Source of the DNA: Clostridium sp. CAG:678 | GTDB taxonomy: Bacteria > Bacillota > Clostridia > Oscillospirales > Acutalibacteraceae | Direction: 5' to 3' | NCBI GenBank assembly: GCA_000431535.1 | Contig: HF991793.1 | Span: 1-64,000, forward strand | Length of the DNA: 64,000 bases | Shown: positions 1-64,000 of the stretch, piece after piece | Layout: each line of letters begins with the position of its first letter | Position numbering within the stretch: position 1 is the stretch's first letter | Notes under the pieces: model-generated | Database searches by the model: none | What the model was told of the DNA's origin: nothing | Seen by the model: the letters and a program-made list of their open reading frames with translations, nothing else | Program-made: the position numbers and the translations under genes

Positions 1-84
1 CAAATCTGGGCGAAAGTCCCTTCGCAAGAGTTAAGCGATACGCTGGTGGAAGCGTTTCAGGACAAGCTCAAAAAAGACGAATAA
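1..84 (+). CDS. C-terminal fragment, possible tyrosine recombinase
   Basis: Only the last 27 residues before a TAA stop lie in the window. They read QIWAKVPSQELSDTLVEAF followed by a Lys-rich end. This resembles the extreme C-terminus of XerC/D-type tyrosine recombinases, where the catalytic Tyr sits in a QIYTHV-like motif followed by an amphipathic helix. Here the position that would be Tyr is Trp. The gene converges on the 3' end of guaA, a well-known insertion site for mobile elements, which supports the integrase reading. The fragment is too short to be sure of the family. Confidence 0.4.
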   Translation, partial: QIWAKVPSQELSDTLVEAFQDKLKKDE

Positions 85-94
85 GAACGACAAA

Positions 95-134
95 AAGCCC
101 TTAGCTATGAGTGCTTACCCACAGCTAAGGGCTT
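95..134. terminator. Bidirectional hairpin between the recombinase-like gene and guaA
   Basis: A perfect 12-bp stem (AAGCCCTTAGCT at 95-106 pairs with 123-134) with a 16-nt loop. Read on the minus strand it is followed by five T, so it can end guaA transcription. On the plus strand it follows the recombinase-like stop codon by 10 bases and has a weaker T run. Confidence 0.7.
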
Positions 135-228
135 TCTAATATGGATTTCTTCTGCCACACAACCGCTTGTCAATTATTCCGTAACCCATAAACCACTGGG
201 CTGCAAGAATAATGGCTCTCGTATGGCT

Positions 229-248
229 GTTATCAAATTGTTATCAAA
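229..248. repeat. Two direct repeats GTTATCAAA, 11-bp period
   Basis: GTTATCAAA occurs at 229-237 and again at 240-248, between the recombinase-like gene and the guaA stop codon. Short direct repeats in this position are typical of integrase arm-binding sites. The binding role is inferred. The rest of 135-305 shows no gene. Confidence 0.35.
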
Positions 249-305
249 AGACTTCTCCGAACGCCGCAAACCCGCATAAATACTGGATTTTTACGGTGTT
301 TCGTT

Positions 306-1832
306 TTACTCCCACTCGACGGTGCCGGGGGGTTTGGAAGTGATGTCGTAGACGACGCGGTTGACATGTTCTACTTCGTTTGTGATACGGTTGGAGACTT
401 TGGCAAGGATATCATATGGGATCTTTGCCCAATCCGCCGTCATAAAATCATCTGTTGTAACGGCTCTGATCGCGATTAGATGGTCATATGTTCTGTGATC
501 GCCCATTACACCGACCGTTTGCACATTGGGAAGCACACAGAAAAACTGCGCAAGATTTTTCTCGTATCCGTTTTTACGCATTTCATCGCGCAGCACCCAA
601 TCCGCATCCTGAAGAACTTTAATCTTGTCCGCCGTAAGTTCACCGATGACACGTACCCCCAGACCCGGGCCGGGGAACGGCTGGCGCCAAACGAGTTCTT
701 TAGGGATACCGAGTTTTTCGCCGACCCTGCGCACCTCATCTTTAAACAGATCGCAAAGCGGCTCTATTACGCCGAGGAACTGCACATCATCCGGCATTTT
801 CACCCGGTTGTGATGCGTTTTGATTACAGCAGCATCGCCTTTGCCGCTTTCGATACAATCGGGATAGATCGTACCCTGCGCGAAAAAGCCTTTATCCTGC
901 TGCTTTCTGATCTCATCCCAGAAAACATTGAAAAATTCCGTGCCGATAATCTTTCTCTTCTGCTCCGGATCTGTTACGCCTTTAAGAGCAGAAAGGAATC
1001 TGTCTGCACAGTTGACGCGGACAAAATTCATATCAAACAGGCTTGTAAACGTCTTTTCGACGAAATCGCCTTCATTTTTCCGCATTAGACCTTGATCCAC
1101 AAACACACAGGTAAGCTGTTTGCCGACCGCTCTGGAAAGGAGGCCTGCGGCAACGGACGAATCCACGCCGCCGGAAAGGCCGAGAATTACATTTTTATCG
1201 CCGATCTGCGCGCGCAGTTTTTCAACTGTTGTTTCAATAAAATTATCCATGACCCAGTCGCCGGAACAGCCGCAGACATCATAAAGAAAATTGCGCAGCA
1301 TCTGCATGCCGTATTCACTGTGGGTAACCTCTGGGTGAAACTGCACAGCATAGAGTTTTCTGTTTGTATCCTGCATTGCGGCGCAGGGGCAGTCATTTGT
1401 AAAGCCAACGATTTCAAAGCCCTGGGGCGGTTCTGAGATATAATCCGTATGGCTCATCCAAACGGTGCTGCTTTCGGGCACCTCTTTAAACAGAGGGGAT
1501 CCTTTGGTATGAAGCTCTATTTTACCGTATTCGGAAACGGGCGCGGTTTCTACCTTGCCCCCGAGCATCCAGGCAATCAGCTGGCTGCCGTAGCATATGC
1601 CGAGCACCGGTATGCCAAGATCCAGGATATCCGCCGAATAATGCGGCGAACTTGCGTCATAAACGGAATTGGGACCGCCGGTGAAGATGATTCCCTTATA
1701 TCCGTTCGCTCTGATCTCTTCAAGCGGAGTGGTATAAGGCAAAATCTCTGCGTAAACATGATTATCACGCACGCGGCGCGCGATCAGCTGATTATACTGA
1801 CCGCCGAAATCAAGAACAAGAATTTTTTCCAT
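306..1832 (-). CDS. guaA: GMP synthase (glutamine-hydrolysing)
   Basis: Converts XMP to GMP with ATP and glutamine, the last step to guanine nucleotides. The 508-residue length is normal. An N-terminal class I glutamine amidotransferase carries the nucleophile motif GICYGSQ and the QFHPEVTHS His/Glu pair. It is followed by the ATP pyrophosphatase loop GLSGGVDSS and the dimerisation domain ending PPGTVEWE. The start is ATG at 1832, preceded by GGGAGG at good spacing. The reading frame stays open 41 codons further upstream, but that stretch has no family similarity and no RBS. It lies downstream of purA but has its own promoter and a terminator between them. Its 3' end may be the attachment site of a mobile element. 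Confidence 0.97.
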   Translation of the reverse strand: MEKILVLDFGGQYNQLIARRVRDNHVYAEILPYTTPLEEIRANGYKGIIFTGGPNSVYDASSPHYSADILDLGIPVLGICYGSQLIAWMLGGKVETAPVSEYGKIELHTKGSPLFKEVPESSTVWMSHTDYISEPPQGFEIVGFTNDCPCAAMQDTNRKLYAVQFHPEVTHSEYGMQMLRNFLYDVCGCSGDWVMDNFIETTVEKLRAQIGDKNVILGLSGGVDSSVAAGLLSRAVGKQLTCVFVDQGLMRKNEGDFVEKTFTSLFDMNFVRVNCADRFLSALKGVTDPEQKRKIIGTEFFNVFWDEIRKQQDKGFFAQGTIYPDCIESGKGDAAVIKTHHNRVKMPDDVQFLGVIEPLCDLFKDEVRRVGEKLGIPKELVWRQPFPGPGLGVRVIGELTADKIKVLQDADWVLRDEMRKNGYEKNLAQFFCVLPNVQTVGVMGDHRTYDHLIAIRAVTTDDFMTADWAKIPYDILAKVSNRITNEVEHVNRVVYDITSKPPGTVEWE

Positions 1833-1868
1833 AAGAAACCTCCCTGTTGATATGTATTGTGAGATATT

Positions 1869-1897
1869 ATTATATACAATTTGCAAAGCGATTGCAA
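1869..1897 (-). promoter_or_regulatory. guaA promoter
   Basis: On the minus strand, -35 TTGCAA (1892-1897), a 17-bp spacer and -10 TATAAT (1869-1874), about 30 bases upstream of the guaA ribosome binding site. Confidence 0.75.
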
Positions 1898-1930
1898 GAT
1901 GGCAGGCAAGCAAATTAAAACGATATCTAT

Positions 1931-1970
1931 TTATAAAAAAGCAAAACTCCGCCAAAACAGCGGAGCTTTT
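1931..1970 (-). terminator. purA terminator
   Basis: Stem CTCCGC/GCGGAG (1947-1952 with 1960-1965) followed on the minus strand by a T-rich tract, directly after the purA stop codon. It separates purA from guaA. Confidence 0.8.
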
Positions 1971-1974
1971 TTAT

Positions 1975-3255
1975 TTATTTGTTTCTGTAAATGATTGCCT
2001 CACGTTCGGGGCCGTTGGAAACCATGGTGATCGGATGGCCGATCTCCTTTTCAATAAACTCTACATAATCTTTGGTTTCCTGAGGAAGATCCTCATACTC
2101 GCGGATGCCTTTGATATCGCAGTGCCAGCCTTTGAGCGTTTTGTAAACCGGCTTACACTTTTTGAGCGACGGCGTTGTGGGGAAATATTTAATGACCTCT
2201 CCGTCCAGTTCATAACCTACGCAGACTTTGATTTCTTCAAGATAAGAAAGGCAGTCCAGTGCCGTCATAACAACTTGCGTAGCACCCTGGCACTCTACGC
2301 CGTAGCGCGTTGCAACGCAATCAAACCAGCCCACACGGCGCGGTCTGCCGGTTGTTGCGCCGAATTCGCCCTTATCGCCGCCGTGGATACGCAGTTCCTG
2401 CGCTTCCTCTTCATCCAGAATCTCTGAAACGAACTCGCCTGCGCCAACAGCGCTGGAATACGCTTTTGTGACAACAACGATATCCTTAATCTGATTTGCC
2501 GGGATGCCGGCGCCGACGCAGCCGTAACCGGCAAGCGTGGAAGAAGAAGTAACCATGGGATAGATGCCGAAATCGGGATCTTTCAGTGTGCCGAGCTGAC
2601 CCTCAAGCAGGATCTCTTTGCCCGCTTTGAGCGCATTCTGAATATAAGTATGCGTATCGCAAACGAACGGCTCAATCTCTTTTTTATATTCCATGCAGGT
2701 TGCATAAAGTTCCTCTTCATCCAGAAGAGGCTTATGATAAACATATTTAAGCGTTAAGTTTTTAAGCGTGCAGATATTTTTCAGTTTGGCTTTCAGCAGA
2801 TCATCATCAAACAGTTCGTTGACCTGAATGCCAATCTTGGAATATTTATCTGAAAAGAACGGCGCGATACCGCTTTTTGTGGAACCAAAAGCGGCTTTAC
2901 CAAGGCGCTCCTCCTCGTACTCGTCCAGTTTGATATGATATGGCATCAGAATCTGGCAGCGTTCGGAAACAAGAAGTTTTGGATTCAAGCCCGCTTTCTT
3001 AATGCCCTCCAATTCCTGGATAAACTTATGGATATCCAACGCAACACCGTTTCCGATGATGCACACAGTGTTTTCATTAAAAATGCCGCTTGGAAGAAGA
3101 TGCAGGGCAAATCTGCCGTGCTCGTTTATAATTGTGTGGCCCGCATTGGCGCCGCCCTGAAAACGGATAACGATATCCGCCTTTTGCGCGAACATATCGG
3201 TAATTTTGCCTTTACCCTCATCGCCCCAGTTGGCACCTACTATTGCTCTAACCAT
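1975..3255 (-). CDS. purA: Adenylosuccinate synthetase
   Basis: GTP-dependent condensation of IMP with aspartate, the committed step to AMP. The 426 residues match the family. The N-terminus has the nucleotide-binding signature ANWGDEGKGK, then the catalytic GGANAGHT segment. The central GEFGATTGRPRRVGW stretch is the IMP/aspartate region. ATG at 3255 was chosen because the conserved MVRAIVGANWGDEGKGK begins there; upstream codons in frame belong to the leader. A weak GGAG lies upstream. The gene has a long leader (about 210 nt) containing a duplicated element that may control it. Confidence 0.96.
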   Translation of the reverse strand: MVRAIVGANWGDEGKGKITDMFAQKADIVIRFQGGANAGHTIINEHGRFALHLLPSGIFNENTVCIIGNGVALDIHKFIQELEGIKKAGLNPKLLVSERCQILMPYHIKLDEYEEERLGKAAFGSTKSGIAPFFSDKYSKIGIQVNELFDDDLLKAKLKNICTLKNLTLKYVYHKPLLDEEELYATCMEYKKEIEPFVCDTHTYIQNALKAGKEILLEGQLGTLKDPDFGIYPMVTSSSTLAGYGCVGAGIPANQIKDIVVVTKAYSSAVGAGEFVSEILDEEEAQELRIHGGDKGEFGATTGRPRRVGWFDCVATRYGVECQGATQVVMTALDCLSYLEEIKVCVGYELDGEVIKYFPTTPSLKKCKPVYKTLKGWHCDIKGIREYEDLPQETKDYVEFIEKEIGHPITMVSNGPEREAIIYRNK

Positions 3256-3387
3256 AATTAAAATTCTCCAATCACTTAAAATATGCTTATGTTTTTTACG
3301 CACAAAACGGGAACGGGGCAGGCGCTCCATTCCCTGTTTGATTTTGGCACAAGTGCGAGGCGGTAGCAGCCGCCGAGCGCTGTGTTT

Positions 3388-3474
3388 CAATGTTCTCGCA
3401 GAGGTTATTATTACGCATCTGCGAGCGGAAAAGTGCGAACAGGCGCGTAACAATGTTCTCGCAGAGGTTATTAT
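3388..3474 (-). promoter_or_regulatory. Duplicated 24-bp element in the purA leader
   Basis: The same 24 bp (core TGTTCTCGCAGAGGTTATTA on the plus strand) occurs at 3388-3411 and 3451-3474, 63 bp apart. The upstream copy overlaps the -10 box. Between them at 3418-3425 lies TCTGCGAG (plus strand), the exact complement of CTCGCAGA found inside each copy. In RNA the middle segment could therefore pair with either copy, giving two mutually exclusive 8-bp helices. Alternatively the copies are DNA operators for a purine repressor. There is no match to the known purine riboswitch core. Confidence 0.6.
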
Positions 3475-3498
3475 ATCCTATATTAAAAATCAAGTCAA
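3470..3498 (-). promoter_or_regulatory. purA promoter
   Basis: On the minus strand, -35 TTGACT (3493-3498), a 17-bp spacer and a perfect -10 TATAAT (3470-3475). Transcription would begin near 3463, inside the upstream copy of the repeated leader element. Confidence 0.85.
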
Positions 3499-3508
3499 TA
3501 AAGAAGGC

Positions 3509-3913
3509 TTAATTCAGGGGACTTTTTTCCGTTTCCTGCGGTTTGCCGACGGTAACGGTGTTTTTATTCAGATGCATGATCGGGATCAGCAGACCGGGAA
3601 GTCCGGTTAAAGACGCGGCGTTATTGATGGTCATTCTAAGGAACGGGAACAGCTGATCAAAAGACTGGGTATGGATATCCGGCTTTTCATCTCCGTCCTC
3701 AAACGAAAACTCAGCAGCCATTTCAAGGCGCATCTCAAACGGATTGAGATCCGAATCCGTAATTCTAAATTCAACGATACCCACGCATCTTTTTGCGTCA
3801 TCCATATAATTCACGTTATATTTGACCTGATTCTGCAGTTTCAGCTGTGTGCCAGGCTTCACCCGGTTTTCGACCTCAAGTTTATTTACTTTATAGCCCC
3901 TTAACTGTACCAA
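3509..3913 (-). CDS. SecB-like chaperone-fold protein
   Basis: A 134-residue soluble protein. The order of strands and the C-terminal block LFPFLRMTINNAASLTG, then GLLIPIMHLNKN, match the SecB fold, where a LFP..R..I block precedes a Pro-rich loop. SecB binds unfolded proteins for export and is mainly proteobacterial; Gram-positive SecB-like proteins are rarer and varied. A TTG start at 3913 is chosen because GGAGG lies 8 bases upstream; the frame upstream runs through the end of the preceding gene. It is the last gene of an operon after a membrane-anchored polysaccharide deacetylase, so a role in envelope or export quality control is a reasonable guess. Exact function is not established. Confidence 0.6.
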   Translation of the reverse strand: MVQLRGYKVNKLEVENRVKPGTQLKLQNQVKYNVNYMDDAKRCVGIVEFRITDSDLNPFEMRLEMAAEFSFEDGDEKPDIHTQSFDQLFPFLRMTINNAASLTGLPGLLIPIMHLNKNTVTVGKPQETEKSPLN

Positions 3914-3932
3914 AACAAAAACCTCCGTTCGA

Positions 3933-5363
3933 TTAATGGAAAGAACTGTAAACATGCCCGTTTTGCATTTCGGCATCTTTATAATAGGCAAGCTCCGCGA
4001 TATTGACGATCTGAAATCCGCGTTTGACAAGTTCGGGAACAAATTTCTGAACTGCCTCTGCACTGGTCTTATAGATATCATGCATCAGAATGATATCCCC
4101 GTCTTGCGCATGATCCAAAACATATTTGCCGATTCTTGCGGCGTCCTTATATTTCCAGTCGTTGGTATCCACGCTCCACAGACAGATCGGCGCGGCAGCG
4201 TTGTTTTTAATGGTATCAGACAAATAGCCGCCCGTGGGTCTGAACACCGACGGCACATACCCCGTTGCATCTTTTATGGCGTTGATTCCGTTTGTGATAT
4301 CCGCCGGGGTAACATCCTTGCCGTAATGGCTGTGATCATACGTATGATTCCCGAGCTGACAGCCAAGGGACACCATTCGCTTGGCGCAGTCTGCATTTCC
4401 CTGTTTGGAAAGGCGGTTTGCCACCATAAAAAATGTTGCCGAACCGTGATTCTGTTCCAGCGTATCCAGAATAACAGAAGTTGTTTTGGCGTTGGGACCG
4501 TCATCAAAGGAAAGGGCAACCATGGGTTTGCCCGGATCCAGATCCGTTCTTATGTAAAACGGCGCCTCGGCAACCGTTACCTTGCAGACAGCGGTTTTGC
4601 CGTTATATGTTTTTGCCGTTACAGTGGCCTCGCCCGCGGAAACGGGAATAAAATTTGAGCCTTCCGTTTTTAAAACGGAAGTATTATCCGAATCAATATA
4701 GATCATCTTTGAGGCACTGCCCGACGAAACGGACGGTTTCATATACTTTTGCGTGCCGAGATAAATGGTTTTTTCCGATACGGGAAACTGAATGCTCTCC
4801 GGCGCGGAAAGCACATTGACTCTTGCGCTTGCGGAAAGGCCATTGTAACTTTTAACACTGACATCCGCGCTTCCGTTTGCGATGCCGATCACATTTCCCG
4901 CACTATCCACGCCAAGGACATTCGGATCAGAAGAAGAAAATTCAAAGCCCGTATTTAATTCACTGCCCTCCACCTGAAGAGATGGCATATACCGTTCGCC
5001 TACCCCGATCGACAGTTCATTTTCCGAAAAAGAAAGGGCAGTTGGTGCGTCCTCCACATAGACCGTGATTTCCGAAGTGCCTACCTTAACAAGCGCCGAG
5101 CCTTTTGACACCGCCCGGAACACGCCGTTTGAATCCACGGTAACAACATCTTTATTATAACTTTTATAATGCACCAAATTATCATCAGCGGGATAATCAT
5201 ATTCCTGACCCACGCCGAGAATCATTGCTTTTTCGTTTACATAAATAGTATTTGCGCGTATATTTCTGTCAACAATAACGGCAATAAACGATATTATGAG
5301 CAGAACTGCCAGAAAAACTGCAGCGCTTTTTATGCTGACTGATTTTTTTCTGCCTGCGAACAT
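3933..5363 (-). CDS. Membrane-anchored polysaccharide deacetylase with Big2 domains
   Basis: A 476-residue extracytoplasmic enzyme. A single N-terminal membrane segment (about residues 15-35) is followed by three Big2-like Ig domains (about 38-265) and a C-terminal NodB deacetylase domain (about 280-460). All catalytic motifs are visible: SFDDGP metal-binding Asp pair, GNHTYDH with both His, RPTGGY, and the LMHDIY His. It likely removes acetyl groups from peptidoglycan or another cell-surface glycan; Big2 domains may hold it at the wall. The AAGGAGG site lies 12 bases before the ATG. It follows the Cys-rich small gene by 3 bases and precedes the SecB-like gene, so the three form one operon. 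Confidence 0.9.
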   Translation of the reverse strand: MFAGRKKSVSIKSAAVFLAVLLIISFIAVIVDRNIRANTIYVNEKAMILGVGQEYDYPADDNLVHYKSYNKDVVTVDSNGVFRAVSKGSALVKVGTSEITVYVEDAPTALSFSENELSIGVGERYMPSLQVEGSELNTGFEFSSSDPNVLGVDSAGNVIGIANGSADVSVKSYNGLSASARVNVLSAPESIQFPVSEKTIYLGTQKYMKPSVSSGSASKMIYIDSDNTSVLKTEGSNFIPVSAGEATVTAKTYNGKTAVCKVTVAEAPFYIRTDLDPGKPMVALSFDDGPNAKTTSVILDTLEQNHGSATFFMVANRLSKQGNADCAKRMVSLGCQLGNHTYDHSHYGKDVTPADITNGINAIKDATGYVPSVFRPTGGYLSDTIKNNAAAPICLWSVDTNDWKYKDAARIGKYVLDHAQDGDIILMHDIYKTSAEAVQKFVPELVKRGFQIVNIAELAYYKDAEMQNGHVYSSFH

Positions 5364-5366
5364 CGT

Positions 5367-5549
5367 TCAATTCTGCCTCCTTACGATCTCGTATTCACCG
5401 CCGTCCGGGCAGAAATATCGGCACTTTCCCCTGCGTAAGCTTTGGGTAAGCTGCGCATACTCATCTTCGTCAAGAAGCGCGTTGCAAAATTCCTCCCCGC
5501 TGTCCTCATCACACACAAACCAGCGGCAGTTTTCACATAAAAGATCCAA
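5367..5549 (-). CDS. Small Cys-rich protein, DUF6472-like
   Basis: A 60-residue protein with paired cysteines: CENC near the start, FCNALLDEDEY, then CRYFCPDGGEY. The pattern recalls the clostridial DUF6472 family, probably a small metal-binding protein of unknown function. The start is TTG at 5549 with GGAGA 11 bases upstream; the ATG nearer that site is followed at once by a stop. The stop codon lies 3 bases before the deacetylase start, so the two are co-transcribed. Confidence 0.7.
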   Translation of the reverse strand: MDLLCENCRWFVCDEDSGEEFCNALLDEDEYAQLTQSLRRGKCRYFCPDGGEYEIVRRQN

Positions 5550-5604
5550 AATTTATTTCATCTCCGTAAAAATCGGATAATAAATTATATTATCTTCAAT
5601 GATT

Positions 5605-5633
5605 ATTATACATGGATGATTTGCCAATATCAA
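5605..5633 (-). promoter_or_regulatory. Promoter of the deacetylase operon
   Basis: Minus strand: -35 TTGATA (5628-5633), a 17-bp spacer and -10 TATAAT (5605-5610), 56 bases before the TTG start of the Cys-rich gene. Confidence 0.7.
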
Positions 5634-5734
5634 TAAGCATTTGTGTCATATTTTTAACAAATTCGTTAATAATTTTGTGTATTTTTAAAATTTACCGACA
5701 TATGGAAAAACAAAACGGAAGAAAAGCGAAAAAC

Positions 5735-5767
5735 GGAGAAAAAAGCGCGCCGCAAAAAGCAGCGCGC
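5735..5767 (-). terminator. pckG terminator
   Basis: GCGCGC arms extended by a GC pair and one G-T pair around a TTTTT loop, followed on the minus strand by six T. It lies about 13 bases after the pckG stop. Confidence 0.8.
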
Positions 5768-5779
5768 AATCTTTCATGC

Positions 5780-7561
5780 TTATTTATCAAGGTTTGCTTT
5801 TACTCTGTTGAGTTCATCCTCAAGTTCTTCGGGAAGCGTATCGCCGAATTTAGCATAAAGTTCCTCAACGCCCTTGAGTTCCTCTTTCCAAGCATCCTTA
5901 TCCACATCCAGAATCTTTTCAAGATCATCCGTGGTCATATCAAGGCCTTCCAGGTTGATATCCTCTGCTTTCGGAAGATAGCCGATCGGTGTTTCCACAG
6001 CGTCTACCTTGCCCTCGCAGCGGTCAATGATCCAGTCAAGAACACGAAGGTTATCGCCGAATCCGGGCCAGAGGAAGTGACCCTCATCATCCTTGCGGAA
6101 CCAGTTTACATTAAAGATCTTAGGAGCCTTGTCAGGATCAAGCGTTTCGCCGATCTCAATCCAATGTTTCCAGTAATCGCCCATATTATAGCCGCAGAAC
6201 GGAAGCATAGCCATAGGATCGCGGCGAACAACGCCTACTGCGCCTGTTGCAGCGGCAGTGGTTTCGGAACCCATGATAGAGCCTACGAACACACCGTGAT
6301 TCCAGCTTGTGGACTGATATACGAGCGGCGTAAGTTTCGCGCGGCGACCGCCGAATACGAACGCGGAAATCGGAACGCCCTGCGGATTCTCAAACTCAGA
6401 GGAGATACAGGGGCAGTTTACAGCAGGAGCGGTGAATCTTGAGTTCGGGTGCGCGCCCTTCTCATCAGATTCTTTGCCGTTCCAAGGCTCGCCTTTCCAG
6501 TTGATTGCATTGGTAGGCGGATTATCGTTAAGACCTTCCCACCAAACGGTGTTATTATCCAGATCATGGCAAACGTTTGTAAAGATCGTGCCTTTCTTGG
6601 TAGCGGCAAGCGCGTTCGGATTGGATTTATCATTTGTGCCGGGCGCAACGCCGAAGAAACCGTTTTCAGGGTTGATGGCATACAATCTGCCGTCCGGACC
6701 TTTTCTGATCCAGGCAATATCATCGCCTACGCACCAAACTTTATAGCCTTTCTTCTTATATCCCTCAGGCGGAATGAGCATAGCAAGGTTGGTCTTGCCG
6801 CAGGCGCTTGGGAAAGCGGCGCAAATATATTTGATCTCGCCGTTTGGCTTTTCAACGCCCAGGATAAGCATATGCTCTGCCTGCCACATCTCGTTTTTAC
6901 CAAGGTAAGACGCAATACGAAGCGCGAAGCACTTTTTGCCGAGCAGAACATTTCCGCCGTATGCGGAGTTTACGGAAATGATGGTATTATCCTCAGGGAA
7001 CTGGCAGATCCATCTCTTTTCGGGATCTACGTTGCACTTGCAGTGCATGCCGCGAACCCAGTCGTTTGAATCGCCGAGCGCATCAAGAACATTCTTGCCG
7101 ACTCTGGTCATGATATTCATATTCAGAACAACATAGATGGAATCCGTGATTTCAATACCGATCTTGGAGAACGGAGAACCAACAGGGCCCATGGAATAAG
7201 GAATGATATACATCGTTCTGCCCTGATAGGAATCTTTTGCGATATCATAAAGCATTTCATATGCTTTTTTAGGCTCCATCCAATGGTTTGTGGGGCCTGC
7301 GTCCTTTTCTTCACGGGAGCAGATAAGGGTTCTGTCCTCCACGCGGGCAACATCGTTTACCGCAGTTCTGTGAAGATAGCAGTCCGGAAGCAAATCCTCG
7401 TTCAGTTTGATCATTTCGCCGGTCTCAACAGCCTCTGCCTCAAGGGCAGCGATCTGCTCTTTAGACCCGTCAATCCACATAATCTTGGAAGGCTTGAGGA
7501 GTTCAATCTTTTCATCAAGCCATGCAAGGAGGGATGGATTTTTGGTAAGATTAGTTTCCAT
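5780..7561 (-). CDS. pckG: Phosphoenolpyruvate carboxykinase (GTP)
   Basis: Interconverts oxaloacetate plus GTP with PEP plus CO2 at the gluconeogenesis/anaplerosis node. The 593 residues fit the GTP class, not the roughly 530-residue ATP class. Signatures seen are the IIPYSMGPVGSPFSKIG substrate-binding stretch, the P-loop with active-site cysteine FPSACGKTN, and the guanine-site region RRDPMAMLPFCGYNMGDYW. ATG at 7561 follows AAAGGAG at ideal spacing. It is transcribed alone, with its own promoter and terminator. In anaerobes this enzyme often runs toward oxaloacetate; the direction cannot be read from sequence. Confidence 0.97.
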   Translation of the reverse strand: METNLTKNPSLLAWLDEKIELLKPSKIMWIDGSKEQIAALEAEAVETGEMIKLNEDLLPDCYLHRTAVNDVARVEDRTLICSREEKDAGPTNHWMEPKKAYEMLYDIAKDSYQGRTMYIIPYSMGPVGSPFSKIGIEITDSIYVVLNMNIMTRVGKNVLDALGDSNDWVRGMHCKCNVDPEKRWICQFPEDNTIISVNSAYGGNVLLGKKCFALRIASYLGKNEMWQAEHMLILGVEKPNGEIKYICAAFPSACGKTNLAMLIPPEGYKKKGYKVWCVGDDIAWIRKGPDGRLYAINPENGFFGVAPGTNDKSNPNALAATKKGTIFTNVCHDLDNNTVWWEGLNDNPPTNAINWKGEPWNGKESDEKGAHPNSRFTAPAVNCPCISSEFENPQGVPISAFVFGGRRAKLTPLVYQSTSWNHGVFVGSIMGSETTAAATGAVGVVRRDPMAMLPFCGYNMGDYWKHWIEIGETLDPDKAPKIFNVNWFRKDDEGHFLWPGFGDNLRVLDWIIDRCEGKVDAVETPIGYLPKAEDINLEGLDMTTDDLEKILDVDKDAWKEELKGVEELYAKFGDTLPEELEDELNRVKANLDK

Positions 7562-7628
7562 ATTTATTCTCCTTTATAAATTATTAACAATAACAGGCAA
7601 AACGCACTTTTGCTTTTTTGCCATTAAT

Positions 7629-7656
7629 ATTATAACAATTTTTTCCCAAAATTCAA
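7629..7656 (-). promoter_or_regulatory. pckG promoter
   Basis: Minus strand: -35 TTGAAT (7651-7656), a 16-bp spacer and -10 TATAAT (7629-7634), giving a leader of about 60 nt. Confidence 0.7.
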
Positions 7657-7677
7657 TAGTGATACTATACTAATTAA

Positions 7678-8691
7678 CTAAAATTTAATGCTATCAATTG
7701 GCATATTTGCATAAGCGTTCAGATCAGATCCGGCTTTTACGCCGCTTTGGTACTCATAATACCCCTGCGCCGCAACCATAGCGCCGTTATCCCCGCAATA
7801 GTTCAGTTCCGGCTTAAAAAGGCGGATCCCGCGCTTTTTGCAGAATTTTTCACATTCTGCGCGCAGCAGGGAATTTGCCGAAACGCCGCCCGCAAGCACG
7901 ATTTTTTTATACTTATAATTAACAGCCGCCTTTTCAAGATGATCAACAAGGCAGCCGACAACCGCTTTCTGATACGACGCGGCAAGATCCGCCGTGTGGA
8001 TCGGTTCGCCCTTTTGCGAGGCATTGTGAATGGTGTTGATCACAGATGTCTTGAGCCCGCTGAACGAAAAATCATACGGCGCGCCATCCACCCTTGGGTG
8101 CGGAAACGCATAAGCGTTTCGGTCGCCCTGCGCGCTGATTTTATCAATGCTGACTCCTCCGGGATAAGGCAGGCCCATTGCCCTGCCGGCTTTATCCAGC
8201 GCCTCTCCCGCAGCGTCATCACGGGTCTTGCCGATGATTTTATAATCCGTGTAGCTGTTTACGGCAACGATGTGCGAATGCCCGCCGCTGACAACCAGGC
8301 TCAGAAACGGCGGCTCCACATCAGAAGTGAGATAGTTTGCCGCAATATGGGAGCGAAGATGGTGAACGGGCACCAGCGGCTTGCCCGCGGAAACGGCAAG
8401 CCCCTTGGCAAAACTTACGCCCACAAGCAGAGCGCCGATCAGCCCGGGCGCATACGTTACCGCAACGGCGTCTATATCCCGAACCGTGCACCCGGCATCC
8501 GCAAGCGCCTGCGAAACAACGCCGCTGATTGCCTCCGCATGGCGGCGGGACGCGATCTCCGGCACAACGCCGCCGTACAACTTATGCTCTTCCAGCGACG
8601 ACGCGATCACATTTGATTTTACGGTTCTTCCGTTTTCAACCACTGCCGCGGCAGTTTCATCACAAGAGGATTCAATTCCCAGAATCCGCAA
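7678..8691 (-). CDS. tsaD: tRNA N6-threonylcarbamoyladenosine transferase
   Basis: Transfers the threonylcarbamoyl group to A37 of ANN-decoding tRNAs, working with TsaB and TsaE. The start of the Kae1/TsaD fold is GIESSCDETAAAVV; the metal-binding HHLRSH motif and the VSGGHSHI phosphate loop follow. A TTG start at 8691 (337 residues) is preferred because GGAGG lies 8 bases before it and the conserved N-terminus begins immediately. An in-frame ATG eight codons upstream would overlap rimI more and lacks an RBS. It overlaps the end of rimI by 20 bases. tsaB and tsaE are not in this window. Confidence 0.95.
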   Translation of the reverse strand: MRILGIESSCDETAAAVVENGRTVKSNVIASSLEEHKLYGGVVPEIASRRHAEAISGVVSQALADAGCTVRDIDAVAVTYAPGLIGALLVGVSFAKGLAVSAGKPLVPVHHLRSHIAANYLTSDVEPPFLSLVVSGGHSHIVAVNSYTDYKIIGKTRDDAAGEALDKAGRAMGLPYPGGVSIDKISAQGDRNAYAFPHPRVDGAPYDFSFSGLKTSVINTIHNASQKGEPIHTADLAASYQKAVVGCLVDHLEKAAVNYKYKKIVLAGGVSANSLLRAECEKFCKKRGIRLFKPELNYCGDNGAMVAAQGYYEYQSGVKAGSDLNAYANMPIDSIKF

Positions 8692-9130
8692 CGGCTCCGC
8701 CTCCTTCCACGGCATCCCTTTTCATAAGAACGGCATTTTCCTCGGGATCCGAATAATAATTTTTCCGCACGCCTGTGTCATAAAAGCCGAGAGAACGGTA
8801 AAGCGCAATCGCTGCGGCGTTGCTTTCCCGAACGTCCAGAAAAACATCGCCTTGCACATCTTCAAGACTTTTTTGGAGCACTGCGCGCGCAATGCCGCGG
8901 TTTCTGTACTGCGGCAAAACGCCAACGCGGACGATATCCGCCTCACCCGTAAGCGCATAAAGCCCAACAAAGCCCACGGCTTTTCCGCTTTCCACGGCAA
9001 CATAAAAGCGTGAAAATTCATTTTTGAGTTCCGCCGCAATAGAGATCTCATTCCACGGCTTGGAAAAGCACGCTTTCTCTATAGCGGCAACGTCTTTGAT
9101 ATATTTTTCTGATAACTGTTTAATTTCCAT
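8672..9130 (-). CDS. rimI: Ribosomal protein S18-alanine N-acetyltransferase (GNAT)
   Basis: A 152-residue GNAT-fold protein. The acetyl-CoA pyrophosphate loop is QYRNRGIA; downstream NAAAIALYRSLGF is the conserved strand-helix of RimI proteins. The position directly upstream of and overlapping tsaD is the standard Firmicutes arrangement and supports RimI over other GNATs. No good Shine-Dalgarno precedes the ATG, which lies 9 bases after the polA stop, so translation is probably coupled to polA. The C-terminal tail (about ten residues, Gly/Ala-rich) extends into tsaD. Confidence 0.88.
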   Translation of the reverse strand: MEIKQLSEKYIKDVAAIEKACFSKPWNEISIAAELKNEFSRFYVAVESGKAVGFVGLYALTGEADIVRVGVLPQYRNRGIARAVLQKSLEDVQGDVFLDVRESNAAAIALYRSLGFYDTGVRKNYYSDPEENAVLMKRDAVEGGGAVADSGN

Positions 9131-9139
9131 ATCTGAATA

Positions 9140-11713
9140 TTAATGTGAATCGTACCATGTTTTTCCGATTTTTCCGTCTGCAACCAAGCGCACTTTGAGT
9201 TTGCAGGCGTTTTCCATTTCTCTTGTAACGATCTGCAGCGCTTTTTCCGCCTCCTCCAGCGGTGCTTCCACGATCAGTTCGTCATGCACCTGAAGAATCA
9301 GGCGGGAGCGCATCTTTTCTTTTTCAAGGCTTTCATCCACGCGGATCATGGCAATCTTGATGATATCCGCCGCCGTGCCCTGAATGGGCATGTTGCGCGC
9401 AACCCGTTCGCCGAACGCCCTTAACATGCGGTTGGACGAAGCAAGTTCCGGCAGATATCTTCTGCGGTGAAACAGCGTTTCGGAATAGCCGTTTTCCTTT
9501 GCGGTATCGATCATTTTATCCATGTAATGCGCAACGCCGCTGAAATGGTGCAGATAGCCGTCTATATAATCCTTTGCTTCCTTCACGGATACGCCGATAT
9601 CCTTGGCAAGGCTGAACGCGCCGATGCCGTAAACAATACCGAAATTGACCGCCTTGGCGCGCGAACGCAGGAGCGGCGTAACCATTTCCTGCGGCAGGCC
9701 GAACACCTGTGCCGCTGTTGTTTTATGGATATCCTCGCCGTTGTTAAACGCGCGGATCATATTTTCATCATCCGCAAGCGCGGCAAGCACCCGCAGTTCG
9801 ATCTGGCTGTAATCCGCGTCGATCAGGGTAGAGCCGCCGCCCGCAACAAAAAAGCGGCGCATTTCCCTGCCGAGTTCCGTTCTGATTGGGATATTCTGCA
9901 GATTCGGCTCAAGCGAGGAGATCCTGCCCGTGCGTGTTTCCACCTGATTGAAAGAGGTGTGGATCCTGCCGTCCTCTCTGATCACCTTGAGCAGACCGTC
10001 GCAATACGTGGATTTCAGTTTTGCAAGGCTTCTGTATTCCAGTATCCGTTTCACGATCGGATAATCCGGGGCAAGTTCCTCCAGAACCTCCGCTTTAGTG
10101 GAATAACCGCTTTTGGTTTTCTTTTTACACGGTATATGCAGTTCCTCAAACAGCACCGTGCCAAGCTGCTTTGGTGAATTTATATTGAATTCTCTGCCCG
10201 CCATTTCGTATATCTCGCCAACAAGTTCATCAATCCTGCTGCCGAGCCGACTGCCGAAATCCTCTATGCCCTTTTTATCAACGGCAAATCCGGCAACCTC
10301 CATCTTTGCCAAAACGCGGGCAAGCGGAAGTTCTATATCATGCAGAAGAGACAGCTGACCCGCCTCTTTGAGCAATGCGTCTGTTTTTTCAAAAAGGTTT
10401 TCCAGCACAAGCGCGCTCAGCGCGGTCCGGCTGATCTCCGCCTGATCACATTCCGGAAACGCAATACCGTACTCCAAGCAGAGATGGTCTATATCATAAT
10501 TACTGTCTGACGGGCGGAGCAGATAAGCGGAAAGCATTAGATCGCCGCACACATTTTTGCAGTTTATGCCAAGCTTTGCGGCAAGGCGGTGCAGATATTT
10601 TGTGTTATAAGAAAACTTGCGGGCGTCGCACGCAAACAGTTTTTTTATAAAATCCGTAAAACCGGGTGCGGAATCTTCCACGATCTCCACCGCATTGCCT
10701 TTGGCAAAATACAGGCGGCGGATAGCGTTGTTTTCCAGATCAAACGTAAAATAAAGATCTCTGTTCAGATCAAATCCGCTCAGATCCGCCAGGGCTTTCA
10801 CCTCGGCAATGATCTTTTTTTCCTCCGGCGGCATACTGACAGCCTGCTGCGCCTGCAGCCCGAATTTATCGATCAGGCTGAAAAGTTCGTATTTTGCAAG
10901 CAGCATGGCTGCGCCGGAATTCACCCCCGGAATATAGGACGCTATGTCCGTATCAACCGGAGCGTTTGTGCGTATTGTGCCAAGATCCAGAGAAAGATAT
11001 GCCTTTTCTTTGTCACGGAGCAATTTTTCACGCACACCTTTTTTAATATCGATATTCTCTATATTTTCATAAATATTGTCTATCGTATGAAATCTCTGTA
11101 TAAGATTCAAAGCGGTTTTTGCGCCAACGCCTGCAACGCCGGGAATATTATCGCTGGAATCACCCTGCAGCGCCTTGACTTGGATCAATTCAGAGGGCGT
11201 TACGCCGTATTCCTGCATAATTGCGTTTTCATCGTAAATATCGGTTACCGGCCTGCCGGCTTTTGTGTGCGCAAGCAAAACTTTTACACCGCCGTGAGCA
11301 AGCTGCAAGGAATCCCGATCCCCGGTAGCGATAAAGCATTCGTTGCCCGCCTTGCGGCATGCCTGGGCAAGCGTGCCGAGAATATCGTCCGCCTCCCAGC
11401 CCGCGCATTCCACCGTTTTGAGGCCGAGAGACGCAAGGATCTCTTTAAGTATAGGCATCTGCATACGCAGTTCCTCCGGCATGGCATGCCTGCCGGCCTT
11501 ATATTCCGCATATTGCTTATGCCGAAACGTAGGGGCGTGCACATCAAACGCAATGCCCACCGCATCCGGCTGCGCAATCTCCTTTAATTTCAGCAAAATG
11601 TTTAAAAAGCCGTAAATAGCGTTCGTATAGATCCCGCTTTTGGTGGAAAGCAGTTTTATGCCGTAAAAAGCGCGGTTTATGATGCTGTTTCCGTCCAGCA
11701 CAAGAAGTTTCAC
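9140..11713 (-). CDS. polA: DNA polymerase I
   Basis: An 857-residue repair and Okazaki-fragment-processing polymerase. The N-terminal 5'-3' exonuclease (1-290) has the DGNSIINRAFYG start and GWEADDILG. The C-terminal polymerase has RTGRISSLEPNLQNIP, DADYSQIELRVLA (motif A), RSRAKAVNFGIVYG (motif B) and LQVHDELIVEAP (motif C). The middle 3'-5' exonuclease domain looks inactive: the ExoII aspartate is replaced (YNTKYLHRL) and no YxxxD motif III is present, as in many Firmicutes. The start is GTG at 11713 behind AGGTGATC, an exact 8-base match to the 16S tail. It leads a polA-rimI-tsaD operon. Confidence 0.97.
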   Translation of the reverse strand: MKLLVLDGNSIINRAFYGIKLLSTKSGIYTNAIYGFLNILLKLKEIAQPDAVGIAFDVHAPTFRHKQYAEYKAGRHAMPEELRMQMPILKEILASLGLKTVECAGWEADDILGTLAQACRKAGNECFIATGDRDSLQLAHGGVKVLLAHTKAGRPVTDIYDENAIMQEYGVTPSELIQVKALQGDSSDNIPGVAGVGAKTALNLIQRFHTIDNIYENIENIDIKKGVREKLLRDKEKAYLSLDLGTIRTNAPVDTDIASYIPGVNSGAAMLLAKYELFSLIDKFGLQAQQAVSMPPEEKKIIAEVKALADLSGFDLNRDLYFTFDLENNAIRRLYFAKGNAVEIVEDSAPGFTDFIKKLFACDARKFSYNTKYLHRLAAKLGINCKNVCGDLMLSAYLLRPSDSNYDIDHLCLEYGIAFPECDQAEISRTALSALVLENLFEKTDALLKEAGQLSLLHDIELPLARVLAKMEVAGFAVDKKGIEDFGSRLGSRIDELVGEIYEMAGREFNINSPKQLGTVLFEELHIPCKKKTKSGYSTKAEVLEELAPDYPIVKRILEYRSLAKLKSTYCDGLLKVIREDGRIHTSFNQVETRTGRISSLEPNLQNIPIRTELGREMRRFFVAGGGSTLIDADYSQIELRVLAALADDENMIRAFNNGEDIHKTTAAQVFGLPQEMVTPLLRSRAKAVNFGIVYGIGAFSLAKDIGVSVKEAKDYIDGYLHHFSGVAHYMDKMIDTAKENGYSETLFHRRRYLPELASSNRMLRAFGERVARNMPIQGTAADIIKIAMIRVDESLEKEKMRSRLILQVHDELIVEAPLEEAEKALQIVTREMENACKLKVRLVADGKIGKTWYDSH

Positions 11714-11745
11714 GATTGATCACCTGTAAAAAATAGTTTCAGCCT

Positions 11746-11786
11746 TTAAAAAACCGGCTTTCATTAGGATACCCAGTGAAAGCCGG
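11746..11786 (-). terminator. Terminator of the M28 peptidase gene
   Basis: A 10-bp stem CCGGCTTTCA/TGAAAGCCGG (11754-11763 with 11776-11785) followed by a T run on the minus strand. It lies between the peptidase stop and polA. Confidence 0.85.
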
Positions 11787-11803
11787 CAGCAGTTAATCAT
11801 AAA

Positions 11804-13066
11804 TCAGTCTGTTATGCCTTTGGCGCCCTCTTTATCAAACATGCAGCACGCCTCGACCATAATGGAAATGCCCGCTTCAATCGCCTCCGGTCTGAGATTT
11901 TCCGGATTATCAAGACGGGTGTGATAATATCTTGGCGGGGCGGGATCCATTGCCGCAAATCCCGTTGCCGGAATACCGCGCTGTGTGAACGCCGCCGCAT
12001 CAGAGCCGCCTATGTAAATGGATTCATACTTCACATCAAATCCGCAGTTTGCGCTGGCATCATGCATAAGCACTTTGGAGCCTTCATGGTGCTGAAGGGT
12101 TCCGGAAAGGTCTTTATGGTATACCGCCATGGATTCCAAATCCCGGAACGTATCAATCGCAACCACACAGGTGGGGATCTCTTTTAATTCTTTTTCATGC
12201 GCCTTGGCAAACGCTTTTGCGCCGCGCAGGCCAGCCTCTTCAGAGCCGGAGCAAACAAGCATCACTTCCGTGTTTTCAAAACGCACGCCGGCTTCCGCAA
12301 GCGCCTTTATGGTTGCCATGCCCACATAGCAGCCGGAAAGGTTATCCGAAGCGCCGGGAACAGATTTGGTCCAGCTTTGGAAAAAGAGAAACGCAAATTC
12401 AAACGGAATGAAAACGCAGGAGATCACAAAAAATGTGATGAAAAACCATCTGGCGCTTTCAATGCTCATTGCGGCGGAACCCTTGCCTGCGATGATGCAC
12501 ACGAGCGCAAAGATCGTATCTACCACAAGGCCTACCACTGCCGGGATCTCCACAAACAGCTTTGCCTGCAGACCGCCGATCAGGTAATTCAAAGTCCATT
12601 CAAACTGAGAATCGGAATGGCCCACCATAACGAATCTTCTTTTCACCTCGCCGGACGGCTTTCGGATTGCCACCATATTGTGGGAAGTCTGTTTTGGGAA
12701 AAGAAAATCATCAAATTGTTTATACATCAGGAATTCGAATACAAGCGGAATAAACGCAAGCACGCACAAAATGAACGCCGCTATGGGGCTTGCGAACCAG
12801 TTTACAAAAACGCTTGCGATGCCGCATGCAACCGTAAACGGAATAAAGCCCATAAAACCCTGGCGATGAAGTGTAAACTCCTCAATACGGGTCTCCTCGC
12901 AGTAGTTTTTCATATCTTTCTGAAACCACTGCTGGGCACGGTGCTCCTCCGGGGAGCCGGGCTTTCTGGGCCCGATTTTATTGCAGATCTTTGTGATTCC
13001 TTTTACAGCGTATTCGGTCTGGCGTTTAATGTCATAATCCTTGCCGTATTCGAGTGCGATTTTCAT
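11804..13066 (-). CDS. Membrane-embedded M28-type aminopeptidase
   Basis: A 420-residue zinc peptidase of the M28 fold interrupted by membrane helices. Metal-ligand motifs in order are VGHSDSQFEW, PGASDNLSG, CSGSEEAGLRG and the C-terminal YYHTRLDNPENL. Two hydrophobic pairs interrupt the domain (about residues 75-115 and 180-235), so the catalytic part is tethered to the membrane. Substrate side and specificity cannot be read. AGGAG precedes the ATG by 10 bases. It is monocistronic, with its own promoter and terminator. Confidence 0.85.
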   Translation of the reverse strand: MKIALEYGKDYDIKRQTEYAVKGITKICNKIGPRKPGSPEEHRAQQWFQKDMKNYCEETRIEEFTLHRQGFMGFIPFTVACGIASVFVNWFASPIAAFILCVLAFIPLVFEFLMYKQFDDFLFPKQTSHNMVAIRKPSGEVKRRFVMVGHSDSQFEWTLNYLIGGLQAKLFVEIPAVVGLVVDTIFALVCIIAGKGSAAMSIESARWFFITFFVISCVFIPFEFAFLFFQSWTKSVPGASDNLSGCYVGMATIKALAEAGVRFENTEVMLVCSGSEEAGLRGAKAFAKAHEKELKEIPTCVVAIDTFRDLESMAVYHKDLSGTLQHHEGSKVLMHDASANCGFDVKYESIYIGGSDAAAFTQRGIPATGFAAMDPAPPRYYHTRLDNPENLRPEAIEAGISIMVEACCMFDKEGAKGITD

Positions 13067-13098
13067 AATAAGAAACTCCTAAATAATCATGATACAAT

Positions 13099-13127
13099 AT
13101 TCTACCATATTGCACCGGGTTTTACAA
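13099..13127 (-). promoter_or_regulatory. Promoter of the M28 peptidase gene
   Basis: Minus strand: -35 TTGTAA (13122-13127), a 17-bp spacer and -10 TAGAAT (13099-13104). Confidence 0.6.
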
Positions 13128-13169
13128 CTTTATTTCTAAACAAAATATAAATTAAATCTGCCTGCCGGG

Positions 13170-14408
13170 TTATGAAAGATGATGAATAAAGATACCGGAA
13201 AGCAGTTTCGGCTCAAACCAGGTGGATTTCGGCGGCATGATCTCGCCCGCGTCCGCGATCGCCATCAGTTCCTCCACCGTGGTGGGAAACATGGAAAAGG
13301 CAAGTTTCATATCGCTGTTCGCTCTTTTTTCAAGTTCGCCTAGCCCGCGTATACCGCCGATAAAATCAATTCTGTCATCGTTTTTCGGATCTTTTATGCC
13401 CAAAACGGGATCCAGCAGATTATTCTGCAAAACGGAAACATCCAGCGAATCCACAAGATCCAGATCCTGAAGGATCTTATCCTTTGCAGAAAGCGAATAC
13501 CACTGAGAATCCAGATACATGCCGAACGTGTGTTTTTTGACGGGGGCAAAAGGCTTTTCCTGCTTTTTCACTTCAAAGGCATCGGAGATCCTGCCGATAA
13601 ATTCAGCCGGCGTAAAGCCGTTTAGATCTTTCACGACCCGGTTGTAATCCATAATGTGCAGATCCGAATCCGGAAACGCAACGGCAAGGAAGAAATTAAA
13701 CGCCTCGCTGCCTGTATAGCCGCCGTTTTCATACCGTTTCATCTGGCCCACACGCACAGCGGATTCACATCTGTGGTGCCCATCCGCAATATAAAATGCT
13801 TTTACGGATTCAAAAAGTTCCGTAAGCCGGGAGATCACCGCGGCATCATCAATAACCCAAACCGTTTGCAGCGCGCCCGCCGCCTCAAAATTATACACCG
13901 GCCTGTGGCGGGCGGCAAAATCGTTTACCAGATCCGATATTTCGTCCTTTTTTCGGTAAGTAAGGAAAATCGGGCCGGTATTCGCATTGGTAACACTGAC
14001 GTGGCGGATCCTGTCCGCCTCTTTTTTGGCAAGCGTCTTTTCATGCTTTTTGATTACATTATTCATATAATCATCAATGGAGGCGCAGCCTGCAAGACCC
14101 GTCTGCACCCTGCCGTTCATCTCCTGCCTGTAAATGTAAAAGCAGGGGGCGCCGTCCTGCACAAGAGCGCCGCTTTTTTCAAGGTTCAGAAGATTTTCCT
14201 TTGCTTTTTCATAGACCGCTTTTTCATAAGGACTTGTGCCCGGCGGAAGATCGATCTCTGCCCTATCCACATGCAGGAAAGAAAGCGGATTCCCCTGCAC
14301 AGCCTCGCGCGCCTCCTCGCTGCTCATCACATCATACGGCAGCGCAGGAATAAGCCGCTGATATTTTTCAGCAGGTCTGAATGCCTTAAAAGCTCTGAAT
14401 ACAGCCAA
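13170..14408 (-). CDS. DUF1015 family protein
   Basis: A 412-residue member of the DUF1015 family, recognised by the N-terminal FRPAEKYQRLIPALPYDVMS, the central HEKTLAKKEADRIRHV with TGPIFLTY, and YIADGHHRCESA. The family is widespread, often near serine-synthesis genes, and its reaction is not settled; the conserved His and Asp suggest an enzyme. The start is TTG at 14408 with GGGAGG 7 bases upstream. It follows coaX by 15 bases and is probably co-transcribed with it. Confidence 0.85.
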   Translation of the reverse strand: MAVFRAFKAFRPAEKYQRLIPALPYDVMSSEEAREAVQGNPLSFLHVDRAEIDLPPGTSPYEKAVYEKAKENLLNLEKSGALVQDGAPCFYIYRQEMNGRVQTGLAGCASIDDYMNNVIKKHEKTLAKKEADRIRHVSVTNANTGPIFLTYRKKDEISDLVNDFAARHRPVYNFEAAGALQTVWVIDDAAVISRLTELFESVKAFYIADGHHRCESAVRVGQMKRYENGGYTGSEAFNFFLAVAFPDSDLHIMDYNRVVKDLNGFTPAEFIGRISDAFEVKKQEKPFAPVKKHTFGMYLDSQWYSLSAKDKILQDLDLVDSLDVSVLQNNLLDPVLGIKDPKNDDRIDFIGGIRGLGELEKRANSDMKLAFSMFPTTVEELMAIADAGEIMPPKSTWFEPKLLSGIFIHHLS

Positions 14409-14423
14409 AACAATGCCTCCCGA

Positions 14424-15185
14424 TCACTTCTGATTCTTTTCGTAGATTATTCTAAGCCCCTCAAGCAAAAGGTTATCGTCTACCGTAACGGGGATCCTGA
14501 TTTCCTTGGCTATGGAACGTCCCAGTCCGCCGGTAATGATCACGTTTGCTTTTTCGCCGAGTTCTTCCTCAAACCGCGCCGCCATACCTTCTATGAGCGC
14601 CGCCGTGCCGATCACAGAGCCGCATTTCATTGCCTCAGCAGTGTTGGTTGCTATAACCTTAGACGGTGCGGATATATCCGTTTGGGCAAGCAGCGCAGTG
14701 CTGGTGGAAAGCGCCTTTAACGCGGTTTTTACGCCACATACAATGGCGCCGCCGAGATGCGCGCCGTTTTTATCTATAACGGATGCCGTTGTGGCAGTGC
14801 CGATATCAAACAAAATGGCAGGAAGTTTGTATTTATGGATCACGGCAACATCCCCGGCAACCAGATCTGCGCCCATCTCCGCAGGATTATCCAGCTTAAT
14901 ATTAAGCCCGGTTTTGATTCCGGGGCCTACCACAAGAAGTTCTACGCCGCAGACTAATTTAACGGCTTTTTTGATCGTTCTGACAAGCGCCGGCACAACG
15001 CTGGAGATCACGCCGCCCGTAATTTCACTTACGCCGTTTAGATCCAGAAATGTTTTTAGTTTCATGGAAAATTCTATGGTAGTTTCGCTCGTATCGGTTG
15101 AAAGTCTGCCGCTGCAAACTAAATTTTTATCATCCCAAACGCCAAGAACGGTGTTTGTATTGCCAACATCTGCAACAAGTATCAT
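14424..15185 (-). CDS. coaX: Type III pantothenate kinase
   Basis: Phosphorylates pantothenate, the first step of coenzyme A synthesis. 253 residues, ASKHA fold: phosphate-1 motif VADVGNTNTVLGVW, the GADLVAGDVA segment, phosphate-2 FDIGTATTASVID and ITGGLGRSIA near the C-terminus. ATG at 15185 was chosen at the conserved MILVADVGNT start, although the frame is open 24 codons further into the promoter. The RBS is weak (AAAGGCGG). Unlike type I and II enzymes, this class is typically monovalent-cation dependent and insensitive to CoA. Confidence 0.95.
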   Translation of the reverse strand: MILVADVGNTNTVLGVWDDKNLVCSGRLSTDTSETTIEFSMKLKTFLDLNGVSEITGGVISSVVPALVRTIKKAVKLVCGVELLVVGPGIKTGLNIKLDNPAEMGADLVAGDVAVIHKYKLPAILFDIGTATTASVIDKNGAHLGGAIVCGVKTALKALSTSTALLAQTDISAPSKVIATNTAEAMKCGSVIGTAALIEGMAARFEEELGEKANVIITGGLGRSIAKEIRIPVTVDDNLLLEGLRIIYEKNQK

Positions 15186-15234
15186 AAACTGCCCGCCTTT
15201 CCGCGCCGCAGGGCGCAATGCATTAATAAAATCT

Positions 15235-15263
15235 ATTATATTATAATTCCCTGCCAAAGTAAA
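15235..15263 (-). promoter_or_regulatory. coaX promoter
   Basis: Minus strand: -35 TTTACT (15258-15263), a 17-bp spacer and -10 TATAAT (15235-15240). Confidence 0.6.
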
Positions 15264-15356
15264 GAAAAAGCGATTACAGAAAACAAAAAAGCCCGGCGCA
15301 AAAGTTTTCGACGTTTCTATTTTTGATTTATTTAAAAATACAGATTAAAGGAGCAT

Positions 15357-15391
15357 AAAAAACACCTGCAAGCCAACGCGCAGGTGTTTTT
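15357..15391. terminator. Terminator of the phage structural operon
   Basis: A 12-bp stem (AAAAACACCTGC with its complement) around a 10-nt loop, with A and T runs on either side, so it works on both strands. It lies about 80 bases after the last phage gene and separates it from coaX. Confidence 0.85.
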
Positions 15392-15468
15392 CATTTTATG
15401 TATAGTATCTGTAGTTTGCAAAACGTTTCTTATCGTGAAACGTCAAAACTTTCATGTAGAACCCATTT

Positions 15469-15945
15469 TTATCTGAACAGAACATAAAAATAAGTGTGCC
15501 CTATGGAATTCATTCTTGGATACTCGTTCTTTGCCACCGGCGATAACGGATCAGACGCCACGAGATCGCTGCCGGATAGGGATATGCCGGACATGCTGCC
15601 ACGCTGCGCCGTAAACGCCATATAACTGTAACTGGCGCTGTTGCTGAAATCCGTTTGCTGAGGCGGGCTGTTCAGGCAATAAACGAACCCGAAAGTCGGC
15701 CTAAACGGGCAGTTTGTGACCACCGTTTGTTTCTGCTCGCCGTTTCCGAAATACACACCGTAATAATACGGCATATCAAACTTTTCTCTGTCTTCCTCAG
15801 AAAGATGGCACTGCAGATCCGTCGTGTGTTCAGACGCAAATGCGTCTATCTTTTCATTATCTGAATTAAAATCGGTCCTTTGCGGCTTATCACTGCCAAG
15901 CCAGCTTGAAAGACCCAGATAAGACGTTTTGTTTGTTGCACTCAT
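15469..15945 (-). CDS. Phage tail-fibre-like or receptor-end protein
   Basis: A 158-residue protein at the end of the structural operon. The first 35 residues (SWLGSDKPQRTDFNSDNEKIDA) resemble the N-terminus of many clostridial phage fibre proteins, which attach to the baseplate. The rest is Ser/Gly/aromatic-rich beta sequence with no recognised domain. At 158 residues it is short for a fibre and may be a minimal adhesin or truncated. A weak AAGG lies 10 bases upstream of ATG. Confidence 0.55.
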   Translation of the reverse strand: MSATNKTSYLGLSSWLGSDKPQRTDFNSDNEKIDAFASEHTTDLQCHLSEEDREKFDMPYYYGVYFGNGEQKQTVVTNCPFRPTFGFVYCLNSPPQQTDFSNSASYSYMAFTAQRGSMSGISLSGSDLVASDPLSPVAKNEYPRMNSIGHTYFYVLFR

Positions 15946-15981
15946 TCTATGATAACCTTACCTTTCTGCGCAATTTTACAT

Positions 15982-16563
15982 TCAGCCGGCAGATGCCGTC
16001 TGTTCCGCCTCGCCGCCTATTTTTTCCCAAACAGAAAACGGCAGTTTCAGGCGGTCCGATTCAAACCACCTGTAATCCAAAGAATCCAGAAAATCAAAGG
16101 TCAGCCCCGCGCCCGTAAACTGCGGCGCAAAAAAAGCGGGATAATCGTTATTATAAAGATCGGAAAACGCGGCAAGCGTTTCCTGATTAACCGGTGAAAC
16201 ATGCACCTTTTCCTGTAAATTTTCCACTGTATAATGATATCCAGGCGTACCGATCTCCTTTTCCCGAAATTCCTGCCGGCTCATAAAAAAGAATCCTTCG
16301 GAAAGGCGGCGGATAATATTTTCTTTCGTCTCCTGCTGCGTTGCCCCGCGATCCATATTCAAAAGATCACAGTACATCAAGATGCCCTCTTCGCCCATCG
16401 TATCCGTAAAAACTTCCGAAAGCGCCTGCTCCGCCCTGCCCAGCGCGGCAGAGACCGCAGCGGCATACGCTTTCAGTTCCGCGCGATCCCGGCTGCCCTC
16501 TGCTCCGCCGAGGCCTACGGTATCAAAAAGCGAAAAAAGCCTGCTGTATACCCCGCTATTCAT
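15982..16563 (-). CDS. Phage baseplate protein, Mu gp48 / YmfQ-like
   Basis: 193 residues, placed directly after the baseplate J gene as Mu gp48/DUF2313 proteins are. The sequence has the family's alpha-rich N-terminus (MNSGVYSRLFSLFD and an Ala-rich segment) and a C-terminal part that would contact the fibre. ATG at 16563 is chosen: AGGTGG sits 6 bases upstream, while an ATG six codons earlier has no RBS. Its start overlaps the end of baseplate J by 8 bases. Family call rests mainly on gene order and size. Confidence 0.65.
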   Translation of the reverse strand: MNSGVYSRLFSLFDTVGLGGAEGSRDRAELKAYAAAVSAALGRAEQALSEVFTDTMGEEGILMYCDLLNMDRGATQQETKENIIRRLSEGFFFMSRQEFREKEIGTPGYHYTVENLQEKVHVSPVNQETLAAFSDLYNNDYPAFFAPQFTGAGLTFDFLDSLDYRWFESDRLKLPFSVWEKIGGEAEQTASAG

Positions 16564-17629
16564 ATACATCCACCTGCACATCTTTCAAAACAAGATATTC
16601 CCCGGTGCGGCATGCCACAACGCCCTCATAAGAGGGATCTGCCGAGATTTCCGTAAACGCCGCGCCGCTGATACCGCTGACCGCCGCTGCAATGGACGAA
16701 ACGGGAATCTCCCTGCCGATACGCTGCGCCGAGCAGACTTCCCGGATCCGGGCTTGTGCCTCTTGCGCCAACCGTTCCTTATCCGCGCCCCGCATTGCCC
16801 GCACCGCAGCATAAACGGAAAATTCACTTTTCTGAGACAACGCCACGGCATAACCGGTGCCGCAGACTTCAAGTATACCAAGTTTATCGTAGATCTGTTC
16901 CAAAACATAGGGGCTCGGGAAATCGCCGTTTTCCGTGCGTACAAACAGCGTATACTCGTTAAATTCCGGATCCATAATAAAAAGCGCGTCTGTAATGGTG
17001 TCTATCGTCAGCACGATCTCTGCAAAAGACTTGGGATTCACGCCGTTGCTCACCGTATGATAGGAATCAACCACCCTGCTCCTGAGCGCCTCATCCGTTT
17101 CCCGATCTGCCCCGCCCGAAAACGCGGTTTCATTGGTTACGGAAGAAACAGATGCCGGCGGATTCACCAAAACGGTTACACTGCCCGGTTCTGCATTGAA
17201 CGCACTGCCCGCGGAAAGCGCCGTTGCCGCCGCCTGCACAGAAAGACTGCCGGCGGGTATAACGGCGGTTTCCTCCGTTGCAAACTGAATGAGCGGTTTG
17301 CCTTTCACCGAACAAACCGTGCCTTTCGGGATTTCCACATTGTTTTCCAGCTCCTGCGGCACGGAAAAGGTAAGCGTTCCTTTTGCGCTTGCCGCATTCT
17401 TGCGTTTTATACTGCGCATTGCGGCATGCCGGTCCAGATATTCGCCCGTGGCAGTCTGCGCAAACGCCTGCTTTAAGGCAAAATCGGCAGTGGTGCAGGC
17501 GGCGTAAATTTCGCTTGCCACGGCTTTAAACCGCAATTCCGTTTCCGGGTTATCTTTCGCGTATTCTCCGCTCTCATTAAAAAATTCCGTTTCCATGGAT
17601 TCCAAAATCTCATCATAAGTTATACTCAA
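16556..17629 (-). CDS. Phage baseplate J-like protein
   Basis: A 357-residue wedge protein of contractile-tail baseplates (P2 gpJ, Mu gp47, PBSX XkdT). Typical features are an acidic N-terminus, a Thr/Val-rich central beta region with GTVCSVKG and the conserved GGADRETDEALRSRV block near residue 170, and a C-terminal region. TTG at 17629 is the start and its TTGA overlaps the preceding stop, which indicates translational coupling. It sits between a gp25-like and a gp48-like gene, the canonical order. Confidence 0.85.
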   Translation of the reverse strand: MSITYDEILESMETEFFNESGEYAKDNPETELRFKAVASEIYAACTTADFALKQAFAQTATGEYLDRHAAMRSIKRKNAASAKGTLTFSVPQELENNVEIPKGTVCSVKGKPLIQFATEETAVIPAGSLSVQAAATALSAGSAFNAEPGSVTVLVNPPASVSSVTNETAFSGGADRETDEALRSRVVDSYHTVSNGVNPKSFAEIVLTIDTITDALFIMDPEFNEYTLFVRTENGDFPSPYVLEQIYDKLGILEVCGTGYAVALSQKSEFSVYAAVRAMRGADKERLAQEAQARIREVCSAQRIGREIPVSSIAAAVSGISGAAFTEISADPSYEGVVACRTGEYLVLKDVQVDVYE

Positions 17630-17910
17630 ACCGAAATGCTCACCAGCCTTTCTGCGCCGTTTATCAAAACCGTGATTGCATAGCCGGTTTCCGTTTTCTC
17701 AGCGCAGACGGGAAACATGCCGTTTTCGCCGCACAGTGCCTGCGCTGCGGCGCAAAGCGCATAAAGATTTTCCGGCTTTTTTGTAATTTTATAAAGATTG
17801 CTGCCGTAATCGCACTGCGGATAGAAATCACCCCGGTGCGTTTTCAGTGCCCTTGCCGTGTTTGCAAGCAAAAAAGATTCATATTCGTTTTCACTGTTAA
17901 AAACCGGCAT
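17626..17910 (-). CDS. Phage baseplate protein, gp46/gp25-like
   Basis: 94 residues. Segments DFYPQCDYGSNLYKI and a C-terminal beta pair (GYAITVLINGAERLVSI) fit the gp25/gpW/Mu gp46 baseplate family (PBSX XkdS position). It lies between the spike-like gene and baseplate J. ATG at 17910 has AAGGGG 8 bases upstream; a GTG three codons earlier overlaps the preceding stop and is an alternative. Confidence 0.7.
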   Translation of the reverse strand: MPVFNSENEYESFLLANTARALKTHRGDFYPQCDYGSNLYKITKKPENLYALCAAAQALCGENGMFPVCAEKTETGYAITVLINGAERLVSISV

Positions 17911-17915
17911 ATCTG

Positions 17916-18269
17916 TCACCCCTTTTCAAATTCTCCGTCCCTGTTGATCACAAGGGAATTAATGACCACACTGCCGTCATTTTTAAGCAGGATTCTTGCG
18001 CCGCCGAGCGATCTGATCTCAACCTCGCCCTGCGCAAGACCCTGCGTTTTCATTTTGGAGCCCGCCACCGCCGCGCCGGATGCACTGTTTACGATCAAAA
18101 CCTCTTCCCCCACCGGCAGACGAAAAGAATAACCGTAAGGCGAAAAGCATTCTGAAGTTCTGGACGGCAGCGATGAATTCGCCTCTGTAATATTCTCTGC
18201 GCTCAGCGTGACCACACCGTTTTCGGCGGCGCTTTGCTCCGGGTTTTTAAAATTCCTGCTCAGCCACAT
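17916..18269 (-). CDS. Phage baseplate spike-region protein, gp45/gpV-like
   Basis: 117 residues with an OB-like N-terminal half (YGYSFRLPVGEEVLIVN) and a short repetitive C-terminal beta region (VEIRSLGGARILLKNDGSV) typical of spike proteins that cap the tail tip. The family is inferred from this pattern and from position between the hub gene and the gp25-like gene. ATG 18269 with GGGGAGC upstream overlaps the hub gene by 23 bases. Confidence 0.6.
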   Translation of the reverse strand: MWLSRNFKNPEQSAAENGVVTLSAENITEANSSLPSRTSECFSPYGYSFRLPVGEEVLIVNSASGAAVAGSKMKTQGLAQGEVEIRSLGGARILLKNDGSVVINSLVINRDGEFEKG

Positions 18270-19206
18270 AATTGATCAGCTCCCCGTTTATTTCTTTTCT
18301 TAAGGTAACAGAAGTGGAAGTGCCGCCTGCGTTTTTCTTTCTGATCAGTGCGCAGACCTCAAATACGCCTTTTACACCCAAACGCTCCAGATCGGCATAC
18401 ACAAGATCCGCAAGGCACAGATCCGCATCCCCGGCAAGCATAACCGTAACGGTAAAATAGTTTTCCAGCGAACGCGTGATCTGCCGCTGTGCCTCCGCTT
18501 CCCTCTGCCACACCGGCAGGGAAGACAGATTGATGAGTTTTCTTGCGGATATGCCTTTTTCTGCCGCAAAGCGGCTTTCCAGGCGGTATACATATTTTTC
18601 GGCAGAATTCGTTTTATAATCTATCCTGCTGATCACACCGCTTTGATCCACCGTAACACATGCGCTGAGCATTTTTTGCGCATCCAGTGTTTTTACCTTG
18701 CCCGGCGTTTCAAACACACGCAATTCCATCTCCGGCGTAACATAGATGCTTTTGCCGCAGGCGTACTGCATAAATCTGTCTATGGCGCCAAAACAGCTCT
18801 GCCCTTTGCTGACCACATATTCAGACTGCGAAAACACCTCCGGCAACCCGCAGGAAAAGCCGAAAGGCCTTGCGTGATGATACCAAAGCTGCTTTGAGGT
18901 GGGGCAGTTATACTGACCGGGATACGCCTCGTTATCCACAAGCACCGCCGCGCCGGAACGCGCGTATACGAACAGCGTGTAACCGCTGTTATCTGCACGG
19001 ATCTGAATTTTATCGGCAGAGCCGTGAAATATTTTTTTACCGTTTTGAAAAGCATATACCGCCTGAATACTGCTGACAGCGGTTTCAAAATAAAGATACA
19101 GCCGCAAACCGTCGCATGCGGCAGCCAGTTCACTGGAAAGTTCATAGGACAGCACTTTAAAACCCTTTAATTTTTCTCCGCCGGAAGTATATAGTTCAAA
19201 TCTCAT
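18247..19206 (-). CDS. Phage tail hub protein, Mu gp44 / XkdQ-like
   Basis: 319 residues; order and fold pattern match gpD/Mu gp44/XkdQ hub proteins that close the tube above the spike: N-terminal beta domain, a central segment with SQSEYVVSKGQSCFGAIDRF, then ELRVFETPGKVKTL, and a C-terminal beta region containing GVKGVFEV. It starts with ATG overlapping the preceding TGA (ATGA). Without a tube gene in the operon, what it would dock on is unclear. Confidence 0.7.
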   Translation of the reverse strand: MRFELYTSGGEKLKGFKVLSYELSSELAAACDGLRLYLYFETAVSSIQAVYAFQNGKKIFHGSADKIQIRADNSGYTLFVYARSGAAVLVDNEAYPGQYNCPTSKQLWYHHARPFGFSCGLPEVFSQSEYVVSKGQSCFGAIDRFMQYACGKSIYVTPEMELRVFETPGKVKTLDAQKMLSACVTVDQSGVISRIDYKTNSAEKYVYRLESRFAAEKGISARKLINLSSLPVWQREAEAQRQITRSLENYFTVTVMLAGDADLCLADLVYADLERLGVKGVFEVCALIRKKNAGGTSTSVTLRKEINGELINYVAEQEF

Positions 19207-19715
19207 CTTATCCTTACCCTTTGCCCTTCCTGAAGATCAAAAGGCGTTTTAAAGCCGTTCAGTTCCATAATGCTTTCCGTTTTTACGCAATTGGCAGCAG
19301 CAATATCAAAGCAGTTCTCCCCGGCTTTGGCAAACACGAATGTGCGCGTTCGTTTATAGGTTCTGCCGCTTTTCTCTTCCGTAAATCCCAGTTCGTATGA
19401 GACGGAATCCTCCGCAGCGTTTTCCTTTATGCTTAAAGAAGAAAAATATGCGTAAAAAAACGTGCCGTCCGGCAGCATCAGCGGCCCCGCGCCCGGATCG
19501 TGATACAGAGCGCTGAGTGCTGCCGCAGTTTTTTTGCCGTCTTTTCCAAACAACTTGCCGCTTGCTGTTATTTTTGCGGCTTTTTGGGCGATCTCCTCCA
19601 CCGCGCTCCCCGCCGAAAGCAGGGAGCGCTCGCTGATATCCTTTGCCCATTTCACCGTAACGGCGGCAGGATTCTGCGGGAATTCAAGTTCCTTGTATTT
19701 AAGCCTAATCATCAT
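19203..19715 (-). CDS. LysM-containing phage tail protein, XkdP-like
   Basis: 170 residues. The N-terminal part (KYKELEFPQNPAAVTVKW) and the middle (GPLMLPDGTFFYAYFSSLSI) resemble phage baseplate proteins upstream of the hub; the last 45 residues form a LysM domain (FDIAAANCVKTESIMELNGF). In PBSX-type phages the LysM protein XkdP follows the tape measure; here no tape measure precedes it. Two consecutive ATG codons are possible starts (19715 or 19712). It begins 3 bases after a 28-codon reading frame. Confidence 0.7.
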   Translation of the reverse strand: MMIRLKYKELEFPQNPAAVTVKWAKDISERSLLSAGSAVEEIAQKAAKITASGKLFGKDGKKTAAALSALYHDPGAGPLMLPDGTFFYAYFSSLSIKENAAEDSVSYELGFTEEKSGRTYKRTRTFVFAKAGENCFDIAAANCVKTESIMELNGFKTPFDLQEGQRVRIR

Positions 19716-19718
19716 CTT

Positions 19719-19805
19719 TTATTCACCACCGACCGAAGGATCGTACCTTTTTGAATCCAGCCTTAAATATTCGGAAAGTTCATAAACAGCATCATATTCG
19801 TTCAT
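19719..19805 (-). CDS. 28-residue reading frame at the missing tail-tube position
   Basis: ATG at 19805 with GGTGATC two bases upstream, encoding an acidic, tyrosine-rich 28-residue peptide (MNEYDAVYELSEYLRLDSKR then YDPSVGGE) and ending 3 bases before the LysM gene. No family is recognised. It lies where tail sheath, tube, chaperone and tape-measure genes normally sit, so it may be a remnant of a deleted gene or a tiny real gene. Confidence 0.45.
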   Translation of the reverse strand: MNEYDAVYELSEYLRLDSKRYDPSVGGE

Positions 19806-19820
19806 CAGATCACCACCGTA

Positions 19821-20225
19821 TTATTCATCATGAAAAGTAAGGGCGCCGGAGAAAGTTACCGTCAGGCGCATTACAAAGCATTCGCATGCCTCATCCGCCC
19901 GAATACCGTTTGCGCCTATCGAAACAGGCGTATCACGGCACAACGCGCCGAATATTCTGCCTGCCGTGTGCTCAAAATCAAAACCGCACTGATCAAACGG
20001 AACGTATACATCGGCAAAAACAGTGATCTGCCCTGCCTGCACGTCCTCGCCAAGGGCGGCGGTCTGCGCGTTTGCCTGCAGCACACCGCAGAGCACAGCG
20101 GGCTGTTCCGGAAGGGTGGGCTTCTGAACAGGCGCAAACGCGGACATCACTTTAAAATCATGAAAATACGCGTCCGCCCGGATCCGTTCCAAAACAAGAT
20201 CCGTTATTGTTTTAAAATCCATCAT
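19821..20225 (-). CDS. Phage tail-terminator-like protein
   Basis: 134 residues following the connector and head-closure-like genes, the position of tail-completion proteins in PBSX-like phages. Mixed alpha/beta sequence starting MMDFKTITDLVLERI with a beta strand QITVFADVYVPFD. ATG at 20225 overlaps the preceding TGA as ATGA, indicating coupling. Family assignment is from position, length and general pattern only. Confidence 0.5.
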   Translation of the reverse strand: MMDFKTITDLVLERIRADAYFHDFKVMSAFAPVQKPTLPEQPAVLCGVLQANAQTAALGEDVQAGQITVFADVYVPFDQCGFDFEHTAGRIFGALCRDTPVSIGANGIRADEACECFVMRLTVTFSGALTFHDE

Positions 20226-20566
20226 TGCGCACCCCAAACCTTTCTTAAAACGCCCCAGTAAAACAATATTTCGCCGCCGGCAGAAACCTCTTCTTTCTTT
20301 TTGAAGATAAATTCTTCCTCCCCGAAAAGCACACGTGCGTTTTCCGAAAGGCGCATAATATTGTGGTTATACGGCCCGATAAAAGTAAAATAATCCTTGC
20401 TGACCCTGCCGGCAGGCGTTCTTTCCAATTCAAAATTGGATCGGTTGCTCCTCCATTTTTGCGCAATGACCGCAAAAAACGGAGTGGAGATCCATTCACC
20501 GTCTTTCAGAAAGACCTGTTTCCCTGCTTTCTGCAAGCCGTTTTTAATTTTAAGCGCCCGATTCAT
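20222..20566 (-). CDS. Phage head-closure-like protein
   Basis: 114 residues, basic N-terminus (MNRALKIKNGLQKAGKQ) then beta-rich sequence (DYFTFIGPYNHNI, EILFYWGVLRKVW). It lies between the head-tail connector and the terminator-like gene, the usual slot of the head-closure or stopper protein. Its ATG follows the preceding TAA without a gap. No sequence signature is recognised; the call is from gene order. Confidence 0.5.
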   Translation of the reverse strand: MNRALKIKNGLQKAGKQVFLKDGEWISTPFFAVIAQKWRSNRSNFELERTPAGRVSKDYFTFIGPYNHNIMRLSENARVLFGEEEFIFKKKEEVSAGGEILFYWGVLRKVWGAQ

Positions 20567-20917
20567 TTAAACACTCTTAAAAGCAAAAGCGCTGCTTTCC
20601 ACAAGATCCGCCGCACTGCTGCGCGCGGCAGCAAGGATCTGCCCGGCAGCGGCAGCCGCACCGGAACCGCCGCTGAAAGAAACATCCCCGGCGGTGAAAG
20701 AATCAAATCCGTCCGCCTGACTGCCGCAGCAGATCATATAATTTGCCTGCGCGGCGGCAAGAAACACGGCACGGTCGTCCGTTTCAAACGCTTTGTCTTT
20801 TAAGCGGGCGTAAACACTGCTGCACGCAAAATCAACCAGCGCCGCATAGCGCTCCGGCTCTCCTCCTGCCGCGCCCAGTTCTTTCAGGCATTCCAAAACA
20901 CCTGCTCTGTCTATCAT
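20567..20917 (-). CDS. Phage head-tail connector, gp6-like
   Basis: 116 residues, almost entirely alpha-helical and Ala-rich, directly after the major capsid gene, as for HK97 gp6/YqbG-type adaptors. ATG at 20917 is the start: AAAGGAG lies 8 bases upstream, whereas an in-frame GTG three codons earlier overlaps that site and cannot use it. Confidence 0.6.
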   Translation of the reverse strand: MIDRAGVLECLKELGAAGGEPERYAALVDFACSSVYARLKDKAFETDDRAVFLAAAQANYMICCGSQADGFDSFTAGDVSFSGGSGAAAAAGQILAAARSSAADLVESSAFAFKSV

Positions 20918-20937
20918 CGCCCGCACTCCTTTCCATT

Positions 20938-21930
20938 TTACTCGCCGAATTCAACAAACTTGCACGCATCGGGGAATATCTTTGAAAATCCCGCAATGGT
21001 GGTAACGGTAGCTCTTTCCAGCTGCCTGTCGATCAATTTGTCATACTCCGTTACGACGCCGCCGGCGCATACTTTTTCAAGCGCGGCATTTTTATCCAGC
21101 GCAATAATCTTATCGCCGCCGAGTGCATCGCATTTCACGATCTCCGCGCCAAGCGGCGTGATCATTTTACCCGTTCCGTGAAAATTCTGACCCGCCGCGG
21201 AATCCTTGAACTCCGCCATGTTGAGCAGGGCGGAAATGCTTGGCACGCCTGCGATAACCGTTGTCATCGTATAGGGGGAAATCTTCGCCCAAAGACTGAT
21301 CAGATCATTATATGTTACCGTATCGCCGGACGCGCTGATCACCTCTGAAGTGCCGTCATCCAGCGCGGCAATGGCATCCGCGAACTGGGAACGCGCAATA
21401 TACGAACCGATCTGCTTCAGTGTAACGGTGAAAAGATCCAGTTTTTGAAATTTGATTGCCTCATAGGACGCAACCAGCATTCTTCCTCGTTTATAAAGGC
21501 GGGTTAACTTGTCCTTAGCCCTGATGGTGGTCTCCGGAATGAAAGCGCCTTCACCAACGGCGGCAAGTTCCTTTTCCTCTTCGGACGGTACACTTTCCAC
21601 AGATCGGTAATCCAAAGAATCCACCTCCGTTGTGGTGGCAATGATCTTGGAAAGCAGATCCGCTTCCTCTACGCCCTGCTGCACGGCACGGCTGATATAT
21701 TCCGGAAACAAAACGGCGGAATCACTCGTCTGAAAGAATTTGGACACGCTGTCCGATCCGGCGCCGGAGACCTTAATGTCAAATCGTTTGAGCTGGCGCT
21801 GATAAGCGTCAAGCCCTTCCAATTCCGTGCCGATATAGTTTTCTGACGGATCCACCGCCTCAAGTGAAGCAGTAAACCCTTTGGAAGAGGCGTAAAGCCC
21901 CTTATCCAGTTTCAATGTATCAAATGCCAT
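20938..21930 (-). CDS. Phage major capsid protein
   Basis: 330 residues, length and context of a major capsid protein. The N-terminal 60 residues are a helical region that may act as a scaffold. Next comes the capsid body with EVDSLDYRSVE, KDKLTRLYKRGRMLVASYEA, a central helix and a C-terminal TVTTIAGFSKIFPDACKFVEF. ATG at 21930 follows GGGAGGG at good spacing; the open frame before it is spacer after the decoration gene. It is preceded by a decoration-like protein and a protease, as in many HK97-like heads. Confidence 0.8.
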   Translation of the reverse strand: MAFDTLKLDKGLYASSKGFTASLEAVDPSENYIGTELEGLDAYQRQLKRFDIKVSGAGSDSVSKFFQTSDSAVLFPEYISRAVQQGVEEADLLSKIIATTTEVDSLDYRSVESVPSEEEKELAAVGEGAFIPETTIRAKDKLTRLYKRGRMLVASYEAIKFQKLDLFTVTLKQIGSYIARSQFADAIAALDDGTSEVISASGDTVTYNDLISLWAKISPYTMTTVIAGVPSISALLNMAEFKDSAAGQNFHGTGKMITPLGAEIVKCDALGGDKIIALDKNAALEKVCAGGVVTEYDKLIDRQLERATVTTIAGFSKIFPDACKFVEFGE

Positions 21931-21947
21931 AAAACATCCCTCCCGGA

Positions 21948-22292
21948 TCAAAGTATAACGCCGATCGTTTTTTGATCGGTGTCTATCTCCACAACAAGGC
22001 GCGCCTGCTTGCCGGACGTCGCAATCTTCACACCGCCGCTGCCGTCTGCGGTAAGATATTGCCAGCCGCATTTCGGCGTGCCCGCAGTGTAAGAAAGTTT
22101 TGTATAGCCGCTGATCATAACCGGGGCAAACTTATCGCCGCCCTGCGTGGCTATGCCGGCAAATTCCTCATCCGCCTTGCTGTTTGAGATCAGCCCCGAA
22201 TCCGCAACCGTAACCGGGCTGCCTGCGGTGACCGGCTCTGCGGCAAGAAACGTGAGCACCTGCTCTTTAAATCCTTTAAATCCAACTTTCAT
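21948..22292 (-). CDS. Capsid decoration / DUF2190-like protein
   Basis: 114 residues, beta-rich, with GSPVTVADSGLI, a central EEFAGIATQGGDK and an all-beta C-terminus. Small beta proteins between protease and capsid genes usually decorate or stabilise the head. AGGAGG lies 6 bases before ATG. Confidence 0.65.
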   Translation of the reverse strand: MKVGFKGFKEQVLTFLAAEPVTAGSPVTVADSGLISNSKADEEFAGIATQGGDKFAPVMISGYTKLSYTAGTPKCGWQYLTADGSGGVKIATSGKQARLVVEIDTDQKTIGVIL

Positions 22293-22303
22293 CAGTTATC
22301 CTC

Positions 22304-23269
22304 CTAAATTTTGAACTCGCTCAGCGCGCCTTTTGCCTTCTGCTCTTTCTGCCTTACAAGCTGCGGAGCAGGTTTTTCACGCCGCGCGCGCTGCTTTTCA
22401 AACGCCTCTTTAAAACTTACAAGTTCCTTTGCCGTCATGATATCGGCAACGCGCTTGAAAATCTCTGTATCCAGTTCCGGCAGTTCCCTGCCGCACAGTT
22501 TTACCAGATCCCGCACCAGTGTTTTTCTGTACTCTCTGCCGAGGGCGGCGTCATCGCGCAGCTCATCCATCATCTGCACAAGATAAGCCGCCTCCCCGTC
22601 CGAAACGGCAGTGCCGCCGGATCTTAATTTTTTAAGAATATCCTCTGTCATCGTACCGTCCTTTTCCATATCAAATGCTTTTTCCACACCTGCGTTTCTC
22701 TGCGCAGGCACTGCCACAAAACTGAATTCATATGCGTCGCACACATCATCCAGAATCGTATAACACAGTTTTCCGCCGTACGTGCCGCCCGGCTTATGGC
22801 CGCAGTATTCCTTGCTTTTTTCCGCGCCGCAGACGGAACACACCCGGCTTTTTGCGCTGCAGGAAACGGAAACCTCCTTTTTAATCCCGGCGTCAATATC
22901 CCGGATCAGCGATTCGTTTTCCGGCGTTCGAACCATATACGCTTTTGCCCGCAGGGCAACGTAATCCTCTCCGTCCGCCGTTTTTTTGCCCGGTATTTTT
23001 TCAAGGCGTGTGTCAAACACTCTTGCTGTCTGATCCTCCGCCTTCATGGAATGATCCTTGATGCCGGTTTTGCCCACAAAAAGGTTTTGCAGCGCGCTAA
23101 GCGCGTTTACGGAAAACTTTTCAAAATCCCTGTCTATCTCATTGTCACACAGCGTGACCTCAAACGCATACAGTTCGTCTGCCGAAAACGCGCGGCGTGT
23201 AAAAGCGCGGATCTTTTCGTAATCGCTTTGGTCAGGCGTGTATGCCTTAACGGTAAATCTATCCGTCAT
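22304..23269 (-). CDS. Phage prohead protease / morphogenesis protein
   Basis: 321 residues. The N-terminal half (about 1-190) resembles XkdF-type head-maturation proteases, with VGKTGIKDHSMKAEDQ, AKAYMVRTPE and VSCSAKSRVCSVCG followed by EYCGHKPG, a probable zinc-binding Cys/His knot seen in this class. YEFSFVAVPAQRNAGVEK follows. The C-terminal helical, charged third may be a scaffold. ATG 23269 has GGAGG 6 bases upstream and overlaps the portal gene by 11 bases. Confidence 0.75.
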   Translation of the reverse strand: MTDRFTVKAYTPDQSDYEKIRAFTRRAFSADELYAFEVTLCDNEIDRDFEKFSVNALSALQNLFVGKTGIKDHSMKAEDQTARVFDTRLEKIPGKKTADGEDYVALRAKAYMVRTPENESLIRDIDAGIKKEVSVSCSAKSRVCSVCGAEKSKEYCGHKPGGTYGGKLCYTILDDVCDAYEFSFVAVPAQRNAGVEKAFDMEKDGTMTEDILKKLRSGGTAVSDGEAAYLVQMMDELRDDAALGREYRKTLVRDLVKLCGRELPELDTEIFKRVADIMTAKELVSFKEAFEKQRARREKPAPQLVRQKEQKAKGALSEFKI

Positions 23270-24398
23270 TACAGCCCTCCTTAAGCAGTTTTTCAGCCTG
23301 GGCGGTGTAAAGCCGCGCCCTGGCATGCTCGGTCTCATCCTGAAGCGTAATATCTGCCCATTTCACGCTGACCGGCAGATCAACACCGCGGATCTCAAGA
23401 TACTTTCGCGCGATCCTGATGAGCACCGGCGTAATGATTTTTCTGTAAGCCTCCAGCTCCGTGGTAAGCATATCCGCCTGCTGCTGGCTCATGCGTTCCG
23501 TAGTGGACCATGAAAAACCAAGCATATACGGGGGCAGCCCCGTTTTGGCGATGATCTGCTCCAAGAGCTGGCGAACCGGTATTTCGCTGGAAAGCACATT
23601 GTTGTCCGCCCCGATCACCTTTACGCTCACATCGCCCACGGCAACAAAATCTTTAACGGTATCCCGGCTGCTCATGGCGTCCTGCCACGCGCGGCAGATC
23701 TGCTCCGCCCTGTTTTTGGCTACGCCGGCATCCGTGTCTCCGTCGGCAGGCTTATAAGTTACGGCGTACCGCAGATTCCCCGCGTGTTCCCAGTTTTCTC
23801 CGATCGTGTGATAGACCGTCATCAAAACATCTGAAATAAACGGCAGCCCTCTTAGAAGACTGGTGCCCAGAATACTGCCCGGCTCCGGATTCAGCGCGGA
23901 AAAAACAATCAGATCCTGCCTTGGCAGTTTTTTGCCGCCGTTGTAGAATTCAAGATCCAGATCATTCTGTGCCCGTTTCACTTCAAGCGCGCTCAGTTCG
24001 CCGTTATAAAGCGCGTAAAAGCCGTTGTCATCCGCAATCATTTCCCCAACGGCGCTGCCGTATGTAAGCAGATCCGAAAGATACGTGGAAACGAACGCGC
24101 TGATTCCCGTCTGATTGCCGCCCACGTCCACGGCCTCAAAAAAGCCGTTCATTTCGGCGTCTATCGCCGCGCTGCCCGTTTCAAACGTAAAATCGTTCAT
24201 CAGGCGGATGATTTTCAGCACGGCAGCGTCTATCACGGGCACATTTTCCCGGAGCGAGCGGTAAACACGATTGTTCAGCCCCAGATTTGCAAAACTGCCC
24301 ATGCGCGCATAACGCCGGTTTGAAAACGCACTCGTCTGCACTGCCGCTGCCGCGGTCTCTTTTGCTTTGCCGGACTTTCGCTTGCCAAACAAGCCCAA
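23259..24398 (-). CDS. Phage portal protein
   Basis: 379 residues, placed between large terminase and protease. Portal-like features are the N-terminal VIDAAVLKIIRLMNDFTFET region, a central segment around PGSILGTSLLRGLPFI, the clip/stem helix VAKNRAEQICRAWQD, and MLGFSWSTTERMSQQQADML with the C-terminal crown helix. A TTG start at 24398 is chosen: AAAGGA precedes it, it begins at the characteristic GLFGKRK, and it lies 4 bases after the terminase stop. The upstream open frame runs within terminase. Confidence 0.8.
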   Translation of the reverse strand: MGLFGKRKSGKAKETAAAAVQTSAFSNRRYARMGSFANLGLNNRVYRSLRENVPVIDAAVLKIIRLMNDFTFETGSAAIDAEMNGFFEAVDVGGNQTGISAFVSTYLSDLLTYGSAVGEMIADDNGFYALYNGELSALEVKRAQNDLDLEFYNGGKKLPRQDLIVFSALNPEPGSILGTSLLRGLPFISDVLMTVYHTIGENWEHAGNLRYAVTYKPADGDTDAGVAKNRAEQICRAWQDAMSSRDTVKDFVAVGDVSVKVIGADNNVLSSEIPVRQLLEQIIAKTGLPPYMLGFSWSTTERMSQQQADMLTTELEAYRKIITPVLIRIARKYLEIRGVDLPVSVKWADITLQDETEHARARLYTAQAEKLLKEGCNDG

Positions 24399-24402
24399 AT
24401 CC

Positions 24403-25659
24403 TCACATCCTTTCCACCGCAAAGGTATAAATATCCTCGCTTTTTCCGTATAAAACGGTAGAAACAAAATAGCGGATATCATCCATTGCGTGGTCGTTTT
24501 CTTTTTTCGGCGAATCCCTTTTTATATCGTTGTCCCAGCGGTAAACGGAAAATTCGCGGATCGCATCCTCACACTCGGGATAAAAATAAATATCCTCTTC
24601 TTTAAGCGCGCGGCAGACCAGATTGATGCCCTTTAAAACATCGTTATCCGCCTTAATGACCCGGTATGTTCCGTAGCGGCGCACCGTTTGAGCAAAACTT
24701 GCGGCAGACGGATCTATGATCAGCGCCTCTATCTTCCTGTTGCCGGCAAGGGCGCAAAGGCGCTCATAATATTCCTCATCCGTTAGCTGCACGCCCGTAT
24801 CCCTGGCAGAATGGTAATATTCGCCGATCCGGTACCACTTTGAGCCGCTCTTTCCCCAAAGGCCCAGCGAAAACGGATTCACCGTGCCGTAATCGCAGGA
24901 AAGATAATACTGCGAAAAACCGCCGCTGCTTTTTTTGATATGCCGCTTTGCGCTGAACATTGGGTAGACCAAACCGTCCGCCGCCACCCATTTGCCCTCT
25001 ATAAACCGCTCGTAAAACGCACCGGAATACAGATTTTTATATCTGCTTATGACCGCGCGTGAAAGGGATGGGTTATCCTCCATCGTAAAATGGAGATAGA
25101 GCATTTTTTTCTGGTTTCTTTTTAAGATCCATTCATTGTAGAACCAGTGAAACGGATGCTCCGGATTGCAGTTGAACCAGTATTTGGCGTCCTCCAGCGA
25201 GCATCTTGCAAGCGCTTGTTCCACAAAAGATCTGGGCATCAGGGCAGCTTCGTCCAGCAAAACGCCGCCCAGCGTCATGCCCTGAATCAAAGCGGCGGAG
25301 GATTCATCGCGCCCGCCGAACAAATAAAACCGGTTTCGCCTGCCGCCCCTTTCTATCTCAATCAGGTTGCGGCTCAGTGTATAATTGCAGACAAAGCCGA
25401 GGGAAGTTAAAACGGGGATCAGCGGCGTTACCACATTGCGCCTGAGCGAGGCAATCGTTTTGCCGCAGATGGCAAAAGATGTTTCGTTAAAGCGGTAAAA
25501 CGCCCAGCTTATAAATGATATACTCATACAAAGCGTTTTTCCGGAACGCACGGCACCGTCACAGATGAGGCCGTTTTTATCCGCCGCGGGGCTGCCCGAA
25601 CACCACCACGTTAAAACGGCAAGCTGTTTTTTGGAAAAGGGATAAAATTTATTCGCCAT
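24403..25659 (-). CDS. Phage terminase large subunit, PBSX type
   Basis: 418 residues. The motor ATPase has the Walker A variant CDGAVRSGKT and Walker B with catalytic Glu GVLLDEAALM. The nuclease domain shows acidic residues in LSCDYGTVNPF, EALIIDPSAAS and the C-terminal DHAMDDIRY. All expected catalytic residues seem present, so it looks competent. ATG at 25659 is preferred to a GTG three codons upstream. It overlaps the small subunit by 11 bases. Confidence 0.9.
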   Translation of the reverse strand: MANKFYPFSKKQLAVLTWWCSGSPAADKNGLICDGAVRSGKTLCMSISFISWAFYRFNETSFAICGKTIASLRRNVVTPLIPVLTSLGFVCNYTLSRNLIEIERGGRRNRFYLFGGRDESSAALIQGMTLGGVLLDEAALMPRSFVEQALARCSLEDAKYWFNCNPEHPFHWFYNEWILKRNQKKMLYLHFTMEDNPSLSRAVISRYKNLYSGAFYERFIEGKWVAADGLVYPMFSAKRHIKKSSGGFSQYYLSCDYGTVNPFSLGLWGKSGSKWYRIGEYYHSARDTGVQLTDEEYYERLCALAGNRKIEALIIDPSAASFAQTVRRYGTYRVIKADNDVLKGINLVCRALKEEDIYFYPECEDAIREFSVYRWDNDIKRDSPKKENDHAMDDIRYFVSTVLYGKSEDIYTFAVERM

Positions 25660-25981
25660 ATTCCTCACGCAGCGCAGCGGCGGCGTTGCCGGCGCTCTCT
25701 TCCAGCGCGCGGTAAAAACTCAGCGGCTCAGAAGACTCCGTTTGTGAAAATTCCCATAATTTTTCAAGCGCTTTTATACGGTCAAAAAATTTGATTTCCA
25801 TGCCGCCGCCTTTCGGTTTCTTGATCTCGCTGATATTGAAAAGATCATAGCCGGGCAGTTTTTCAAGTATCTCTTCCTCATTTGCAAAAAGGAGCGCGGC
25901 AGCGTCCCGCACATTGCCGAAAGCAAGCTGCCGGAATCCGTCCGCAATCTCCTCCCGAAGTGTTTTCTTTTTTCTTCCCAT
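25649..25981 (-). CDS. Phage terminase small subunit-like protein
   Basis: 110 residues, basic N-terminus (MGRKKKTLREE) and helical body, directly upstream of and overlapping the large terminase. It would recognise DNA for packaging. No clear helix-turn-helix can be named by eye, so the call rests on position and size. GGAGG lies 5 bases before ATG. First gene of the phage operon. Confidence 0.65.
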   Translation of the reverse strand: MGRKKKTLREEIADGFRQLAFGNVRDAAALLFANEEEILEKLPGYDLFNISEIKKPKGGGMEIKFFDRIKALEKLWEFSQTESSEPLSFYRALEESAGNAAAALREEYGE

Positions 25982-26063
25982 ATCCGCCTCCGTTTGCAGT
26001 TTTGAAAGGTCCTTTCACCCTTAAGGCGGAAAACGGAGTTTTCATAGCATAAACAGGCTATAA

Positions 26064-26081
26064 TTTGAAAAGATTTTCAAA
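26064..26081. promoter_or_regulatory. 18-bp palindrome upstream of the phage operon
   Basis: TTTGAAAA-GA-TTTTCAAA is a perfect inverted repeat about 85 bases before the small terminase gene, downstream of a strong terminator. It could be an operator for the phage operon, whose promoter must lie in 25,982-26,110; no convincing -35/-10 pair was found there. Confidence 0.4.
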
Positions 26082-26109
26082 AAATTTTTCCGCAAATAAA
26101 AAAATCCAC

Positions 26110-26140
26110 AAAAAAAGCGGCAGCTGAAATCAGCCGCCGC
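26110..26140 (-). terminator. Terminator isolating the phage operon
   Basis: An 11-bp GC-rich stem (26117-26127 with 26130-26140, one G-T pair) and a 2-nt loop, followed by seven T on the minus strand. It ends the broken sigma-like gene and means the phage operon needs its own promoter. Confidence 0.85.
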
Positions 26141-26157
26141 CAAAAAACATGTTTACT

Positions 26158-26465
26158 TTACTTCATAACGAACTGCGCAACGCCGTCTTTATCAAAAGAA
26201 ACATTTACTGTTTTTCTTGCCTTTTTGCCGTCCTGAAAAGTAACGGTTATCGTCACCTCGTCAACCGGCAGTTCGCTTTTGTCCGTATCCGGGTCGGCAA
26301 GGAGGGTATCCACTGCTTTTTCAGGTTGGTAATAAACGCTTGACAAATTCAAAATATCTTCCGCGTCATGTGCGTTGCCAAGGTGAAGAAACTTATTCAA
26401 AACAGCAGTTTCGAATAAGTTTCATATTTATCCCTAAACAGCTCATCTGTTATTTCTTTTTTCAT
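26158..26465 (-). pseudogene. Broken sigma-70/ECF-like gene fused to an unrelated tail
   Basis: From ATG 26465 (GGGAGG upstream) the frame encodes MKKEITDELFRDKYETYSKL and stops at 26397. In the next frame the sequence continues FLHLGNAHDAEDIL, which is the conserved region 2 end of ECF sigma factors, so one frameshift breaks a sigma gene. After EDIL the expected region 2/4 sequence is absent. Instead there is an acidic, beta-type stretch ending VTITVTFQDGKKARKTVNVS and a stop at 26158, resembling the C-terminus of a secreted protein. It looks like a deletion scar joining two genes. A shorter TTG-started 80-residue product from 26400 is possible. Confidence 0.55.
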
Positions 26466-26571
26466 TTCTTCCTCCCTTCACGCACGGTAAACAGTTATAA
26501 AACGAATAGAAAAGCACGGAGCCCGTTACCGCCTTTCACCTATAACACAACCGGGCGGGCAAAAAGGTCAC

Positions 26572-26617
26572 ATTTTTTAAAAAAGCCGGCGGAAAAGCAT
26601 TTTGCTTTTCCGCCGGC
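26572..26617 (-). terminator. Terminator of the hydrogenase operon
   Basis: A perfect 15-bp stem (26585-26599 with 26603-26617) and a 3-nt loop, followed by six T on the minus strand, just after hydA. Confidence 0.9.
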
Positions 26618-26634
26618 TTGTTCAGATAAGTGAT

Positions 26635-28350
26635 TTAAAATTTATCCCTTGGCGTATACGTTGTATGCAGCAGGTGATGCGCCTTTTCGCCGTTTGGCTT
26701 GCCGAAATACTCTTTATAAAGCCTTTCAATAACAGGCGAATCGTGCGAACGTCTGATTTTAAGCGCCTTATCCTCATCATAAAGCGCCTTGGCGCGCAGT
26801 TCTTTTATCGGAACCGTATTTCTGGTTGCGTCCCTTTGAATCGGCTGACCGCCGCCATTTATGCACCCGCCCGGGCACGCCATGATCTCTATAAACTGAT
26901 AGGGCGAATTGCCGCTTTCCACTTCCTCGCAAAGTTTTCTTGCGTCTGCAAGCCCGCTTGCGGCGGCAACTTTTATTTCCATGCCCGCAACATTGTAAGT
27001 TGCGGTTCTTATGCCGTTTACACCCCTGACCTCGCTGAAATCAACCAGTTTGAAATCGCCGTCAAGGATATTCGCCGCCGTTCTTAAAGCCGCCTCCATA
27101 ACGCCGCCCGTTGCGCCAAAGATAACGCCCGCGCCGCTGGCAACATCAAACGGCGAATCAAACGCCTCGTCTTTAAGCGCGTTGAAATTGATTGCCGCGC
27201 CGCTGATCATCTGCGCAAGTTCGCGCGTTGTGATGGCGGCGTCCACATCGCCCGCCATTTCCGGGCGCGTGATCTCAAATTTCTTTGCCGTGCAGGGAAT
27301 TACGGAAACCACATACAGATCTTCCGGCTTAAGATTATTCTTTTCACAATAATATGTTTTAAGCAGCGCGCCGAACATCTGCTGCGGCGATTTGCAGGTG
27401 GAAAGATTCGGCAGCAGGGAATGGAAATTATGCTCCGCAAATTTCACCCAGCCGGGGCAGCACGAAGTGAACATCGGCAGCGGCTTTTTGTTTTTGATCC
27501 TGTCTACCAGTTCATTTGCTTCTTCCAAAATCGTGAGATCGGCGGTAACGTCCATGTCAAACACAGCGTCTGCGCCAAGCCTTCTTATTGCGCCGGGCAG
27601 TTTCTTTTCAACATTAGTGCCGATCGGCAGATCAAATTCCTCGCCGAGCGTTGCGCGGATCGCCGGAGCCGTAAAGAATACCACCTTTTTATCCGGATCC
27701 GCAATAGCCTCCCACACATCGGGAACGCTTGATTTTTCATACAACGCGCCAACGGGGCAGGAGACCACACACTGGCCGCAGCCTACGCAGGAAGTTTCCT
27801 GAAGCGGAATATCAAACGCGCAGCCGATCGTTTTATTATGCCCCCTGTTTCTGGGGCCGATCACACCCACGGTCTGCTTATGGCACATGGCGGTGCAGCG
27901 CATACAGTGGATACATTTATTATTGTCCCTCACCAGATAAGACGAAGAATAATCTATTTCCTGCAATTTATCCGTATCCGGGAATCTGTCTTCATCCACA
28001 CCATAATCCTTGCAGAGTTTTTGCAGTTCACATCTGTCTGACCGAACGCAGGAAAGGCATTTTTTATGATGCTCAGAAAGCAAAAGTTCCAAAGTTGTCT
28101 GCCGTGACTGGCGCACCTTGGGCGTATTCGTCCAGACTTCCAGCCCTTCCTCTACCGGGTACACGCAGGAGGCAACCAGGCTTCTTGCGCCCTTTACCTC
28201 AACAACGCACACACGGCACGCGCCGATGCAGTTGATATCTTTCAGATAGCAGAGCGACGGTATATCTATACCGGCAAGCCTTGCGGCCTCTATGATCGTT
28301 GTGCCTTCCTCCGCCTCAACGGGTGTGCCGTTGATCTTAAGTTTTACCAT
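26635..28350 (-). CDS. hydA: [FeFe] hydrogenase catalytic subunit
   Basis: 571 residues with CpI-like architecture. The N-terminal [2Fe-2S] ferredoxin domain has CYLKDINCIGACRVC. The His-ligated [4Fe-4S] cluster is HHKKCLSCVRSDRC. Two ferredoxin clusters are CIHCMRCTAMC and CVGCGQCVVSCP. The H-cluster domain has TSCCPGW (L1), IPCTAKKFE (L2) and MACPGGCINGGGQP (L3). All Cys ligands and the proton-transfer Cys of TSCCP are present. L2 has Ile where MPC is usual. With HydB and HydC it should form a trimeric, putatively electron-bifurcating H2 enzyme using NAD(H) and ferredoxin. ATG 28350 is 8 bases after GGGGGG; ATG 28356 is an alternative. Confidence 0.95.
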   Translation of the reverse strand: MVKLKINGTPVEAEEGTTIIEAARLAGIDIPSLCYLKDINCIGACRVCVVEVKGARSLVASCVYPVEEGLEVWTNTPKVRQSRQTTLELLLSEHHKKCLSCVRSDRCELQKLCKDYGVDEDRFPDTDKLQEIDYSSSYLVRDNNKCIHCMRCTAMCHKQTVGVIGPRNRGHNKTIGCAFDIPLQETSCVGCGQCVVSCPVGALYEKSSVPDVWEAIADPDKKVVFFTAPAIRATLGEEFDLPIGTNVEKKLPGAIRRLGADAVFDMDVTADLTILEEANELVDRIKNKKPLPMFTSCCPGWVKFAEHNFHSLLPNLSTCKSPQQMFGALLKTYYCEKNNLKPEDLYVVSVIPCTAKKFEITRPEMAGDVDAAITTRELAQMISGAAINFNALKDEAFDSPFDVASGAGVIFGATGGVMEAALRTAANILDGDFKLVDFSEVRGVNGIRTATYNVAGMEIKVAAASGLADARKLCEEVESGNSPYQFIEIMACPGGCINGGGQPIQRDATRNTVPIKELRAKALYDEDKALKIRRSHDSPVIERLYKEYFGKPNGEKAHHLLHTTYTPRDKF

Positions 28351-28364
28351 TTCCATCGCCCCCC

Positions 28365-30257
28365 TTATCTCTTTTCAATGGCCTCAAAGTGGCAGTTGCT
28401 CATGCAAAGCCCGCACTTAATGCATTTATCCGGATCTATCGTGTGCGGCTCGCGCACATTGCCCGTGATTGCGCCTACCGGGCAGTTGCGCGCACACAGC
28501 GTGCAGCCCCGGCATTTTTCGGGATTGATCGTAAACGAAAGCAGCGCTGTGCACACATGCGCCGGGCAGCGTTTGTTTTTAATATGCTCAAGATATTCCT
28601 CGCCAAAGGCGTTAAGGGTGGACAGAATCGGATTTGCCGCCGTCTGCCCCAAAGCGCAAAGCGAGGAGCTCTTCATATGATTGGAAAGTTCCTTGATCTT
28701 ATCCAGATCCTCCACCGTAGCAGTGCCGTCTGTGATTCTGGTTAAATAATCCAGCAGTTTGCGTGTGCCTATACGGCACGGCGTGCACTTTCCGCAGCTT
28801 TCATCCACTGTAAATTCAAGATAGAATTTTGCAAGATCCACCATGCAGGTATCTTCATCCAGAATGATCATACCGCCGGAGCCCATCATGGAGCCGATCT
28901 CAACCAGGTTATCATAATCTATGGGAACATCCATATAATCCGCGCTGATACAGCCGCCGGACGGACCGCCCGTCTGCGCCGCCTTGAATTTTTTGCCGTT
29001 CGGCACACCGCCGCCGATCTCCTCCACGATCTCGCGGATCGTAGTGCCCATCGGCACTTCAACCAGACCAACATTGTTGATCTTGCCGCCGAGGGCAAAC
29101 ACTTTGGTGCCCTTGGATTTTTCCGTGCCGATGGAGGAATACCACTTTGCGCCGCGCAGAATGATCGGCGCAACATTTGCGTAGGTCTCCACATTATTCA
29201 GGATGGTCGGCTTGCCGAAAAGGCCTTTCACAGCGGGATAAGGCGGTCTCGGTCTCGGCTCGCCGCGGTTGCCCTCAATGGAGGTCATGAGCGCCGTTTC
29301 CTCGCCGCACACAAACGCGCCGGCGCCGAGGCGGATATCAATATCAAACTCAAAATCCGTGCCCAAAATATTTTTGCCGAGCAGTCCGTATTCCCGCGCC
29401 TGCTCAATTGCAATCCTGAGCCTTGAAACGGCGATCGGATATTCCGCACGCACATAAACAAAGCCCTGTTTTGCACCGATCGTGTAACCCGCGATCGCCA
29501 TGGCTTCTATAACAGCGTGGGGGTCGCCCTCCAGAACCGAACGGTCCATAAACGCGCCGGGGTCGCCCTCATCCGCGTTGCAGCAAACATATTTCGTGTC
29601 GTTTTCCTGCGCCATGGCAAAGGACCATTTGCGCCCGGTGGGGAATCCGGCGCCGCCCCTGCCGCGCAGCCCTGCCTCCAGCAATTCGTCTATCACCTGC
29701 TGCGGCGTCATCTGCGTCAGCACTTTGGCAAGCGCCTGATAGGCGTTTGTGCCGATCGCCTCCTCAATATTTTCGGGGTCTATCATGCCGCAGTTGCGCA
29801 GGGCAATGCGCATCTGTTTTTTATAAAAAGAAGTTTCGGCAAGCGGAATCGTACTGCCGTCTTTATGTACCGTTTCCGGGTAAAGGTATTTGTTGATCGG
29901 CTTGCCGCCTTTTTTCAAATGGCCGGCAACGATCTCCGGGATTTCCTGCGCGGTGACTTTGCTGTAAAAAGACCCTTCGGGATAGACGATCATAATTGGG
30001 CCGAGCGAGCAAAGGCCGAAACAGCCTGTTCTGACCACAAGCACATCGTCTATACCCTGCGTTTCCAGTTCTTTATTCAGCGCTTTAAGCACTTTTTTGG
30101 AGCCGGAGGAAGTGCACCCCGTGCCGCCGCACACCAGCACCTGTTTTCTGTATTCCGTTTTCTTTTCCAGTTTTTCACTTTCAGAAGCGGCAAGCTTTCT
30201 GACCAAAACAATATCCCTGTTGCGTTCTTTGATCGCATTGAGTTCACTGATCGTCAT
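28365..30257 (-). CDS. hydB: Hydrogenase subunit HydB (NuoF-like, NADH/flavin)
   Basis: 630 residues. The thioredoxin-like [2Fe-2S] domain (CGGTGCTSSGS, CFGLCSLGP) is followed by the NuoF core with the NADH/FMN loop GLRGRGGAGFPTGRKW and the ESCGKCTPCRIGT cluster. Two C-terminal [4Fe-4S] motifs (CRGCTLCARNCPVGA and CIKCGLCMSNC) complete it. This layout is that of HydB of trimeric bifurcating hydrogenases rather than complex I NuoF. ATG at 30257 overlaps the end of hydC by 14 bases. The seven codons upstream in frame lack an RBS. Confidence 0.94.
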   Translation of the reverse strand: MTISELNAIKERNRDIVLVRKLAASESEKLEKKTEYRKQVLVCGGTGCTSSGSKKVLKALNKELETQGIDDVLVVRTGCFGLCSLGPIMIVYPEGSFYSKVTAQEIPEIVAGHLKKGGKPINKYLYPETVHKDGSTIPLAETSFYKKQMRIALRNCGMIDPENIEEAIGTNAYQALAKVLTQMTPQQVIDELLEAGLRGRGGAGFPTGRKWSFAMAQENDTKYVCCNADEGDPGAFMDRSVLEGDPHAVIEAMAIAGYTIGAKQGFVYVRAEYPIAVSRLRIAIEQAREYGLLGKNILGTDFEFDIDIRLGAGAFVCGEETALMTSIEGNRGEPRPRPPYPAVKGLFGKPTILNNVETYANVAPIILRGAKWYSSIGTEKSKGTKVFALGGKINNVGLVEVPMGTTIREIVEEIGGGVPNGKKFKAAQTGGPSGGCISADYMDVPIDYDNLVEIGSMMGSGGMIILDEDTCMVDLAKFYLEFTVDESCGKCTPCRIGTRKLLDYLTRITDGTATVEDLDKIKELSNHMKSSSLCALGQTAANPILSTLNAFGEEYLEHIKNKRCPAHVCTALLSFTINPEKCRGCTLCARNCPVGAITGNVREPHTIDPDKCIKCGLCMSNCHFEAIEKR

Positions 30258-30762
30258 CAGACACACCGCCTTTCTCATTCTCTATATACATATCCAGAAT
30301 CGCGTCCACCTTATCTACATCCAGGTTGCCGTACACCTCGTCGTCGATCATAATAACAGGCGCCAGTCCGCACGCGCCTACGCAGCGGCAGGAATCAATG
30401 CTGAACAGTCTGTCCTCTGTGCATTCCCCGTTTTTGATGCCAAGCTTTTCCTCAATGCGCTCCAGCACTTTGTTTGCGCCTTTCACATAACACGCTGTGC
30501 CGAGGCAAACGGAAATCTGATGCTTTCCCTTGGGTGTAAGGTTAAACTGGCTGTAAAAGGACGCAACGCCGTAAACATCGGAAATGGAGATATTCAGCGC
30601 TTCAGAGATCCTTTGCTGTATCTCATACGGCAGATAGCCGTAGATCTCCTGCGCCTCCTGCAAAACAGGCATCAGTCTGCCCGGCATGTCCTTATATTTT
30701 TCAAACACTTTGTTTAATTTTTCCCGCTGGCTGCGGGTTTCATCCGTAAGCATATTCTTCAT
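30244..30762 (-). CDS. hydC: Hydrogenase subunit HydC (NuoE-like, [2Fe-2S])
   Basis: 172 residues. The helical N-terminus (GRLMPVLQEAQEIYGYLP) and thioredoxin-like domain carry four cluster ligands in CLGTAC and CRCVGAC. It passes electrons between HydB and HydA. First gene of hydCBA; GGGGGAG precedes the ATG. Order and overlaps indicate one transcript. Confidence 0.93.
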   Translation of the reverse strand: MKNMLTDETRSQREKLNKVFEKYKDMPGRLMPVLQEAQEIYGYLPYEIQQRISEALNISISDVYGVASFYSQFNLTPKGKHQISVCLGTACYVKGANKVLERIEEKLGIKNGECTEDRLFSIDSCRCVGACGLAPVIMIDDEVYGNLDVDKVDAILDMYIENEKGGVSDDDQ

Positions 30763-30812
30763 AATACTCCCCCGATTTTTGAAAAAACGAATTGACTTTT
30801 ATTTTACAATAA

Positions 30813-30840
30813 AATTTAACAAAAATCTATACTTTTTCAA
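30813..30840 (-). promoter_or_regulatory. Possible hydCBA promoter
   Basis: Minus strand: TTGAAA (30835-30840), a 16-bp spacer, TAAATT (30813-30818), in a very AT-rich stretch. A TTGTTAAA half-site overlaps the -10, which recalls one arm of redox-sensor Rex operators, but the second arm is not convincing. Confidence 0.4.
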
Positions 30841-31104
30841 TAAAAGTTTTGAATATTTGGTTATTTTTTTATCAATTTAGCACAAATCCGGCTTTTTCTT
30901 TTTAAAAGAGCAAAAGAAATCAGCGCCAAAACAGCGAAAAACGCAAGGCGCAGGCGCAAAAACAAAACGGGGTGAAATTTTACGCGCGCAATTTTCTCCG
31001 CCGGAATTTTATAGTTGCAAATACAAACCAGTCATTATATACTTAAATTAGGGGTATTATGCATAAAAACCAAAATCCAGACGCAAAGCGGCAGAGCAAA
31101 AGAT
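30841..31104. other. Non-coding, AT-rich then A-rich spacer
   Basis: No reading frame with an RBS, no hairpin with a T run and no repeat was recognised between the hydrogenase promoter and the decayed membrane gene. Confidence 0.5.
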
Positions 31105-31470
31105 ATGGACAACAAAAATACAAAAGAAAAACAAGTGAATTATATGTATTTTCCGTTTGATTACGGCGGAATCAAAAACGATATAACACAGTTTCTTACT
31201 GTGATTCTCGCCAATACTGCCCTTTTGGCGAAACTTTCACCTTTTATTCGTGCCCGCTGATATTATAAGCGGGTTGCTCATGCGTTTTGCAGTATATTTT
31301 ATAATAGATCGCAGGGAGTTAAAGAAAAAACATATGTATATGAACTTATATTTGGTATCATCGGTGTGATCGGATATACCAAAGCACCGCCTATAAATGC
31401 TGAAAGTATTGCTCCACCGCATTCAAAAAATACACACTATGTTTTGACCCGTGTATTGTGCTTTATATAA
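31105..31470 (+). pseudogene. Decayed small membrane protein gene
   Basis: ATG 31105 opens a frame containing YFPFDYGGIKNDITQFL and a hydrophobic helix, then ends at a TGA near 31260. The +1 frame across that point continues with hydrophobic sequence (LLFVPADIISGLLMRFAVYF, a charged turn RRELKKK, then ELIFGIIGVIGYTK) up to TAA 31470. The two halves read like one membrane protein split by a frameshift. No RBS of quality precedes the ATG, and the family is not recognised. Confidence 0.35.
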
Positions 31471-31471
31471 T
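31444..31471 (+). promoter_or_regulatory. Promoter of the secreted-protein gene
   Basis: -35 TTGACC (31444-31449), a 16-bp spacer and -10 TATAAT (31466-31471), giving a leader of about 85 nt before the 31564 start. Confidence 0.75.
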
Positions 31472-31563
31472 ATGCAATGCTGTAAACATTGTAATAAACT
31501 CCGCACTGATGCAGTGATAAGCAGAACGGCGAATTTTAATACCACTTATTTTGGAGGATAAAA

Positions 31564-33216
31564 ATGAAAACAGCAGATTTAAGAGGGTCGTTAATTGTTT
31601 TGTCGTTATTGCTGATACTGCAAAGCGCAATTATATGCATACCCGAAAGAGAAAAAATCGACACAGGCGACTACAGCCTTGCTGTTCAGCAACATGTTTT
31701 TTCCGGATACGGGGATATTTTCTGTCTTTCAAAGCAAAATGATTTTTACATAATTCAAAACGACTGCGACACGATCTCCGCCGCTTACGAATACACGGAA
31801 ATTAACAAAAATGATTTTTCCGAGCCTTTTATATACGGCGATTATATGTATTATAAAACATATGCGGGCACGCAGAGCGACACCGCCGAATATATTGCGC
31901 GGATTGACTTAACGGATAAAAACAGCGAAGTAAAACTTATGACAAACGGCGATGCGGATATCATTTCATTTACCGTTTTTCACAACAAACTTTATTATCT
32001 TGTGAATGAAATTTCAGGCGGTGAGCAAAAATATAATTTATACCGCCGTAATATGCTGACCGGCGCCGAAAAACTGCTGATAAGCGGGCTTAACGGCTAC
32101 GGCGATTTCCTTGTTAAAGACGGAATGGTGCTTGCCGGCAATATTGCCTATGACGAGGAAGAAGATAAATCCACCGAACTTTTCCGGAATGATTCAGACC
32201 GGCATTTTATATCTTTGGGTCTGTGGCGAAACAGTTTTTACTGCGAAAGATATTCAAAGGAAAACGGTCGCCATGAATTATATTCGTTTTACCTTGGCGA
32301 TGATTCCGATGGGCTGGAATTCATTTGCGAACTGCCGGATTCCATGTGCGCATATCGAATGTTTGAGGACAGAATATTTTTCATGGCGGACACGGGCGGA
32401 AGTGTCCTTGATTATATGTATTGCGATATTACAAACGGTGAGATAATAAATACCGCCGGCAAAGGCGGGCGAGAAAACGGCTACATATGCAGAGACCTGA
32501 GAATTGCCGATTATGACTGTGCTGTTTTCAACGATATGTTTTACGCCTGTTACCCGGACGGAACTTTTACACGCGTCAGCCTGAGCGACACGGAATACCC
32601 CGAATCAGTTTTAACAACAGTTTCAAGACAGCGCCCGAGCGGCGGTTTCGGCAATTTTGACGAATGGATTGACTACAGCACATACATTAAGCAAGAAAAT
32701 GATTCCAAAACCAACGTGCAAAACGATGTAAATATCATTTCGGACGGAAAGTATTTCAGGGTGTTCGGCGGTACGCTTTCCGAAACTTATGAAATATACA
32801 ACGCAAAGGGTGAAACCGTACTCAGTGAAACTACCGGCAGACCGCTTTCGGTATCAATGACAGATGAGGATATTGTAGATATAGAGATAGGCTACGGAAC
32901 CGGAATTTCCGTACACAAATACTATAACGGCAAAACAGATGCTTTTTCCGAAGAATTTTTATATGTTATAGCAAATTCGAACGATATGATTGCATATATA
33001 AACACACCGCGCGAAAACACTTTTGAAAACAGGACTGTTGCGGTACGTAATATTTTTGATAAAGGTTTATATTACAGGGAATTTAAACCCGATTTCTCTG
33101 CGCTTGACACGCCTGTGGTAAGCGCAAAATTTTCCGAAGACCGCACAGCGCTTGAGATTACCTATCTTTCCGGTGATGAACAAAATGAGGTTACGGAAAC
33201 TTTTGATTTAAGATAA
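31564..33216 (+). CDS. Secreted or membrane-anchored protein of unknown function, propeller-like
   Basis: 550 residues with an N-terminal hydrophobic segment (SLIVLSLLLILQSAIICI) lacking an evident lipobox. The body has recurring Tyr/Asp-rich beta units (YMYYKTYAG, KLYYLVNEI, YNLYRRN, DRIFFMADTGG, FYACYPDGTFTRVSL), the pattern of DUF5050-type beta-propellers on clostridial surfaces. No catalytic motif was recognised. GGAGG is 8 bases before ATG. It stands alone, with its own promoter. The flanking region is AT-rich with decayed genes. Confidence 0.7.
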   Translation: MKTADLRGSLIVLSLLLILQSAIICIPEREKIDTGDYSLAVQQHVFSGYGDIFCLSKQNDFYIIQNDCDTISAAYEYTEINKNDFSEPFIYGDYMYYKTYAGTQSDTAEYIARIDLTDKNSEVKLMTNGDADIISFTVFHNKLYYLVNEISGGEQKYNLYRRNMLTGAEKLLISGLNGYGDFLVKDGMVLAGNIAYDEEEDKSTELFRNDSDRHFISLGLWRNSFYCERYSKENGRHELYSFYLGDDSDGLEFICELPDSMCAYRMFEDRIFFMADTGGSVLDYMYCDITNGEIINTAGKGGRENGYICRDLRIADYDCAVFNDMFYACYPDGTFTRVSLSDTEYPESVLTTVSRQRPSGGFGNFDEWIDYSTYIKQENDSKTNVQNDVNIISDGKYFRVFGGTLSETYEIYNAKGETVLSETTGRPLSVSMTDEDIVDIEIGYGTGISVHKYYNGKTDAFSEEFLYVIANSNDMIAYINTPRENTFENRTVAVRNIFDKGLYYREFKPDFSALDTPVVSAKFSEDRTALEITYLSGDEQNEVTETFDLR

Positions 33217-33475
33217 CAAAATCAGAACGAATAAAATCATAAGAAGCAATGAATAAATAAATGCAAGCATATTAGCACATCTGCATTATTATATTTATGA
33301 TCGGATATGCTTATTGTGCAAACTTATTTACATATAACCGCCTTATTGCACCGTTTTATATAATTCTTTATATTTTTGCTAAAAAATAACATTTTTATAA
33401 ATAAATGTGTTAAAATGATATTGTATTTATCACCACCAACACCCCGGTGATAATGCCGGCCATGTGCCGAAAAAA
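33217..33475. other. AT-rich non-coding stretch
   Basis: No gene was found in this stretch or in the rest of 33217-33643 apart from the two hairpins listed separately. The sequence is strongly AT-rich. Confidence 0.5.
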
Positions 33476-33505
33476 GGAGCGGACAAAAGTCCGCTCCGAT
33501 TTTTT
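33476..33505. terminator. Hairpin terminator, both directions
   Basis: A 9-bp stem GGAGCGGAC/GTCCGCTCC (33476-33484 with 33489-33497) and AAAA loop, with six T following on the plus strand and six A preceding. It may end transcription from the 31564 gene 260 bases upstream. Confidence 0.75.
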
Positions 33506-33569
33506 AACGAAAGAAAAAGTTTGATTTTAACGGCATTTATAAATCTGCCGAAAACGCAGGGCATATAAA

Positions 33570-33599
33570 AACCGCGGCTGCTTTCAAGCAGCCGCGGTT
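33570..33599 (-). terminator. Terminator of the endonuclease/phosphatase pseudogene
   Basis: A perfect 14-bp GC-rich stem (33570-33583 with 33586-33599) and 2-nt loop, followed by TTTTT on the minus strand. Confidence 0.8.
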
Positions 33600-33643
33600 A
33601 ATTTATTAACCGGTCATTTTCAATTTAACGGTGATCAAACAGA

Positions 33644-34407
33644 TCATTCAAGTGAAAATTCCGCATAAACCCCGTAATGATCGCTTACATAGCCCTCCGG
33701 TATATCATCCAGTATCTCATAATTAAGCGTATTAAAATCATCAGACACAAAGATAAAATCGATCGGCTCCGATCTGTCCGTTTCACCCCGGTTCTGATAT
33801 GTTCCGTCTGCCCTGTCCGGAAAAGCGGAAAGCGTATCACTGAGTTCTGCGGCAACGGCATTATAAGCCGCCATGCCGCGGTTCTGATTAAAATCGCCCG
33901 TAAGAACGATCTGCGCCTGCGGATATTTCTCTGACAGTGCCTGCATGCGCTGCATGATAAGCCGCGCGCCGAAATTTGCCGCTTCACTGCTTGCATTATC
34001 AAGATGCGTATTCATATGGAGCAGTAATTTTCCGGTTTCTGTTTCCCGCAAAAGCACCCATGTGCATATTCTGTTGCACCCGGCGCCGTCATACTTGCTT
34101 TGGGTATCCGGAGTTTCCGAAAGCCAGAAAGTGACCTTATCCACAGCAGTGTATTTATCTTTACGCCAGAAAACCGCATTCATTTCAGATTTATTTTCAT
34201 TTTCATCTCCGTGCGTTTAACCCCATAGGAATCATAATCGCTCATCAGCGTTTCAAGGCTGCCAAGCCTGATTCAGTTCCTGCGTACCGATTATATCCGG
34301 CTAAATCGTGTTCATACAATGCGCAAAGCGCTGAACTCTTTTGTATAATAAAGCATTTCCAAAAGGCTTCCTCAAGGCACGGCACGGTTAAAAGTTACAG
34401 CTGTTAC
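33644..34407 (-). pseudogene. Endonuclease/exonuclease/phosphatase family gene, multiply frameshifted
   Basis: The intact 3' part (179 codons from 34183) encodes the C-terminal two thirds of an EEP-fold protein: FWLSETPDTQSKYDG, NRICTWVLL, HMNTHLDN with the catalytic His/Asn, LTGDFNQNRG, IDFIFVS and SDHYGVYAEF. Upstream, pieces of the missing N-terminus appear in different frames: VTFN near 34400, RVQRFAHCMN, PDIIGTQELNQAWQP ending in a stop, and LETLMSDYDSYGVKR in the next frame. At least three frame changes separate them. A GGAGG before about 34407 marks the former start. The family acts on phosphodiesters; the gene is inactive as read. Confidence 0.8.
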
Positions 34408-34442
34408 CCGCCTTCCTCCATTCTGTTTATAGAAGTATACTT

Positions 34443-36272
34443 TTAATCGGGAACCATTACCGGCTGTGTAAAATCGCCGTAAAGCCTTGCGCCCTGGTAC
34501 CATTTCCATGCTCTGACACGCACGTAATACGTTTCATTGCTGTCTGCACCGATTGCATAACTGGTTGCGCCGGAACCCGTAATAAACGCGCCGTTTACAT
34601 CCTGCCGGAAATCTTTATCTGTTGACCACTGAATGTAATAGCCGTGAGACGCCTGCACATCCCATTTTGCGTTGATCGTGCTGCCGGTCATTTCGGCGCT
34701 GAAATTCAAAACAGGGGACGGCGCTGCACACACATGGGTTTTGGATGAGGCGGAGCCGTAATCGTTATACGCAACAACCATTACGTTATATTCCCACGCT
34801 GCAACAAGATCCGTAAACACAAATCTGTTTTCCTCTGTTATACCCTTTAAGGTTTCCGTGTAGCCCGGCTGACCGTAAGTGCCTGTATAGATATATACAC
34901 GATATCCGTCCGCTCCGGCAACGTTGTTCCATTCAAGGTAAAGATCCGTTCCGCCGTCACCGCGCGCATACACGTTATAGCCTGTTGGCGCCTGGGGTTT
35001 TGTGCCGGCTTTTACCGCAGCGCAGAAATCGCCGTAAAGCCTTTGATCCTGATACCATTTCCACGCCCGAACGCGCACATAATATGTATCATTGCTGTTT
35101 ACCGGGATCGTGTAACTGGTTGCGCCGGAACCCGTAATGAACGCGCCGTTTACATCCTGCTGAAAATCTTGATCTGTTGACCACTGAATGTAGTAGCCGT
35201 GAGACGCCTGCACATCCCATTTTGCGGTAATGGTATTGCCGTTTGCCGTGGCTGTAACATTTTCAACCGGCAGCGGCGCCGCGCATACTCTGGTATTGGA
35301 TGACGCATCGCCGTATTCGTTATACGCAGTAACCTTTACATTATATTCCCATGCCGGGATGAGATCCGTAAACGCGAATCTGTTTTCACTTGTTGTGCCC
35401 TTAAGGGTTTCGGTATACCCCTCTTCACCGGGAGCGCCCGTATAGATATAAACTTTATAACCGTCTGCACCTTCAACGCGGTTCCATTCAAGGTAAAGAT
35501 CCGTTCCGCCGTCGCCGCGCGCATACACATTATATCCCGTTGGCGCCTGCGGTTTTGGGCCTTCCGGTTCCTCTTGCGCAAGGGTGGTGACAGAGATCTC
35601 CGAGGAGGCACTATGCTCTGCATTGGCTGCGGTTACGCGAATTTTGTATTCCGTGTTTGGAGCAAGGCCGGTAAATACATATTCGTTTTCCGTTACCGTT
35701 TTGATAAAAGCAGCCGGGTCATGGGTTGCGTCATAGATCTGATATTCTGTTGCGCCCTCCACATCATCCCAATACACGGTAAAGCCCGTTTGGGTAAGCT
35801 CTTTTGCCTGTAAAACAGGCGCCGAAACTTCCGGCAAATCAGGTTCCGGCGGATTCACTTCCGTAAGTTCCACAAAATAGGAAACCGGGCCGGTGATGTG
35901 CGTGGACTGGCAAATAATCGTATATTCTTCATCCGCCGTAAACTCTGCTGTAACATCAAAATTGGGATTTCTTGTTCCATCCTCACCTATAACATCATCA
36001 CAAAGAGAATCGTCAACTACAGGCAGACCTTTGCTGTCTCGAATATAGCAAAACGGATCCACCATATCCTCTCCCAGATGGGATGCAATACGGTATTCGC
36101 CTGTTCTTTCCGGAGTAAAATGCAAAATATATGTATCTCCGTCACGGTCTAATGTTACCGTGGCTGTCTGCCCTGCGCTGATTGCGCCTGATCCTGCTGC
36201 AAAGGCAACGCCTGCCGGCAGAACGCAGACCGCCATGATCAGGCTGAGTACCAGACTTAAAACTTTTTTCAT
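34443..36272 (-). CDS. Secreted fibronectin type III repeat protein
   Basis: 609 residues. A Sec signal peptide (KKVLSLVLSLIMAVCVLP, cleavage near AFAAG) is followed by a beta domain of the PPC type (TATVTLDRDGDTYILHFTPE, about 30-135). One FnIII domain (VSAPVLQAKELTQTGFTVYW) comes next, then two nearly identical 185-residue units, each an FnIII pair beginning PQAPTGYNVYARGDGGTDLY and containing ASHGYYIQWSTD. No LPXTG, dockerin or other anchor is seen, so the protein is probably released or held by partner binding. ATG 36272 follows AAAGGAGAGG. Likely a carbohydrate- or matrix-binding surface factor. Confidence 0.88.
   Translation of the reverse strand: MKKVLSLVLSLIMAVCVLPAGVAFAAGSGAISAGQTATVTLDRDGDTYILHFTPERTGEYRIASHLGEDMVDPFCYIRDSKGLPVVDDSLCDDVIGEDGTRNPNFDVTAEFTADEEYTIICQSTHITGPVSYFVELTEVNPPEPDLPEVSAPVLQAKELTQTGFTVYWDDVEGATEYQIYDATHDPAAFIKTVTENEYVFTGLAPNTEYKIRVTAANAEHSASSEISVTTLAQEEPEGPKPQAPTGYNVYARGDGGTDLYLEWNRVEGADGYKVYIYTGAPGEEGYTETLKGTTSENRFAFTDLIPAWEYNVKVTAYNEYGDASSNTRVCAAPLPVENVTATANGNTITAKWDVQASHGYYIQWSTDQDFQQDVNGAFITGSGATSYTIPVNSNDTYYVRVRAWKWYQDQRLYGDFCAAVKAGTKPQAPTGYNVYARGDGGTDLYLEWNNVAGADGYRVYIYTGTYGQPGYTETLKGITEENRFVFTDLVAAWEYNVMVVAYNDYGSASSKTHVCAAPSPVLNFSAEMTGSTINAKWDVQASHGYYIQWSTDKDFRQDVNGAFITGSGATSYAIGADSNETYYVRVRAWKWYQGARLYGDFTQPVMVPD
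34450..35560 (-). repeat. 555-bp tandem duplication inside the FnIII gene
   Basis: The same DNA (for example GTTCCATTCAAGGTAAAGAT) occurs at 34926 and 35481, 555 bp apart. The two coded units differ at only a minority of positions, so the duplication is recent or homogenised. Confidence 0.85.
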
Positions 36273-36315
36273 AAAAGCGCCTCTCCTTTCATTTTCTGAA
36301 ATCATCTATATTTTT

Positions 36316-36344
36316 ATTATAAAATAAATACAAAGTGTATTCAA
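36316..36344 (-). promoter_or_regulatory. Promoter of the FnIII gene
   Basis: Minus strand: -35 TTGAAT (36339-36344), a 17-bp spacer and -10 TATAAT (36316-36321). Confidence 0.8.
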
Positions 36345-36408
36345 CCGGTAATTCAATCCTTCATAAAAAGTTAAAATTTAAGAGCAAAACAACACAAGGA
36401 AAAAGCAA

Positions 36409-36439
36409 AGTCCGCCCTGATCTGAGATCAGAGCGGACT
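36409..36439. terminator. Terminator after the LRR gene
   Basis: A 15-bp stem with one G-T pair (36409-36423 with 36425-36439), followed on the minus strand by a T-rich tract. It divides the LRR gene from the FnIII promoter. Confidence 0.8.
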
Positions 36440-36459
36440 CTTTTCTAAAACAAACAAGA

Positions 36460-37776
36460 TTATTTAAAGGTATGCTGCAGAATGGAATGATCCCTTGCGT
36501 TGATATAGCCGTCGCTGTTCACATCCATAACGGAATCGTAATTTGCGTCGCCCTGCTTTGCGTTATAACAATCCTCAAGGCTTATTGTATATTCCTCGCC
36601 GCAGACAGAGCACCTTGCAGTTGCAACGAACCCTTCGTAACCAGCCACTTCATAACTGTGCTGCGCATTCCAGACAACATAAATGTCCGTATCGGCAGTT
36701 ATATTTTTACCGTTCGCACTCCAGGAGGGGCAAACATAGCCGGACGGAGCCTGCGGAAACGCAGGCGCAGCCGAATCGCCGCCGGCGGTAACATACAAAT
36801 AATCCATAAGGCTGCCGCCCTGTGCGTCATAATAAGAAACTTTATAAAAATCTTTTGTTACATTAACATGCACATTCATATTGGCAGCGCCCGACAGCCC
36901 CACGTTGTAAGCGTAATCAAATCCGTTTTGTGCGGCAGAATAATCCGAAAATTCAAAAGCCCCGGTCTGCGCGTTATATTCGCCTGCAGCAGACGGCTCC
37001 ACCACATTCTGCGCAAGCAGGCCGCTGACGGGAACGGAAAATGTTTTTCCGTTTGCCGCTGCGGCAGCCGTAACAGACTGATTACCTATATTCTGCTGCG
37101 TAACATTGGTAAGCTGCGTATTTGCGGAAAGATCCAGATACGTCAGGCAGTTATCACTGCAGATCAGCGTTTGAAGCGCCGGATTATGAGAAAGATCAAG
37201 CGCCGTGATCTGATTGGTATGACAGCTTAAGCGAGTCAGCCCCGTGCACGCGCTTACATCCAGAGAAGTCAGCGCGCAGCCGTAGCACTGCAGATCCGTG
37301 ATACCTGCCGGCAGAATTAAACTTGCCAATTCCGAGTTGCCGAAACAATACAGCGTTTTCAGCGCGGTATTTGCAGATAGGTCAAGCGAAGTCAGGGCAT
37401 TTCCGTTTATGGTTAAATACTCCAGGTTCTGAAGCGCGGAAAGATCAACGCTTTCCAGCCCGAGCGCGCCGGCATAGAGTTCTTTCAGATTTGTGAAATA
37501 TTCTATGCCCTTCAGATCCGTAATCTGCCCGTAAGGTATGGAATAAACGAACAGGGGCATATTGGTTACCTGCGCCGTTTCCTCCGGGCTTAAAAAGAGA
37601 TCTTTGTTTGTATCATAGCGTTCTTCCACAACACTTCTGAAATGATCATCCGGGAAGTTGACGGCGTTGATCTCAACGCCGTCCTGCGCGTTTGCAAACA
37701 CAAGCCCGGTAAAGCAGGAAAGCGCCAGAATGAAAGCAAAAAGCGCAGATAAATTTTTCTTTAAAACTTTGTTCAT
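36460..37776 (-). CDS. Secreted leucine-rich-repeat protein with C-terminal dockerin-like end
   Basis: 438 residues. A signal peptide (LSALFAFILALSCFTGLVFA) precedes an internalin-like LRR array (about 85-225; LTSLDLSANTALKTLYC, LTSLDVSACTGLTRLSC, ITALDLSHNPALQTLIC, LTYLDLSANTQLTNV). Beta domains and a Listeria-Bacteroides-type segment (YYDAQGGSLMDYLYV) follow. The last 30 residues (DVNSDGYINARDHSILQHTF) form one calcium loop plus helix of a type I dockerin; the first loop is degenerate, so it is about half a dockerin. Suggests a role outside the cell, possibly docking to a cohesin. AAGGAGG lies 10 bases before ATG, 15 bases after the giant gene, so one operon. Confidence 0.85.
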   Translation of the reverse strand: MNKVLKKNLSALFAFILALSCFTGLVFANAQDGVEINAVNFPDDHFRSVVEERYDTNKDLFLSPEETAQVTNMPLFVYSIPYGQITDLKGIEYFTNLKELYAGALGLESVDLSALQNLEYLTINGNALTSLDLSANTALKTLYCFGNSELASLILPAGITDLQCYGCALTSLDVSACTGLTRLSCHTNQITALDLSHNPALQTLICSDNCLTYLDLSANTQLTNVTQQNIGNQSVTAAAAANGKTFSVPVSGLLAQNVVEPSAAGEYNAQTGAFEFSDYSAAQNGFDYAYNVGLSGAANMNVHVNVTKDFYKVSYYDAQGGSLMDYLYVTAGGDSAAPAFPQAPSGYVCPSWSANGKNITADTDIYVVWNAQHSYEVAGYEGFVATARCSVCGEEYTISLEDCYNAKQGDANYDSVMDVNSDGYINARDHSILQHTFK

Positions 37777-37791
37777 TGCCCTGCTTCCTCC

Positions 37792-40700
37792 TTAGCGTCC
37801 CACTGTAAACGATACGGGGATCGTGTTGCTGATCTGCGTGCCGTCGCTCAAAGTGATTGTGCAGGTGATATCCGCCTGATAATTATTTGCCAAAATCACG
37901 CCGTCCACCTTAACAACACCGTTTTGATCCACGGTTACCTTGGAATTGCTGGATTTCCATTCAATGGAAGTGTAATTCTCAGCCGCCTCCGGATAAGTAT
38001 TGATGGAAAGCTGGATGCTCTTGCCATACAGATTGATATTCTTGTATGCAACGGAATCAACTTCTTCACCGTTATATACGAATTTGAACGATTCAATCCG
38101 TTTCAGCGCGTCCGTTACCATGATTGTTCTGGTAATCTCCGAAACGCGGTCATAATCATCGGTAACGGTATACGTGATTGTAATTCTGCCGTATTCGGCG
38201 TCATTATCCTTAAGAACGGTTATCGTATCTCCGCTTACCTGTGCCGTTACGTTTTCCGCATCGGAATATGTGATCTCTGCGGATTTGATCATGGCGCCTT
38301 CGTTATGGGAAGCCGTGATCACAACGGCATTGTTCTCATCCTTAACATAGGATTCGCCGTCTTTTACATCTGTGCCGTTGATCTTAAGGGCAACGGTGCC
38401 CGCCTCGATAAACGGATGATCCGCAAGGTTGTTGTACGCGGTTCTGAGCGCGGCGCAGGCACTGTCTATTGCCTCCTGCGTGGAGAGATAATCCTTGCTT
38501 ACCGCCTGCGCATGCTCATACGCCTCTTTAAACGCCATGCCGTATTCATATTCATAATCCATATAATTTACGGAGGAATATTCCGAAATGGCGGCATTGA
38601 GCGCGGTGGTATCATTCGTGGTGATCGCCCTGATAGTTGCGGAAACGCCGCCGTCCACAGCGTAAGCGGTTATAATACATTCGCCGCCGGTTATAAAGGT
38701 TACAACACCGTTATCATCCACCGTTGCGATCTCAGGATCTGAGGATACATAAACGCATTCACGCACGCTTGGAATTGCGATTGCGGAAGAACCGGAATAC
38801 TTCGGATCCAGCGTTACGGTTGTTGACGGCGAACCGTAAACAAATTCCTCATCAAACGAAACAGACTGCACGGGCGTGGTAACAAAGGAAACATAAACGC
38901 TGTTTTCCACAGTATTGCCTGCCTCATCTGTTACCTTTGCCGTGATCTTCGCGTAATCAGCGGAAATGCCGTTTTTGGTTACAAGACCATACTGATCAAC
39001 CGTAATATTACTGTTTGAAGAACTCCACTCCACCGTTGTGCCGGAGCTGCAGTCGGCAGGTTCAAGCGCCGTATTCAGTTTCAGCGAAGCGCCGTTGAGC
39101 GCAAGCGCCTGATAACGGATAAAGCCTTCGTTTACCACAGAGGCGTTGTCACTTTCCTCCAGCGTAACGGAAACACCTGTTACGGGAACGAATTTTTCGA
39201 GCGAGTTATACGCCGTATTCAGGGTTTCAATCGTTGTGTTTACATCTGCCTGATCCGCCGTTGCCTCGCTGATTACCTTATTTGCAAGATCGAGCGCGTT
39301 TTTAAAGTTCTGCAGCGACGCATTAGTATAGGTGTGCGTATCTTTTGTATTTTCATAAAATTCGTTATACTGCGCATAAAGATTGGCAAGCTGTGTGTAA
39401 TCCGTTTTAAATGTTACGGTACAAGCTGCCGTGTAAGCGCCGTCAAACGTTTCCACGGTGATCACAGCCGTTCCGGTATTCACAGGCGTTACATTGCCTT
39501 CGTTATCCACAGTTGCAATGTTTGTGTTATCTGAACGCCAGATAACATCTTTTATGCTGGCATCGCTTGGGCTGACGGCAGCATTCAGTTTGAACGCGCC
39601 TTCGTTTGCATATCTTTCCACATTGGTCTGATCCAATGAGATCCCGTTTACAAGCGCTTCCGCTACAACCACCCTAATCGTTCTGGTTACGGTCCTTCCA
39701 TAATAATCCGTTGCGGTAATCATGAGTTCTGACTTAGCGCTTGCATTCAGATTTGCCGTGGGCTGGGAAATCGTTGCCTGCGCGCCGCTGAGCGAAATAT
39801 CCGCATCGGATTCGCTTACGATGCTCCATTCCAGACTCTTATAGTTTGCGGCTGCCTCTGCCGGCAGAGACGCCGTTAAGATCGTGCGTGATTCGTAGCC
39901 TGCGCCTGAATCCTCAAAAGAATGCGTAACGGCATTCGCGTCTAAACTGCCGCTGCCTCTGGACTGGAATTGGAAAAGCAGGTCCTTTTTCTGATTGTCA
40001 TAACTCAGATTGATCGTATCAGCGGCAACGAATTCGTGACCGGCAAGCGCCTCGCCTGCCTTATTCAGTGCGTCTGCAATCTGATCAATCTCATACTGCA
40101 CAAGGGAATCATCACTGAGCGCCGCCTGTGCGTTATCATATGCCTCTTTGAACGCCATGCCGTATTCATACTGATAATCCATATAGTTGACATCGGCATA
40201 TTTCGCGATCGCGTTGTTCAGAGCGCTTCTGTCTCCCTGCGTGGAAACACGGCATTCCGCGGTGTAACCGCCGTCATACGTTGTAACCCGGATCGTTGTT
40301 GCGCCGGCGCCGGTAAAGGTTACCAGACCGGTCTGATCCACGGTAGCAACGCTTTCATTATCGGAAGACCATACTACATCCTTGATGCTTGCCTGACCGA
40401 TATGGAATACAGAATCTCCGGTAGGATAAACCACGCAGTTGAGCTGATACTGTTCGCCTATGCTGCCGCCGATCTCATCTTCGTTGATTTCAACAGATGT
40501 AACCGGGAAATACGCAAAGGATACCCAAACATCATCGCTGTATTGATTGCCGAAATGATCCGTAACCGTGCAGGTTACCATGCCGTAGCAGCTTGAATCC
40601 TGCGCGGGGCTTGCAACGCCGTCCTGCGAAACCGTTATGGTTTCCGTTGAAGTAGTCCATTCCACCTTTTCGTAACTTGCGTTGTTCGGATAAAGCCTTA

Positions 40701-43700
40701 CTTTCAGGTTGAGTTCCGCATTCTTATAGGAAAGGCCTTCATCCAGCAGGGAAAGATCATACTGATAATAATTGTCTGTCTCCTCGCCGTCCAGATAAAG
40801 TTCCACTTTCTGGATAAACGTATATTTCTTAAGACCGTTGTACGCCGCCTCAAGCTGGGCGTACATTTCGTTTACCTCTTCCTGAGAAGAAGCGTTGGCG
40901 TCAACGAGCGCCTGCGCCTCGTTCAGTTTCTGGATATACGAGTTATAGGTATCCGGATAATAATTTTCCGCGGCAAGCGAAAGGTTTTTATAAGAAGTGA
41001 TCAGCTGCTGCAACGCGTCGTAGTTGGTTTGAACGGTAACCGCGCACTGCGCCGTATGCCCGCCGTCCGCCGTTGTGGCGGTAATTACACATTCTCCGCC
41101 GTAAACAAACGATACATTGCCGTCCTGATCCACGGTTGCAACATCCTCATTGCTTGAGGACCAGATCACATCCGTAATATCCGCAGAGCCTACGCCGAGA
41201 GCAGTAGGCTGCACCGTTGCTTCCAAAGTGGTGCTTTCGCCCGTTTTTCCGATTATTTCGGTTCTGTCAAGCGTTACTCCCGTTGCCTGCGTTCTTGAGA
41301 ACGCAACGACAACGCTGTCCGAAACCGTATCGCCGAAATAATCTGTTGCGGTAACGGTTATGGTTGAGTAACAGGAAGTATAATCGTTTTTAGGTGTAAC
41401 TTTACCGGTTGCGTCAACCGATACCTCGCTTTCATTGCTGGACTTCCATTCAACGTTTCTGTACATAGCGCCCTTGGGACTCAGTTCATAATCCAACTGA
41501 TAGGAAGTGTTGTAATAATACAGCGTTGAAACATCAACACTTATATGATCCGGCGCTTCCTTTCCGGCATTGTCAAGAATCGTTACACTGTTGAGGCCAA
41601 CATAACCGCCAAGCTGATAGAACACATAAAGCAGTTCTTCCGCATACGTATCCACAACGGACTGAGACGCCATATCCATCTCATTGTTGATATAATATGC
41701 GTAATTGAGCATCAGCATATAATTCTGAAAATATTCCTTGTTTTCCTCTGTTTTCTTAATAATGGTGGATTCACAGAGGCCTATGATCTCCTGCAGTCTG
41801 GATTTATCGGGATATACCGTAACGGTAGCCGTATCCTGAATACCGCCGTCTGTTGAAATGCAATAGAGTGTTGTTGTGCCAACGTCCACGCCTTTAATCA
41901 CGGCGTTGCCCGTTTCGCTGTCCTTGCTGATAACGGTAGCGATATCATTATCCACCGAATACCAGTTTGCGTCATAGCATGCCGCGTTGCTGCCGGTAAG
42001 GGAACCGCCGAAAGTCATGGAATGCGTAACGTCAATAGACTGACCGTTTATAACGGAAAACGCATCGCCGTCAATGGTGTTGGATGTAGCATCATTTCTG
42101 ACTACCGTAAGCGTAACCGTACCGCTCTGCACTTCGCCGTCCGCCGAAACGCAGTAGATATTTACGCTCTGCGCGCTCTCATTGCCCGCCTTCATTTTTA
42201 CGGTGGCGGTGCCGGCTGCCGCATCGCTTTCAAGAGAAAAATTGTTATTATCTATATACCAGTTTACGGTTTTATTGGTTGCATCCGCCGGGGCGATATT
42301 CGCTTTCAGCGTGATGCCTTTATTTACATAGGTAATATTGCCGTCCAGCGCATTAATGGTTACGGTAGCGAACTGGTGCGTTTCCCCGCCGATCTCTGAC
42401 GGTTCGGACACTGCATAATCACTGCCGCCTACAGAACCGGTCACTTCAAGTGAAATGCTCTGCACCGGCTGGCCGTTGTCTATGGATTTTTCACCCTGAA
42501 CAGAACTTATCTCAAGGAAGTTTGAGCCAACATAATAGCCTGTCTGCGCTTTGCACACAACCGTGCAGCTGCCGCCGCCGACCGCCGTATACAAACCGTT
42601 TGTATCGATTTTTCCGATTCCGTCAGTAGCGGTGCCGTCGTTCATAACGGGATCGCCGTTTTCATCCACCATCGGATTGCCTTGAGCGTCCGTTTCCTGA
42701 TAAGGCTGCGTTGCCCAAAGGATTTCTTCTTCGCCCGTTTCGGCATTTTGGGTCTTGATACCCCATGTGAAATAGAGGTTATCCGACTCCGCAACGCGCG
42801 AGGGATATACCGCCGCGTGCATATACTGACTCTCGCCGAGGTTTATGGAATCCCGGTCCGCGGTAACCTCCACATCGGAAAGATAGTTGCCCACCCTGCC
42901 GGTCACGGTGATATTTACGGTTTTTGAAACGTTATTTGCCGCCGAGGTGGCTGTGATCTGCACCGTCTGCTGCGAATACTGCCCGAGCGAACCGCCCGCG
43001 TCCCTGCCGGTGATGATGCCGGTAACGGGATCTACAGATGCGATAGACGGATCAGAAGAAGTCCATGTGATATCCGAAGTATCCGCCGCTTCCGGCTGTG
43101 CGTTTTCTATAGAGAGTTGGATCTCCGTTCCTTCACGCACGGTATTTGCACCGGTAATCTCAAAATCCGTAACGGGCACACCGTCCACTACGGTAAACGT
43201 GATCGAATCATTCGTTGTGAACTGATAAATAATATTCGCTATAATCTTAACGGCGGTTGCCGTAAGCTGAACGGGATCTGCCGTATCGCCCACGATATCG
43301 GAAATGGCAAAGCAGGCGTCCAAAATGGCGGTGAGCACCGTTCTGTTGATATCCAGACCTACATATTTGATCAGAATGTCCGCAATCTGGCTGGAATCTA
43401 CCGTGCCAAGATTTTCCAGTTCATAAATATAATTGATATATTTTAGCAGATTTTCAATAAATCCGTCTGTATCCGGGGAAACCAAAATGGTAACTTCACC
43501 CGTATTTTTAAACGTAACAAGACCGCTGTCATCCACCGTGGCAATTACCTTGCCGCTGTCAAAAATGGAAGTGTTTTTAACGGAATAAATCACGCCCATA
43601 TGCAGCCTGGTAGGTGTTGTGCAAGCAGAAAGCTGAAGGGTGGAACCAACCGCAACCGTGGTGGGCAGATCCTGTTTATTCGTGATATGCGTGCCGTTCG

Positions 43701-44403
43701 GAATAAAATCCGCATAAATCTCCTGCGATTTCTGAACGGTAACGCTGAAACTGTCCGCATCCAGCACGTTGCCGTTTGCGTCATACATGGTGCAGGTAAT
43801 CGTGGTATTAACCTTATCCAGATATTCTCTGAGAGAGTCGATCAGTTCCCCTTTATAGGAATCAATATACTGATCCAGCAGGGAATCCGAACCGAATGCC
43901 GCCTCAACAAGCGCAATAATCTCATCCGTATCCATTGTGTCCACATTAACGGTATCGTTAAACAGGGCCTTTTCAAATATGGTTTTAAGCAGTGAGCCGA
44001 TCAGCGGCACCGTTGCCACCTCATTATCGATCCAGAGCCGTACCGCCGCGCCCTTTGAAGAGTCAAACGCGCGAACAAGGCCATCCTCCGTAACATCACA
44101 TACGGTGGGAGTATCGCTTGTCCATTTCACATATCCGTTATCCGGCAGCGTGCAGTCGATAAACTGATAGGTAAACTGCTTTTTATCGCCTTCATACATA
44201 TATTCTATGTAGGCGGTTTCGCCGTCCTCCTGATAGGCGGGAACAAGTGTGCCGTCCTCATAAAAAATCTCAATATCATACACGCCTATAACGCCGCCGC
44301 CCTCATCAATCTCTGCGGCAAGCGCGGAAAGCCCCGGCAGTGTCATACTGATTACTGTAAGCGCGGCCAAGAAGATACTTAGCACTTTTTTGCCTGTTTT
44401 CAT
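37792..44403 (-). CDS. Giant secreted Big2/FIVAR repeat protein (2203 residues)
   Basis: A signal peptide (VLSIFLAALTVISMTLPGLS, ends ALAAE) is followed by many Big2-like Ig domains, recognisable by strings such as ITWTSSDPSIASVD, VIWSSSNEDVATVDQDGNV and VVWSSDNESVATVDQTGLV. From about residue 865 on, five helical FIVAR-like segments alternate with Ig pairs at residues near 865, 1125, 1412, 1670 and 1954. No LPXTG, SLH or dockerin is visible and the chain ends on a beta strand (NTIPVSFTVGR). Likely a long extracellular stalk or adhesin that binds glycans. ATG 44403 has GGAGG 8 bases upstream. Co-transcribed with the LRR gene. Confidence 0.88.
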   Translation of the reverse strand: MKTGKKVLSIFLAALTVISMTLPGLSALAAEIDEGGGVIGVYDIEIFYEDGTLVPAYQEDGETAYIEYMYEGDKKQFTYQFIDCTLPDNGYVKWTSDTPTVCDVTEDGLVRAFDSSKGAAVRLWIDNEVATVPLIGSLLKTIFEKALFNDTVNVDTMDTDEIIALVEAAFGSDSLLDQYIDSYKGELIDSLREYLDKVNTTITCTMYDANGNVLDADSFSVTVQKSQEIYADFIPNGTHITNKQDLPTTVAVGSTLQLSACTTPTRLHMGVIYSVKNTSIFDSGKVIATVDDSGLVTFKNTGEVTILVSPDTDGFIENLLKYINYIYELENLGTVDSSQIADILIKYVGLDINRTVLTAILDACFAISDIVGDTADPVQLTATAVKIIANIIYQFTTNDSITFTVVDGVPVTDFEITGANTVREGTEIQLSIENAQPEAADTSDITWTSSDPSIASVDPVTGIITGRDAGGSLGQYSQQTVQITATSAANNVSKTVNITVTGRVGNYLSDVEVTADRDSINLGESQYMHAAVYPSRVAESDNLYFTWGIKTQNAETGEEEILWATQPYQETDAQGNPMVDENGDPVMNDGTATDGIGKIDTNGLYTAVGGGSCTVVCKAQTGYYVGSNFLEISSVQGEKSIDNGQPVQSISLEVTGSVGGSDYAVSEPSEIGGETHQFATVTINALDGNITYVNKGITLKANIAPADATNKTVNWYIDNNNFSLESDAAAGTATVKMKAGNESAQSVNIYCVSADGEVQSGTVTLTVVRNDATSNTIDGDAFSVINGQSIDVTHSMTFGGSLTGSNAACYDANWYSVDNDIATVISKDSETGNAVIKGVDVGTTTLYCISTDGGIQDTATVTVYPDKSRLQEIIGLCESTIIKKTEENKEYFQNYMLMLNYAYYINNEMDMASQSVVDTYAEELLYVFYQLGGYVGLNSVTILDNAGKEAPDHISVDVSTLYYYNTSYQLDYELSPKGAMYRNVEWKSSNESEVSVDATGKVTPKNDYTSCYSTITVTATDYFGDTVSDSVVVAFSRTQATGVTLDRTEIIGKTGESTTLEATVQPTALGVGSADITDVIWSSSNEDVATVDQDGNVSFVYGGECVITATTADGGHTAQCAVTVQTNYDALQQLITSYKNLSLAAENYYPDTYNSYIQKLNEAQALVDANASSQEEVNEMYAQLEAAYNGLKKYTFIQKVELYLDGEETDNYYQYDLSLLDEGLSYKNAELNLKVRLYPNNASYEKVEWTTSTETITVSQDGVASPAQDSSCYGMVTCTVTDHFGNQYSDDVWVSFAYFPVTSVEINEDEIGGSIGEQYQLNCVVYPTGDSVFHIGQASIKDVVWSSDNESVATVDQTGLVTFTGAGATTIRVTTYDGGYTAECRVSTQGDRSALNNAIAKYADVNYMDYQYEYGMAFKEAYDNAQAALSDDSLVQYEIDQIADALNKAGEALAGHEFVAADTINLSYDNQKKDLLFQFQSRGSGSLDANAVTHSFEDSGAGYESRTILTASLPAEAAANYKSLEWSIVSESDADISLSGAQATISQPTANLNASAKSELMITATDYYGRTVTRTIRVVVAEALVNGISLDQTNVERYANEGAFKLNAAVSPSDASIKDVIWRSDNTNIATVDNEGNVTPVNTGTAVITVETFDGAYTAACTVTFKTDYTQLANLYAQYNEFYENTKDTHTYTNASLQNFKNALDLANKVISEATADQADVNTTIETLNTAYNSLEKFVPVTGVSVTLEESDNASVVNEGFIRYQALALNGASLKLNTALEPADCSSGTTVEWSSSNSNITVDQYGLVTKNGISADYAKITAKVTDEAGNTVENSVYVSFVTTPVQSVSFDEEFVYGSPSTTVTLDPKYSGSSAIAIPSVRECVYVSSDPEIATVDDNGVVTFITGGECIITAYAVDGGVSATIRAITTNDTTALNAAISEYSSVNYMDYEYEYGMAFKEAYEHAQAVSKDYLSTQEAIDSACAALRTAYNNLADHPFIEAGTVALKINGTDVKDGESYVKDENNAVVITASHNEGAMIKSAEITYSDAENVTAQVSGDTITVLKDNDAEYGRITITYTVTDDYDRVSEITRTIMVTDALKRIESFKFVYNGEEVDSVAYKNINLYGKSIQLSINTYPEAAENYTSIEWKSSNSKVTVDQNGVVKVDGVILANNYQADITCTITLSDGTQISNTIPVSFTVGR
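38519..40192 (-). repeat. Repeated DNA segments in the FIVAR regions of the giant gene
   Basis: Closely similar blocks at about 38519-38570 and 40141-40192 (both contain AACGCCATGCCGTATTCATA) encode NYMDY.YEYGMAFKEAY in FIVAR modules four and two of the last four. They are 1622 bp apart, which matches a two-module period of about 541 residues. Confidence 0.7.
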
Positions 44404-44715
44404 TTATTTTTCCTCCGGTTTACATGATAACAGTGTTACGGAAAATCCACTTACCCATATTACTCCATAATACTATAATCTTTATTATAATAATTTTTAC
44501 ATATTTATTCCATTGTGAATTTATACAAAATTTAGATTTCCGATTTGTATATTATTGTTATACAAATCGGGAATCCGCACGGAACAGATCCTTAAGCCGC
44601 TGTTTTCTGAAAAAAGCAGCATCAGAGTGTAACCCGGCGCTGCCGTTTCCGCAGCCGGCAGAAACATTAAAGCAGCCGGAAAGATGCAAAAACAAGAAAC
44701 GTAAAACGCATAAAA
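44404..44715. other. Non-coding region upstream of the giant gene
   Basis: Apart from the palindrome listed below, the stretch has a possible -10 (TATAAT on the minus strand near 44480) with only a weak -35. No gene is supported. Confidence 0.4.
44540..44570. promoter_or_regulatory. 12-bp perfect inverted repeat upstream of the giant gene
   Basis: CCGATTTGTATA (44540-44551), 7-bp gap, TATACAAATCGG (44559-44570). It is AT-rich in the middle with no T run after it, so it looks like an operator rather than a terminator. It lies about 140 bases before the giant gene start. Confidence 0.55.
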
Positions 44716-44754
44716 ACAGCGCGTGTTCCGCCGGTAAAGCCAAACACACGCTGT
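44716..44754 (-). terminator. Terminator of the PAS gene
   Basis: A 12-bp stem with one G-T pair (44716-44727 with 44743-44754), loop of 15, followed by TTTTT on the minus strand, about 50 bases after the PAS stop. Confidence 0.8.
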
Positions 44755-44801
44755 AAGCAGATTTATAAAATTTTCAAGGGCATAAGGATTAATGAATGCG
44801 T

Positions 44802-45932
44802 TCAGGTCTCACAAATCTCCTCCAGCTCGCAGATCGCAGCCATGGAATCATCCTGCTGGGTGATCAGTTTTCTGATATCACGAACTCTTTTCAGTTTGGA
44901 GCCGCGCGTCTTAATGGTATACTGCGCCTCGCATTTTCCCGCTTTCAGGATATCATCGTGAAGCTGTTTTTCAAGCGCCGCTTTGTCTCCGCTGATCAGA
45001 CGGGAGAGATCGCCGTCAAATCTTTCAAAAAATTCTGCTCTGGAATAACCGGTCAGTTTCACGAAATCGCCGCTGATCAAATCACATTCAAACGGCTTTT
45101 CCGGCGTGGTAAAGAAGATCGCGCCGTTCAGATTCTCCAGCAGGTTGATCAGGTTATCATTTGCCCTGTCCGCCCGTGCCTCCGCGTCTTTCACACGCGT
45201 AATATCCGTAAACATGGCATGAAATACCGGGCAGCCATCCTCATCCGTTTTATGCACCGCGGCGTTGCACTTGCACCAGATATACTGATCCTTGTGCTGG
45301 CGGAGCCTGTATTCCAGATCAATGGGATCACCGGTTGCCATCGCCTTGCCCACCGCCTGATAAACAAGGGTCTTATCCTCGGGATGGATAATCTCATCCA
45401 GGCGGTAAGTCTGTTTTCTGCACGCCTCTTTCGTTGTGCCGAACAGGCGGCAGCCGCCCTCGTTTATGTAAAGCGTTTCAAAATGCATATTCGGCGTAAC
45501 TTTAAACAGGCACACACCGCCGGTTACAAGATCAATCAGATGGTTGATCTCTTTTGCCTTTTCTTTTAAGATCCTGTTCTTTTCCCTGCTTTTTGAAACA
45601 TCGGCAAAAACAAGGCGGCACAGCGGCGAATCTTCAATATTCTGCGCTGTGCAGTGCACATATACCTGCTCTCCGCTGCCGTTGATCATATCCAGATCCA
45701 TATAAACGAACCGGGAATCTTTTTTGCATATTTTTTCTATAACTTCCTGCCTGTCTGCCGGAATGATAATATCCTGTAAAAACAATTTTCCCTCTTTGAT
45801 TTTGGAGGGATGAACGCCCGCGAATTCGGAAAAATGCGTATCGGAATCCACGATCCGGAAATCATCTTCCTTATCCACAACACAGTTTAAAAATTCAACT
45901 TCATAGGCTCTGTCCTCGTTGGTTTCGGTCAC
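44802..45932 (-). CDS. Triple-PAS protein without output domain
   Basis: 376 residues made of three PAS-like sensor domains: about 15-120 (FRIVDSDTHFSEFAGVHPSK), about 140-260 (GGCRLFGTTKEACRKQTYRL, HPEDKTLV, YRLRQHKDQYIWCKC) and about 275-370 (VKLTGYSRAEFFERF). Short coiled segments lie between them. No GGDEF, EAL, kinase or transmembrane segment follows; the chain ends within 10 residues of the last PAS. The start is GTG 45932 with AAAGGAG 10 bases upstream; a TTG seven codons earlier overlaps that site. It may be a truncated diguanylate cyclase sensor or a stand-alone partner. Confidence 0.8.
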   Translation of the reverse strand: MTETNEDRAYEVEFLNCVVDKEDDFRIVDSDTHFSEFAGVHPSKIKEGKLFLQDIIIPADRQEVIEKICKKDSRFVYMDLDMINGSGEQVYVHCTAQNIEDSPLCRLVFADVSKSREKNRILKEKAKEINHLIDLVTGGVCLFKVTPNMHFETLYINEGGCRLFGTTKEACRKQTYRLDEIIHPEDKTLVYQAVGKAMATGDPIDLEYRLRQHKDQYIWCKCNAAVHKTDEDGCPVFHAMFTDITRVKDAEARADRANDNLINLLENLNGAIFFTTPEKPFECDLISGDFVKLTGYSRAEFFERFDGDLSRLISGDKAALEKQLHDDILKAGKCEAQYTIKTRGSKLKRVRDIRKLITQQDDSMAAICELEEICET

Positions 45933-45997
45933 TGCTTTATTGCTCCTTTCCAAAGCGCTGCCGACGGGGTATCAACCCGATAATATATTATATCGTC

Positions 45998-46027
45998 ATT
46001 ATAGCATAAAAATTATATTTTTGCGAA
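45998..46027 (-). promoter_or_regulatory. Promoter of the PAS gene (extended -10)
   Basis: Minus strand: TGCTATAAT extended -10 with the hexamer at 45998-46003, and TTCGCA about 18 bp upstream as a moderate -35. Confidence 0.5.
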
Positions 46028-46146
46028 TTTTTTGTTAATAAAACTGCCGAAAAATCCATTTACCTATAGGCAAAACGGAAACATTGTGTTATTATACTAA
46101 TTGGTAATTTTCTGCATTCCTTTACAACAGGAATATAAAAGAACAA

Positions 46147-46168
46147 GCGGCAAACCTGCCGCGGTTTA
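46147..46168 (+). other. Compact hairpin just before the purL RBS
   Basis: GCGGCA pairs with TGCCGC around AACC; the loop AAACC could instead pair with the following GGTTT. The two pairings exclude each other. It lies about 10 bases before the purL Shine-Dalgarno. Confidence 0.35.
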
Positions 46169-46191
46169 GTTTGCTGAAAAGGAGTAGTAAT

Positions 46192-49100
46192 ATGGCAAAA
46201 GTTTTTCGCGTTTTCGTTGAAAAGAAAAAAGGAAACGATATAGAGGCAAGACAGCTTTTGGAAGACCTTGTTTCCACAGTGGGCATAACGGCGCTTGAAG
46301 ACCTCAGGCTTGTAAACCGATATGACGCGCAGGGCCTTTCAAAAGAGGAATTTGACAACGCTGCCAAAATGATCCTTTCGGAGCCGAACCTGGATAATAT
46401 TTACACCGAGCTGGAGATCCCGGCAGGCTGGAAATATTTTGCCGCCGAATTTCTGCCCGGCCAGTATGACCAAAGAGCGGACAGCGCCGCCCAGTGTATC
46501 CAGCTTTTAACACAAGGGGAGCGGCCGCTTGTTGCCAGCGCAAAAGTATATCTGCTGAAAGGCGGTATAACCAACGCGGAATTTGAAAAGATAAAATCCT
46601 ACATCATCAACCCGGTTGAATCCCGCGAAGCATCTATGGAAATACCGGAAAGTTTGGATATCACGGCGGACCGCCCTGCGGATATTGCGCGCATTTCCGG
46701 TTTCACGGCGATGAGCGATGATGAAATTGCACAATATCACAAAAGCATGGGCTTTGCGATGAGCGTTGCCGATCTCTGCTGGGTAAGGGATTATTTCAAA
46801 ACGGAAAACAGGGATCCGAGCCTGACCGAACTTAAAGTAATAGACACCTACTGGAGCGATCACTGCCGCCATACCACATTCAGCACCATATTGGATGATA
46901 TCCATGTGGAAAAATCAAAATATGCCGCTGCTGTGGAGGATGCAATAAAAGAATATTTTGACCTCAGGAAAGAAGTGTACGGCAGCCGCGAAAAGAATGT
47001 TTGCCTGATGGATATGGCATGCATCGGCGCAAAGGCGCTTAAGAAACGCGGCATACTTGATAATCTTGATGAAAGCGACGAGATCAACGCCTGCTCCATT
47101 GAAGTGCCCGTTACTATTGACGGAAAAACGGAGCAGTGGCTTGTTCAGTTTAAGAATGAAACGCACAACCACCCCACGGAGATCGAGCCGTTCGGCGGCG
47201 CGGCAACCTGCCTTGGCGGCGCAATAAGGGATCCGCTTTCCGGCAGGGCATATGTTTACCAGGCAATGCGCATCACCGGCTCCGGCGACCCGACCGTTTC
47301 TTTTGAGGATACGCTGGACGCCAAACTGCCGCAGAAGAAGATCACCACCGGCGCGGCGCAGGGCTATTCCAGCTACGGTAACCAGATCGGTCTTGCCACC
47401 GGTCAGGTTGTGGAACTGTATGACGAAGGCTATGTTGCAAAGCGCATGGAGATCGGCGCTGTGATCGGCGCTTCCCCCAAAAAGAATGTTATAAGAGAAG
47501 TGCCGCAGGAGGGCGATACCATCGTTCTGCTTGGCGGGCGCACCGGCAGGGACGGCTGCGGCGGCGCAACAGGTTCCTCCAAAGCGCACAACAGCATGAG
47601 CATAGAGACCTGCGGCGCGGAAGTGCAAAAGGGTAACCCGCCTACGGAAAGAAAGATCCAGCGCCTGTTCAGAAACGAAGAGGTTGCCAGAATGATCAAA
47701 AGGTGCAACGATTTCGGCGCGGGCGGCGTATCCGTAGCCATTGGCGAACTGGCGGACGGGCTGGATATAGATCTTGATAAAGTACCTAAAAAATATGACG
47801 GACTGGACGGCACGGAACTTGCCATTTCCGAATCGCAGGAAAGAATGGCGGTTGTGCTGGATAAGAATGATGTTGATAAATTTATAAAACTTTCAAATGA
47901 AGAAAATCTGGAGGCAACGCCCGTTGCCGTAGTCACTTCCACAAACAGGCTGACCATGACCTGGAGAGGAGACAAGATCGTTAATATCAGCCGCGATTTT
48001 CTGAACACAAACGGCGTAACGCAGCACGCGAGCGCCGTGATTGAGGCTGTGGACGAAAGCAGAAATTACAGAATGGATGTGCCGGCCGCGCTGGACGGAA
48101 TGCGCCCGGCAGACGCGCTGAAAGCAAACCTGAAACGGCTGGAAGTATGCTGCCAGAAAGGTCTGGCGGAACGATTTGACGCCTCGATCGGCGCGGCAAC
48201 CGTGCTGATGCCGTTTGCGGGCAAATACCAGCTGACTCCAGAAGAGGCAATGGCGGCGAAACTGCCGGTGCTGAACGGTGAAACAGACGACGCCACCGTT
48301 ATGGCTTACGGCTTTATTCCGAAACTTTCCGAGTGGAGCCCGTTCCACTCCGCTGCATTCGCCGTTACGGAATCCCTTGCCAAACTTGCGGCTGTGGGAT
48401 GTGACCCCTCCAAAGCGCGCCTTACTTTCCAGGAATATTTTGAAAGATTAAATGACGATCCCAAGCGCTGGGGCAAACCTGCCGCGGCTCTGCTCGGCTC
48501 CATAACGGCGCAGATCGGATACGGCGCGCCGTCCATCGGCGGTAAGGACAGCATGAGCGGTTCTTTCAACGAGCTGGACGTTCCGCCAACTTTGGTTTCC
48601 TTTGCTGTAGGTATGAGCAAGGCTTCCAAAACGGTTTCCGCCCGGTTTAAGAGAGCGGGATCAAAAGTGTATATGATCCGTATCCCCGTTTGCGAAGCGA
48701 GCGGTTTGCCCGATTATAAAAACGCCATGGCGGTCATGAAAGCCGTTTATGAAAGCGTCAGAGACGGCGCAGTCCTTGCCGCAGGCGTTGTAAAAGAGGG
48801 CGGCGCTGCCGCAAACGTGTGCAAAATGGCTTTCGGCGATAAACTCGGCTTTACCTTTGAGCAGGGGCTGGATATGCAGACTCTGTTCGCGCCGATGCAG
48901 GGCAACTTTGTTGTGGAATGCAGCGGCGACCTTCCGGAATGCTTTACCGATGCCGTGCTGCTTGGCACAACCAACGATAACGGCGTATTTATCATAGACG
49001 GCGAAGTGCTTACCGTTGATGAACTGATAGACGCGTGGTGCGCAAAACTGGAAAAAGTATTTCCGCAAAACAGCGGCGTTCATGCGGATATGCCGCAGGA

Positions 49101-49950
49101 TATCGGTCTCTGCAAAGAGCGCTCCATCTTTATCTGCAAAAACAAGGTTGCAAAACCGCGCGTATTTATTCCGGCTTTCCCCGGCACCAACTGCGAAGTA
49201 GATACGGCAAGAGCCTTTGAAAAGGCAGGCGCCGAAACGGAGATACTGGTTGTGAACAACCTCTCCCCCGCCGCAATCAACGAAACGATCGATAAAATGG
49301 TAAAAGCAATAAACAACGCCCAGATCGTGATGCTGCCGGGCGGATTCTCCGGCGGTGACGAACCGGAAGGCTCCGGCAAATTCATTGCCACCGCTTTCCG
49401 CAATCCGCGTGTTGCAGAGGCGGTTTCCAAGTTGCTTAACTGCCGCGACGGACTGATGCTCGGCATCTGCAACGGTTTCCAGGCGCTGATCAAACTTGGC
49501 CTTGTGCCTTACGGCGAGATCCGGGAGATCAAACCGAGCGACCCCACGCTGACCTTCAATACGATCGGCAGGCATATTTCACAGATGGCTTACACAAGGG
49601 TTACAAGCGTGAAATCCCCGTGGCTTTCGGGTGTAAATGCCGGCGAAGTTTTCGCAGTGCCGATCTCACACGGCGAGGGCAGATTCACAGCGGATGCAGA
49701 CACGATCAAACGCCTTGCCGAAAACGGCCAGATCGCAACACAGTATGTAAATCTGAACGGCACCCCGGTTTCCGATATGCCGTTTAACCCGAACGGCTCC
49801 GTATGTGCCGTGGAAGGCATCACGTCTCCGGACGGCCGCGTATTCGGCAAAATGGGCCACTGTGAAAGAAAGGGCACTGACCTTTATGCCAATGTGCCGT
49901 TTGAAAAAGATATGAAGATCTTTGAAAGCGGTGTAAACTACTTTAAATAA
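46192..49950 (+). CDS. purL: Phosphoribosylformylglycinamidine synthase, single-chain
   Basis: 1252 residues: PurL and the PurQ glutaminase in one chain, the form of many Clostridia and Bacteroidetes. Makes FGAM from FGAR, ATP and glutamine in step four of purine synthesis. Seen are an N-terminal PurS-like region, the catalytic SDHCRHTTF and FKNETHNHPTEIEPFGGAAT, two AIRS-type ATP domains (GGRTGRDGCGGATGSSKAHN, then GKDSMSGSF) and the C-terminal amidotransferase with FPGTNCEVDT, GICNGFQAL (nucleophile Cys) and SHGEGRF. ATG 46192 with AAAGGAG; seven extra in-frame codons upstream lack an RBS. A clear promoter was not identified. Confidence 0.97.
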   Translation: MAKVFRVFVEKKKGNDIEARQLLEDLVSTVGITALEDLRLVNRYDAQGLSKEEFDNAAKMILSEPNLDNIYTELEIPAGWKYFAAEFLPGQYDQRADSAAQCIQLLTQGERPLVASAKVYLLKGGITNAEFEKIKSYIINPVESREASMEIPESLDITADRPADIARISGFTAMSDDEIAQYHKSMGFAMSVADLCWVRDYFKTENRDPSLTELKVIDTYWSDHCRHTTFSTILDDIHVEKSKYAAAVEDAIKEYFDLRKEVYGSREKNVCLMDMACIGAKALKKRGILDNLDESDEINACSIEVPVTIDGKTEQWLVQFKNETHNHPTEIEPFGGAATCLGGAIRDPLSGRAYVYQAMRITGSGDPTVSFEDTLDAKLPQKKITTGAAQGYSSYGNQIGLATGQVVELYDEGYVAKRMEIGAVIGASPKKNVIREVPQEGDTIVLLGGRTGRDGCGGATGSSKAHNSMSIETCGAEVQKGNPPTERKIQRLFRNEEVARMIKRCNDFGAGGVSVAIGELADGLDIDLDKVPKKYDGLDGTELAISESQERMAVVLDKNDVDKFIKLSNEENLEATPVAVVTSTNRLTMTWRGDKIVNISRDFLNTNGVTQHASAVIEAVDESRNYRMDVPAALDGMRPADALKANLKRLEVCCQKGLAERFDASIGAATVLMPFAGKYQLTPEEAMAAKLPVLNGETDDATVMAYGFIPKLSEWSPFHSAAFAVTESLAKLAAVGCDPSKARLTFQEYFERLNDDPKRWGKPAAALLGSITAQIGYGAPSIGGKDSMSGSFNELDVPPTLVSFAVGMSKASKTVSARFKRAGSKVYMIRIPVCEASGLPDYKNAMAVMKAVYESVRDGAVLAAGVVKEGGAAANVCKMAFGDKLGFTFEQGLDMQTLFAPMQGNFVVECSGDLPECFTDAVLLGTTNDNGVFIIDGEVLTVDELIDAWCAKLEKVFPQNSGVHADMPQDIGLCKERSIFICKNKVAKPRVFIPAFPGTNCEVDTARAFEKAGAETEILVVNNLSPAAINETIDKMVKAINNAQIVMLPGGFSGGDEPEGSGKFIATAFRNPRVAEAVSKLLNCRDGLMLGICNGFQALIKLGLVPYGEIREIKPSDPTLTFNTIGRHISQMAYTRVTSVKSPWLSGVNAGEVFAVPISHGEGRFTADADTIKRLAENGQIATQYVNLNGTPVSDMPFNPNGSVCAVEGITSPDGRVFGKMGHCERKGTDLYANVPFEKDMKIFESGVNYFK

Positions 49951-50015
49951 TTCTGCTGCGCGGGAAGAAGCGCGCCTGCGCCCGTATCCCGCGCTTACAA
50001 AGGAGATCCTGATCC

Positions 50016-51224
50016 ATGAAATATGTTGTAGTTTTGTATGACGGAATGGCGGATTACCCCGTTCCGGCACTGGGCGGAAAAACGCCGATGATGGTGGCGA
50101 AAAAGCCGAATCTGGACAGCCTTGCCCAGCGGGGCGAAGTTGGTCTGATCCGCACGGTCGCCCCCGGGCTGAAACCCGGCTCAGACGTTGCAAACATGAG
50201 CGTTATGGGGTTTGACCCCATAAAATATTATACAGGCAGAAGTCCGCTTGAGGCAGCGTCCATCGGCATCGATATGAAACCGACGGATGTTTCGCTGCGC
50301 TGCAATCTTGTTACTTTATCGGAGGACGGCAAACCTTACGAGGAAAAAACGATAGAGGATTACTGCGCCGACGATATTTCCACCGAGGAGGCGCAGGAGC
50401 TGATTGAGGCCGTGCAAAAAGAACTCGGCAGCGATACATTTCATTTTTACACCGGCGTTTCCTACCGCCACTGCCTGATCTGGCACGGCGGCACAACAGA
50501 TCTCGGCGCCATGACGCCGCCGCATGATATCACGGGCAAGGTCATCACCGAGTATCTTTCAAAAAGCGAAAACGCAAAGCCGCTGATTGAAATGATGAAA
50601 AAATCTTATGATATCCTAAAGAATCATCCGGTCAATCAAAAGAGAAAAGCAGCGGGCAGGCGCCCGGCAAACTCCATTTGGCTCTGGGGTGAGGGCACAA
50701 GACCCGCCATGGGCAAATTTAAGGAGATCTACGGTATCAAAGGCGGCGTGGTTTCTGCCGTTGACCTGATCAAAGGCATCGGCCGCTGCGCCGGAATGGA
50801 AGTGGCGGATGTGCCCGGCGCAACCGGATATATCGATACCAATTTTGAGGGCAAGGCAAACGCCGCGCTTGACCTGCTTACCAGAAATGATCTTGTTTAT
50901 ATTCATTTTGAGGCGCCGGACGAATGCGGCCACAGAAACGAGCCGGGAAATAAAGTAAAAGCGATTGAACTGATCGACCAAAAAGTGCTGCCTATCCTGT
51001 TCAACGGGCTTGCGCAGTACGATGATTACAAAATCATGTGTCTGCCGGATCACCCAACCCCGATCGTGACCAGAACACACGCATCAGACCCCGTGCCTTA
51101 CGTGATCTACAGAAAGAGCAAAGAGATCGAAGGCGTTGTAACGATCAACGAGGAAACGGCAAAAGAAACCGGCATCTATATCGACTTCGGCCCGGGCATC
51201 ATGGAACATTTTTTGAAAGATTAA
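50016..51224 (+). CDS. apgM: Cofactor-independent phosphoglycerate mutase, ApgM type
   Basis: 402 residues of the archaeal-type iPGM/alkaline phosphatase superfamily. The metal site starts at VVVLYDGMADYP; the phosphoserine motif is GSDVANMSVMGFDP; HFEAPDECGHR and LPDHPTPI supply further ligands. Members interconvert 3- and 2-phosphoglycerate, but some are proposed homoserine kinases because of linkage to threonine/methionine genes. Here metY follows two genes downstream, which keeps that possibility open. AAAGGAG lies 12 bases before ATG. A 65-bp gap separates it from purL, with no terminator obvious. Confidence 0.88.
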   Translation: MKYVVVLYDGMADYPVPALGGKTPMMVAKKPNLDSLAQRGEVGLIRTVAPGLKPGSDVANMSVMGFDPIKYYTGRSPLEAASIGIDMKPTDVSLRCNLVTLSEDGKPYEEKTIEDYCADDISTEEAQELIEAVQKELGSDTFHFYTGVSYRHCLIWHGGTTDLGAMTPPHDITGKVITEYLSKSENAKPLIEMMKKSYDILKNHPVNQKRKAAGRRPANSIWLWGEGTRPAMGKFKEIYGIKGGVVSAVDLIKGIGRCAGMEVADVPGATGYIDTNFEGKANAALDLLTRNDLVYIHFEAPDECGHRNEPGNKVKAIELIDQKVLPILFNGLAQYDDYKIMCLPDHPTPIVTRTHASDPVPYVIYRKSKEIEGVVTINEETAKETGIYIDFGPGIMEHFLKD

Positions 51225-51246
51225 CCGGTTCTGAGGAAACATTAAA

Positions 51247-51768
51247 ATGAAACATGTTGTTACGGCAGCCTTAGCCGTGCTGTTGCTTGCGGCGTTACTG
51301 AGCGCCTGCTCAACCGCTGAAAATAATCCCGCACAAGCGCAAACGCAGACCCAAACGCAGGCGCAAACTTCTGCACAGATACCTGCGCCGGCGCAGGAAC
51401 AGACGCAGCCTGCACCAGAGCAAAGTGTGCAGGAGAGAGCCGCGGCAGCCTATGCGGCGAACCCTGATTATGTGCTGCCGGAGGAAGACGCAAAAGAAAT
51501 CGCATATACCGCGCTGGAGCAGGAATGTAAAAATAAAACGTTTTCGGACGATATAAACCACTTTACGTTTGACAGCATCAAACGCTGCGATATAAGGGAA
51601 ACCTACGGCGCATTCAACCGCGGAAACGATATCTCCGCTTATAACACAAGCAGCCACCCTTACTATGCCGTAAGGTATAACGACAGTTCTTTCCCCGGAA
51701 ATTATGCCTATTTCTGCATAGACCTGCGAAACGGAGACCTGCTCTATACAGGATATATGGGAGATTAG
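51247..51768 (+). CDS. Lipoprotein with Gln/Thr-rich linker, paralogue 1
   Basis: 173 residues. Lipoprotein signal peptide with lipobox LLSAC (Cys 21), then a low-complexity Gln/Ala/Thr linker (about 28-60), then a 100-residue folded domain ending NGDLLYTGYMGD. The domain recalls PepSY-like small beta proteins but no family is certain. GAGG lies 10 bases before ATG, 22 bases after apgM. It is paralogous to the next gene. Confidence 0.8.
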   Translation: MKHVVTAALAVLLLAALLSACSTAENNPAQAQTQTQTQAQTSAQIPAPAQEQTQPAPEQSVQERAAAAYAANPDYVLPEEDAKEIAYTALEQECKNKTFSDDINHFTFDSIKRCDIRETYGAFNRGNDISAYNTSSHPYYAVRYNDSSFPGNYAYFCIDLRNGDLLYTGYMGD

Positions 51769-51782
51769 CGTTAGGAGAAGAT

Positions 51783-52247
51783 ATGAAAAAATTTTTGACC
51801 TGTCTTGTCGTTTTAACTGCTGCGGCATGCATGTTTGCCGCCTGCGGCACACAAAGCGGGAGTGAGAAAAACACACAAGAGCCTTCTTCAGAGCTTTCAA
51901 CAACGCTAAACAGCGATACGCACGAATCCATTTCTTATGCGATAACGCAGGAAGAGGCGCGCGGCATTGCGGATGAAGCCCTGAAGAACGCTATGGCGCA
52001 AAATGAATTCGGCATCGGCGAAGATGATGAGATCTTTGCATTTGAAAGCATAGAACTTCTGCCAAAAGATGAGCAGTATTCGGCATTCAACGCGGGATAC
52101 GGCAACACAAGCGAAACCGAAAACACAACCGGCCATGCTTATTATGCCGTGGAATATACAGACACTTCACAAATTGCCGGCTTTGCCTATATTTGTGTGG
52201 ACGCCGTTACCGGCGACGTGCTTTACACCGGATATATGGGCGATTAA
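51783..52247 (+). CDS. Lipoprotein, paralogue 2
   Basis: 154 residues with lipobox MFAAC, a short Ser/Thr linker and the same folded domain as its neighbour (EEARGIADEAL, YSAFNAGYGNTSETE, HAYYAVEYTD, TGDVLYTGYMGD). It lies 14 bases after paralogue 1 with AGGAGAAG before ATG. A local duplication; both are presumably displayed on the membrane outer face. Confidence 0.8.
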   Translation: MKKFLTCLVVLTAAACMFAACGTQSGSEKNTQEPSSELSTTLNSDTHESISYAITQEEARGIADEALKNAMAQNEFGIGEDDEIFAFESIELLPKDEQYSAFNAGYGNTSETENTTGHAYYAVEYTDTSQIAGFAYICVDAVTGDVLYTGYMGD

Positions 52248-52281
52248 AAGCAATACTATAACAAACAAAGGAGAGAGACTT

Positions 52282-53550
52282 ATGAACTTGGATACCATAT
52301 GCGTACAGGGCGCGTATCAGCCGAAAAACGGTGAACCGCGCGTGATACCCATCGTACAGAGCACCACATTTAAATACGATTCCAGCGATGAGATGGGCGA
52401 TCTGTTTGACCTTAAGAAGAGCGGCTATTTCTATTCCCGCCTTCAGAACCCCACCTGCGATTACGCCGCCGGCAAAATTACCATGCTGGAGGGCGGCTCC
52501 GCCGGAATGCTTACTTCCAGCGGGCAAGCGGCAAACTTTTATGCCGTTTTCAACATTGCGCAGGCGGGCGACCACGTTGTTTCCAGTTCTGCGATCTACG
52601 GCGGCACATTCAACCTGTTTAACGTAACGATGCGCAAACTGGGCATCGATTTCACCTTTATCTCCCCCACCGCAAGCGAGGAGGAGATCCAGGCGGCGAT
52701 AAAGCCGAACACCAAATGTATCTTTGGTGAAACAATATCCAACCCGAGCCTTGACGTGCTGGATATTGAGACATTTGCAAAAGTTGCCCATAAAAACGGC
52801 ATTCCGCTCATTATAGACAACACTTTCGCAACGCCCATCAACTGCCGCCCGTTTGAATTCGGCTGTGATATCGTTACCCATTCCACAACCAAATATATGG
52901 AGGGGCACGCCTCAACCATCGGCGGCGCAATCATTGAAAGCGGCAAATTCGATTGGGAGCAGAATGATAAATTCCCCGGCCTCACAACACCGGATGAAAG
53001 TTACCACGGCCTTACCTATACCAAAGCGTTTCCGGACGCGCCGTATATCACAAAATGCACCGTTCAGCTTATGCGTGATCTCGGCTCCATTCAGGCGCCG
53101 CAAAACGCTTTTCTTATTAATTTAGGCTTGGAAACGCTGCACCTCAGAGTGAAAAGGCACTGCGAAAACGCAAAGAAAGTTGCCGAATATCTGAAAAACA
53201 ACGATAAGATCACTTGGGTAAAATGCGCAATGCTGGAGGATGACCCGCAGTATGAACTGGCTAAAAAATATATGCCGAACGGCACCTGCGGCGTTGTTTC
53301 ATTCGGCATTAAGGGCGGAAGAAAGGCCGCAACCGTGTTTATGGACAGTTTAAGGCTTGCCGCAATCGTTACCCACGTTGCAGACGCGCGCACCTGCTGC
53401 CTGCACCCGGCATCCACCACGCACCGCCAGCTTACGGAAAAAGAACTGGAAGAGGCAGGCGTAACGCCGGATATGATCCGCTTTTCCTGCGGCATAGAAG
53501 ATGCGAACGACATCATCGCCGACATCCAGCAGGCGCTTGATAAAATTTAA
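52282..53550 (+). CDS. metY: O-acetylhomoserine sulfhydrylase (PLP enzyme)
   Basis: 422 residues of the Cys/Met-metabolism PLP family; the length and the insertion region fit O-acetylhomoserine aminocarboxypropyltransferase rather than the roughly 380-residue cystathionine enzymes. It makes homocysteine from O-acetylhomoserine and sulfide. The PLP lysine lies in VTHSTTKYMEGHA; DNTFATPINCRPFEFG and SRLQNPTCDYAAGKI are substrate/PLP contacts; the C-terminus has HPASTTHRQL. ATG 52282 with AAAGGAG; a longer open frame upstream lies within the lipoprotein gene. Followed by a strong terminator. Confidence 0.94.
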   Translation: MNLDTICVQGAYQPKNGEPRVIPIVQSTTFKYDSSDEMGDLFDLKKSGYFYSRLQNPTCDYAAGKITMLEGGSAGMLTSSGQAANFYAVFNIAQAGDHVVSSSAIYGGTFNLFNVTMRKLGIDFTFISPTASEEEIQAAIKPNTKCIFGETISNPSLDVLDIETFAKVAHKNGIPLIIDNTFATPINCRPFEFGCDIVTHSTTKYMEGHASTIGGAIIESGKFDWEQNDKFPGLTTPDESYHGLTYTKAFPDAPYITKCTVQLMRDLGSIQAPQNAFLINLGLETLHLRVKRHCENAKKVAEYLKNNDKITWVKCAMLEDDPQYELAKKYMPNGTCGVVSFGIKGGRKAATVFMDSLRLAAIVTHVADARTCCLHPASTTHRQLTEKELEEAGVTPDMIRFSCGIEDANDIIADIQQALDKI

Positions 53551-53570
53551 AGTTAATTAAAAACAGCAAA

Positions 53571-53612
53571 AAAAAGACTGCAAACCCTTATTAAAGGGAA
53601 TGCAGTCTTTTT
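53571..53612 (+). terminator. metY terminator
   Basis: A 12-bp stem AAAAAGACTGCA with its complement (53571-53582 and 53601-53612), a loop of 18, and T run, 20 bases after the metY stop. Confidence 0.85.
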
Positions 53613-53764
53613 AATATTCATGACTGAATCCGCAACTGCCGCTGGGTATTTGTTCTTTTACTGTTTGAATATGAATAACGCGGCAATTTTGTTGCTGCTT
53701 TTTATTGATTTTTGCCCGATATTCTGTTACCCTATATTAAACCGATCAAAAAAGAGGGAAAACC

Positions 53765-55036
53765 ATGTTTGTTGATATAGCCAAAATAAAGATCAAGGCG
53801 GGCAACGGCGGCGACGGCGCTGTTGCGTTTCACCGCGAAAAATACGTTGCCAGCGGCGGGCCGGACGGCGGCGACGGCGGCAAGGGCGGAGATATTATTT
53901 TTGTTGTTGACGACAACCTTGCCACGCTTGCCGATTTCCGCTACAAACGCAAATACACGGCAAAAAACGGTTTGCCCGGCGAGGGCAGCAAAAAGCACGG
54001 CAAAAACGGCGCGAATCTGGAAATTCGCGTGCCGCGCGGCACCATAATAAGGGAAGTTTCAAGCGGCGCGGTAATGGCGGATATGAGCAAAACCGAGCGC
54101 TTTATTGCCGCAAAAGGCGGCAAGGGGGGCTGGGGCAACCGCCATTTTGCCACACCCACCAGGCAGGCGCCCCGCTTTGCAAAGCCCGGAACGCCCGGCG
54201 AGGAATGGGAAGTGAGCCTGGAGCTGAAGCTTTTAGCGGACGTTGGGCTGATCGGCTATCCCTCTGTTGGCAAATCAAGCCTTATTTCCGTGGTTTCACA
54301 GGCAAAGCCCAAGATAGCGGATTACCACTTTACCACGCTTTCGCCGAATCTGGGCGTTGTTTATATGGGAGAGGGCAATTCCTTTGTTATTGCCGATATT
54401 CCCGGCCTGATCGACGGCGCAAGCGATGGCGTAGGGTTAGGTCACGAATTTCTGCGCCATGTTGAGCGCTGCCGCCTGCTGATCCATATTGTGGACGTAA
54501 GCGGATTTGAGGGCAGAGATCCCAAAGCGGATTTTGAAAATATAAATAATGAACTTAAAAAATTTGACCCCGAGCTTGCGGAAAAGCCGCAGATCGTTGC
54601 AGGCAACAAGATCGATATGGCGGAGCCGGAGCAGATAGAGGATTTCAAAGCCTTTATTGAATCGCAGGGGCTGGAATATTATTCGATCTGCGCGCCGATC
54701 TCTGAGGGCACACAGGAACTGATGAACGCGGCGTGGAAAAAGTTGCAGACTCTGCCGCCGATCAAAGAATATGCGTCCGAGGAAATCCCGCTTGAAAGTT
54801 TGGTTAAGCAGGATGGGGGCTTTACCATAACCGAGCCGGAGAGCGGCACATTTATTGTGGAGGCGCCCTGGTTTCCGCGCGTGCTTAAGGGTGTGGATAC
54901 CGAAGATTATGAAAGTCTGCAGTATATGCAGCGCGTGCTGGAAAAAATCGGAATTTTTGACGCCCTGCGCCAACGCGGAATCAAAGAAGGAGACACGGTA
55001 ATCGTATACGATATTGAGTTTGAATATGTGCCGTAA
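53765..55036 (+). CDS. obgE: Obg family GTPase
   Basis: 423 residues. The N-terminal Obg fold (1-158) has Gly-rich arms (KAGNGGDGAVAFHREKY, GGDGGKGGDIIFVVD). The central G domain has GYPSVGKSSLIS (G1), a G3 DIPGLI, and AGNKIDM (G4), followed by the C-terminal OCT domain (about 345-423). Acts in late 50S assembly and stress/cell-cycle control. A GAGGG lies a few bases before ATG. Pairs with mrnC, another 50S maturation factor, 6 bases downstream. Confidence 0.96.
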   Translation: MFVDIAKIKIKAGNGGDGAVAFHREKYVASGGPDGGDGGKGGDIIFVVDDNLATLADFRYKRKYTAKNGLPGEGSKKHGKNGANLEIRVPRGTIIREVSSGAVMADMSKTERFIAAKGGKGGWGNRHFATPTRQAPRFAKPGTPGEEWEVSLELKLLADVGLIGYPSVGKSSLISVVSQAKPKIADYHFTTLSPNLGVVYMGEGNSFVIADIPGLIDGASDGVGLGHEFLRHVERCRLLIHIVDVSGFEGRDPKADFENINNELKKFDPELAEKPQIVAGNKIDMAEPEQIEDFKAFIESQGLEYYSICAPISEGTQELMNAAWKKLQTLPPIKEYASEEIPLESLVKQDGGFTITEPESGTFIVEAPWFPRVLKGVDTEDYESLQYMQRVLEKIGIFDALRQRGIKEGDTVIVYDIEFEYVP

Positions 55037-55042
55037 TGCAAT

Positions 55043-55438
55043 ATGAGATTTACAGATTATGATATAAATGCAAAAGCCCTAAGCCCTCTGAATCTTGCGT
55101 TTATCGGCGACTGCGTTTACGAAATGCTGGTGCGTGAAACGCTGGTGGCAAAAGCGAACCGACCGGTTAACGACCTGCACCGGGAAAGTGTAAAATTCGT
55201 AAGCGCAAAGGCGCAGACAGCGGCTTATGAAAAAATTAAAGATATGCTTACGGAAGAGGAGACCGCGCAGTTCAAGCGCGGCAGAAATGCCAAAACAGGG
55301 CATTCCCCGAAAAGCGCAACCGTTGCCGAGTATCACACCGCAACGGGAATTGAATCTCTTTTCGGTTATCTCTACATAAACGGCAGGCTTGACAGAATAA
55401 AAGAACTTTTTTCAGTCATAGACAATGAAAATGAATAG
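55043..55438 (+). CDS. mrnC: Mini-ribonuclease 3
   Basis: 131 residues, RNase III catalytic domain without a dsRNA-binding domain, the Mini-III form that matures 23S rRNA ends. The active-site helix is LAFIGDCVYEMLV with the catalytic Asp and Glu; KRGRNAKTGHSPK and SLFGYLYI are conserved. It starts 6 bases after obgE with no RBS of its own, so it is translationally coupled. Confidence 0.92.
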   Translation: MRFTDYDINAKALSPLNLAFIGDCVYEMLVRETLVAKANRPVNDLHRESVKFVSAKAQTAAYEKIKDMLTEEETAQFKRGRNAKTGHSPKSATVAEYHTATGIESLFGYLYINGRLDRIKELFSVIDNENE

Positions 55439-55440
55439 CA

Positions 55441-55474
55441 AAAAGGCAGGAACGGAAAATCGTTCCTGCCTTTT
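55441..55474. terminator. Shared terminator between mrnC and the GH5 gene
   Basis: A stem of about 13 bp (GGCAGGAACG with its complement) flanked by A and T runs; works for the two converging genes. Confidence 0.85.
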
Positions 55475-55490
55475 CTTATCTAAATCGTAA

Positions 55491-56753
55491 TTAGTAGATT
55501 GCCGCCATTTCCTCTGCGTTGAAAGTAAACGAATCGGTAAAAAGCTCGTTTTGAAGAAAATCAAGTATTTCTTCATAAGACGCCGTTTTAATGTCAATTC
55601 TCTCGGTATCTTTGTTGAATATACCCCACTGCTCACCTGCATTGAAAGTTTTATAAGTCCATTTTGCGGTACTTATACCGTTATCTTTATAAAGCATATC
55701 GGCATAAGCCTCATATTCACCGTTGTTGTACTCACCAACGAAAACGGCAACGCCCCACTTTTTGCGCATTTTAACCATTTCCCTGACACGTGAACGTATA
55801 TCAGACGCCTTGGTATCATAAAGGTGCATCTGATAAAGCATATTTGTATAGCCGTTTTCTTCGGGGTCGGGGAGCACGTCGGCAGACCATATTCCCTCAA
55901 AGCTGATAATATGATTGTCACCCGTTTCCCTTACTGCTTTATAAAGTGTATCGTATGCCGAATTGGTCTTTTCAACTGCCTCATCACTTTCAGCCTGCCA
56001 TGCGTTTTCACCTTCGTATCCGCCGTTATTCTGCGGCTCATTGAGCAAATCATATGCGGCAATAACTTCTTCATCCTTATAACGCTCAGCAATGCCTTTC
56101 CAAAGTTCAACGCAGGTGTCCATACAGGTATTATCTGTATAAAGCTCATTTCTGCCTGCTTTTCCCGTTGAATGGTTCATGCTCTGCCCGCCAGGTGCAC
56201 CGTGCATATCAAGTATGATATATATGTTGCGCTCACGGCACAGTTCTATAAGTCTGTCTATCTGCCTGAAGCCCGGATTATCGTCAGGGTTTTCGGTTAG
56301 CCATTCCCCGTTTTCCGTCATAAAATTCCTGTACCAAAACGGCACACGCACACAATTGAAACCGAGTTTCTCTATCTGCTCAATATCTGTTTCGCGGATA
56401 AAATTATTTTCATAGGTATTTATAAGTTCGGCTGTTTTCTCTGCCCCGAAACGCTCTGAAAGCACCTCAATTGTATCGTAATATCCCCACTCATCGGAAT
56501 AGTTTTCAATCCAGCTCATCCATGTTTCGATAAGCAGCCAGTTGCCGAGATTAACACCGTGCAAAACAATCTCATTGCCGTTTTCATCAACAAGCACACC
56601 GTTCTCAACTCTTAACATTCCGCCTAAAAGGTCATTATTTTCCGCATAACGCGAAAGCTCGTAAACAGGTTTTTCAGGCGATGAAGCACAGCCGCAGAAA
56701 GCAAAAACAACAGCCAAAAGCAATATCATAATGCGCACAGCATTTCTTTTCAT
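55491..56753 (-). CDS. GH5 family glycoside hydrolase lipoprotein
   Basis: 420 residues. A signal peptide with a lipobox-like FCGC is followed by a GH5 (beta/alpha)8 barrel: HGVNLGNWLLIETWM at strand 1, GFNCVRVPFWYRN, the acid/base Glu in DLLNEPQN, and the nucleophile Glu in FVGEYNNGEY. The GVNLGNWL start recalls exo-beta-1,3-glucanase-like GH5 members, so beta-glucan is a likely substrate. No dockerin or binding module. AAAGGGG precedes ATG. Codon use seems more AT-biased than the obgE-mrnC neighbours, a possible sign of acquisition. Confidence 0.88.
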   Translation of the reverse strand: MKRNAVRIMILLLAVVFAFCGCASSPEKPVYELSRYAENNDLLGGMLRVENGVLVDENGNEIVLHGVNLGNWLLIETWMSWIENYSDEWGYYDTIEVLSERFGAEKTAELINTYENNFIRETDIEQIEKLGFNCVRVPFWYRNFMTENGEWLTENPDDNPGFRQIDRLIELCRERNIYIILDMHGAPGGQSMNHSTGKAGRNELYTDNTCMDTCVELWKGIAERYKDEEVIAAYDLLNEPQNNGGYEGENAWQAESDEAVEKTNSAYDTLYKAVRETGDNHIISFEGIWSADVLPDPEENGYTNMLYQMHLYDTKASDIRSRVREMVKMRKKWGVAVFVGEYNNGEYEAYADMLYKDNGISTAKWTYKTFNAGEQWGIFNKDTERIDIKTASYEEILDFLQNELFTDSFTFNAEEMAAIY

Positions 56754-56805
56754 AACAAATACCCCTTTACAATATTATAAAAAATCAAACACTTGTCCCG
56801 ATTTT

Positions 56806-56834
56806 ATTATAGACCTAACTTTCAAGGAAATCAA
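56806..56834 (-). promoter_or_regulatory. GH5 gene promoter
   Basis: Minus strand: -35 TTGATT (56829-56834), a 17-bp spacer and -10 TATAAT (56806-56811). Confidence 0.75.
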
Positions 56835-56867
56835 GTGCCTAATTAAATCATTATAAACTGAAAAGCA

Positions 56868-56895
56868 AAGCGCCCGCAGTTATGTGCAGGCGCTT
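56868..56895 (-). terminator. feo operon terminator
   Basis: An 11-bp stem AAGCGCCTGCA/TGCGGGCGCTT with one mismatch (56868-56878 with 56885-56895) followed by a T-rich tract on the minus strand. Confidence 0.7.
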
Positions 56896-56932
56896 CGTTT
56901 AAAGGAGTATTATGCCTGAAACAGAAACGTAA

Positions 56933-57121
56933 TCAGCGTTTCTTTTCGGCGTTTTTTGTTTCTTGATCTATATTTCGGCAGGCGCCGCAAGCGCCCCCGC
57001 AGGACGAGCAATCTCCGCCGCAGGAAGATTTGCCGCTTTTTTTGTCTTTGATCATTTTAACGATAACAGCAGCAACGATAACCGCAATAACCGCCAAAAC
57101 AAGAATACTTCCCCAAGTCAT
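56933..57121 (-). CDS. FeoB-associated Cys-rich membrane protein
   Basis: 62 residues: one N-terminal transmembrane helix (ILVLAVIAVIVAAVIV), a basic turn and a Cys/Gly cluster (CGGDCSSCGGACGAC). This is the small protein that follows feoB in many Firmicutes and probably handles Fe2+ at the inner mouth of the transporter. AAGGTG before ATG, 23 bases after feoB. Confidence 0.88.
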   Translation of the reverse strand: MTWGSILVLAVIAVIVAAVIVKMIKDKKSGKSSCGGDCSSCGGACGACRNIDQETKNAEKKR

Positions 57122-57144
57122 AAAAACACCTTATTTCATACGAT

Positions 57145-59556
57145 TTATTTTACAGCGCCTGTTTTCTTTTTGCGCTTTACATCCGTATAAGCAAGCCTGT
57201 TTTCATCATATTTGTTTTTCCTGAAGATAAGATACAGGAATCCGGCAAGTACGGCGATCGCAAGCACCGTCCAGAAAGAGAACGATACGGCGCCCATGAT
57301 CAGGCCGATGATCTGATATACCATAAGCGAAATGCAGTAAGCAAATACCGTTTGATAGCCGATTGCGATCCAGGTCCACTTTGCGCTGTTCATCTCCCGT
57401 TTGATTGCGCCGATCGCCGCAAAGCACGGTGCGCACAGCAGATTAAAGATCAGGAAAGAATACGCCGCGATGTAGGACATACCTTCAAAATCCAGAACGC
57501 CGAATACGCCTACAACTTCCTCTTTTGCAACAAGCCCCATAACCGTTGCGATGGTTGCTTTAATGTTATCAAAGCCGAGCGGCAGGAAGATCCATTTTAC
57601 AACATCCGCGATCATGCCGAGAACGCTGTTTTCCAGATCCATTTCCAGTTCAAATCCAAATCCGCCGGATGCGGTGGTGCCAAAATGCGAGCCTGCCCAG
57701 ATGAAGATGGAGGAAAGCAGAATGATCGTGCCTGCCTTTTTGATGAATGATGAGCCGCGCTCCCACATAGATCTCATAACCGAACCGAATGTAGGCACGT
57801 GGTAGGCCGGCAGTTCCATAACGAACGGCGCCGGGTCGCCGGCAAAAATCTTTGTTTTCTTAAGGATGATGCCGGAGATGATGATTGCCGCTATACCTAT
57901 AAAGTATGCGCTTGGCGCAACCCACCATGCGCCGTGGAAAAGCGCCGTCGCAATCAGGGCAACGATCGGCATCTTTGCGCCGCAGGGAATGAATGTTGTG
58001 GTCATAACCGTCATTTTCCTATCCCTGTCATTTTCTATGGTGCGGCTTGCCATAACGCCGGGAACACCGCAGCCCGTGCCGATCAGCATGGGGATAAACG
58101 ATTTTCCGGAGAGCCCGAATCTGCGGAAGATCCGGTCCATAATAAACGCAACGCGCGCCATATAGCCGCAGCCTTCAAGAATAGCAAGAAGAATAAACAG
58201 AACCAGCATCTGCGGCACGAAACCAAGTACAGCGCCCACGCCGCCTACAATGCCGTCCAGCACAAGGCTCTTGACCCAGTCTGTGCAGTGAATCGCGTCA
58301 AGCCCGCGCTCCACAAACACCGGAATGCCCGGCACGTAAACGCCGTAATCTTCCGTTGCGGGCACGCTGTCCATCTCAAGCGCCGCGTCCACTGCCGGAG
58401 AGATATCATAGCCCGCTTGCGCAAGTGAATCGGCATAGGAGCCGTAAGCCTCATCAAACGCGGCGTAATCGCCGTCCTCAATCGCAGCCTGAATATCGCC
58501 TGCGCCGACAACATCCGCAGCGGCGGCAGCGTCAACCGTGTCCACCACACTCGGCGTCCAGATATATTCCGCCGCGAATTCGTTCATTGCGTCATCATAA
58601 TCGCCCTGCCCGGTCAGATGCCATCCGTCACCGAACGCGCCGTCATTTGTCCAGTCCGTCAGCACGGTGCCCACCGTGGTCCAGGAGATATAATACACAA
58701 GAAACATTACAACAACAAAGATCGGCAGTGCCAAAAATCTGTTTGTAACTATTTTATCAATTTTATCCGATACCGTCAACTTGCCTTTTTGCTTGTTTAC
58801 ATAGCAGGAGCCGATGATAGAGGCGATATACTCGTATCTTTCATTCGTGATGATGCTTTCGCTGTCGTCGTCAAACTCAGCCTCCGCCTCTTTCACGATA
58901 TCTTCTACATTCGGCAGGCTTTCGCCGGTTTCGGCAATCTTGTCGTCCCGTTCAAAAAGTTTAATGGCGTAAAACCGTTTCTGCGCCTCGGGCACATTCA
59001 ACTGCGCCTCAATACGGGAAAGATAGTCTTCTACGCCAACGCTGAACCTGTGCCGGATAGGCTGTTCTGTGCCGGCAGCGGCAACCACTGCCTCCGCCGC
59101 TTTCTTAACGCCCGTGCCTTTCAGGGCGGAGATCTCAACCACCAGGCAGCCGAGCGCCTGCGAAAGTTTTTCCGAATCGATCTTACTTCCCTGTTTGTTT
59201 ACCACATCCATCATATTAACGGCAACCACAACGGGTACGCCGAGTTCCAGCAGCTGCGTTGTAAGATAGAGGTTTCGCTCCAGGTTTGTGCCGTCCACAA
59301 TATTCAGGATTGCGTCCGGCTTTTCATCCAGTATGTAGTTTCTTGCCACAACCTCTTCCAGCGTATAGGGTGAAAGGCTGTAAATACCCGGCAGGTCGGT
59401 TATGGTAACGGACTTGTCGCCCTTCCATTTGCCCTCTTTCTTCTCAACGGTTACACCGGGCCAGTTTCCCACAAACTGATTGGAGCCTGTGAGCGCGTTA
59501 AACAGCGTGGTTTTGCCGCTGTTCGGGTTCCCGGCAAGCGCGATCTTTATAGACAT
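57145..59556 (-). CDS. feoB: Ferrous iron transporter FeoB
   Basis: 803 residues. N-terminal G domain with GNPNSGKTTLFNAL (G1), TDLPGIYS (G3) and AVNMMD (G4), then a helical regulator, and a polytopic permease with two Gate-type repeats (GTGCGVPGVMASRT; GAKMPIVALIAT). Between the first and second transmembrane helices (about residues 300-415) there is an Asp/Ala-rich acidic insertion not found in classical FeoB, which would lie outside the membrane. AAGGAGG precedes ATG. Third gene of feoA-feoA-feoB. Confidence 0.95.
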   Translation of the reverse strand: MSIKIALAGNPNSGKTTLFNALTGSNQFVGNWPGVTVEKKEGKWKGDKSVTITDLPGIYSLSPYTLEEVVARNYILDEKPDAILNIVDGTNLERNLYLTTQLLELGVPVVVAVNMMDVVNKQGSKIDSEKLSQALGCLVVEISALKGTGVKKAAEAVVAAAGTEQPIRHRFSVGVEDYLSRIEAQLNVPEAQKRFYAIKLFERDDKIAETGESLPNVEDIVKEAEAEFDDDSESIITNERYEYIASIIGSCYVNKQKGKLTVSDKIDKIVTNRFLALPIFVVVMFLVYYISWTTVGTVLTDWTNDGAFGDGWHLTGQGDYDDAMNEFAAEYIWTPSVVDTVDAAAAADVVGAGDIQAAIEDGDYAAFDEAYGSYADSLAQAGYDISPAVDAALEMDSVPATEDYGVYVPGIPVFVERGLDAIHCTDWVKSLVLDGIVGGVGAVLGFVPQMLVLFILLAILEGCGYMARVAFIMDRIFRRFGLSGKSFIPMLIGTGCGVPGVMASRTIENDRDRKMTVMTTTFIPCGAKMPIVALIATALFHGAWWVAPSAYFIGIAAIIISGIILKKTKIFAGDPAPFVMELPAYHVPTFGSVMRSMWERGSSFIKKAGTIILLSSIFIWAGSHFGTTASGGFGFELEMDLENSVLGMIADVVKWIFLPLGFDNIKATIATVMGLVAKEEVVGVFGVLDFEGMSYIAAYSFLIFNLLCAPCFAAIGAIKREMNSAKWTWIAIGYQTVFAYCISLMVYQIIGLIMGAVSFSFWTVLAIAVLAGFLYLIFRKNKYDENRLAYTDVKRKKKTGAVK

Positions 59557-59585
59557 ACTATTCCTCCTTATGTGCAGGCAAACAC

Positions 59586-59601
59586 GTTAGTTTCGCCTAA
59601 C
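59586..59601. promoter_or_regulatory. GTTAG-N6-CTAAC palindrome between feoA and feoB
   Basis: GTTAG TTTCGC CTAAC at 59586-59601. Same half-sites as the three boxes upstream of the operon, so likely an internal site for the same regulator. Confidence 0.6.
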
Positions 59602-59631
59602 TTATACAGATAAATTAACGTTGATTCGGAA

Positions 59632-59853
59632 TTATTCCGCCACTTCAATGCTTGCGGCGTCTCCTTTTCTGAGCGAGAGTTCATACCCTCTTACGGTTAC
59701 TTCGATCGGATCGCCCAGCGGCGCCACTTTTCGGATATAAACAGATACGCCCTTGGTAATGCCCATATCCATGATCCTTCTTTTCAGCGCGCCTTCGCCG
59801 TTAATCTTTTTAACGGTAACGGTTGAGCCGATCTTTGCTTCCTTTAAAGTCAT
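59632..59853 (-). CDS. feoA: FeoA domain protein (second copy)
   Basis: 73 residues, SH3-like FeoA fold: EAKIGSTVTVKKI, LKRRIMDMGITKG, YELSLRKGDAASIEV. Supports FeoB-dependent Fe2+ import. GGAGG lies before ATG, 13 bases after the first FeoA gene. The two FeoA proteins differ markedly in sequence. Confidence 0.93.
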   Translation of the reverse strand: MTLKEAKIGSTVTVKKINGEGALKRRIMDMGITKGVSVYIRKVAPLGDPIEVTVRGYELSLRKGDAASIEVAE

Positions 59854-59866
59854 TGCAACTCCTCCA

Positions 59867-60076
59867 TTAAACTATGATTTTATTTGCAATCGTGCGGCTG
59901 ATGGCAACACGCGTGCCTTTCACGTTCACGATCAGATTGCCGCCAAGGCTGGATACAACGGTAACATCCGCGCCCTCTACAAAACCAAGGGATTCAAGGT
60001 GATGCCGTGTATCCTCTTTTCCCGTTATCCTGGCAATGGTCTTTTTCTCGCCGAAATCTGCCATGGAAAGAAACAT
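59867..60076 (-). CDS. feoA: FeoA domain protein (first copy)
   Basis: 69 residues, FeoA fold: ITGKEDTRHHLESLGFVEGA, then VTVVSSLGGNLIVNVKGTRV and a final AISRTIANKIIV. First gene of the feo operon; GGAG 9 bases before ATG. The HHLESLGF variant is typical of the extra FeoA of Firmicutes tandem pairs. Confidence 0.92.
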   Translation of the reverse strand: MFLSMADFGEKKTIARITGKEDTRHHLESLGFVEGADVTVVSSLGGNLIVNVKGTRVAISRTIANKIIV

Positions 60077-60097
60077 ATTCGCATCTCCTTATCATCA

Positions 60098-60173
60098 TGT
60101 TAGTTTGCGTTAACATTTGTTAGTTTTAACTAACATCACGGTAAAAAATATCGGTTAGCCCTTACTAACCGAT
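60098..60173 (-). promoter_or_regulatory. Three tandem palindromic boxes upstream of feo
   Basis: Box 1 at 60098-60115 (TGTTAG TTTGCG TTAACA), box 2 at 60118-60135 (TGTTAG TTTTAA CTAACA, perfect) and box 3 at 60150-60173 (9-bp arms, ATCGGTTAG with CTAACCGAT). Box 3 covers the expected transcription start. Half-sites GTTAG/CTAAC recall DtxR/IdeR-type iron regulators, but the 6-bp spacing differs from the classical 1-bp spacing. Repression by iron is inferred. Confidence 0.7.
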
Positions 60174-60176
60174 AAG

Positions 60177-60205
60177 ACTATACCACAATTCAAAATGGAT
60201 GTCAA
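60177..60205 (-). promoter_or_regulatory. feo operon promoter
   Basis: Minus strand: perfect -35 TTGACA (60200-60205), a 17-bp spacer and -10 TATAGT (60177-60182), immediately upstream of palindrome box 3. Confidence 0.9.
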
Positions 60206-60236
60206 CCTGTTTTTTACATTTTTAGAAAATTCAGAA

Positions 60237-61013
60237 TTATTTTTTCGGCATATACATACCGCCAACAATCCGGTTCACCAGCCCGGCGGGCAGGATCTTT
60301 TGCAAAACGCAGAATACTTTGTATTTGCCGCCAAGGGTAGCAAGAACAGGCAGGCGCCGTTTCTGCGCGATCTTCACAATCCCTTCCGCCACCTGTTCGG
60401 GGCGCATACCGTTGATCTCGTCATTTTCCATAACTTTTACGCTGCGCGCAATTGCGCCGCCGTATACCTCGTCTCCGGCAAAATCCTTTTGGCGCGCCGC
60501 CGTGAAGCCTGTTTTCACATCGCCGAGGCGAACGGCGCACACGGATATGCCAAACTGCTTTAGTTCGTTGGAAAGTGCAAGCGATACGGATTCCACCGCC
60601 GATTTGGTTGCCGAGTAAAAGGACTGAAACGGAATGGAGAACACGGACGCCGCGGAGGAGATAAAGATCACGCGCCCCCAGCTTTTGCGCAGTTTTGGCA
60701 GCGCCGCCTTTGTAACGGCAATATGCGCAAAAAAATTCAGTTCAAACTGCGCGCGGATCTCACGCATATCGGTAAACTCCACACACCCGGAAACGCCGAA
60801 TCCCGCATTGTTGATCAGCAGATCGATCTTCTCTATTTTTGAAAACGCAGAGTCGATATCAGCCTGATCCGTTATATCGCATTTTATGTTTTCCGCTCCC
60901 GGCAAATCGCAGTCATGCCGCTGAAGGCAAATGACCTGCCAGCCCTCACGCAAAAGAACGCGCGCCGTTTCTTTTCCTATACCGCCGGATGCACCCGTAA
61001 TCACCGCAACCAT
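60237..61013 (-). CDS. Short-chain dehydrogenase/reductase
   Basis: 258 residues, classical SDR: Rossmann TGASGGIG, NNAGFGVSG, catalytic Ser in ISSAASVFS and YSATK. The C-terminus has a hydrophobic segment (KVFCVLQKILPAGLVNRIVGG) that may touch the membrane, as in lipid-related SDRs. Substrate not predictable. ATG 61013 with GGAGG upstream is chosen at MVAVITGASG; six codons further upstream lack an RBS. Confidence 0.88.
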   Translation of the reverse strand: MVAVITGASGGIGKETARVLLREGWQVICLQRHDCDLPGAENIKCDITDQADIDSAFSKIEKIDLLINNAGFGVSGCVEFTDMREIRAQFELNFFAHIAVTKAALPKLRKSWGRVIFISSAASVFSIPFQSFYSATKSAVESVSLALSNELKQFGISVCAVRLGDVKTGFTAARQKDFAGDEVYGGAIARSVKVMENDEINGMRPEQVAEGIVKIAQKRRLPVLATLGGKYKVFCVLQKILPAGLVNRIVGGMYMPKK

Positions 61014-61040
61014 AAAAATTCCTCCGAACATAACAAAATT

Positions 61041-61073
61041 TGAAATATAATAATGTATATAATATATATTTCA
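61041..61073. promoter_or_regulatory. Operator-like palindrome before the SDR gene
   Basis: TGAAATATA (61041-61049) and TATATTTCA (61065-61073), 15 bp apart, just downstream of the SDR -10 box, a position suited to a repressor. Confidence 0.5.
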
Positions 61074-61100
61074 GTATAGCACGCCGGATAATAAAATCAA
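61073..61100 (-). promoter_or_regulatory. SDR gene promoter
   Basis: Minus strand: -35 TTGATT (61095-61100), a 16-bp spacer and -10 TATACT (61073-61078). Confidence 0.65.
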
Positions 61101-61114
61101 TATACTCCACGAAA

Positions 61115-61150
61115 AAAAGCACGGACCCGCTGTTGCAGGCCAGTGCTTTT
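61115..61150 (-). terminator. Terminator of the surface-protein operon
   Basis: An 8-bp stem AAAAGCAC/GTGCTTTT (61115-61122 with 61143-61150) followed by T on the minus strand, after the 79-residue gene. Confidence 0.65.
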
Positions 61151-61192
61151 GAGTGCGCAATGAATAAAAGCGGTGTTGGGGTATTTTAAGAA

Positions 61193-61432
61193 TTATTTAT
61201 AAAGTAATTCTTCAGTTTTTTTTGTTAATCTGTAAGACGGAAGTTGAGAATCTCCTTCTGATATAAAAAAATTCTCATCGCATAATTCTTGCATTGTTTG
61301 AGAAAAATTCTTTTTTTCCACTGGATTCAACTCAATTAAAAATGCATTCAAATACTGTGGCGGTGTCCACAAATAATTTTCAGCAAAATTTAATTCTTTT
61401 AAATGTGCAAATATTTTTTCTCTTAAATTCAT
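61193..61432 (-). CDS. Hypothetical 79-residue protein
   Basis: 79 residues, no signal peptide, predicted mainly helical with a C-terminal beta hairpin; the layout (LREKIFAHLKEL, QTMQELCDENFFISEGDS, PSYRLTKKTEELLYK) recalls a small winged-helix domain. AAGGAG precedes ATG by 10 bases and it begins 20 bases after the large surface gene. It may be a passenger or regulatory protein. Family not recognised. Confidence 0.6.
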   Translation of the reverse strand: MNLREKIFAHLKELNFAENYLWTPPQYLNAFLIELNPVEKKNFSQTMQELCDENFFISEGDSQLPSYRLTKKTEELLYK

Positions 61433-61452
61433 GTCAACAACTCCTTATCGCA

Positions 61453-64000
61453 TCAGTTTTTAATAATTGTAAATGGAGCGCCATTAGATAATTCTGCTTT
61501 AAGCAACTTTGCAGCTTCTTTCGGATCACTTAATATTGCAGGTGTTATCAAGGCATTGTACTGCTCATACCCTTCGCCTGCCTCCCAACCGGTTGGATCT
61601 TCAAAATCGACAGCGGTAATATTCGTCCTGTCTATTGATCGAAAACCTATATAAGTTACGCTTTCAGGTATATTCAGATTTGTTAATTCTCTGCATGCTC
61701 CAAATGCTGCTGGCCCAATTTTTTGTACATTTGGGGGTATTATAATTTCTTTGAGTGCATAGCATTCATAAAAACATGCGTTGCCGATTTCAATCAAAGA
61801 ATTTGGCAGATTTATTGCAATAAGCGAATGACACAAGCGAAATGCTCCAGTTTCCAATCTTTCTATTCCCTCAGACAAAACCACATTATACAGCGCACTG
61901 CAAGAATTAAATGCTTCTTCGCCAATACTCTTTACTGTACCGGGGATAAAAACCGTTTTAAGATTAGTACACTGCATAAATCCCTTTTCTGTAATCGACG
62001 TTACCATTGCGCCATTATATACGGACGGAATAACTATATTTTCAGCAACGGTTCTGAATTCATCTTTAATTGATACGCTGTATGTTCCGTCATCAAGTTC
62101 GACAAAGTTAAGCATAGAAACAGAGATGGGATCTGTAACATCAGCATTGATACTTCCCAAATTATCACTTGTACCGTCTGTATAGTGAATGATAAGCTCA
62201 CCGTTTACGAGTTCCGTTTTTGCAATGCCTCTGCCGTCTTTACCGTCAGCGCCTTTTTCGCCGGTATCGCCTTTATCTCCTTTGGCGCCTTTTATATTCC
62301 CAAGGTTTACCACAGAATTATCGGACATAGTAATAATAAGTTCGCCGTCCACGGATAAAGTTACGCTTTTTATACCTGTGCCATCGGCGCCGTCCGCGCC
62401 CATGATAACGCCAAGGTTATCCGTAAAGCCGTTAGTGTAAGTAAAGATCAGTTCCCCCGCGCTGTTGATCTCCACTTTGGAAACGCCTATACCGTTCGTA
62501 CCTTTGATATTGCCAAGATTCAAAACAGTTCCGTTTGTCAGTTCAACACTCAAAGCGCCTTCCTCTGAAACCGTTACATTTGCGATACCAACACCGTTTT
62601 CACCGGTGTCTCCTTTTTCACCCTTTTCGCCTTGGTCTCCTTTATCGCCTTTTGCTCCGTCCGTACCGTCCTTACCGTCTGCGCCGACTACTACACCAAG
62701 ATTTTGTATCTGCCCGTCCGTATATGTTATGATTAGTTCTCCGGAGCCGTTAATCTCTGAATCCGCGATGCCTACGCCATCCGTTCCGTCCTGACCGTTT
62801 GCGCCGTCTTTGCCATCGGCTCCTGTTGCCTTAACGCCTGTAGATGCCCACGTATTGCCGTTATCCGCCGAAACTTCCCAATCATTCGTTTCGGAATTTA
62901 TCCGTATCTGCGGGCTGATACCGTCTTTTCCATTCTGACCGTCCGCTCCGTCAGCGCCGTTTTCTCCAACTATTGTGCCAAGGTTAATATTCTGTCCGTC
63001 GGAAAACGCAAGTTCAAGTTCACCGTTTTCATTGATCGTAACATTGGAGATACCGTTTCCGTCTTTACCGTCTGTTCCGTCTTTGCCGTCCGCGCCGGTA
63101 GCTTTCACGCCGGTGCTGATCCACGAATCGCCGTTATCGACGGAGATTTCCCATTCGTTGGTCTCCGTGCTGATCCTGATCTGGGGAGATATTCCATCCT
63201 TGCCGTCACTGCCGGTTACTTTGCCCAGATTTTGTGTGTCTCCGTTTGAATAGGTAACAACGAGTTCGCCGCTTCCGTTGATTTCAGTTTGCGATATGCC
63301 AACGCCGTCAGTGCCATCTTTGCCATCTGCGCCGTCCTTACCGTCGGTTCCGTTTTTTCCAACAACTGTGCCAAGATTTGCTGATGTTCCGTCTGTATAG
63401 CTGATCACAAACTCACCGTTTGAGTTGATCTCGGTTTTGGAAACGCCGTTTCCGTCCTTGCCGTTTGTACCAACAACTTTTCCGAGATTAACACAAGTAT
63501 CATCGGAATAGGTAATTAAAAGTTCTCCGTTTTCATTTACATTTGTGCTTGCAACACCGATACCGTCTTTTCCGTCCGAGCCGTCTTTACCATCTTTTCC
63601 GTCTGAGCCCTTTATCGTTCCCAATTTAAGTAAAGTGCCATTGCTCAAAGTGATCTCAAGTTCGCCGTTATCTGTTATCTGAATATTATTGATTCCGACG
63701 CCGTCTTTACCGTCCGCGCCTTTTTCACCGGTATCGCCCTTATCTCCTTTTGCTCCGTCTGCGCCGTCCTTTCCGTCTGCGCCGACTACAACGCCGAGAT
63801 TATCTATAGTATTATCTGAATATGTTAAGATCAGTTCACCTTTTGAATTGATCGCCGAACTTTTAATACCAACGCCATCCGCGCCGTTTGCACCGGCTTC
63901 GCCTTTATCTCCCTTTGCTCCGATAACATTACCAAGGTTTGACCGCTGACCGTTTGAATAGGAAAGTACCAGTTCACCGCCTGATGTAATCTCTGCATTG
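61453..64000 (-). CDS. Collagen-like and BspA-repeat surface protein, 5' end outside window
   Basis: The frame is open across the right edge; 848 residues are visible and no true start is present. The visible N-terminal 560 residues alternate Gly-X-Y collagen-like runs (GKDGADGKDGTDG, GDKGDQGEKGEKGDTGENG) with a recurring 25-30 residue beta unit (pattern GVGI...INGSGELIITYTDGQ.QNLG.V.G). The last 230 residues carry BspA-type LRR_5 repeats (VKSIGEEAFNSCSALYNVVL, LIEIGNACFYECYALKEIII). Collagen-like parts would form trimers; BspA repeats mediate binding. No anchor at the C-terminus. Product is almost certainly extracellular. Confidence 0.85.
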   Translation of the reverse strand, partial: NAEITSGGELVLSYSNGQRSNLGNVIGAKGDKGEAGANGADGVGIKSSAINSKGELILTYSDNTIDNLGVVVGADGKDGADGAKGDKGDTGEKGADGKDGVGINNIQITDNGELEITLSNGTLLKLGTIKGSDGKDGKDGSDGKDGIGVASTNVNENGELLITYSDDTCVNLGKVVGTNGKDGNGVSKTEINSNGEFVISYTDGTSANLGTVVGKNGTDGKDGADGKDGTDGVGISQTEINGSGELVVTYSNGDTQNLGKVTGSDGKDGISPQIRISTETNEWEISVDNGDSWISTGVKATGADGKDGTDGKDGNGISNVTINENGELELAFSDGQNINLGTIVGENGADGADGQNGKDGISPQIRINSETNDWEVSADNGNTWASTGVKATGADGKDGANGQDGTDGVGIADSEINGSGELIITYTDGQIQNLGVVVGADGKDGTDGAKGDKGDQGEKGEKGDTGENGVGIANVTVSEEGALSVELTNGTVLNLGNIKGTNGIGVSKVEINSAGELIFTYTNGFTDNLGVIMGADGADGTGIKSVTLSVDGELIITMSDNSVVNLGNIKGAKGDKGDTGEKGADGKDGRGIAKTELVNGELIIHYTDGTSDNLGSINADVTDPISVSMLNFVELDDGTYSVSIKDEFRTVAENIVIPSVYNGAMVTSITEKGFMQCTNLKTVFIPGTVKSIGEEAFNSCSALYNVVLSEGIERLETGAFRLCHSLIAINLPNSLIEIGNACFYECYALKEIIIPPNVQKIGPAAFGACRELTNLNIPESVTYIGFRSIDRTNITAVDFEDPTGWEAGEGYEQYNALITPAILSDPKEAAKLLKAELSNGAPFTIIKN
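61930..62130 (-). other. Boundary between collagen-like and BspA-repeat parts
   Basis: Coding for MLNFVELDDGTYSVSIKDEF and VIPSVYNGAMVTSITEKGF, where Gly-X-Y sequence stops and LRR_5 repeats begin. Marks the domain junction inside the surface protein gene. Confidence 0.6.

What the first reader, a model, noticed from the sequence alone, without database searches (positions are those of the whole stretch)
15469..25981. Compact phage structural cassette with head and baseplate but no tail tube, sheath or tape measure
Fifteen tightly overlapping, intact genes run terminase, portal, protease, decoration, capsid, connector, head-closure-like, terminator-like, [28-codon frame], LysM protein, hub, spike-region, gp25-like, baseplate J, gp48-like, fibre. 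The sheath, tube, chaperone and tape-measure genes that belong between the terminator-like and LysM genes are absent, as are lysis, replication, repressor and integrase. Yet no gene is frameshifted and terminase catalytic motifs look intact. This suggests selection to keep the set, for example a domesticated packaging device, a helper-dependent satellite, or a particle of unknown function. It sits between terminators in a housekeeping stretch.
Basis: partly seen in the sequence, partly recalled or inferred. Interest (0 to 1): 0.8.

Follow-up and report, generated by a model that had tools for sequence, protein, structure and literature searches.

The report
Domesticated phage head with vanishing tail
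A genus of uncultured gut bacteria carries, in most of its species and mostly at one chromosomal site, a well-kept set of phage genes for a DNA-filled head and a baseplate but no tail tube, which most likely makes a tiny DNA-carrying particle; related bacteria show the tail shrinking in steps.

Summary
In detail: terS–fibre, 15469–25981 (−), open genes, no tube, sheath, chaperone or tape-measure gene between terminator and LysM gene. It is no recent deletion. 52 of 60 species of the genus have the portal, essentially one copy each; 43 of 52 loci carry all 15 core genes in one order with a median 93-bp gap (the other nine end at contig ends). All genes are under purifying selection (ω 0.09–0.24), including the "28-codon frame" (ω 0.18). 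TerS lacks its N-terminal half, the loss proposed to define gene-transfer-agent (GTA) terminases.

Relatives in 44 of 167 sampled genera of the order form a series: sheath+tube; tube only; tube fused to the terminator; terminator only (this genus); no terminator; head+hub; head only. A model built only from this genus's 28-codon ORF finds, among 38,127 other-genus ORFs, C-termini of proteins in the tape-measure slot (21 of 26 hits; the best 15 all there). So the ORF is most likely a tape-measure remnant that shrank with the tail.

Best reading: a GTA-like, tubeless head–baseplate particle. Closest known: FpGTA of Faecalibacterium (2026); homology to it could not be tested. Packaging and transfer are inferred.

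The parts
26004..26019 (-). core of a conserved element in the terS leader (GGTGAAAGGACCTTTC)
   Evidence: only match at up to 1 mismatch in the own genome; a looser motif lies in the terS leader of 37 of 122 loci versus 24 of 1871 cassette tiles
25649..25981 (-). terS, 110 aa, lacks the N-terminal half where phage TerS has its helix-turn-helix
   Evidence: Terminase_2 match covers profile 64-128 of 141, weak E 0.024; four other-genus relatives tried match from position 1
24403..25668 (-). terL, ATPase and nuclease motifs present by eye (motifs recalled)
   Evidence: PHROG/Pfam; dN/dS 0.087
23259..24482 (-). portal
   Evidence: phrog_30703 E 8e-113; dN/dS 0.106
22304..23338 (-). probable prohead protease
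   Evidence: phrog_16951, unknown function, E 8e-92; name from gene order
21948..22292 (-). decoration-like protein (found in 30 of 52 genus loci)
   Evidence: phrog_4588 virion structural protein; count
20938..21930 (-). major capsid protein
   Evidence: phrog_3922 E 3e-86; Phage_capsid_4; start
20567..20926 (-). head-tail connector (adaptor-like)
   Evidence: conserved position; phrog_541 E 0.097 only
20222..20566 (-). head-closure-like protein
   Evidence: conserved position; no family hit
19821..20237 (-). tail terminator
19719..19805 (-). 28-codon ORF, candidate residual tape-measure protein
   Evidence: found in 38 of 43 complete genus loci; dN/dS 0.18; HMM from the genus alone hits the tape slot of relatives
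19203..19715 (-). LysM baseplate ring protein (tube-like/Dit-like N-domain)
18247..19206 (-). baseplate hub
   Evidence: phrog_177 E 1.4e-6
17916..18269 (-). spike-region protein
   Evidence: phrog_25991 unknown function E 2.7e-8; position
17626..17919 (-). gp25-like wedge (by position)
   Evidence: no family hit
16556..17629 (-). baseplate J wedge
   Evidence: Baseplate_J 1.6e-34
15982..16581 (-). gp48-like (by position)
   Evidence: no family hit
15469..15945 (-). fibre-like protein
   Evidence: N-terminal 44 aa match phrog_33092, unknown function, E 1.6e-7; position

Best explanation
A domesticated, vertically inherited GTA-like element. Its genes build a small HK97-type head, filled by a terminase whose TerS has lost sequence recognition, so it most likely packages chromosomal fragments without choosing its own DNA. 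The neck (connector, closure protein, terminator) is followed directly by the LysM ring, hub, spike and wedges: the tail tube has zero rings and the sheath is gone. The roughly 28-38 aa ORF is the C-terminal stub of a tape-measure protein, kept because that end is needed to nucleate or plug the LysM/hub core. The particle would look like a short-tailed phage built from contractile-phage parts. SHOWN: gene content, order, near-universality in the genus, purifying selection, absence of the TerS N-terminal half, homology of the small ORF to tape-slot proteins, the series of tail architectures. INFERRED: that particles form, carry DNA, package at random and deliver it, and what the small ORF does.
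For: Portal in 52 of 60 genus species, plus baseplate genes of one more. 43 of 52 loci complete for 15 of 15 core genes, median length 10,456 bp, gap median 93 bp. Downstream neighbours coaX, DUF1015 or M28 peptidase in 34 of 43 complete loci; cassette and DUF1015 distances correlate (30 loci, Mantel r 0.60, 0 of 999 permutations as high). dN/dS 0.09-0.24 in every cassette gene and 0.18 in the small ORF over up to 11 independent species pairs. TerS lacks the N-terminal half: a genus member (L088) matches Terminase_2 only from position 57 at E 8e-7, the window from 64 at E 0.024; four other-genus relatives tried match from position 1. RcGTA's authors proposed a 'GTA-type' TerS on exactly this loss (passages of PMC6854486). 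[quoted passage not shown]
Against: No particle, packaged DNA or transfer has been seen for this genus. No lysis gene was found: holin PF05105 in 9 of 60 species, none in the own genome; endolysins were not searched. Four species (G002, G007, G038, G051; 88-97% complete) have the DUF1015 neighbour without the cassette beside it, so it is dispensable; three more portal-negative genomes could not be judged. Upstream neighbours are not conserved: the hydrogenase-like and NuoF-like genes were found in only 3 of 55 mapped loci, window included, and 9 of 43 complete loci show none of the downstream neighbours in the fetched stretch. Four loci have split genes: L087 (protease), L100 (five genes), L110 (portal), L226 (terL); assembly error or decay was not separated. 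A crude test finds a long TerS N-terminal part in 1 of 50 genus loci but also in only 27 of 76 other loci, so short TerS is not special to the genus.
Confidence: 0.66

Rival explanations
1. A PBSX-like killing particle: the head and baseplate are kept to puncture and kill relatives, with the packaged DNA irrelevant.
For: Gene order matches the PBSX plan (recalled); baseplate and fibre genes retained and under selection; PBSX packages DNA but is said to act as a tailocin (PMC12946183 discussion).
Against: The sheath and tube, the parts that contract and pierce, are what is missing; relatives that keep only head genes could not kill by a baseplate.
Confidence: 0.12
2. A helper-dependent satellite (like capsid-forming PICIs): it makes its own heads and borrows a tube, sheath and lysis from a resident or infecting phage.
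For: Head genes complete and tube missing; three of 60 genus genomes (G011, G015, G051) match a phage tube or sheath model elsewhere; 22 of 24 tail-poor relatives' genomes have no Baseplate_J, so their heads have no baseplate of their own.
Against: No integrase or replication gene in the cassette; one copy per genome through the genus; 57 of 60 genomes match neither of the two models (other tube types not searched); it keeps its own baseplate, which a tail thief does not need.
Confidence: 0.1
3. A decaying prophage remnant that happens to be old.
For: Absent from several species; four loci have split genes.
Against: dN/dS 0.09-0.24 in all genes, 43 complete loci with the same order, and lengths of 9.9-10.8 kb.
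Confidence: 0.04
4. A complete but two-locus GTA, as in FpGTA: a divergent tube gene, lysis and further parts are encoded elsewhere in the genome.
For: FpGTA has a second operon about 125 kb away in one strain; the tube type of relatives escapes Pfam, so an unlinked copy was not excluded genome-wide.
Against: No PF04984 sheath anywhere in the genome; the tape stub is too short to span two tube rings by the usual ~1.5 angstrom per residue rule (recalled).
Confidence: 0.12

Closest known systems
FpGTA of Faecalibacterium prausnitzii (Borodovich et al. 2026, PMC12946183)
   Same: compact head operon found in all 12 Faecalibacterium genomes examined there; TerS without obvious DNA-binding domain; baseplate and fibre genes, sheath not mentioned (0 occurrences); thought podovirus-like; no replication genes
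   Different: FpGTA is in two operons (10.5 and 5.5 kb) with holin and endolysin in the second; here head and baseplate are one 10.5-kb operon without lysis genes. Sequence homology not tested: no FpGTA sequence was reachable.
RcGTA and other alphaproteobacterial GTAs
   Different: RcGTA keeps a tail tube and tape measure and is siphovirus-like (recalled)
PBSX of Bacillus subtilis and contractile phages such as Mushuvirus
   Same: order terS-terL-portal-protease-capsid-neck-...-hub-wedges (PBSX recalled; Mushu annotation read)
   Different: sheath, tube, chaperone and a 795-aa tape measure (Mushu) are replaced by a 28-codon ORF
Capsid-forming PICIs
   Same: own head and packaging genes, incomplete tail (recalled)
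   Different: no integrase in the cassette, own baseplate, near-universal in the genus

Membership tests
Gene transfer agent | no self-replication or integration genes in the cluster | tested here: met
   no such PHROG hit among the 16 cassette ORFs and one neighbour; flanks look like housekeeping genes (by eye)
Gene transfer agent | vertical inheritance, one copy, purifying selection | tested here: met
   correlation with flanks moderate (0.60)
Gene transfer agent | TerS without N-terminal DNA-binding domain | tested here: met
   1 of 50 genus TerS scored as keeping a long N-terminal part in the crude test
Gene transfer agent | packages random host DNA | not testable with these tools
   needs particles
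Gene transfer agent | transfers DNA to recipient cells | not testable with these tools
   needs culture
FpGTA | homologous head and baseplate proteins | not testable with these tools
   no FpGTA sequence reachable; an attempt to tag a Faecalibacterium genome with a phage protein gave at best 80% identity
FpGTA | second unlinked operon with lysis genes | tested here: inconclusive
   baseplate is in the same operon; PF05105 holin absent from own genome; other lysis families not searched
Contractile tail / PBSX-type particle | tail sheath | tested here: not met
   PF04984 absent from own genome, present in 2 of 60 species
Contractile tail / PBSX-type particle | tail tube | tested here: inconclusive
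   none in the cassette; PF09393 absent from own genome, but Pfam misses the tube type of relatives
Capsid-forming PICI | integrase and mobile, patchy distribution (feature recalled) | tested here: not met
   no integrase hit in the cassette; 52 of 60 species
Tailocin | tail without head and terminase genes (recalled) | tested here: not met
   terminase, portal, capsid present and under the strongest selection

The most novel reading that the evidence does not exclude
An order-wide family of domesticated phage heads in which the tail has been dismantled step by step and in parallel: sheath, then tube as a separate gene, then tube fused to the terminator, then no tube, then no terminator, then no baseplate, with the tape-measure protein shrinking from about 170 to 28 residues alongside. 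In the window's genus the result is a DNA-filled head seated directly on a contractile-phage baseplate, with a 28-residue tape stub, delivering random host DNA: a podovirus-like architecture derived from a myovirus.
Probability: 0.5. Interest if true: 0.9.

Novelty: new variant of a known kind. Interest (0 to 1): 0.8.

Why it matters
It would add a large natural experiment on what a tailed particle can lose and still be kept by selection. It ties the tape measure to tail length in evolution, offers a very small tape-measure protein, and suggests how a short-tailed form can arise from a contractile one. It also points to candidate machinery for gut Clostridia whose capsid-packaged chromosomal DNA has been seen without a known source: the 2026 study looked in four genomes showing GTA-like read patterns and reported a strong candidate operon in one, a Faecalibacterium. 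Gene exchange by domesticated heads in the gut becomes directly testable from sequence.

Tried and rejected
Recent deletion: rejected, since no fetched genus locus carries the module. Decay: rejected by dN/dS. Second operon elsewhere in tail-poor relatives: of 24 such genomes the window's J protein found one (G294) and Pfam Baseplate_J two (G294, G408; the G408 locus is cut by its contig end), so loss rather than relocation is favoured. Identifying Faecalibacterium by a Mushuvirus transposase failed, so FpGTA homology stays untested. Rfam: nothing at gathering threshold in the window, only chance-level hits on the terS leader at a permissive threshold. A consensus fold of the leader from 23 genus sequences gave no structure. 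A transcription anti-terminator helps control the Caulobacter GTA (PMC11150451, abstract and passages); whether the leader here works so was not tested. The first tube model had absorbed fused proteins and so matched two genus terminators weakly (L090, L104); a model from sheath-bearing loci only removed those hits. The gp48 profile also hits J genes; labels were given by best hit. The genus name is not given by the tools. Paper searches (listings, with three papers opened in part) showed no report of this family; only FpGTA came near. They cover open-licence PubMed Central text only.
Full report

HOW WIDELY. The portal is found in 52 of 60 species of the genus (one match each, except G050 with an extra 34-residue match and G058 with a split gene). 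One of the other eight, a 68% complete genome, has spike, gp25, J, gp48 and fibre beside DUF1015. 52 genus loci were mapped: the window, 50 of the 51 other portal-positive species (G018 was not fetched) and one further species (G433). Of these, 43 have all 15 core genes (decoration left out of the core; it is in 30 of 52); the nine others stop at a contig end. Terminator-to-LysM gap: median 93 bp; 42 of 43 lie between 6 and 120 bp, one (L100, with split genes) is 358. 34 of 43 complete loci show coaX, DUF1015 or M28 in the fetched stretch, in L063 on the other strand; 9 show none; the window's upstream neighbours were found in only 3 loci. So the downstream site is shared by most, not all. In four genomes DUF1015 is present without the cassette beside it (G002, G007, G038; G051 with little upstream sequence).

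SELECTION. Nei–Gojobori dN/dS over up to 11 independent species pairs of the genus: terL 0.087, capsid 0.087, portal 0.106, protease 0.124, closure 0.134, terS 0.141, spike 0.149, J 0.157, fibre 0.163, connector 0.183, small ORF 0.184, LysM 0.185, hub 0.186, gp48 0.220, gp25 0.221, decoration 0.238, terminator 0.238; flanks 0.05–0.09. dS is near or above 1 for many genes, so the ratios are approximate, but all are far below 1.

TERMINASE. Four TerS of other genera match Pfam Terminase_2 from position 1 (E 4e-6 to 1e-17; one is a fragment). In the genus TerS starts after that half: L088 matches positions 57–134 (E 8e-7) and the window 64–128 (E 0.024). A crude sequence rule finds a long N-terminal part in 1 of 50 genus loci and in 27 of 76 others; many sheath-bearing relatives are short too, so the loss seems to have happened more than once. 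That this half is the helix-turn-helix rests on the known domain order of phage TerS. [quoted passage not shown]

A SERIES OF TAILS. A portal profile (A1) finds the element in 82 of 396 genomes of the order, 44 of 167 genera, one match each except G403 with a weak second; in a class-wide draw of 392 genomes all 8 matches lie in the own order. Architectures: A, sheath, 25 loci, with a separate tube in 23 (the other two are cut); B, separate tube without sheath, 10; C, terminator of 225–272 aa with a tube-like C-terminal part, 13 plus L156 placed by hand; D1, terminator alone (about 134 aa), the window's genus; D2, no terminator and no tube, six loci; E, head plus LysM and/or hub only, 10 (L067, cut, belongs to the genus); F, no LysM, hub or J, 13 after leaving out eight stretches cut by contig ends (L193 has a fibre-labelled ORF). 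The sheath is a true sheath (phrog_279 1.5e-48, Pfam 5e-15). The tube matches phrog_27038, a family of unknown function, and other structural or tail families only at E 4e-5 to 9e-4, so 'tube' rests on position, size and these hits. Because the first tube model had absorbed fused proteins, I rebuilt it from 22 tubes of sheath loci: it finds 9 of the 10 B tubes at E up to 0.01 (not L114), and in the fused proteins it matches only the C-terminal half, clearly in L155, L173, L190 and L216, weakly (E 0.03–0.5) in L187, L198, L213 and L218, and not at all in the other six; terminator models match the N-terminal half where they match. In genus loci it finds nothing at E up to 1. On a tree of TerL+portal+capsid (92 rows, 14 of them genus loci; quick method) the genus is one clade (support 100) and the seven states need at least 15 changes; class A alone needs at least 4 on well-supported branches. 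Sheath loss in several lineages is the natural reading, though the tree cannot orient changes.

THE 28-CODON ORF. It ends at the LysM start and reads …SEYLRLDSKRYD…. By a motif rule it is seen in 42 of 47 genus loci with a LysM gene, and in 38 of 43 complete ones. A profile built from 42 genus sequences only was run against 38,127 stop-to-stop ORFs of the other loci: 26 hits at E up to 10, of which 21 end at the LysM start; the best 15 are all there (best E 1.3e-4, most between 0.01 and 10); shuffled ORFs gave 5 hits, best 0.35. In sheath-bearing relatives the motif is the C-terminus of a protein lying between chaperone and LysM, where phages keep the tape measure. Lengths: A median 173 aa (77–289, found in 19 of 25), B 42–50 with a ribosome-site start (6 of 10), C 25–71 (11 of 13), D median 33 (29–56; the ORF was found in 43 of 53). 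Mushuvirus has a 795-aa tape measure whose C-terminus lacks this motif: a result against a universal motif, so the tape identity rests on slot and on length following the tail.

HOW IT PROBABLY WORKS. Capsid, portal and terminase fill a head with whatever DNA the blunt TerS lets in; connector, closure protein and terminator close the neck; where a tube would start, the LysM ring, itself of tube-like fold, joins hub, spike and wedges, with the small ORF's product in the core. No helper, lysis gene or trigger was identified. The terS leader holds a conserved element that may be the control site.

COMPARISON. FpGTA is the nearest described system: 40-nm heads without identifiable tails, 8.4–9 kb chromosomal DNA, stationary-phase lysis (sections 4, 9, 10, 26 of PMC12946183 read). 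Whether the present family and FpGTA are homologous could not be tested. I file this as a new variant of GTA-like elements, with packaging and transfer unproven.

Noticed in passing
window 25990-26050 (-), terS leaders of relatives: A conserved element (CTATTAGTGAAGGGnnTTTTT-like) sits in the terS leader of 37 of 122 loci over several families versus 24 of 1871 control tiles; in L099, L103 and L105 it looks by eye like a hairpin followed by a T run.
   Followed up: partly
L112-L114 (MT835508, MT835769, MT835952): Records filed as human faecal phages hold cassettes of this family: L112 head genes only, L113 with sheath, tube and hub, L114 with tube and hub (both cut). L112 has bacterial-looking genes around it, so it is probably a chromosomal contig.
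   Followed up: partly
L157 4715-5161: A sheath-bearing relative has a phage holin (PF05105, E 5e-34) right after its gp48-like gene, so some members may carry their own lysis; a single-sequence search found no copy in the other loci.
   Followed up: partly
window 26158-26400 (-): An 80-codon ORF between the hydrogenase-like gene and terS has no relative in the other loci mapped.
   Followed up: no
L161, L164, L171, L176, L179, L193, L203, L204: Other genera of the own family keep terminase-to-neck genes next to housekeeping genes without LysM, hub or J; none of these eight genomes has a Baseplate_J elsewhere: DNA-packaging heads with hardly any tail.
   Followed up: partly
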